Below are positions 1-35,242 of a stretch of 35,242 nucleotides of DNA, piece after piece. How positions within the stretch are numbered: the stretch's first letter is position 1; every line of letters begins with the position of its first letter. Both the position numbers and the translations under genes were made by a program. This DNA is from Ramlibacter sp. (GTDB taxonomy: Bacteria > Pseudomonadota > Gammaproteobacteria > Burkholderiales > Burkholderiaceae_C). Under the pieces are notes generated by a model that searched no databases, was not told the DNA's origin, and saw only the letters and a program-made list of their open reading frames with translations. The stretch spans positions 1-35,242 of the forward strand of contig JALHLO010000011.1 of NCBI GenBank assembly GCA_022844525.1, written 5' to 3'.

Positions 1-695
1 GCAACGCGCTCACCGGCCACGTGCTGTGGCGGCGGGCCCGCCACAGCTGGCGCACGCGCGAGACCGGCAGCGCGCCGGCGATCGACCCGGTGACCAAGGT
101 CCACAGCGCCGCGGCCCTGGTGCAGCAGCTGGTGGCCGCCGGCAAGCGCCGCCGGCGCACGGGGCGCGAAGGGGCGCTGCTGGCCGTCACCGTGTTCGAC
201 GCGGAACGCATCGCCTCCCGGTTCGGCAACCACGCGCTCAACGAGGTCTGGATGACGCTGGCCACCCGCATCCAGCGGCAGGTCGGCGTCGTGAATCCGG
301 TGGGCCGCTACTGGGACCGCTGCTTCGTCGCCCTGATGGAGACCATTCCCGCCCGCGCCAGGATGCGCACCGTCGGCCTGCGCCTGGCCGCCGCCCTGCG
401 CCAGCCGGTGGAGGTGACCGGGCGCGACGGCGAGCCGGTGCGGGTGCAGGTGGACTTCGGCGTCGGCCTGGTGCACCTGGGCGGCCGGCACCGGGAGGTG
501 GAGGACGTGCTGCACGACGTGCAGCGCCTGGCCGAGGCGGCGCGGTCCCTGCGGACCCGGGCGGCCACGGCCGATCCCCTCACGGGGGCGGCGGTGGCCA
601 TCGAGGAGGCGACGTTCGACGCCCGGCGGCCGCGCCGGCCGTTCGCTCGCCGCCCGGCAGCGGAAGCAGGCGCCGGCCAACCCGCCGGCGGCTGA
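1..695 (+). CDS. C-terminal part of a degenerate GGDEF-domain protein (5' end outside window)
   Basis: The reading frame is open from the first base (first full codon at 3), so this is the end of a longer gene. The visible 230 residues look like one GGDEF fold: a DPVT motif near residue 28 where active cyclases have DPLT, then the helix-rich half. The segment reads VGRYWDRCFVALM where active diguanylate cyclases have the R-x-GGDEF-x-x-L loop. The GGDEF signature and the upstream RxxD inhibitory site are therefore missing, and c-di-GMP synthesis is not expected. A second DPLTG string occurs near the C-terminus, without a domain after it. The tail is Arg/Ala/Pro rich. Such degenerate domains often sit at the end of 7TM-DISM or other sensor proteins; the missing N-terminus would decide this. 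The family call is by motif reading and is moderately sure. Confidence 0.65.
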   Translation, partial: NALTGHVLWRRARHSWRTRETGSAPAIDPVTKVHSAAALVQQLVAAGKRRRRTGREGALLAVTVFDAERIASRFGNHALNEVWMTLATRIQRQVGVVNPVGRYWDRCFVALMETIPARARMRTVGLRLAAALRQPVEVTGRDGEPVRVQVDFGVGLVHLGGRHREVEDVLHDVQRLAEAARSLRTRAATADPLTGAAVAIEEATFDARRPRRPFARRPAAEAGAGQPAGG

Positions 696-746
696 CCCAT
701 CCGGGGGTGCAGGGCATACACTCGGGGGTTTCCCCACCTCAAGAAC

Positions 747-1910
<1,164 letters not shown>

Positions 1911-1931
1911 GATGCGCGCAGCCGCGGCCCG

Positions 1932-2726
1932 CTAGGGCTTCGCGGCCTCGCCTTCCTCGTCCGGCGCCTTGGTGTGCTTGATGAAGATCTGCGCGGCCCA
2001 GATCCCCACCTCGTACAGCAGGCACATCGGAATCGCCAGCGCCAGCTGCGACACCACGTCCGGCGGCGTGATGATGGCGGCGATGATGAATGCCAGCACG
2101 ATGAAGTAGCCGCGGAACTCCTTGAGCTTCTCCACCGACACGATGCCCATGCGCGCCAGCACGATCACCACGATCGGCACCTCGAAGGCGGCGCCGAAGG
2201 CCAGGAACATGGTGAGCACGAAGCTCAGGTAGGCCTCGATGTCGGGCGCGGCGGTGATGCTCTTGGGCGCGAAGCCCTGGATGAAGCGGAACACCTGGCC
2301 GAACACGAAGAAGTAGCAGAACGCCACGCCGATGAAGAACAGCAGCGTGCTGGACACCACCAGCGGCAGCACCAGCTTCTTCTCGTGCGAATACAGGCCC
2401 GGCGCGATGAAGGCCCACACCTGCCACAGCACCACCGGCAGCGCGATCAGGAAGGCCGCCATCAGCAGGATCTTCAGCGGCACGATGAAGGGCGAGATCA
2501 CCGAGGTGGCGATCAGGGTGGCGCCCTTGGGCAGGGTCGCCACCAGGGGCGCGGCCAGGATGTCGTAGAGCGCCGCCGGCCCCGGCCAGACGGCGAGCAC
2601 GCCCGCCACCACGGCCACGGCGATGGTGGCGCGGATCAGCCGGTCGCGCAGCTCGATGAGGTGCGAGACGAAGGGCTGTTCGGTGCCGGCCAGTTCGTCT
2701 TCCGGGTCGTTCGGGGTTGTGGACAT
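1932..2726 (-). CDS. tatC: Sec-independent (twin-arginine) translocase subunit TatC
   Basis: This is the polytopic inner-membrane receptor of the Tat pathway, which recognises twin-arginine signal peptides on folded proteins. It has 264 residues from the ATG at 2726. The frame is open further upstream, but the residues before this Met are low-complexity Ser/Gly and unlike TatC. Family hallmarks are HLIELRDRL at 22-30, the first periplasmic loop motif FIAPGLYSHEKK (about 106-117), FEVP at 181-184 with the conserved Glu182, and TPPDVVSQ at 220-227. Six hydrophobic segments can be traced. It follows tatB after 37 nt and is the last gene of the long minus-strand run. No clear Shine-Dalgarno sequence precedes the start. 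The C-terminal tail is acidic. Confidence 0.97.
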   Translation of the reverse strand: MSTTPNDPEDELAGTEQPFVSHLIELRDRLIRATIAVAVVAGVLAVWPGPAALYDILAAPLVATLPKGATLIATSVISPFIVPLKILLMAAFLIALPVVLWQVWAFIAPGLYSHEKKLVLPLVVSSTLLFFIGVAFCYFFVFGQVFRFIQGFAPKSITAAPDIEAYLSFVLTMFLAFGAAFEVPIVVIVLARMGIVSVEKLKEFRGYFIVLAFIIAAIITPPDVVSQLALAIPMCLLYEVGIWAAQIFIKHTKAPDEEGEAAKP

Positions 2727-2763
2727 AGGGGAGCGGCCGCCGGCGCTGCTGCCGGACCCGCTT

Positions 2764-3222
2764 TCAGTTGAACTTCTGCGGGCGGTACTTTGCCACACGG
2801 GCCGCGCCGGACAGCGCGCGGGTGCGCTGGCCGCTGCGGGCCTTGTACCAGTGCGGCACGGCGCCCTGCTTCAGGCGCCACTTCTTCTTCGGGTGCTTGT
2901 ACTCGGGGAAGGACGGCGGCTCGTTCAGCGCGGTGTACGCCGTGGAAGTGGCGTCCCCCCACTGCTTCTCGAAGTCGGAGGTGGCGGTGGAGACCGACTG
3001 CTCGACGTCGCGCGCCGCGCTCTCCACCGTCTCCTTCATCTTCTTGAGCTCGTCGAGCTCCATCGAGCGGTTGACCTCCGCCTTGACGTCGTTGACGTAG
3101 CGCTGCGCCTTGCCCAGGAGCGTACCCACCGTGCGGGCCACGCGCGGCAGTTTCTCCGGTCCGATGACGATCAGCGCCACGGCGCCGATCAGCGCCATCT
3201 TGGAAAGGCCGAGGTCGATCAC
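2764..3222 (-). CDS. tatB: Sec-independent translocase subunit TatB
   Basis: TatB forms the substrate-receptor complex with TatC. The 152 residues begin with [12 protein letters not shown], a short membrane helix (about 5-20) and the conserved GPEKLP hinge (21-26). A long amphipathic, charged helix follows (about 27-105) that is typical of TatB rather than TatA. The C-terminal 45 residues are basic and aromatic ([10 protein letters not shown] and onward) and look lineage-specific. It lies 8 nt downstream of tatA and 37 nt upstream of tatC, which gives the usual tatABC order. The identity is secure from the hinge motif, the length and the position. Confidence 0.96.
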
Positions 3223-3230
3223 TTAGGCGA

Positions 3231-3482
3231 TCAGGACTTGTTGCGCGCTTCGACGTCGATCGTGGTCTTGTCCGCGGGCGCGCCGGACGGACCCTGCGAC
3301 GCCGTCACCTGGCCGGAGGGCGGCACCGGCGTGTCCGGCTGGCTGCCGTCCTTCATCCCGTCCTTGAAGCCCTTGACGGCGCCCCCGAGGTCGGAGCCGA
3401 TGTTCTTCAGCTTCTTGGTGCCGAACACCAGCACCACGATCAACAGCACGACCAGCCAGTGCCAAATGGAAAAGGAACCCAT
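3231..3482 (-). CDS. tatA: Sec-independent translocase subunit TatA
   Basis: TatA is the small pore-forming component that oligomerises around substrate-loaded TatBC. It has 83 residues: an N-terminal membrane helix (about 5-20), the FGTKKL hinge (20-25), an amphipathic helix to about residue 45 ([18 protein letters not shown]) and a disordered Pro/Ser/Thr tail. A good Shine-Dalgarno AGGAG lies 6 nt before the ATG. The 81-nt gap to hinT carries a 6-bp hairpin (CAGGGG at 3520-3525 with CCCCTG at 3534-3539) and a -10-like TAGAAT (minus strand, 3508-3513) without a clear -35. Independent transcription of tatABC is therefore possible but not shown. Confidence 0.96.
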
Positions 3483-3563
3483 GGATTACTCCTGTCTTAC
3501 TGCTCGGATTCTAGTCGGGCAGGGGAAGTTCATCCCCTGTGGGAAATGCTCAGGCCGGAATGC

Positions 3564-3923
3564 CTATCCCTTGAGCCACGGGCGCGGGCCGCCGATGACG
3601 TGGAAGTGCAGGTGCTTGACTTCCTGGCCGCCGTCCTCGCCGGTGTTGCACACCAGGCGGAAGCCGCCTTCCGGGTACGGCCGGCAGCCCTCCTGCCTGG
3701 CCAGCCTGGGCACCAGGCTCATCAGGCGCCCCAGCATCGCGGCGTGCCGCTCCTCGACGTGCGCCATCGAGGTGATGTGCTCCTTGGGGATCAGCAGGAA
3801 GTGCACCGGCGCCCAGGGGTGGATGTCGTGGAAGGCGAGGATCTCGTCGTCCTCGTGGACCTTCTTCGAGGGGATCTTCCCCTCGACGATCTTGCAGAAG
3901 ATGCAGTTCGGGTCGTGGCTCAT
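3564..3923 (-). CDS. hinT: HIT-family purine nucleoside phosphoramidase (HinT-like)
   Basis: This is a cytosolic histidine-triad hydrolase that acts on AMP-lysine and related nucleoside phosphoramidates. It has 119 residues, the usual HinT length. The N-terminal CIFCKIVEGKIPS (7-19) is typical of the HinT branch. The active-site triad His104-x-His106-x-His108 lies in KHLHFHVIGG near the C-terminus, and the N-T-G-E-D-G-G-Q motif precedes it. It is 7 nt downstream of the small membrane protein and sits between the his genes and tatA, an arrangement I recall as common in betaproteobacteria. The physiological substrate is not predictable from the sequence. Confidence 0.93.
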   Translation of the reverse strand: MSHDPNCIFCKIVEGKIPSKKVHEDDEILAFHDIHPWAPVHFLLIPKEHITSMAHVEERHAAMLGRLMSLVPRLARQEGCRPYPEGGFRLVCNTGEDGGQEVKHLHFHVIGGPRPWLKG

Positions 3924-3930
3924 TCGCGGT

Positions 3931-4272
3931 TCACTCGGGCATGCGGTTGTCGTTGAAGCGCAGCCAGCCGCGCAGGCAGCGGTACAGGTACCAGGCGCCG
4001 ACCACGATCCACGCGATCAACCCCGGCAGGAACAGCAGGAAGAACAGCGGCGAGGTGAGCGTCAGCCACACCGCCGTCCACCAGACGGTGCGGATCATGT
4101 AGTTGTGGTGCGCCAGGTACACCGGGTCGCGCTCGTCCGAGCGCTTGACGTAGTGGATCACCAGCGCGACCAGCGACAGCGTCCACGCTGTGAACGGGGA
4201 CACCGTGTGCATGCCGTACAGCACGTGCATCACGGTGCGGTCGGTGGAGGTCTTCGCCTCGATCGTTTCCAT
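3931..4272 (-). CDS. Small membrane protein, DUF4870-like
   Basis: The 113 residues contain two or three hydrophobic stretches (about 24-42, 63-82 and 82-97) around a polar loop with SDERDPVYLAHHNYMIRTVWW. The pattern of an N-terminal THSP-like start, a charged loop with HHNY, and paired C-terminal helices resembles the DUF4870/TIC20-like membrane proteins often found beside hisE and hinT in Burkholderiales. No catalytic motif is visible and no function is known to me. It lies 11 nt after hisE and 7 nt before hinT, so it is probably co-transcribed with the his operon. The family assignment is by resemblance only. Confidence 0.75.
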   Translation of the reverse strand: METIEAKTSTDRTVMHVLYGMHTVSPFTAWTLSLVALVIHYVKRSDERDPVYLAHHNYMIRTVWWTAVWLTLTSPLFFLLFLPGLIAWIVVGAWYLYRCLRGWLRFNDNRMPE

Positions 4273-4283
4273 CGCTGCTCTCC

Positions 4284-4649
4284 TTATTCGCCTTTGCCTT
4301 CGCGCTCGCGCACCTTGCGCAGCGCCTTTTCCTCCAGGCCCGAGAGGCCCTCGCGCCGCTGCAGTTCGGCGACCACGTCGGCGGGCTTCAGGCCGTAGTG
4401 GGCCAGCGCGATCATGCAGTGGAACCAGAGGTCGGCGACCTCGCCGACGATCTTCGCCCGGTCGCCGCCGTGGTCGGCGTCCTTGGCGGCCATGACCACC
4501 TCGGTGGCCTCCTCGCCGATCTTCTTCAGGAAGGCGTCGGGACCCTTGTGCAGCAGGCGCGCGACGTAGCTCGCGTCGGGGTCGCCGCCGTTGGCGGGCT
4601 TGCGGCTCTCGATGACATCGGCCAGGCGGGCCAGCGGGTCTGCGCTCAT
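4284..4649 (-). CDS. hisE: Phosphoribosyl-ATP pyrophosphatase
   Basis: HisE catalyses step 2 of histidine synthesis, hydrolysing PR-ATP to PR-AMP and pyrophosphate. It is a stand-alone MazG-like all-helical enzyme of 121 residues; HisI is a separate gene, unlike the fused HisIE of enteric bacteria. The signature runs from [10 protein letters not shown] (about 27-36) through [15 protein letters not shown] (42-56), whose acidic residues bind Mg2+, to [10 protein letters not shown] (70-79). It starts 4 nt after the hisI stop. The C-terminus is a charged helix. Confidence 0.95.
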
Positions 4650-4653
4650 GGGG

Positions 4654-5061
4654 CTACTTGTAGATGCTCGACGGGTCTTTCAAGACAGGTTCCACCGCCT
4701 GCCAGGCGCCGTCGCGGTAAAGGTGGAAGAAGCAGCTGTGCCGGCCGGTGTGGCAGGCGATCGAGGGGTCGTGCCCGAGCTGCGTCACCTTCAGCAGCAG
4801 CACGTCGTTGTCGCAGTCCATGCGGATCTCGTGCACCTGCTGCACGTGGCCGGACTCCTCGCCCTTGAACCACAGCTTGCCGCGCGAGCGGCTGAAATAC
4901 ACGGCACGCCCGAGCTCGGCGGTCCTGGCGAGCGCTTCGCGGTCCATCCAGGCGAACATCAGCACGTCGCCGGTGGACGCTTCCTGCGCGATGACGGGGA
5001 CGAGCCCCTGGGGGTCCCACTTGACCTGGTCGAGCCATTCCATGGCGGTATTGTCCCCCAT
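4654..5061 (-). CDS. hisI: Phosphoribosyl-AMP cyclohydrolase
   Basis: HisI opens the purine ring of PR-AMP, step 3 of histidine synthesis, using Zn2+ and Mg2+. It has 135 residues. Metal ligands are visible in the conserved MDCDND stretch (Asp82, Cys83, Asp84, Asp86) and in CHTGRHSC (Cys103 and Cys110). The [11 protein letters not shown] motif (about 64-74) is also family-typical. An alternative Met at residue 7 ([10 protein letters not shown]) would also give a normal-sized enzyme, so the start is not certain. The 66-nt gap to hisF contains two small palindromes. Confidence 0.95.
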
Positions 5062-5071
5062 CGTCAGCCCC

Positions 5072-5098
5072 GCCCCGCGGGGCCGACCTGGTAGGTCG
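5072..5098. repeat. Two tandem small palindromes between hisF and hisI
   Basis: A perfect 12-bp palindrome (GCCCCGCGGGGC, 5072-5083) is followed directly by a 6-bp-stem hairpin, CGACCT with AGGTCG around a GGT loop (5084-5098). They fill the middle of the only sizeable gap in the distal his operon. There is no U-tract, so this does not look like an intrinsic terminator. A role in mRNA processing or stability is possible but is only inferred. Confidence 0.5.
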
Positions 5099-5127
5099 TG
5101 GTGAGCCCGAAGGCGAACCGCGGCACC

Positions 5128-5907
5128 TCAGAGCCGAACCGGAATCCCCCGCTCCGCCATCCGCTGCTTGGCCTGCCCCACGGTGTACTCGCCGTAGTGG
5201 AAGATGCTGGCCGCCAGTACCGCGTCCGCCCCGCCCTGCTGGATGCCGTCGGCCAGGTGGTCGAGGTTGCCCACGCCGCCGGAGGCGATCACCGGCACCG
5301 GCACCGCGTCGCTCACGGCGCGCGTCAGCTCCAGGTCGAAGCCGGACTTGGTGCCGTCGCGGTCCATGCTGGTCAGCAGGATCTCGCCGGCGCCGCGCCT
5401 GGCCATGTCGGCGGCCCAGGCCACCGCGTCCAGGCCGGTGTTGCGCCGGCCGCCATGGGTGTAGACGTCCCAGCCCGGCCCCCGCGCGGCCGCTTCCTCC
5501 GCGCTGCGGCGCTTGGCGTCGATCGCGACCACGATGCACTGCGCGCCGTACTTGCCGGAAGCCGCGGAGATGATGTCCGGGTTGGCCACGGCGGCCGAAT
5601 TGAAGCTGGTCTTGTCGGCGCCGGCATTGAGCAGCCGCCGCACGTCTTCCACCGTGCGCACGCCCCCGCCCACCGTCAGCGGGATGAACACCTGCGAAGC
5701 GACCGCCTCGATGATGTGCAGGATCAGGTCGCGCTCGTCGCTGGTGGCGGTGATGTCCAGGAAGGTGAGTTCGTCGGCGCCCTGCTCGTTGTAGCGCGCG
5801 GCGATCTCCACCGGGTCGCCGGCATCGCGCAGCTCCACGAAATTGACGCCCTTGACGACCCGGCCGCCGGTGACGTCCAGGCAGGGAATGATGCGCTTGG
5901 CGAGCAC
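5128..5907 (-). CDS. hisF: Imidazole glycerol phosphate synthase, cyclase subunit
   Basis: HisF is a (beta/alpha)8 barrel that uses ammonia from HisH to convert PRFAR into imidazole glycerol phosphate and AICAR. It has 259 residues, the normal length. The catalytic aspartates are Asp11 ([10 protein letters not shown]) and Asp130 (VVAIDAKR). The two phosphate-binding glycine loops TVGGGVRT (78-85) and VIASGGVGN are intact. The ATG at 5907 abuts the hisA stop with no spacer. This order and tight spacing fit an obligate HisHF partnership. Confidence 0.97.
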
Positions 5908-6654
5908 CTAGGTGCGCCCGTTGAGTTCATCGGCCCGGGCCTGCGCCTGGGCGAAGTCGAGGTCGCCGGAATAGACGGCGCGACCGCAGATCACGCCCTC
6001 GATGCCCTCGTCCTCCACCGCGCACAGGGCCTCGATGTCCTTCATGGAGGACAGGCCGCCGGAGGCGATCACCGGGATGGTGAGCGCCTGCGCCAGCTTC
6101 ACCGTGGCCTCCACGTTGATGCCGGTGAGCATGCCGTCGCGGCCGATGTCGGTGTAGATGATGGACTCGACGCCCCAGTCCTCGAACTTCTTCGCGAGGT
6201 CGGTCACTTCGTGGCCGGTCAGCTTGCTCCAGCCGTCGGTGGCCACCTTGCCGTCCTTGGCGTCGAGGCCGACGATGATGTGGCCGCCGAAGGCCGTGCA
6301 GGCGTCCCTCAGGAAACCGGGGTTCTTGACCGCGGCCGTGCCGATGATCACGTAGCGCAGGCCGCCGTCGATGTACTTCTCGATGGTGTCCAGGTCGCGG
6401 ATGCCGCCTCCCAGCTGCACCGGGATGTCGTCGCCCACCGCCTTCAGGATGGAGCGCACGGCGGCGAAGTTCTGCGGCTTGCCGGCGAAGGCGCCGTTGA
6501 GGTCCACCAGGTGCAGCCGGCGCGCGCCGCGCTCCAGCCAGGTGCGGGCCATGGCGGCGGGGTCTTCGCTGAAGGTGGTGGCCTGGTCCATGTCGCCCTG
6601 CTTGAGGCGAACACAGTGGCCGTCTTTCAGGTCAATCGCGGGGATCAGCTGCAT
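5908..6654 (-). CDS. hisA: ProFAR isomerase
   Basis: HisA catalyses the Amadori rearrangement of ProFAR to PRFAR, step 4 of histidine synthesis. It has 248 residues and the half-barrel repeat typical of HisA/HisF. The catalytic acids are Asp8 (IPAIDLKDG) and Asp131 (IVGLDAKDG). Phosphate-binding loops are QLGGGIRD (80-87) and [10 protein letters not shown] 45-nt gap separates it from hisH. It ends directly against the hisF start. Confidence 0.97.
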
Positions 6655-6699
6655 GGGAAAAGTGGAGGAATGCGGCTGGCCGCCGCGACCCGGGAACCA

Positions 6700-7338
6700 T
6701 CAGGGTGTCCAGTGGAGGAAGTTGCGATAAAGCTGGAGACCCTGGTCGGCGCTTTTTTCGGGGTGGAACTGGGTCGCAAAAATATTATCGCGACCCACCG
6801 CGCAGGTAAAGCGCATGCCGTAATCGGATTCCCCGACGCTGTGGCGCGGGTCCGACGGCCTGGCGTAGAACGAATGGACGAAATAGAACCAGCTTTCGTC
6901 GGGCACGCCCGCCCACATCGGGTGCGGCCGCGCCTGTTGCACGCGGTTCCAGCCCATTTGCGGCACCTTGTAGCGGCTGCCATCGGGCTGGCGCTGGCCT
7001 TCCAGCTGGAAGCGCACCACCTCGCCGCGGATCAGGCCCAGGCCGTCCGTCGGGCCCTCCTCGCTGCGATCGAGAAGCATCTGCATGCCCACGCAGACGC
7101 CGAACAGCGGCTTGGTGGCCGCGGCCTCCAGCACCGGTTCCAGCAGGCCGGAGTCGCGCAGTTCGCGCATGCAGTCCGGCATGGCGCCCTGGCCCGGCAG
7201 CACCACCCGTTCGGCGGCGCGCACTTCTTCGGGGCGCGAGGTCACGACGGCCTCGACGCCGCTGCCCTGCGCGACGTGCAGCACCGCCTGCGACACCGAG
7301 CGCAGGTTGCCCATGCCGTAGTCGACCACCGCGACCAT
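6700..7338 (-). CDS. hisH: Imidazole glycerol phosphate synthase, glutaminase subunit
   Basis: HisH is a class I glutamine amidotransferase that feeds ammonia to HisF. From the ATG at 7338 it has 212 residues starting [15 protein letters not shown]. The triad is Cys82 (FGVCVGMQ), His192 and Glu194 (ATQFHPEKS). The oxyanion-strand motif LPGQGAMPD is near residue 48. The start is ambiguous. The ATG has no good Shine-Dalgarno sequence, whereas a TTG four codons upstream (7350-7348) overlaps the hisB stop as TTGA and has AGGGA 5 nt ahead of it. I list the ATG because homologous proteins begin about there, but the TTG is plausible. Confidence 0.95.
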
Positions 7339-7346
7339 CCGAGAGG

Positions 7347-7940
7347 TCAAAGAGATCCCTTCGTGGAAGGAATGGTCCCGGCGGAGCGCGGGTCGAGCTC
7401 CAGCGCCGAGCGCAGCGCCCGGGCGAAGGCCTTGAACACCGTCTCGCACTGGTGGTGCGCGTTCTCGCCGCGCAGGTTGTCGATGTGCAGCGTGACGAAG
7501 GCGTGGTTGCAGAAGCCCTGGAAGAACTCGTGCGCCAGCTGGGTGTCGAAGGTGCCGATCATGCCGCTCTTGAAGGGCACGTTCATGACCAGGCCGGGGC
7601 GGCCGGAGAAGTCGATCACGACGCGCGACAGCGCCTCGTCCAGCGGCACGTAGGCGTGGCCGTAGCGGCGGATGCCCTTCTTGTCGCCCACCGCCTGGTA
7701 GACGGCCTGCCCCAGGGTGATGCCGACGTCTTCCACCGTGTGGTGGCCGTCGATGTGCAGGTCGCCCCTGGCCTGGATGTCCAGGTCGATCAGGCCGTGG
7801 CGCGCGATCTGGTCCAGCATGTGGTCGAAGAAACCGATGCCGGTGGCCAGCGTTGCCTTGCCGGTCCCGTCGAGGTCGACGCGGACGGTGATCTGGGTTT
7901 CCGCGGTATGGCGGGTGATTTCGGCGGTGCGGGTCGTCAT
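7347..7940 (-). CDS. hisB: Imidazoleglycerol-phosphate dehydratase
   Basis: HisB catalyses step 6, dehydrating IGP to imidazole acetol phosphate with Mn2+. It is the monofunctional form: 197 residues, without the N-terminal histidinol-phosphatase domain of enteric HisB. Metal-binding motifs are [13 protein letters not shown] (37-49), [12 protein letters not shown] (about 62-73) and [13 protein letters not shown] near the C-terminus. It overlaps hisC by 4 nt (ATGA) and may overlap hisH at its stop. The histidinol-phosphatase needed to complete the pathway is not in this window. Confidence 0.97.
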
Positions 7941-9013
7941 AGGGTGGACTGCAGGGCGGCGAGCATCTGCGTGTTCTCGTCGGGGGTGCCGATGGTCAGG
8001 CGCAGGCAGCCGGCCAGCAATGGGTGCATTCTAGAAACGTTCTTGACGAGCACCTTGCGCGCCTTCATGCCCCCGAAGCTGCGCTCGGCGTCCGGAACGC
8101 GCACCAGGATCATGTTGGCGTCGCTGCGCCAGGCCTTCAGGCCCATCTCCCGCAGGGCCGCCTGCACGCGCTCGCGCTCCGACTTGATCTGCTGCGCCTG
8201 CGCGGCGAACACGTCCTCGTGCTCCAGCGCGAACAGGGCGGCCTCGCAATTGAGCACGCTCACGTTGTAGGGCGGCCGCACCTTGTCCACCTGGGCGACC
8301 AGCCGTGCCGGGCCCATCATGTAGCCGATGCGCACGCCGGCCAGGCCGAACTTGCTCAGGGTGCGCATCAGCAGCACGTGTTCGTGCTTGGTCACGCGGT
8401 CGATGTAGCTGCGGCTGGCGAAGGGCTGGTAGGCCTCGTCGATCACCACCAGGCCGGGCGCCGCCTCCACGATCTTCTCGATGGTGGCGTCGTTCCAGAG
8501 GTTGGCGGTGGGGTTGTTCGGGTACGCGAGGTAGACGATGGCCGGCTGGTGCAGCGCGATCGCGTCGAGCATCGCCTTCTCGTCCAGCTCGAACTCCGGC
8601 GTGAGGTCCACGCCGACGAACTTCAGCCCCTGCTGCTGCGCGCTCATGGCGTACATCACGAAGCCGGGCAGCGGCGCCAGGATGGTCGCACCGGGCACGT
8701 CGCAGGCCATGGCCAGCATCGTGATCAGTTCGTCGGAACCGTTCCCGAGCATCAGGTCGAAGCCCGCGGGCAGCCGGGCGTGCTTCGCGAGCGCCGAGCG
8801 CAGCTCGTTCACGCGCTCGCCCGGGTAGCGGTTCAGGGCGACGGCCGCCAGCCGCTCCCCCAGCTCCTTCTGCAGCGCCGGCGGCAGCCGGTGCGGGTTC
8901 TCCATGGCGTCGAGCTTGACCATGCCCCGGGAGTCCTGGATGGCATAGGCATGGGTGGACTGGACGTCCTGCCGGATACGGGTGGCGATCAGTCGGTCCA
9001 GGGTGGCGCTCAT
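7937..9013 (-). CDS. hisC: Histidinol-phosphate aminotransferase
   Basis: HisC is a PLP-dependent class I/II aminotransferase that converts imidazole acetol phosphate to histidinol phosphate. It has 358 residues. The PLP lysine is Lys221 in [15 protein letters not shown]. Other family motifs are NRYPGE (61-66), LGNGSDELI (89-97), YPNNPTAN (164-171) and VIDEAYQPF (190-198). It overlaps hisB by 4 nt. A 61-nt spacer to hisD carries two small hairpins (9029-9043 and 9055-9070). Confidence 0.96.
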
Positions 9014-9028
9014 GGCAATACGGGAGAA

Positions 9029-9070
9029 GTCCGCGCGGCGGACAGGTTCGAAGACGGGTGGGGGAACCCG
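9029..9070. repeat. Two small hairpins in the hisD-hisC spacer
   Basis: GTCCGC (9029-9034) pairs with GCGGAC (9038-9043) around a 3-nt loop. CGGGT (9055-9059) pairs with ACCCG (9066-9070). They occupy most of the 61-nt spacer in an otherwise tightly packed operon. Neither is followed by a U-tract on the transcribed strand, so I do not call a terminator. Confidence 0.45.
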
Positions 9071-9074
9071 AATA

Positions 9075-10391
9075 CTAACGCTTGAGCCTGAACTCCGCCG
9101 CCCGGGCGTGCGCCTGCAGGCCCTCGCCGTAGGCCAATTCGGCGGCGATGGCGCCCAGGGTCTGGGCGCCGGCCTCGCTCACCTCGATGATGCTGCTGCG
9201 CTTCTGGAAGTCGTACACCCCCAGCGGGCTGGAAAAGCGCGCCGTGGTGCTGGTGGGCAGCACGTGGTTCGGGCCCGCGCAGTAGTCGCCCAGCGATTCA
9301 CTGGTGTAGGCACCAAGGAAAATGGCCCCGGCGTGGCGCAGCAGCGGCTCCCAGCGGTGCGGGTCGCTGCTGGCGATCTCCAGGTGCTCCGGCGCGATCC
9401 GGTTGCTGATCTCGCAGGCTTCTTCCATGTTCCGGGTGTGGATCAGGGCGCCGCGGCCGTTCAGGGATTTGGCGATGATCCCGGCGCGCGGCATCTCCGG
9501 CAGCAGCCGGTCGATCGCCGCCTGGACTTCCTCGATGTACTTCGCGTCCGGGCACAGCAGGATGCTCTGCGCCAGCTCGTCGTGTTCGGCCTGGGAAAAC
9601 AGGTCCATGGCCACCCAGTCGGCCGGCGTGCTGCCGTCGGCCAGCACCAGGATCTCGCTGGGGCCCGCGATCATGTCGATGCCGACCTGGCCGAAGACGC
9701 GGCGCTTGGCGCTGGCCACGTAGGCGTTGCCGGGACCGGTGATCTTGTCGACCCGCGGCACCGTTTCCGTGCCGTAGGCCAGCGCGGCCACCGCCTGCGC
9801 GCCGCCGATGGTGAAGACGCGGGTGACGCCGGCGACGTACGCCGCGGCCAGCACCAGAGGGTTCTTCTCGCCCCGGGGGGTGGGCACCACCATGATGATC
9901 TCGCCGACGCCGGCGACCTGCGCCGGGATCGCGTTCATCAGCACCGAGGACGGGTACGCGGCCTTGCCGCCCGGCACGTAGATGCCGACGCGGTCCACCG
10001 GCGTGACCTTCTGCCCGAGCAGGGTGCCGTCGGCGTCGCGGTAGCTCCAGCTCTCGCCGCTGGCCTTCTTCTGGGCCTCGTGGTAGCTGCGGACCCGACT
10101 GGCCGCGCTTTCCAGCGCCGCCCGCTGCCTGGCCGGCAGCGACCCGAAAGCCGCCTTCAGTTCGGCCGGGCGCAGCTCCAGTTCGGCCATGCCGCCCGCC
10201 TTCATGTCGAAGCGGTTGGTGTACTCCAGGACCGCGGCATCGCCGCGCTTGCGCACGTCGGCGAGGATGTCCGCCACCGCCTGCTCGATGCCTGCGTCGG
10301 TGTCCGCGGACCAGTGCAGGCGCGCCGCCAGCGCGGCGTCGAAGCCGCTCGCGGTGGTGGCGAGGCGCAGGGGTCGGGCGGAGAGGCTCAT
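9075..10391 (-). CDS. hisD: Histidinol dehydrogenase
   Basis: HisD performs the last two steps, oxidising L-histidinol to L-histidine with Zn2+ and two NAD+. It has 438 residues from the ATG at 10391. The open frame extends upstream into hisG, but this start makes the ATGA overlap with the hisG stop and begins [10 protein letters not shown] as expected. Recognisable motifs are [27 protein letters not shown], the catalytic [10 protein letters not shown] region and [11 protein letters not shown] near the C-terminus. Length and motifs are complete. Confidence 0.97.
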
Positions 10392-11055
10392 TGCGCGGAG
10401 GAGGCGGCGACCGTCTTCGAGAAGACGTCGATGAGGTGGCGGATGGGTTCCTGTTTCAGCTTGAGTGCGGCCTGGTTGACCACCAGCCGCGAGCTGATTT
10501 CCATGATGCGCTCGACTTCCACCAGGTTGTTGGCCTTGAGCGTGCCGCCGGTGGACACCAGGTCCACGATGGCGTCGGCCAGCCCGGTCAGCGGCGCCAG
10601 TTCCATGGAGCCATAGAGCTTGATCAGGTCCACGTGCACGCCCTTGGCGGCGAAGAACTCGCGCGCGATGGCGACGTACTTGGTCGCCACGCGCAGGCGC
10701 GAGCCCTGGCGCACGGCACTGGCGTAGTCGAAGTCGGCCCGCACGGCCACGCTCACGCGGCATTTCGCGATCTGCAGGTCCACCGGCTGGTACAGCCCCT
10801 GGGCGCCGTGCTCGATCAGCGTGTCCTTGCCGGTCACGCCCAGGTCGGCCCCGCCGTACTGCACGTAGGTCGGCACGTCGGTGGCGCGCACCAGCACCAC
10901 CTGCAGGTCGGGGTTGCTGGTCGGCAGGATCAGCTTGCGCGATTTTTCCGGGTCTTCCAGAACGGAAATCCCTGCGGCTTTCAGGAGCGGCAGGGTTTCG
11001 TCGAAGATGCGCCCTTTCGACAGGGCCAGCGTGATGGCGGGCTTTCCCGCAGCGT

Positions 11056-11059
<4 letters not shown>
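10388..11059 (-). CDS. hisG: ATP phosphoribosyltransferase, short form
   Basis: HisG condenses ATP and PRPP, the first and feedback-controlled step of histidine synthesis. At 223 residues this is the short (HisG-S) form, which lacks the C-terminal ACT-like regulatory domain and in known cases needs the HisRS-like subunit HisZ. No hisZ is in the window, so it must lie elsewhere. Motifs seen are [16 protein letters not shown] (11-26), [12 protein letters not shown] and the PRPP loop region [13 protein letters not shown]. It overlaps murA by 4 nt and hisD by 4 nt. Confidence 0.96.
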
Positions 11060-12321
<1,262 letters not shown>

Positions 12322-12327
12322 GGGCCT

Positions 12328-12570
12328 TCAGTGGGGTTGGTTTGCCCATTCCGCGGGCGTCAATGTCCTCATCGACAGGGCGTGAACCTCGTCGGTGTGC
12401 ATTCTCGCACCGAGCGTCTGGTACACGCGCTGGTGCCGCTGGATAGGACGCAAACCGGCGAACTCGGCTGACACGATCACCGCCGACCAGTGGCGGCCAT
12501 CGCCTTCCACCTCGATGTGGTCGCAGGCCAGGCCGGAGGCGATGAGTTGGCGCAGTTCGTCGGCGGTCAT
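12328..12570 (-). CDS. ibaG: BolA-family protein (IbaG-like)
   Basis: An 80-residue BolA/IbaG-type protein. Family members partner monothiol glutaredoxins in Fe-S handling, and E. coli IbaG responds to acid stress. The class II KH-like core is seen in DHIEVEGDGRHWSAVIVS (about 17-34), and the C-terminal helix has QRHQRVYQTLGARM followed by the conserved EVHALSMRTLTP. The frame is open far upstream, but the Met at 12570 begins a standard-length protein, with AAAGAG ahead of it. The symbol rests on sequence type and on its position directly before murA. Confidence 0.9.
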   Translation of the reverse strand: MTADELRQLIASGLACDHIEVEGDGRHWSAVIVSAEFAGLRPIQRHQRVYQTLGARMHTDEVHALSMRTLTPAEWANQPH

Positions 12571-12581
12571 GGAACTCTTTC

Positions 12582-13333
12582 TTACCCGCGGATCTTGTAA
12601 CCGATGCGCAGGAGGTGGACGGCGATGGCGCTCACGGCCAGCATGGCGCCGCCGACGATGCCCAGGCTGAGCCAGGGCGACACGTCGCTCACGCCGAAGA
12701 AGCCGTAGCGGAAGCCGTCGATCATGTAGAAGAAGGGATTGAGGTGCGACACCCGCTGCCAGAAGTCCGGCAGCGAGTGGATCGAATAGAAGACGCCGGA
12801 GAGGAACGTCATCGGCATGATGATGAAGTTCTGGAACGCCGCCATCTGGTCGAACTTCTCCGCCCACAGGCCCGCGATCACGCCCAGCGCGCCCAGCATG
12901 CCCGCGCCCAGCACGGCGAACACCAGGATCCACAGCGGCGCCGCGAAAGTGACCTGCGTGAACCACGCGGTCACCAGGAACACGCCCAGGCCGACGCACA
13001 GCCCGCGCGCCACCGACGATCCCACGTAGGCGATGAACCAGCTCCAGTGGGACAGCGGCGTCAGCAGCACGAACACCAGGCTGCCCATGATCTTGCTCTG
13101 GATCAGGGAGGAGGAGCTGTTGGCGAACGCGTTCTGCAGCACGCTCATCATCACCAGCCCGGGCACCAGGAAGGCGGTGTAGGGGATGGTGTCGTAGACC
13201 TTCACGTGGTCGGCCAGCACGTGGCCGAAGATCAGGAGGTACAGCAGCGCGGTGAGCACGGGCGCGGCGACCGTCTGGAAGCTGACCTTCCAGAAGCGCA
13301 GCACCTCCTTGTAGAGGAGCGTTTGCCAACCGG

Positions 13334-13337
<4 letters not shown>
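12582..13337 (-). CDS. ABC-2 type transporter permease (YadH-like)
   Basis: An inner-membrane permease of 251 residues with six predicted helices of the ABC-2 family. The start at 13337 overlaps the ATPase stop by ATGA; the upstream open frame is not used. Typical features are the N-terminal amphipathic LYKEVLRFWKVSFQTVAAP, a central helix pair with PLSHWSW, and the PMTFLSGVFYSIHSLPDFW segment (about 175-193) that marks this subfamily. With the preceding ATPase it forms an exporter resembling E. coli YadGH. The substrate is unknown. Its place between mlaB and ibaG suggests an envelope role, by inference only. Confidence 0.93.
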
Positions 13338-14254
<917 letters not shown>

Positions 14255-14307
14255 GGGCAACCCGCCATTTTAACGGGCGCGCCCCGCCCTTGCCCCTTGC
14301 AGGTGAA

Positions 14308-14586
14308 CTAGGCCGCCGGCGGTTCCGGCAGGAGTTCGGCCACGCCGTAGAGCGTGGCGAGCGCGCGCAGGCGCGGATGCATGTGGCTCACGGCGAAGGT
14401 CTTGCCCTGGGCGAGCGCTTCGCGGCGCGACTCCAGCAGCACCGCCAGCGCCGAGGAATCGAAGTGGCGCAGGGCGGAGGCGTCGGCCACCGCCTGCGTG
14501 CCGGGCTCCGAACGCAGCGCCTGCGCCAGCATGCGGCAGCAGGCGGTGGCCTGGGCGTGCGTGAGTTCGGCGGGCAGGACCAGCAC
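14308..14586 (-). CDS. mlaB: STAS-domain protein MlaB
   Basis: MlaB is the small cytosolic STAS subunit that binds and activates the MlaF ATPase in the MlaFEDB complex. It has 92 residues and begins with GTG at 14586. The STAS core is visible as ADASALRHFDSSALAVLLESRREA (about 34-57), including the conserved D-S-S-A turn, followed by a beta strand (KTFAVSHM) and the C-terminal helix. It lies 7 nt after mlaC. Sequence conservation is low in this family; position and the STAS turn make the call. Confidence 0.9.
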   Translation of the reverse strand: MLVLPAELTHAQATACCRMLAQALRSEPGTQAVADASALRHFDSSALAVLLESRREALAQGKTFAVSHMHPRLRALATLYGVAELLPEPPAA

Positions 14587-14593
14587 GGAAGCG

Positions 14594-15232
14594 TCAGCCC
14601 TTCTTGGCGCCGGCGGCGTTGGCCTTGTTGCGCTCGGCCATCGTGGCGATCAGGCCGTCGATGCCCCTGGCGTTGACCTGCTCCGCGAACTGGCTGCGGT
14701 AGGTTTCCACCAGCCACACGCCCAGCACGTTCAGGTTGTAGATCTTCCAGCCGGTGGGCGTCTTCTCCAGCCGGTAATCGAGCTGGATCGGCTCGCCGCG
14801 GCCGCGGATTTCGCTGCGGACCACGACGTCGGTGTCGCCGGGCTGCGCGCGCAGCGGCTTGACGTTCACCCTCTCGTCGTTCACCTGGGACAGGGCACCG
14901 GAGTAGGTGCGCACCAGCAGCAGCTTGAATTCCTCCTGCAGGCGCTGTTTCTGCTCCGGCGTGGCCTGGCGCCAGGCCGGGCCGACCGCGGAAGCCGTCA
15001 TGCGCTGGAAGTTCACGTTCGGCATGATCTTGCTGTCGACCACCTGGATGACGCGGTCGATGTTGCCGTTCTGGACCAGCTTGTCGGTGCGGATGATGTT
15101 GAGCACCTCGTCGGAGAGGCGCTGCATCATCGCGTCGGGCGCTTCTTCGGCGGCCTGTGCGAGCGGCCAGGCAGCCATGGCTGCGGTGGCGAAAACGGCT
15201 GCCGCGAGGCGGCCGAGGGTACGTCGGTTCAT
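14594..15232 (-). CDS. mlaC: Periplasmic phospholipid-binding protein MlaC
   Basis: MlaC shuttles phospholipid between the MlaA-porin complex and the inner-membrane MlaFEDB complex. From the ATG at 15232 it has 212 residues. A signal peptide is evident (MNRRTLGRLAAAVFATAA, then AQA before AEEAPD), and a Shine-Dalgarno AAAGGA precedes the start. The open frame extends 28 codons upstream but those residues are not signal-like. Tol2-superfamily features include VNFQRMTASAVGPAWRQATPEQK and the C-terminal GWKIYNLNVLGVWLVETYRSQF. It is separated from mlaA by 110 nt with hairpins. Confidence 0.96.
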   Translation of the reverse strand: MNRRTLGRLAAAVFATAAMAAWPLAQAAEEAPDAMMQRLSDEVLNIIRTDKLVQNGNIDRVIQVVDSKIMPNVNFQRMTASAVGPAWRQATPEQKQRLQEEFKLLLVRTYSGALSQVNDERVNVKPLRAQPGDTDVVVRSEIRGRGEPIQLDYRLEKTPTGWKIYNLNVLGVWLVETYRSQFAEQVNARGIDGLIATMAERNKANAAGAKKG

Positions 15233-15246
15233 CTTTTTCCTTTCAG

Positions 15247-15305
15247 CCGGGCTTGCGCCCGGGGGGTTCCCTGTTGGAACAGGCCGAGGGTGCCGGGTTT
15301 CCGGC
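15247..15305. repeat. Three tandem hairpins between mlaA and mlaC
   Basis: CCGGGC (15247-15252) pairs with GCCCGG (15257-15262). CCTGTT (15270-15275) pairs with AACAGG (15278-15283), or alternatively GGTTCC with GGAAC. GCCGG (15292-15296) pairs with CCGGC (15301-15305). Together they fill the centre of the 110-nt mlaA-mlaC spacer. No U-tract follows on the transcribed strand. A processing or mRNA-stability role is possible; this is an inference from structure alone. Confidence 0.5.
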
Positions 15306-15342
15306 CTCCTCAGCATTCAGTGCAACAGGGTGCAACCATCGT

Positions 15343-16146
15343 TCAACGCGCGGGGGCGGCCGGCGGTTGTCCTGCCGCAGGGGCGGGGACGGTTCCGGCC
15401 GGCTCCAGTGACTCATCGGGCAGCGGCGGCGGCACTTCCCGCTCGTTGTAGTCCATCACCTCGGCGCGGCGGCGCTGCAGGTGGGCGTCGCGCGTGAAGG
15501 AATACTTGTCGAGCGACACCTCTTCGAGCACGTTGCTCACGCGGATGAGGTTGGCGCGCGTGTCGATGACGCGCACCGTCTGCACGGCCGCGCGCACGCT
15601 GTCGGCGTTGATCTGGCGCACCAGGTCGAACCGGTACTCCACGGGCAGGGCCGCCGTGTCGCGCAGCGTGGACGGCCCGAGCAGGGGCAGCACGATGTAG
15701 GGGCCGGCGGGCATGCCCCAGCGACCCAGCGTCTGGCCGAAGTCCTCGCGGTGGCGGTCGATGTTCAGGTCGCTCGCCAGGTCGAAGATCCCCAGCAGGC
15801 CGAACGAGGTGTTCAGCTGGAAGCGCGCGTAGTTGTCGCTGAAGTCGTGCAGGCGGAACTGCAGCAGGCTGTTGACCGCCGACCAGCCGTCGCTGAGGTT
15901 GCCGAAGAAGTTGGAAACGCCCGTGCGCACCAGCGGCGGGACCTTCTCGCGGTACCACGTCGCCGCGGGCTTGAGCACGATGCGGTCGACCCCCTCGTTG
16001 AACTCGTAGGAGCGCCGGTTGAAGCCCTCCCACGGATCGCGCGGGTTGGGATGCGCCACCGTGGCGCATCCGCCCAGCGCCCCCAGCAGGAGCGCCACGG
16101 TCGGTACGGCGAGGATGCGCGCGGCGGGCAGGCGGTCAGGTTTCAT
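15343..16146 (-). CDS. mlaA: Outer-membrane lipoprotein MlaA (VacJ)
   Basis: MlaA is the outer-membrane part of the Mla pathway and removes phospholipid from the outer leaflet. It has 267 residues. The signal peptide ends in the lipobox LGGC with lipidated Cys27, and Ala-Thr-Val follows, consistent with outer-membrane sorting. The MlaA fold shows in DPWEGFNRRSYEFNEGVDR (about 37-55), NFFGNLSDGWSAVNSLLQ, DFGQTLGRWGMPAGPYIVLPLLGPST and the conserved RDTAALPVEY. The C-terminal 35 residues are Pro/Ala rich. In E. coli vacJ is unlinked, whereas here it is inside the operon, overlapping mlaD by ATGA. Confidence 0.97.
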   Translation of the reverse strand: MKPDRLPAARILAVPTVALLLGALGGCATVAHPNPRDPWEGFNRRSYEFNEGVDRIVLKPAATWYREKVPPLVRTGVSNFFGNLSDGWSAVNSLLQFRLHDFSDNYARFQLNTSFGLLGIFDLASDLNIDRHREDFGQTLGRWGMPAGPYIVLPLLGPSTLRDTAALPVEYRFDLVRQINADSVRAAVQTVRVIDTRANLIRVSNVLEEVSLDKYSFTRDAHLQRRRAEVMDYNEREVPPPLPDESLEPAGTVPAPAAGQPPAAPAR

Positions 16147-16625
16147 TTCTTGGGCGTCCCGGCAGCCGGTCCTTCCGCGGCCTTGTTGTAGAGGAATTGC
16201 CCGATCAGGTTCTCGAGCACGACGGCGGACTGCGTGGTGCTGATGGTATCGCCCGCCGCCAGGTTCTTGTCGTCGGCGCCCGCCTCGATCCCCACGTATT
16301 GCTCGCCCAGCAGGCCGCTGGTGAGGATCTTGAGCGAGCTGTCCTTGGGGAATTGATAGCGCGTTTCCATCTCCAGCGACACGCGCGCCTGGAAAGACTT
16401 GTCATCGAACGTGATGGATTCCACACGGCCCACCACGACACCCGCGCTTTTCACGGCGGCGCGCGGCTTCAAGCCGCCGATGTTGTCGAACTTGCCGACC
16501 AGCCGGTAGGTGGGCTGGAAGCTCAGCGTCAGCAGGTTGGCGGCCTGCAATGCGAGGAATACCAGCGCGGCCGCGCCGATGAGGACGAACAGCCCCACCC
16601 AGACGTCGTTCTTGTTGCGCTCCAT
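16143..16625 (-). CDS. mlaD: MCE-domain phospholipid carrier MlaD
   Basis: MlaD forms the periplasmic hexameric MCE ring anchored to MlaFE. It has 160 residues: one N-terminal membrane helix (about 8-30), then a single MCE domain (about 39-117) with YRLVGKFDNIGGLKPRAAVKSAGVVVGRV and LTSGLLGEQYVGIEAG. A short tail follows. AGGAG lies 5 nt before the ATG. The gene follows mlaE by 8 nt and overlaps mlaA by 4 nt. Confidence 0.97.
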   Translation of the reverse strand: MERNKNDVWVGLFVLIGAAALVFLALQAANLLTLSFQPTYRLVGKFDNIGGLKPRAAVKSAGVVVGRVESITFDDKSFQARVSLEMETRYQFPKDSSLKILTSGLLGEQYVGIEAGADDKNLAAGDTISTTQSAVVLENLIGQFLYNKAAEGPAAGTPKK

Positions 16626-16633
16626 CTTTTCTC

Positions 16634-17416
16634 CTAGATGCTGAACATCATTGCCGTCAGCACGAAATCGAGGGCCAGCACGGCCAGCGACGCCATCACC
16701 ACGGTGCGCGTGGTCGCGCGCGAAACGCCCTCCGGGGTCGCATGCGCCTCATAGCCTTGCAGCACCGCGATGAAAGTCACCGCCACGCCGAACACCAGGC
16801 TCTTGATCACGCCGTTGCCGACGTCCCGGAACACGTCCACGCCGCCCTGCATCTGGCTCCAGAAGGAGCCGGGGTCGACGCCGATCAGCAGCACGCCGAC
16901 CACCCAGCCGCCGATGATGCCCACCGCGTTGAACACGGCGGCCAGCAGGGGCATGGCGATCACGCCGGCCCAGAACCGCGGCGCCAGGATGCGCTGCACC
17001 GGGTCCACCGCCATCATCTCCATGGCGGAGAGCTGCTCGCCGGCCTTCATCAGGCCGATCTCCGCGGTCAGCGAGGTGCCGGCACGGCCGGCGAACAGCA
17101 AGGCCGTCACCACGGGGCCGAGTTCGCGCACGAGGCTCAAGGCCACCATCAGGCCCAGCGCCTCGGCCGAGCCGTAGCGCTGCAGGATGTAGTGGCCCTG
17201 CAGCGCCAGCACGAAGCCGACGAACAGGCCTGACACGCCGATGATCGCCAGCGAGTAGTTGCCCAGGAAATGGACCTGGTCGCGCAGCAGGCGGCCGCGC
17301 GCGAAGGTCGGGCCGACCAGGGACAGCAGGCGCAGCAGCAGCTTCGCCGCATGGCCGTAGTCGGCCAGCGTGTTCCGGACCGCGAAGCCGACGTCGGAGG
17401 GGCGCCACCAGCTCAT
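16634..17416 (-). CDS. mlaE: Mla ABC transporter permease MlaE
   Basis: MlaE is the inner-membrane permease of the lipid transporter. It has 260 residues with 5-6 hydrophobic helices. Conserved MlaE segments include HFLGNYSLAIIGVSGLFVGFVLALQGHYILQRY, VALSLVRELGPVVTALLFAGRAGTSLTAEIGLMKAGEQLSAMEMM and the GVSRATTRTVV cytosolic motif near the C-terminus. No Shine-Dalgarno sequence is visible. Instead the right arm of a 9-bp hairpin ends one base before the ATG. A 76-nt palindrome-rich spacer separates it from mlaF, although mlaF and mlaE are usually adjacent or overlapping. Confidence 0.96.
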   Translation of the reverse strand: MSWWRPSDVGFAVRNTLADYGHAAKLLLRLLSLVGPTFARGRLLRDQVHFLGNYSLAIIGVSGLFVGFVLALQGHYILQRYGSAEALGLMVALSLVRELGPVVTALLFAGRAGTSLTAEIGLMKAGEQLSAMEMMAVDPVQRILAPRFWAGVIAMPLLAAVFNAVGIIGGWVVGVLLIGVDPGSFWSQMQGGVDVFRDVGNGVIKSLVFGVAVTFIAVLQGYEAHATPEGVSRATTRTVVMASLAVLALDFVLTAMMFSI

Positions 17417-17417
17417 G

Positions 17418-17470
17418 GCAGTGCCCGCCCGGCCGCCCGAAGGGCACTGCCCGCCCCCTCGGGGGGCAGC
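17418..17470. repeat. Palindromic repeats in the mlaF-mlaE spacer
   Basis: A perfect 9-bp inverted repeat, GCAGTGCCC (17418-17426) and GGGCACTGC (17442-17450), flanks a 15-nt loop. A second, imperfect palindrome overlaps it: CTGCC at 17447-17451 pairs with GGCAG at 17465-17469, around a C-run and G-run core. From memory, GC-rich elements of this kind (a C-run, TC, a G-run, then CAGC) are scattered between genes in Comamonadaceae genomes. On the transcribed strand the first hairpin abuts the mlaE start codon. Confidence 0.65.
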
Positions 17471-17492
17471 AAGGGTACCTTGCGTGGGGGCC

Positions 17493-18311
17493 TCATTTGC
17501 CGAGGCCCTCGCTGAAGTCGTCCGCGACGCTCGGGCCGGGGTAGTGGAAGTGCACGGGGCCTTCGGGCAGCGCGTGCACGAACTGGTGCACCAGCGGGTC
17601 TTCCGAATGGCGCACTTCGTCGGGCGTGCCCTGCGCGGCCACGCGCCCGTTGGCCAGCACGATCACCTGGTCGGCGATGTGGAAGGTCTCCTCCAGGTCG
17701 TGCGAGACCACGATGCTGGTGATGCCCAGGGTGTCGTTCAGGTTGCGGATCAGGTGGGCGGCGGTGCCCAGGGAGATCGGGTCGAGGCCGGCGAAGGGCT
17801 CGTCGTACATCACCAGGTCCGGGTCGAGGGCGATCGCGCGTGCCAGCGCCACGCGCCGCGCCATGCCGCCGGACACCTCGCTGGGCATCAGGTCGCGCGC
17901 GCCGCGCAGGCCGACCGCGTTGAGCTTCATGAGGACGATGTCGCGCACCAGGTTCTCCGGCAGGCCGGAGTGCTCGCGCAGCGGGAAGGCGACGTTGTCG
18001 AACACGGACAGGTCGGTGAAGAGCGCGCCGAACTGGAACAGCATGCCCATGCGCCGGCGGATGCCATAGAGGCCGTCGCGATCCAGCGCCGGGATGCTCT
18101 GGCCGTCGAACAGCAGCTCGCCGCCCTGCGGCCGCACCTGGCCGCCGATCAGGCGCAGGACGGTGGTCTTGCCGCCGCCGGACGCACCCATGAGAGCCGT
18201 CACCTTGCCGCGCGGCACGGTGAAGCTCACGTCTTCGAGGATGCGCCGCTGGCCATAGCCGAAGCTCAGGTTGCGGCATTCGACCAGCGCGCTCGGTTCC
18301 GAATCGGTCAT
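17493..18311 (-). CDS. mlaF: Mla ABC transporter ATP-binding protein MlaF
   Basis: MlaF is the cytosolic ATPase that powers phospholipid movement through MlaE and MlaD. It has 272 residues. Walker A is GASGGGKTT (42-50), the Q-loop is FQFGALF (about 92-98), the signature is VSGGMARRVALARA (146-159) and Walker B is LVMYDEPFAGLDP (166-178). The H-loop His lies in VSHDLEETF. It is the first gene of the mla run, 109 nt downstream of gltD. A -10-like TATCAT (minus strand, 18358-18363) lies in that gap without a clear -35, so a separate promoter is possible. Confidence 0.97.
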   Translation of the reverse strand: MTDSEPSALVECRNLSFGYGQRRILEDVSFTVPRGKVTALMGASGGGKTTVLRLIGGQVRPQGGELLFDGQSIPALDRDGLYGIRRRMGMLFQFGALFTDLSVFDNVAFPLREHSGLPENLVRDIVLMKLNAVGLRGARDLMPSEVSGGMARRVALARAIALDPDLVMYDEPFAGLDPISLGTAAHLIRNLNDTLGITSIVVSHDLEETFHIADQVIVLANGRVAAQGTPDEVRHSEDPLVHQFVHALPEGPVHFHYPGPSVADDFSEGLGK

Positions 18312-18420
18312 CCGAGGGAGAAAGGCCGCGGGGGCGGCCGGAAGCTCAAAGCCAAGGATGATAGGGGTTTTGCCGAAGGGAACCCCACCCCGAATGGGGA
18401 GGGGGGGCCGGCGTGTGGCT
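18312..18420. other. gltD-mlaF spacer with two imperfect hairpins
   Basis: GGGGTT (18364-18369) can pair with AACCCC (18381-18386). CCCC-A-CCCC (18383-18391) can pair with GGGG-A-GGGG (18396-18404) around a GAAT loop. The two foldings are mutually exclusive because they share 18383-18386. Neither is followed by a U-tract on the minus strand, so intrinsic termination after gltD is not established. The gap probably holds the gltBD transcript end and the start of the mla transcript, by position only. Confidence 0.35.
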
Positions 18421-19887
<1,467 letters not shown>

Positions 19888-19898
19888 ATTCTTCCTTT

Positions 19899-20166
19899 CA
19901 CCTGGAAATCGCCGGAGCGATTTCCAGGTGGCTTGATCAGTGTGAAGGGGCCCGGCAAAGCCGGATCCCCTTCACAAGTGAGACCAGTCTGCGCGATGCT
20001 CCGACTGGTCTACGTGCCGCTGCGCGGTGGCGCATGACGGCGGCTCTCACACTGGACCGCGCGGAATAACATGCAGCGCGGTCCCCCTTTTGGAGAGGAT
20101 CCGGCTTTGCCGGTCCTCTCCAAACTGACTAGGCAACTTGGAAATCGCTTCAGCGATTTCCAAGTT
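19899..20166. repeat. Mirror array of hairpins (two inverted 113-nt arms) filling the gltB-gltD spacer
   Basis: Left arm 19899-20011 and right arm 20054-20166 are inverted copies: 83 of 113 positions match with no gaps. Each arm folds into three hairpins. H1 (19899-19930) and H6 (20135-20166) have 14-bp stems with 4-nt loops. H2 (19941-19976) and H5 (20089-20124) have 10-11 bp, a small bulge, 5 bp and a 3-nt loop. H3 (19981-20011) and H4 (20054-20084) have 9-bp stems with 13-nt loops. A seventh, weaker hairpin sits in the 42-nt centre (20016-20044). H6 begins 2 nt after the gltB stop, and H1 ends against the gltD Shine-Dalgarno sequence. No U-tract and no clear target duplication are seen. 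It could be an RNA processing or stability element, or a miniature mobile element. Confidence 0.92.
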
Positions 20167-20168
20167 AA

Positions 20169-24899
<4,731 letters not shown>

Positions 24900-24931
24900 G
24901 GCGCGCACCTCGGAAATTCAGGGGAAACCCG

Positions 24932-24960
24932 AGGATAGTCCAGCTCCTGGCTGCTGCCAA
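24932..24960 (-). promoter_or_regulatory. Probable sigma-70 promoter of gltB
   Basis: On the minus strand a -35 box TTGGCA (24960-24955, 5/6 to consensus) is followed after 17 nt by a -10 box TATCCT (24937-24932, 4/6). The predicted transcription start near 24925 gives a leader of about 26 nt that contains the GAGGTG ribosome site. It lies just inside the gltB side of the RAYT element's inverted repeat, which ends at 24968. The spacing is ideal, but there is no experimental support. Confidence 0.5.
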
Positions 24961-24967
24961 GCAGAAT

Positions 24968-24988
24968 AATTGGGGTCAGATTCCAATT
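24968..24988 (+). repeat. Left 21-bp inverted repeat of the RAYT element
   Basis: This is an exact reverse complement of 25734-25754. It begins AATTGGGGTCAG and contains an internal AATTGG/CCAATT palindrome. It lies 7 nt upstream of the proposed gltB -35 box, between the transposase and gltB. Confidence 0.9.
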
Positions 24989-25014
24989 AACGGCTTCGCC
25001 GTTCTTGTCTTCTC

Positions 25015-25722
25015 CTAATTGGGGACAGGTTGCTCCTTCGTGGTGCGCGGACGCCCCGCATGGGCGCGCGCGACCCTCCGTTCGGTGCGCTTCTGGAGCT
25101 CGGCGACGTAGTCGGGCTCGCCCAGCGCCCAGCCTCGCAAGGCCGAGTCCGTCAGCGCCTGCTGCTCGCTTTCGCTGATCCCCGCGCGGACCAGCGCGGC
25201 ATAGGCTTCGTCGCGGGCGAAGGGCGTGTTGCCCAGTTCCCAGTACAGCGGATGCGGGGTGATCAGCTTGTCCGACCGGCGCCCGGTGTAGTGCTGGTAG
25301 CTGGACCAGGGGTATTCGCCCGGATCGGCGACCATCCCGGCGCGCACCGGATTCAGGTCCATGTAGACCATGCAGGCCAGCAGGTGGCGCTCGGCCTGGA
25401 TCAACGTCGACTTGTAGCGGCCCTCCCAGAGCGTGCCGGTGCGGGCGTGTCGCAGGTTGTAGTTGCGCACGTAGCGGCGGCCCACGGCCTGCATCATCTG
25501 CGGGATCCCCTCTTCCGTCTCCGGCGTGGCCAGGATGTGGAAGTGATTGCTCATCAACACGTACGCATGGACCGCGACATGCTGCTTGCGGGCGTGTTCG
25601 CCGATCAGTTCGAGCAGGAGTTCGTAGTCCGGCGTTCCCGTGAAGATCGCCTGGCGGTTGTTGCCGCGCTGGATGATGTGGTGGGGGTAACCGGGGACCG
25701 TCAGCCGGGGAAGGCGCGCCAT
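25015..25722 (-). CDS. REP-associated tyrosine transposase (RAYT, TnpA-REP type, Y1 HUH)
   Basis: A single-strand DNA transposase related to IS200/IS605 TnpA, 235 residues. The N-terminus MARLPRLTVPGYPHHIIQRGNNR is typical of RAYTs. The HUH motif is His60-Phe-His62 in VLMSNHFHIL. The likely nucleophile is Tyr120 in ACMVYMDLNPVRAGMV. Conserved GTLWEGRYKS (96-105) and YPWSSYQHY are also present. The C-terminal 60 residues are basic and variable. All catalytic residues seem intact. It begins 7 nt after the methyltransferase stop, so it may be translated by read-on from that gene. Its last codons lie in an AATTGGGG repeat copy. RAYTs are usually single-copy and domesticated. Confidence 0.92.
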   Translation of the reverse strand: MARLPRLTVPGYPHHIIQRGNNRQAIFTGTPDYELLLELIGEHARKQHVAVHAYVLMSNHFHILATPETEEGIPQMMQAVGRRYVRNYNLRHARTGTLWEGRYKSTLIQAERHLLACMVYMDLNPVRAGMVADPGEYPWSSYQHYTGRRSDKLITPHPLYWELGNTPFARDEAYAALVRAGISESEQQALTDSALRGWALGEPDYVAELQKRTERRVARAHAGRPRTTKEQPVPN

Positions 25723-25728
25723 GCCGCA

Positions 25729-26595
25729 TCATAAATTGGAATCTGACCCCAATTCTTGAAGTCCGGGAAAGCGCCGCGGCTCCAGGTCGGCGATGCCGAA
25801 CTCCGCGAGGATCGCGCGCAGCCGCTCCGCGGCGCTGCGCTTGCGCTGGCCGGTGAGGCGGGCCACGATCAGCTCGTTCTTCATCGAATGCTCCCAGCCC
25901 ACCAGCTCGGTCACGGTCACCTGGTACCCCATCGCCTCCAGGTAGAGGCAGCGCAGCACGTTGGTGACCTGGCTGCCGATCTCGCGCGTGTGCAGCGGAT
26001 GGCGCCAGAGCTCGGACAGCGGCGTGCGCGAGAGCGCCAGCGCCTTGGTCTGCCGCAGGCAGCCGGCCACCTCCGCCTGGCAGCACGGCACCAGCACCAT
26101 GAACTTCGCGTGCTTCTTCAACCCGAACGCGATCGCGTCGTCGGTCGCCGTGTCGCAGGCATGCAGCGCCGTGACCACGTCGATCTGCTCCGGCAGTTGC
26201 GCCGCGTCGGCCGCGTCCGCCGCGCTCAGGTGCAGGAAGGACATGCGCTCGAAGCCGAGCCTGCGCGCCAGTTCGCGCGACTTCTCCACCAGTTCCGCGC
26301 GCGTCTCGATCCCGTAGATGTGGCCTACCCCGCGCGGCTGGAAGAACAGGTCGTAGAGGATGAAGCCCAGGTAGGACTTGCCCGCGCCGTGGTCGGCCAG
26401 GGTCGGGTGGCCAGCTTCGGCCGGGATCTCCAGCAGCAGCTTCTCGATGAACTGCACCAGGTGGTGCACCTGCTTGAGCTTGCGCCGCGAGTCCTGGTTG
26501 ATGCGGCCCTCGCGCGTCAGGATGTGCAGCTCCTGCAGCAGCTCCAGCGACTGGCCCGGCTTCAGCCCCAGGTCCTCGCGCACGTCCTTCTTCAC
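25729..26595 (-). CDS. Class I SAM-dependent methyltransferase (Methyltransf_32-like)
   Basis: The 288 residues start with GTG at 26595, overlapping the DUF1415 stop as GTGA. The Rossmann motif I is LADHGAGKSYLGFIL (67-81), the acidic end of strand 2 is IYGIETRAELVEK (93-105), and motif IV reads DVVTALHACDTATDDAI (139-155). VPCCQAEV follows at about 169-176. The ALHACDTATD signature resembles the Methyltransf_32 group; substrate unknown. The final residues (ELGSDSNL) and the stop fall in or at the right inverted repeat of the RAYT element, so the original C-terminus may have been replaced. The N-terminal 60 residues are helical and charged. Confidence 0.85.
   Translation of the reverse strand: MKKDVREDLGLKPGQSLELLQELHILTREGRINQDSRRKLKQVHHLVQFIEKLLLEIPAEAGHPTLADHGAGKSYLGFILYDLFFQPRGVGHIYGIETRAELVEKSRELARRLGFERMSFLHLSAADAADAAQLPEQIDVVTALHACDTATDDAIAFGLKKHAKFMVLVPCCQAEVAGCLRQTKALALSRTPLSELWRHPLHTREIGSQVTNVLRCLYLEAMGYQVTVTELVGWEHSMKNELIVARLTGQRKRSAAERLRAILAEFGIADLEPRRFPGLQELGSDSNL
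25734..25754 (-). repeat. Right 21-bp inverted repeat of the RAYT element
   Basis: This is an exact reverse complement of 24968-24988. It lies within the last codons of the methyltransferase gene and encodes the residues L-G-S-D-S-N just before its stop. Confidence 0.9.
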
Positions 26596-27143
26596 GGCTT
26601 CGCCCCCACGTCGAGGGCGTCCCAGCCTTCGCGGCCGAGCGCCCGCAGCCGCTCCATGTTGGCCTCGTAGATCGCCGCCGCATCCGGGAAGGCGGCCACC
26701 GCGCGATCGATGCTCGCCTCGCGCAGCAGGTGCAAGGTGGGATGCGGCGAGCGGTTGGTGTAGTTGGTGATGTCGTCCTCCTGCGCCCCCGCGAACACGA
26801 AGCGCGGATGGAAATGCGCCACCTGGATCACGCCTTCCAGCCCGCGCTTGCGCACGATGCGCTCCGCGCGCGCGGCGACGTCGAGGAAGGTGAGGAAGTC
26901 CTCCATGCCGCGCGGGATCGCCAGCAGCGTGGTGTCGCGCTCGCGCGCACCGGCGACCACCAGCGCCTTGAGTTCGGCCTCGAAGGCGGCGAGCACGCCC
27001 TGGGCGTCATCGGCCTGCGTGGCCGTGATGTGCACCTGCCGCTTCGCCACCACCGACTTCGCGAAGGGGCACAGGTTCAACCCCACGACGGCGCGCTCCA
27101 GCCAGCGCCGCGTGTCTTCCACGGCCTTGTCGGGGATGGACAT
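26592..27143 (-). CDS. DUF1415 family protein
   Basis: A soluble protein of 183 residues that matches my recollection of the DUF1415 family: WLERAVVGLNLCPFAK near the N-terminus (about 14-29), VAHFHPRFVFAGAQEDDITNYTNRSPHPTLHLLRE in the second half, and a C-terminal helix. Conserved Cys, His and Asp residues (LCPF, HFHP, NRSPHP) could form a metal or active site, but the function is not known. It lies 3 nt after the uncharacterised 216-residue gene and overlaps the methyltransferase by GTGA. Confidence 0.85.
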   Translation of the reverse strand: MSIPDKAVEDTRRWLERAVVGLNLCPFAKSVVAKRQVHITATQADDAQGVLAAFEAELKALVVAGARERDTTLLAIPRGMEDFLTFLDVAARAERIVRKRGLEGVIQVAHFHPRFVFAGAQEDDITNYTNRSPHPTLHLLREASIDRAVAAFPDAAAIYEANMERLRALGREGWDALDVGAKP

Positions 27144-27146
27144 CGT

Positions 27147-27797
27147 TCAGAGGAAACCGTTGGGCTCGCCGACGATGCGCTTGGCCAGTTCGTCGAGCAG
27201 GTCGTGGCCGATGCGCTCGGCCGGCAGGTCCGTGTGCAGGACCTCGAAGCCGCCGGTGTTGAGCAGCCTGAACTGCACCCTGCCCTTGGCGTGGTCCGCG
27301 GTCGCCAGCACGGACCCGCGCGTCTGCGCCACGTACTCATAGCGCACGGCCTGCAGCACGTTGCCGCGCTCGAAGTCGCGCACCTCGTGGCGCTCGTGGC
27401 GCACCGGCCCCAGCGCGAGCCGGTCCTCCACGCGCTTCATGTCGGTGGGGAAGTTGACGCTGACGCTGCCGCTGCCCGGGCCGCCCGGCCGCGGCACCAC
27501 CAGCCAGCCCATGGCGACGTAGTCGAACACCTCGCGGTCGCGCAGCATCTTGCGGCGCGCATCCACGCGAAAGTCCACCAGCTTCATCGGCGGCCAGGGC
27601 GTCTTGCCGTCCAGGCTGAACGCCGGCCCCGGCGGCTCGATCACGCTGAGCTGCCTGGCCAGGTCCTCGAAATAGGACAGCACGAAGCGGCAGGCCTGCT
27701 CGGTCCGCGCGGTCAGCTCCCCCAGGTGCTGGTCCTGGACGGTCCGCTCCTGCTGCAGGGCGCGGGCCTGGGTCTTCAGCTGGTTCAGGAAGCTCAT
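27147..27797 (-). CDS. Uncharacterised conserved-looking protein (216 aa)
   Basis: I do not recognise a named family. The N-terminal 40 residues (MSFLNQLKTQARALQQERTVQ and onward) look like a coiled coil. A mixed alpha/beta region follows with WPPMKLVDFRVDARRKMLRDREVFDYVAMGWLVVPRPGG, then several beta strands (SVSVNFPTDM, RFRL-like VQFRLLNTGGFEVLHTDL). It ends in a helix, HDLLDELAKRIVGEPNGFL. No signal peptide or membrane helix is seen. It overlaps the MFS gene by ATGA and is 3 nt from the DUF1415 gene, so the four genes are probably one transcript. Codon use resembles its neighbours. Confidence 0.8.
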   Translation of the reverse strand: MSFLNQLKTQARALQQERTVQDQHLGELTARTEQACRFVLSYFEDLARQLSVIEPPGPAFSLDGKTPWPPMKLVDFRVDARRKMLRDREVFDYVAMGWLVVPRPGGPGSGSVSVNFPTDMKRVEDRLALGPVRHERHEVRDFERGNVLQAVRYEYVAQTRGSVLATADHAKGRVQFRLLNTGGFEVLHTDLPAERIGHDLLDELAKRIVGEPNGFL

Positions 27798-29038
27798 GGC
27801 GTGCCGGAAATTCTACGGGCAGGCGGCGCCGCGGTGGGCGCGTGCGCCGGGTGCCCGGCCAGGAAGCGCGCGATCGCCGCCGCGATCCCCATGCCCGCGA
27901 GCGCGAAGCCCGCGGTCACCCACCAGATGACGTGCCAGCCGCCGGCGCGGGCCGCGGCCCAGGCGGCCAGCGGCGGACCCGCGAACTGGCCGAAGGCGGA
28001 CCACTGCTGCATCCATCCGACCGTGCTCGACACCGTGGCATCGTCCGGCGCCACGCGCACGGCCAGCGAGAACAGCGTGCCCGGCACCAGTCCGCCCACC
28101 ATCGAGAACAGCAGGACGCCGCCATAGCGCGCCGCCGCGACCGCGGGCCCGCCCTCGGCCCAGGGCGCGAACGCGACGATGGCGCCGACGACCATGGCGA
28201 GGTAGCCGCATTGCAGCAGCACCGGCGCGCGCACGCCCCTTTGCAGCAGGCGGCCGGAGGCGATGTTGCCCACCATGTTCACGGCGGCCGCCAGCGCCGT
28301 GGCGACGGCGGCATAACCGGCCTGCAGCCCCGCCTGCGCATAGATGGTGGGCAGGAAGCCCACCACCGTGAGCCACTGCGCCGAGTAGGTGGCAAAGGCA
28401 AGCGAGGCAAGCCAGGGGCCGCCGGCGCGCAGCGTGCGCAGGATCCTGCCCGCGCCGCCGGCCGGCGCCTGCAGCGCGCGCTGGTCCGCACCCGCCGGAA
28501 CGGCCCACCCCAAGCCGGCGGCCATCAGCAGGGACAGCCCGGCCAGCAGCCACCACCAGCCCGGCCAGCCGCTCGCGGCGATGACCGCGGGGCCGGTGAG
28601 CAGCGCGACCGCCGTGCCGACCGGCATGTAGGCGCCCCACATTCCCAGCATGGCGCTCAGCCGGGCCGGCGGCACCAGCCGCCGGATCAGGCCCGGCGCC
28701 GGCAGCGAGGCGAGCAGGAAGCCCAGGCCCTCCAGCGCGCGCAGCGCCAGCAGCGCCTCGGCCGTCGAGGCCGTGCCGCCGACGAAACTCGCCGCCGACA
28801 GGATCACCAGCCCGGCGATCATCGTGCGCCGCGGCCCGAGCGAATCCGCCGCCGCGCCCAGCGCCAGGCCCAGCGTCATGCCCGCGAGCTGCACCAGCGA
28901 GAGCAGGAAGCCCGCCTGCACCAGGCTGACCTGCAAGGCATCGCGCAGCACGGGCAGGGCGGGCGGCAGCTTGCCCACGTGCAGGGCCGCGCTGATCCCG
29001 GCCAGGATCACCACCAGCGCCGGATCCACCCTTCTCAT
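27794..29038 (-). CDS. MFS permease (CynX/NimT-like)
   Basis: A major facilitator of 414 residues with about 12 hydrophobic segments, starting at the ATG at 29038 (ATGA overlap with the dGTPase stop). The MFS motif after helix 2 reads LALGAAADSLGPRRTMIAG, close to the G-x-x-x-D-R-x-G-R-R consensus. Helix 4-5 contains LRALEGLGFLLASLPAPGLIRRL. The overall look fits the cyanate/nitroimidazole-type exporters and uptake carriers, but the substrate cannot be read from the sequence. The C-terminal tail is Ala/Pro rich. It is translationally coupled to both neighbours. Confidence 0.88.
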   Translation of the reverse strand: MRRVDPALVVILAGISAALHVGKLPPALPVLRDALQVSLVQAGFLLSLVQLAGMTLGLALGAAADSLGPRRTMIAGLVILSAASFVGGTASTAEALLALRALEGLGFLLASLPAPGLIRRLVPPARLSAMLGMWGAYMPVGTAVALLTGPAVIAASGWPGWWWLLAGLSLLMAAGLGWAVPAGADQRALQAPAGGAGRILRTLRAGGPWLASLAFATYSAQWLTVVGFLPTIYAQAGLQAGYAAVATALAAAVNMVGNIASGRLLQRGVRAPVLLQCGYLAMVVGAIVAFAPWAEGGPAVAAARYGGVLLFSMVGGLVPGTLFSLAVRVAPDDATVSSTVGWMQQWSAFGQFAGPPLAAWAAARAGGWHVIWWVTAGFALAGMGIAAAIARFLAGHPAHAPTAAPPARRISGTP

Positions 29039-30174
29039 GGCGAGCCCGCGAGCAGCTTGCGGCCGGTCAGCCGCTCGTGCTCGCGCAGGGCGAACCGGTC
29101 GGTCATGCCCGCGATGTAGTCGGCGACTGCCCGCTGCGTGTCGCCGCGGGCGGCGAAGCCCGCCTGCATCTCCGCCGGCTGCCGCGCATAGCAGGCGAAC
29201 AGCTCGCGCACCACTTCCTGCGCCTGTCCCGTGGTGGCGGTCACGTGCGGATGGCGGTACAGGTTGCGGAACAGGAAGGACTTGAGTTCGGCGGCGCGCG
29301 CGCGCTGCTCCGTGCTGAAGCAGACCAGCGCCGGCATCGCGCGGGCTTCGTCCTCGTGCCGCGGGTTCGCCTCGGCGATGCGCGCCCGGGTGGCCGCGAT
29401 CGCGTCGTACACCTGCGCGCTCAGCATGCGGCGCGTGGACTCGTACAGCAGGCGGCGACCCTGCAGCTGCGGATGGTCGCGCATGGCGCAGCGGTGGTGT
29501 TCGCCGAACAGGGGCACTTCCGTGACCTGTTCCAGCGTGATCAGTCCGGAGCGCACGCCGTCGTCGATGTCGTGCGCGTTGTACGCGATCTCGTCGGCCA
29601 GGTTGGTGAGCTGCGCCTCCAGGCTGGGCTGCGTGCGGTCCAGGAAGCGGCGGCCGACGCCGCCCGGCTCGTGCCGCTCCAGCCGTTCGGCGTTGACCCG
29701 CGAGCAGTGCTTCAGGATCCCTTCGCGCGTCTCGAAGCACAGGTTCAGGCCGTCGAATTCGGGGTAGCGCTCCTCCAGCGCGTCCACCACGCGCAGGCTC
29801 TGCAGGTTGTGCTCGAAGCCGCCGTGTTCGCGCATGCACTGGTCCAGCGCGTCCTGGCCGGCGTGCCCGAATGGCGTGTGCCCGAGATCGTGGGCGAGCG
29901 CGATCGCTTCCACCAGGTCCTCGTTCAGGCCCAGCGGCCGCGCGATCGAGCGCGCGAGCTGCGCCACCTCGATCGAGTGCGTCAGGCGCGTGCGGAACAG
30001 GTCGCCTTCGTGGTTCAGGAACACCTGCGTCTTGTAGACCAGGCGCCGGAAGGCGGTGCAATGCACGATGCGGTCGCGATCGCGCTGGAACTCGGTGCGC
30101 GTGGGCGCGGGTACTTCCGGGTGGCGGCGCCCGCGCGAGCGCGCCGGGTCGCAGGCGTAGGGCGCGAGGCTCAT
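29035..30174 (-). CDS. dgt: Deoxyguanosinetriphosphate triphosphohydrolase-like protein
   Basis: An HD-domain dNTP triphosphohydrolase of 379 residues that removes tripolyphosphate from dGTP or other dNTPs. Metal ligands are His66 (RLTHSIEVAQLAR), His95-Asp96 (ALAHDLGHTPFGHAG) and a downstream Asp in NLADEIAYNAHDIDDG. The N-terminus has RTEFQRDRDRIVHCTAFRRLVYKTQVF, typical of the shorter bacterial dGTPase-like class. It is 13 nt downstream of aroB, and a hairpin covers the aroB stop. It overlaps the MFS gene. The aroB-dgt linkage is common in betaproteobacteria. Confidence 0.95.
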   Translation of the reverse strand: MSLAPYACDPARSRGRRHPEVPAPTRTEFQRDRDRIVHCTAFRRLVYKTQVFLNHEGDLFRTRLTHSIEVAQLARSIARPLGLNEDLVEAIALAHDLGHTPFGHAGQDALDQCMREHGGFEHNLQSLRVVDALEERYPEFDGLNLCFETREGILKHCSRVNAERLERHEPGGVGRRFLDRTQPSLEAQLTNLADEIAYNAHDIDDGVRSGLITLEQVTEVPLFGEHHRCAMRDHPQLQGRRLLYESTRRMLSAQVYDAIAATRARIAEANPRHEDEARAMPALVCFSTEQRARAAELKSFLFRNLYRHPHVTATTGQAQEVVRELFACYARQPAEMQAGFAARGDTQRAVADYIAGMTDRFALREHERLTGRKLLAGSP

Positions 30175-30181
30175 GCGCGGT

Positions 30182-30195
30182 CCCGCTTCAGCGGG
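30182..30195 (-). repeat. Small hairpin with the aroB stop codon in its loop
   Basis: CCCGC and GCGGG (5 bp) close a 4-nt loop that reads UGAA on the transcribed strand. The loop includes the aroB UGA stop. The 3' arm supplies the only purine-rich sequence ahead of the dgt start codon, 7 nt away. It could couple dgt translation to aroB termination. The hairpin is seen directly; the function is inferred. Confidence 0.5.
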
Positions 30196-31288
30196 TGCAG
30201 TCGGCCAGCACCTGGCGCACCAGGTCGTCCGGCGCGCCGCGCACCGCCGCCCGGCCGGGAGCCTCGATCACCACGAAGCGGATCTGGCCGCCTTCGGCCT
30301 TCTTGTCCACGCGCATCAGCTCCAGGTAGCGGTCCGCGCCCAGCGCGGGGCCGACGACGGGCAGGCCCGCGCGCGCGATCAGCGCGGTCACGCGCCGCGC
30401 GAACGCCTCGTCGACCAGGCCGAGCCGGCGCGAAAGCTGCAGCCCCATCACCATGCCGCAGCCCACCGCTTCGCCGTGCAGCCATTCGCCGTAGCCCAGG
30501 CCCGCCTCGATCGCGTGGCCGAAGGTGTGGCCGAAGTTCAGGATCGCGCGCAGCCCGGCCTCGCGCTCGTCCTGGCCCACCACCTCCGCCTTGATCTCGC
30601 AGCTGCGGCGCACGGCATGCGCGAGCGCCGCGCGGTCGCGCCGCATCAGCGCATCGATGCTGGCCTCGATCCAGTCGAGGAAGGCGAGGTCGGCGATCGG
30701 GCCGTACTTGATCACTTCCGCCAGGCCGGCGCTGAGCTCGCGCGCCGGCAGCGTGGCCAGCGTGTCGAGGTCGCAGACCACGCGCTCGGGCTGGTAGAAG
30801 GCGCCGATCATGTTCTTGCCCAGCGGGTGGTTGATGGCGGTCTTGCCGCCCACCGAGGAATCCACCTGCGCCAGCAGCGTCGTGGGCACCTGAACGAAGG
30901 GCACGCCGCGCATGTAGCTGGCGGCGGCGAAGCCGGCCATGTCGCCCACCACGCCGCCGCCCAGCGCGAACAGCACGGTCTTGCGATCGCAGCCATGGGA
31001 CAGCAGCGCGTCGAACACCAGGTTCAGGGTCTGCCAGTCCTTGTGCGCCTCCCCGTCGGGCAGCACCACCTCGAAGATGGAGCGGTAGCGCGCGGCCAGC
31101 GCCTCGCGCAGGCGCGCCGCGTACAGCGGCGCCACCGTGGTGTTGCTGACGATCAAGGCGCTGCTCGCCGCGGGCAGGCCTGCCCAGGTGGACGGCCGCG
31201 ACAGCAGGCCGTCGCCGATGAGGATGTCGTAGCTGCGGTCGCCCAGCGCGATGCGCACCTGCGGGGGTTCGGGATGCGGGGCGGTCAT
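30188..31288 (-). CDS. aroB: 3-dehydroquinate synthase
   Basis: AroB converts DAHP to 3-dehydroquinate, step 2 of the shikimate pathway, using NAD+ and Zn2+/Co2+. It has 366 residues. Visible motifs are [11 protein letters not shown] (78-88), the NAD loop [14 protein letters not shown] (109-122), [22 protein letters not shown] (134-155) with the catalytic Lys, and metal ligands in [14 protein letters not shown] and WLHGEAV. It follows aroK by 9 nt, and the aroK-aroB order after pilQ is a classical proteobacterial linkage. Confidence 0.97.
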
Positions 31289-31297
31289 GCCCCGAGT

Positions 31298-31825
31298 TTA
31301 ATGTTGTGGCCCAAGCAGCCCGGCGAGCTCCAGCTGCATCACGATCATGTTGACGAGCGTGGGCACCGACGGGCGCCCGGTCTCGATGTGGAAGTGGGCG
31401 GTTTCGCGGTAGAGCGGGTCGCGCTCCGCATACAGGGAGCGCAGCTTCGCCAGCGGGTCGGCCACCTGCAGCAGCGGCCGCTGCGTGTCGTGCCGCAGCC
31501 GTCGGAACAGCTCCTCCGGGCTGGAGCGCAGGTACACCACCTTGCCGGCTTCGCGCAGGACCTTGCGGTTGGCTTCGCGCAGCACGGCGCCGCCCCCGGT
31601 CGCCACCACGGCGTCGGGCCCGCGGGCAAGTTCCGCCAGCACCTGCTCCTCCAGGTCGCGGAAGGCGGCTTCGCCCTCGCGCGCGAAGTACTCGCGGATG
31701 CTGCAGCCCAGGCGCTGCTCGATCAGGTGGTCGGAATCGAAGAAGGGCAGGCCGATGCGCCGGGCGAGCTGGCGCCCGACAGTGGACTTGCCACTGCCGG
31801 GCATGCCGACGAGGAACAGGGCCAA
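31298..31825 (-). CDS. aroK: Shikimate kinase
   Basis: AroK phosphorylates shikimate at O3 with ATP. It has 175 residues. Walker A is GMPGSGKST (7-15), the shikimate site is DSDHLIE (30-36) and TGGGAVLRE (76-84), and the lid is RHDTQRPLL. The start is a TTG at 31825: no ATG or GTG lies between it and the in-frame upstream stop, and the next Met is inside the P-loop. No Shine-Dalgarno sequence is visible within the usual distance. The pilQ stop is only 19 nt upstream, so translation may depend on coupling. The alternative is a shorter inactive protein, which is unlikely. Confidence 0.95.
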
Positions 31826-31844
31826 GGCCGCGCGGCCGAAAGCG

Positions 31845-33923
31845 TCAGCGGCTCCTGCCGGTCACGCGGTCGCTCACCACGCGGGGCGTGATGAAGACCA
31901 GCATTTCCGTCTTGCGACTGCTGCGGTTGCGGTTCTTGAACAGGTTGCCGGCGATCGGGATGTCGCCCAGCACCGGCACGCGCGCCTCGTTCTCGGCATC
32001 GTCCAGCGTGAAGATGCCGCCGATCACGACGGTGCCGCCGTTTTCCACCAGGACCTGGGTCTTGATGTGCTTGGTGTCGATGGCGACGCCCGCCGCCGTC
32101 GTCTCGCCCCGGCTGTCCTTGTTGATGTCCAGGTCGAGGATGATGCTGCCCTCGGGCGTGATCTGCGGCGTCACTTCCAGCTTCAGCGTGGCGCGGCGGA
32201 AAGCCACCGAGGTCGCGCCGCTGGAGGTCGCCTGCTGGTACGGGAACTCCGTGCCCTGCTCGATCAGCGCCCGGGTCTTGTCGGCGGTCACGACCCGGGG
32301 GCTGGAGACCAGCTTGCCCTTGTTGTCGGCTTCCAGCGCGGAGAGTTCCAGGTTCAGGAAGCGCGTCGCGGCGGAGTTGAAGATCGACACGCCCAGCGTG
32401 GCTGCCGGGAAACCGCCGGCGCCGCTCGAAGGCATGTTCACGAACGGGGCGTCGCTGGGGCCGCCGCCGTCGCGTTGGTTGATGGCCGCGTTGTAGGTGC
32501 CGGCCACCACGCCGCGGGCGCCGCCGCCGATGCCGAACGAGGGGACGCCGCCGCCCAGGCGAACGCCCAGGGACTTGCCGAAGGTGTCGATGGCTTCCAC
32601 GATCCGGGCCTCGATCAGCACCTGCGGCACCGCGATGTCCAGGCGCGCGATCAGGTTCTGGACCGCCTCCAGGCGCGCCGGCACGTCGGTGACGAACAGC
32701 TGGTTGGTGCGCGGCTCCGCCATCGCGCTGCCGCGGGAGCTCAGGATGCGGGAGGTACCGACGCCGGTCAGCTGCACGGCGATGTCGGCGGCCTTCGTGT
32801 AGTTCAGCTGGAAGGCCTGCGTGCGCACCGGTTCCAGCGTCTGGATGGCGGCGGCGGCCTCGAGTTCGAGCTTCTCCTTGGCGGCGATCTCGTCCTTCGG
32901 GGCGATCCACAGCACGTTGCCGCTGCGGCGCATGCCCAGGCCCTTGGCCTGCAGGATGATGTCCAGGGCCTGGTCCCACGGGACGTCCTTCAGGCGCAGC
33001 GTCACCGCGCCCGTCACGGAGTCCGAGGTGACGATGTTGAAGTTGGTGAAGTCGGCGATCACCTGCAGCAGCGAGCGCACCTCGATGTTCTGGAAGTTCA
33101 GCGACAGCTTCTCGCCGGTGTAGCCGGGCCCCTGGGACAGCTTGTTCGGGTCCTGCTTCTGCTGGCGCACTTCGACGACGAACTGGGTGTCGGACTGGTA
33201 GGCGCTGTGCTCCCACGCGCCGCGCGGCTCGATCGACATGCGCACGCGGTCGCCCACCTGGGTGGTGGTCACCGTCTGGATGGGCGTGCCGAAGTCGGAC
33301 ACGTCCATGCGCCGGCGCAGGCCCTCGGGCAGCGTCGACTTGAGGAAGTCGATGACCAGGGCCTGGCCCTGCTGGCGGATGTCCACGCCGACCTGGTTGG
33401 TCGGCAGGTCCACGATCACGCGGCCGGAGCCGTCGGGGCCGCGGCGGAAGTCCATGTCGCGCAGCGGCTGCGGGTCACGGTTGCGGCTTTCGGCGAAGGC
33501 CTGGGGCGACGCGACCGCGGCGGCCGTCTGGGCCACCGGGTCCAGCGTGACCAGCAGCGCCTTGCCGTCGATCGCCAGCTTGTAGTTGGTCGGGGACTTC
33601 AGGTTCAGCACCACGCGCGAGCGGTCGCCCGACTGCACCACGTTCACCGAGCGCAGGTTGCCGACGTTCATCTCCACGCCGTTGCGGCCCATCGTGTTGG
33701 TGGCGCCGGGCAAGTCCAGCGCGATGCGCGGCGGCGACTGCGTCACGAAGCCGGTCGGGAGCGCGGTCAGCGGCTCCGAGAATTCGATGCGCACCACCTC
33801 GGCGCCGCCTTGCAGCGAACCCGAGATGTTCTCGACCGCCGGGGCCCCGTGGGCCCAGCCGGACGCGAACACCGTTGCCGCGGCAAGGAGGGCTCGCAAG
33901 CTCCACTCGTTTCTTTTCATCAT
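31845..33923 (-). CDS. pilQ: Type IV pilus secretin PilQ
   Basis: PilQ forms the outer-membrane gated channel through which type IV pili emerge. It has 692 residues. A signal peptide ends near residue 26 (AHG before APAV). Two AMIN domains that bind peptidoglycan follow (about 30-120 and 150-260). Next are an STN/N0 domain (about 274-345), an N1 domain, and the secretin core from [24 protein letters not shown] to the C-terminal signature with [22 protein letters not shown] and [15 protein letters not shown] lies 8 nt before the first of two tandem ATGs, which overlaps the pilP stop. The gene is complete. Confidence 0.97.
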
Positions 33924-34462
33924 TTGGACTTCTCCTGCAGTTGCAGTGTCGCGACCCGCTCCACCCAGTCGCCGGCAGCGTCCTGTACGAGCTCACGCAG
34001 CACGACTTCGTTCTCTCCCACCTTCGTGATCCGGCCGTAGTTCTGCCCGAGGTAGTTGCCGGGCTTGACCTGGTAGAGCAGGTTGTCGACCTTGATCAGG
34101 GCCACCGGCTGGCCCTGCTTCAGCAGGCTGCCGACCATGCTCATCGAATCCAGCGGATAGGCCTCCAGCGCTTCCTTGCGGCGGCTCAGCTCCGGCGCCA
34201 GCAGGGCCGCCGTGGCGGAGCCCGACTGCTGCGACTCGCGCTTGAGCGCCTGCGTCAGCTTCTGGTTGCTGAAGGGTTCGATGGCCGCTTCCATCGCATA
34301 GACCTCGGGCGTGAACTTCTTGGGCTCCGGGATCGGCTTGACCTGCGGCTTGGTCGCCGCCTTCTGCTCGTTCATCCAGGCCTGGATTTCCTCGTTGTCC
34401 GAACCCTCGCAGGCGCTCAGCGTCGCGGCCGCGGCCAGGGCGAGAAGAAGCGTATGCCGCAT
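33920..34462 (-). CDS. pilP: Type IV pilus inner-membrane lipoprotein PilP
   Basis: PilP links the PilNO alignment subcomplex to the PilQ secretin. From the ATG at 34462 it has 180 residues with a lipoprotein signal ending LSAC (Cys18). The residues after it (EGSDNEEI) are acidic, and Glu at +2 does not strictly match the Asp+2 retention rule, although PilP is an inner-membrane lipoprotein in known systems. The C-terminal beta domain includes GQPVALIKVDNLLYQVKPGNYLGQNYGRITKVGENEVVLRE. A GTG one codon upstream (34465) is an alternative start; GGGAGG precedes both. It overlaps pilO and pilQ. Confidence 0.95.
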   Translation of the reverse strand: MRHTLLLALAAAATLSACEGSDNEEIQAWMNEQKAATKPQVKPIPEPKKFTPEVYAMEAAIEPFSNQKLTQALKRESQQSGSATAALLAPELSRRKEALEAYPLDSMSMVGSLLKQGQPVALIKVDNLLYQVKPGNYLGQNYGRITKVGENEVVLRELVQDAAGDWVERVATLQLQEKSK

Positions 34463-35127
34463 CACTTCTTGCCTCCCTTGGTCGCCTTGCGCTGCGCCGA
34501 GACTTCGTCGGCATCCAGGTAGCGGAAGGTCTTGGCGGTCGTGTCCATCACCAGGTTGCCGTCACGGGCCTGCCCGATCTCGAGATTGTTGAGGGTGACG
34601 ATGCGGGACAGGTGGGCGATGTCGGAGGCGAAGGAGCCGATGTCGTGGTAGCGGCCGGACACGCGGATCGAGATCGGCAGTTCCGCGTAGTACTCCCTGA
34701 CGCTCACCGAGCCGGGGCGGAAATGGTCGAAGTTCAGGCTGCGGCCCAGGCCGGCCTGGTTGATGTCCGACAGCAGCGCGTCCATCTCCGCCTTGCTGGG
34801 AAGCTGCTTCTCGAGCTGGGTCACGTACTGCTGCACCTGTTCGCGCTGCTTGCGCAGGGCGTCGAGGTTCACGGCCTGCGCCAGCTTCTTCTTGTAGTCG
34901 GCACGCAGGCCCTCCTCCTTCTTCTGCTCCGCCTCGAGTTCCTCGGCGGAGTTCGTGAGCCACACGAACCAGAGGGCGGTGACGATCGCCGCGGCCACGG
35001 CGAAGCACATGGCCGCCTTCGGCACGGCCGGCCACGAGGCGGGGTCGTTCGGGTTCAGGCCGCGGAACTGCGACGCGATCTTCTCGGCGATCGCGGGGGT
35101 GTCCTGGCCTTTTGCATTGGTCGCCAT
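34462..35127 (-). CDS. pilO: Type IV pilus inner-membrane protein PilO
   Basis: PilO pairs with PilN in the periplasmic alignment complex of the pilus machine. It has 221 residues: a cytosolic N-terminus, one membrane helix (about 38-57, CFAVAAAIVTALWFVWLT) and a coiled coil (about 60-115, EELEAEQKKEE onward). A ferredoxin-like domain follows with ELPISIRVSGRYHDIGSFASDIAHLSRIVTLNNLEI. The family signature GRYHDIGSFxSDIAxLxRIVT is clear. It starts 41 nt after the proposed pilN stop and overlaps pilP at its end. Confidence 0.95.
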   Translation of the reverse strand: MATNAKGQDTPAIAEKIASQFRGLNPNDPASWPAVPKAAMCFAVAAAIVTALWFVWLTNSAEELEAEQKKEEGLRADYKKKLAQAVNLDALRKQREQVQQYVTQLEKQLPSKAEMDALLSDINQAGLGRSLNFDHFRPGSVSVREYYAELPISIRVSGRYHDIGSFASDIAHLSRIVTLNNLEIGQARDGNLVMDTTAKTFRYLDADEVSAQRKATKGGKK

Positions 35128-35168
35128 GGTTCAGTCCGTTCTTGCGGTGTGCTGTGAAAGGGCCGGCA

Positions 35169-35242
35169 TCATTTCCTGGCCGAGGCGGGCGCGGCGGGCG
35201 GGGTGACGGCCGCCACGGCGGCGCTCGCGGGCGCGGCGGCCG
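35169..35242 (-). CDS. pilN: 3' end of pilN (partial)
   Basis: Only the last 23 codons are inside the window. They encode an Ala/Pro-rich tail ending PASARK before a TGA at 35171-35169. The call rests mainly on position, because pilN precedes pilO in known pilMNOPQ operons. A low-complexity Ala/Pro tail is compatible with PilN in this group but is not diagnostic. Another frame ends at a TGA nearer pilO, so the frame choice is uncertain. Confidence 0.5.
   Translation of the reverse strand, partial: AAAPASAAVAAVTPPAAPASARK

Follow-up and report, generated by a model that had tools for sequence, protein, structure and literature searches.

REPs of the GTAG and CGTC super-families are palindromes of 20–40 bp that carry a GTAG or CGTC tag; they often lie at most 20 bp from the 3′ end of a gene, sometimes supplying its stop codon, frequent G-T pairing is cited for their stems, and in a few families dimers are set inside longer palindromes (available parts of PMC3733652, 2013). 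REPINs, according to the accessible portion of PMC3116915 (2011), are inverted doublets that are tied to RAYTs and thought to move as single-stranded DNA. The beta-proteobacterial repeat element BRE is described in extracts of PMC3110155 (2011) as an element of about 90 bp that is mostly intergenic and present in at most 29 copies on chromosomes of Bordetella and Comamonadaceae. The names Ramlibacter, Comamonadaceae, Variovorax and Burkholderia are absent from the text of PMC3733652, and no description of the repeat reported below was recognised in the accessible parts of the open-licence PMC literature.

The window, a 35,242 nt stretch of a Ramlibacter sp. contig, contains between gltB and gltD an array of two inverted arms with three hairpins each (Table 1), which fills the 281 nt spacer (19888–20168). 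An inverted-repeat search of the window gave an arm pair at 19897–20010 and 20055–20168 (114 nt, 75% complementary), and a hairpin search detected H1, H3, H4 and H6 as local hairpins; H6 is drawn with 15 pairs. About the mirror x → 40065−x, 85 of the 114 positions are complementary, as compared to 36–38 for the next best of the 50 axes tried, and the design, coordinates and symmetry described in an earlier note on this DNA are thereby borne out. H1 is located 10 nt upstream of the gltD start and spares the Shine-Dalgarno-like sequence AAAGGAAG. We consider it probable that a dispersed palindromic repeat with three hairpins, present as an inverted dimer, makes up the array and was inserted between gltB and gltD in this Ramlibacter lineage. 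The repeat is a multi-copy family that most relatives lack at this site. Its arms stand alone or in pairs with H1 outward, H1 is strongly biased to stop codons, and the helices of the arms are preserved through paired Watson-Crick changes without a G-U excess.

Table 1. Features of the array and its surroundings in the window.
Feature	Position	Strand	Basis and remarks
gltD, glutamate synthase small subunit	18421..19887	-	Pfam Fer4_20, Pyr_redox_2
Whole element, two inverted arms: H1-H2-H3-mini / centre / H4-H5-H6	19898..20167	.	Inverted-repeat and mirror analysis
H1, left arm, outermost; 14 bp stem, 4 nt loop	19899..19930	+	Hairpin search; H1 pairing seen family-wide
Left arm core (H2+H3)	19928..20016	+	Covariance model R1, 110.2 bits; among the seven sequences from which R1 was built
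H2, nearly invariant tip CCGGC-RAA-GCCGG, covarying outer stem	19941..19976	+	R1 match and alignment
H3, stem AGACCAGTC/GACTGGTCT	19981..20011	+	Hairpin search and alignment
Mini-hairpin CCGC-TGC-GCGG, inner end of the left arm, within the array centre	20017..20027	+	Sequence
Right arm core (H4+H5, equal to H2+H3 on the - strand)	20048..20137	-	R1, 105.7 bits; also among the seven building sequences of R1
H4, counterpart of H3	20054..20084	-	Hairpin search
H5, counterpart of H2	20089..20124	-	Mirror of H2 about 40065; fold
H6, counterpart of H1	20135..20166	-	Sequence and hairpin search; starts 1–2 nt past the gltB stop codon
gltB, glutamate synthase large subunit	20169..24908	-	Pfam GATase_2, Glu_synthase, Glu_syn_central, GXGXG; stop codon abuts H6
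RAYT-type Y1 transposase gene	25015..25722	-	PF01797; directly upstream of gltB; with flanking repeats 24969–25755

A blastn search with the spacer against its own genome found copies on four other contigs, each matched on both strands, and a covariance model of the arm core (H2 plus H3), named R1, was built from seven arms of the places found by blastn. R1 detected eight strong arms at six places in this genome: pairs at gltB-gltD and on C8, and single arms on C141, C152, C117 and C144, the last being a weaker match outside the building set of R1. Within the genus Ramlibacter/Caenimonas, 47 of 60 genomes, the own genome included, match R1 at E ≤ 0.01 with up to 42 matches per genome; among the better assemblies the number is 34 of 45. 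A sample of 399 genomes from the whole family contains ten with matches at E ≤ 0.001; five of these ten belong to three genera other than Ramlibacter/Caenimonas. These genus and family counts are lower bounds, because stricter filters were applied and the number of candidates scored per genome was limited to 73 and 11, respectively. The genome search and the covariance model, which the earlier note had put forward as the way to recognise a repeat family, thus gave the dispersed copies that identify one. Ramlibacter and Caenimonas belong to the Comamonadaceae, and a strict pattern run on a named genome collection matched 13 stretches that are all titled Ramlibacter or Caenimonas, which fits the family guessed in the same note. 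The repeat was not found in plasmids or phages, and viral contigs gave no match to one exact arm pattern.

The site itself was compared among relatives. Of 59 genomes, 57 yielded gltD and 56 a readable gltB-gltD junction, one ending at a contig edge. The spacer measures 0–33 nt in 41 of these 56 genomes, 51–63 nt in seven and 112–129 nt in six, in which it contains a different repeat. It reaches 162 nt in G039 and 281 nt in the window genome; the only 0 nt spacer (G059) may be a frame artefact. When these loci were scanned with R1, full arms were detected in only two genomes, two arms here and one in G039. The rarity of the arms, together with the 0–33 nt spacer in 41 genomes, indicates that the array is an insertion, and the other outcome considered in the earlier note, a cis-regulatory element specific to the glt genes, is contradicted by it. 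Another occupied site lies behind ychF; a ychF match was obtained in 56 genomes, of which 30 were read. Four of the 30 carry an arm, which starts 0–4 nt past the stop codon in three genomes and overlaps it in the fourth. In the window genome the stop codon TAA of ychF is provided by the TAAC end of H1; the other 29 genomes have TGA or TAG. Presence and absence possibly also reflect the loss of ancestral arms, for example at ychF, since the arm has the same place in four genomes. A transposon-derived MITE would be expected to have a target-site duplication and a partner transposase sharing its ends; visual inspection of the gltB-gltD and ychF sites showed no duplication. Since neither a partner transposase nor a target-site duplication nor an excision event was found for the arm, its mobility is deduced from presence and absence. 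The arm is apparently a mobile repeat dispersed across the soil-dwelling genus Ramlibacter and usually located just past the ends of genes, and not a switch built for gltB/gltD.

Two further observations concern insertion. L033 (contig C117 of the own genome) and L055 (G009) seemingly represent the same intergenic region, judging flank homology by eye, and contain the arm in opposite orientations, which suggests independent insertions. Neighbouring arm pairs within 6 kb number 30, one of which is '+-' and far apart (G044:C155). This sole far '+-' pair encloses genes that look ordinary when their translations are read by eye, and an autonomous transposon with arms as its ends was rejected as a candidate.

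The layout of the repeat was derived from 118 arms at 95 loci, which are among the best-scoring matches and hence a non-random sample (42 of the 48 matches of a first set, six weak matches of 22–28 bits and with them loci L045 and L046 having been dropped, and all 76 of a second set). Inward from its outer end an arm starts with H1, typically TCACTnnGAAAAAGTCGC-loop-GCGACTTTTTCnnAGTGG, which a linker resembling GCCTGATCAG connects to H2; the tip of H2, CCGGCRAAGCCGG, hardly varies. H3 follows, its loop being close to TGCATGNTATTCC, and many arms then have the mini-hairpin, which is present in 40 of 72 single arms and 26 of 46 arms of doubles, as compared to 16% in shuffles. One arm was detected at 72 of the 95 loci, although some loci counted as single may hide a second, degenerate arm, and the other 23 have two arms, all with H1 outward ('+-'). 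The same arrangement is displayed by all 26 neighbours within 100 nt in five copy-rich genomes, among the 150 of 194 matches listed.

Gene ends were taken from a codon-usage gene finder trained on six ORFs of the window, one of which was later replaced by an overlapping ORF. The H1 end lies −15 to +12 nt from a stop codon whose gene reads into the element in 72 of 117 arms (all but one of the 118 having an outward neighbour gene), as compared to the inner end of only 4 of 72 single arms (Fisher p = 5e-16, with arms that are not independent). The H1 drawn by the hairpin finder overlaps the stop codon in 18 arms. The gene pairs around the 94 loci with both neighbours are codirectional (60), convergent (23) or divergent (11), two gene pairs being left untyped because a neighbour gene is missing. 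Purifying selection in compact genomes could account for part of the stop-codon bias.

The hairpins display strong covariation. In the H2/H3 alignment of 76 arms, which was fitted to R1, a procedure that favours pairing, 22 of 27 pairs have changed on both sides, two-sided cells number 293 versus 71 in shuffles, and 95.9% of the cells pair versus 81.6% in shuffles. H1 pairs with itself at 0.90, and with the H1 of other copies at 0.43 (106 of the 118 hairpins). Wobble pairs are few: G-T accounts for 30 and A-C for 68 of 3176 cells in H2/H3, and for 12 and 16, respectively, of 1768 cells in H1, the latter counted without the hairpin finder's bias for G-T over A-C. Over all hairpins this gives 84 A-C versus 42 G-T, an excess that comes partly from a few columns. 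Structural RNAs carry many more G-U pairs, and a tRNA control contained 12 G-T and no A-C among 104 pairs; this control is tiny, consisting of five ARAGORN predictions of which three are similar tRNA-Gln and one looks false. The strong covariation of all three hairpins, together with G-T being no commoner than A-C, points to upkeep of the stems as DNA palindromes, which fits single-strand processing or template switching. Template-switch repair of hairpin stems can make a stem perfect and introduce compensatory changes of several bases in a single event, and in the accessible part of PMC8794818 (2022) it is treated as a mutation mechanism for RNA genes and not as an element family. The ratio of G-T to A-C is 25:39 in arms transcribed in the arm sense versus 4:22 in start-facing arms (Fisher p = 0.045), and this relative abundance of G-T hints at some RNA-level constraint.

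Several other explanations of the array have to be weighed. The predicted RNA folds are very stable on both strands (z = −12.1 on the gene-sense strand and −13.3 on the other; 0 of 200 shuffles equally stable) and the same site is occupied in G039, by one arm, as could be expected for a cis-regulatory RNA of the gltBD operon, either an attenuator or the switch between six hairpins and one long hairpin that the earlier note had envisaged. We regard such an RNA as very unlikely, because the arms are confined to two of the 56 gltB-gltD junctions, the element adjoins many other genes too, the arms within pairs lack extra likeness and G-U pairs are few. In the folding that the note also suggested, the full long hairpin (−108.0 kcal/mol) loses to the local hairpins (−159.8 kcal/mol) on the gene-sense strand; all energies are model values. 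For the other strand the predicted values are −155.4 kcal/mol for local hairpins, −134.8 for the full long hairpin and −165.8 for a mixed fold with H2:H5 paired; long-range pairing would thus be physically possible there, the modelled mixed fold beating purely local hairpins. Identity of the arm cores is 0.709 within pairs (23 pairs) versus 0.736 between different pairs, and since arms that share a pair resemble each other no more than unrelated arms do, the long hairpin does not appear to be selected. The long-hairpin switch was rejected on these grounds, single-armed loci being in the majority as well (72 of 95), and the mirror symmetry reflects two copies of one repeat. The best of five Rfam matches in 19700–20350 scored 21.9 bits versus a gathering score of 100. 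A portable bidirectional terminator, in which the A-tract/T-tract stem of H1 behind stop codons would be kept for ending transcription both ways, would be in agreement with the frequent form GAAAAAGTCGC-loop-GCGACTTTTTC of H1 at stop codons and with the terminator-like hairpin that occupies the H1 position in L055 and L032. It is an unlikely explanation all the same: a consensus scan of the window copy found no terminator-like site in 19850–20220 on either strand, the T-run lies inside the stem and has a length of only 2–3 in 31 of 72 stop-facing arms, and the T-runs of stop-facing arms are not longer than those of start-facing arms.

That the array is a REPIN or BIME proper, H3/H4 being REPs moved by the RAYT of the window, seemed attractive in view of the only PF01797 gene detected in the genome, 4.8 kb away, the arrangement of arms as inverted doublets, as in REPINs, and the GTRG found before H3 on the reverse strand in 27 of 118 arms. 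This RAYT gene is bounded by its own inverted repeats, however (GGGTCAGATTCCAATT, a motif present at three places in the window genome), and PF01797 was detected in 57 of 59 genomes, including G001, G002 and G004, which have no arm matches. The gene and gltD are on one contig in 43 of the 56 genomes having both, 5.5–6.7 kb apart, and no arm was found in 30 RAYT loci (98 kb) at E ≤ 1. The resident RAYT looks like a vertically kept gene with a repeat of its own, and the link to the arms, which the sole Y1 gene in the window had first made appear strong, was dropped. In addition, 91 of 118 arms lack GTRG at this position, CGTC, TGTC or CCTC occurs there in none of the 118, and the conservation of doubles does not clearly exceed that of singles, mean pairwise identity being 0.724 for 32 arms of doubles versus 0.713 for 44 singles (76 of the 118 arms; 0.770 versus 0.758 in G016 and 0.705 versus 0.751 in G019). 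We therefore judge this origin distinctly improbable.

The arm is best filed with the REP/BIME-like repeats, as a variant. Like the REPs in the available parts of PMC3733652, arms are short dispersed intergenic palindromes that occur as singles and head-to-head dimers near the 3′ ends of genes, a placement evident from the stop-codon counts given above; unlike them, an arm is about 120 nt long with three hairpins, has no constant tag and rarely contains G-T. The remark in the earlier note that ordinary REP units are simpler is in agreement with this. As regards BIMEs, in which REPs alternate in orientation, inverted pairs of arms occur at 23 of the 95 loci, but the unit is not a tagged REP. 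With the REPINs, as far as PMC3116915 was accessible, the repeat shares the inverted doublet that can fold as one long hairpin or otherwise, and compensatory changes; it differs in that no RAYT is linked to the arms, detected singles outnumber doubles (72 versus 23) and the arms of doublets have no extra likeness. The repeat thus behaves like REP-like repeats, and the results obtained for tag, RAYT proximity and doublet conservation set it apart within them.

Returning to the reading that we prefer, the inserted dimer of a dispersed repeat, the arm would spread as a non-autonomous element through hairpins formed in single-stranded DNA, with H1 presumably as the end that meets the target. Its helices would be rewritten as DNA palindromes by single-strand processing or by template-switch repair of quasi-palindromes. 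Consequences for gltBD would be a side effect of the conversion of a tight junction into a long spacer; the hairpins should shield the 3′ end of the gltB mRNA, and may lower expression of gltD relative to that of gltB. A more far-reaching and doubtful proposal is that the arm represents a new class of single-stranded-DNA mobile repeat, with integration of the H1 end at stop codons, an enzyme other than the resident RAYT, and stems that are continually re-copied into perfect palindromes by template switching. If this were true, it would be a class in which stems have rapidly changing sequences but retain Watson-Crick pairing throughout, with no intermediate wobble pairs. The family adds a large, well-resolved palindromic repeat to those of the Burkholderiales, with arms that can be compared over dozens of species. 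Its rare G-U and abundant two-sided changes make it a testable case for stem upkeep at the DNA level, which bears on the persistence of bacterial palindromic repeats, and its placement at stop codons lets junctions within operons, such as gltB-gltD, be studied as a natural experiment.

In L055 (1501–1620) and L032 (1698–1735) the H1 position is held by a hairpin resembling a strong native terminator, which suggests that arms can fuse to existing terminators. H1 as a free, pre-existing terminator that receives arms was rejected, since the H1 pattern occurs only beside arms (six of six distinct matches in eight genomes), though the hairpins in L055 and L032 look native. The H2 tip is shared with a second repeat, GGCCCGGCAAAGCCGGTTCC; the pattern of the shared tip has 63 matches in G023, most of which, among the matches listed, belong to the second repeat. 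The gltB-gltD spacers of six relatives (L134, L138, L146, L098, L122 and L124) contain this second repeat, which is GC-rich and has the H2 tip module GGCCCGGCRAAGCCGGTTCC in common with the arm, and R1 matches these six spacers weakly (18–21 bits), mostly over the H2 tip, five matches being partial and one extending over the full model. BRE is reported to form tandem runs at some loci, unlike the arms (PMC3110155), and the second repeat may be BRE.
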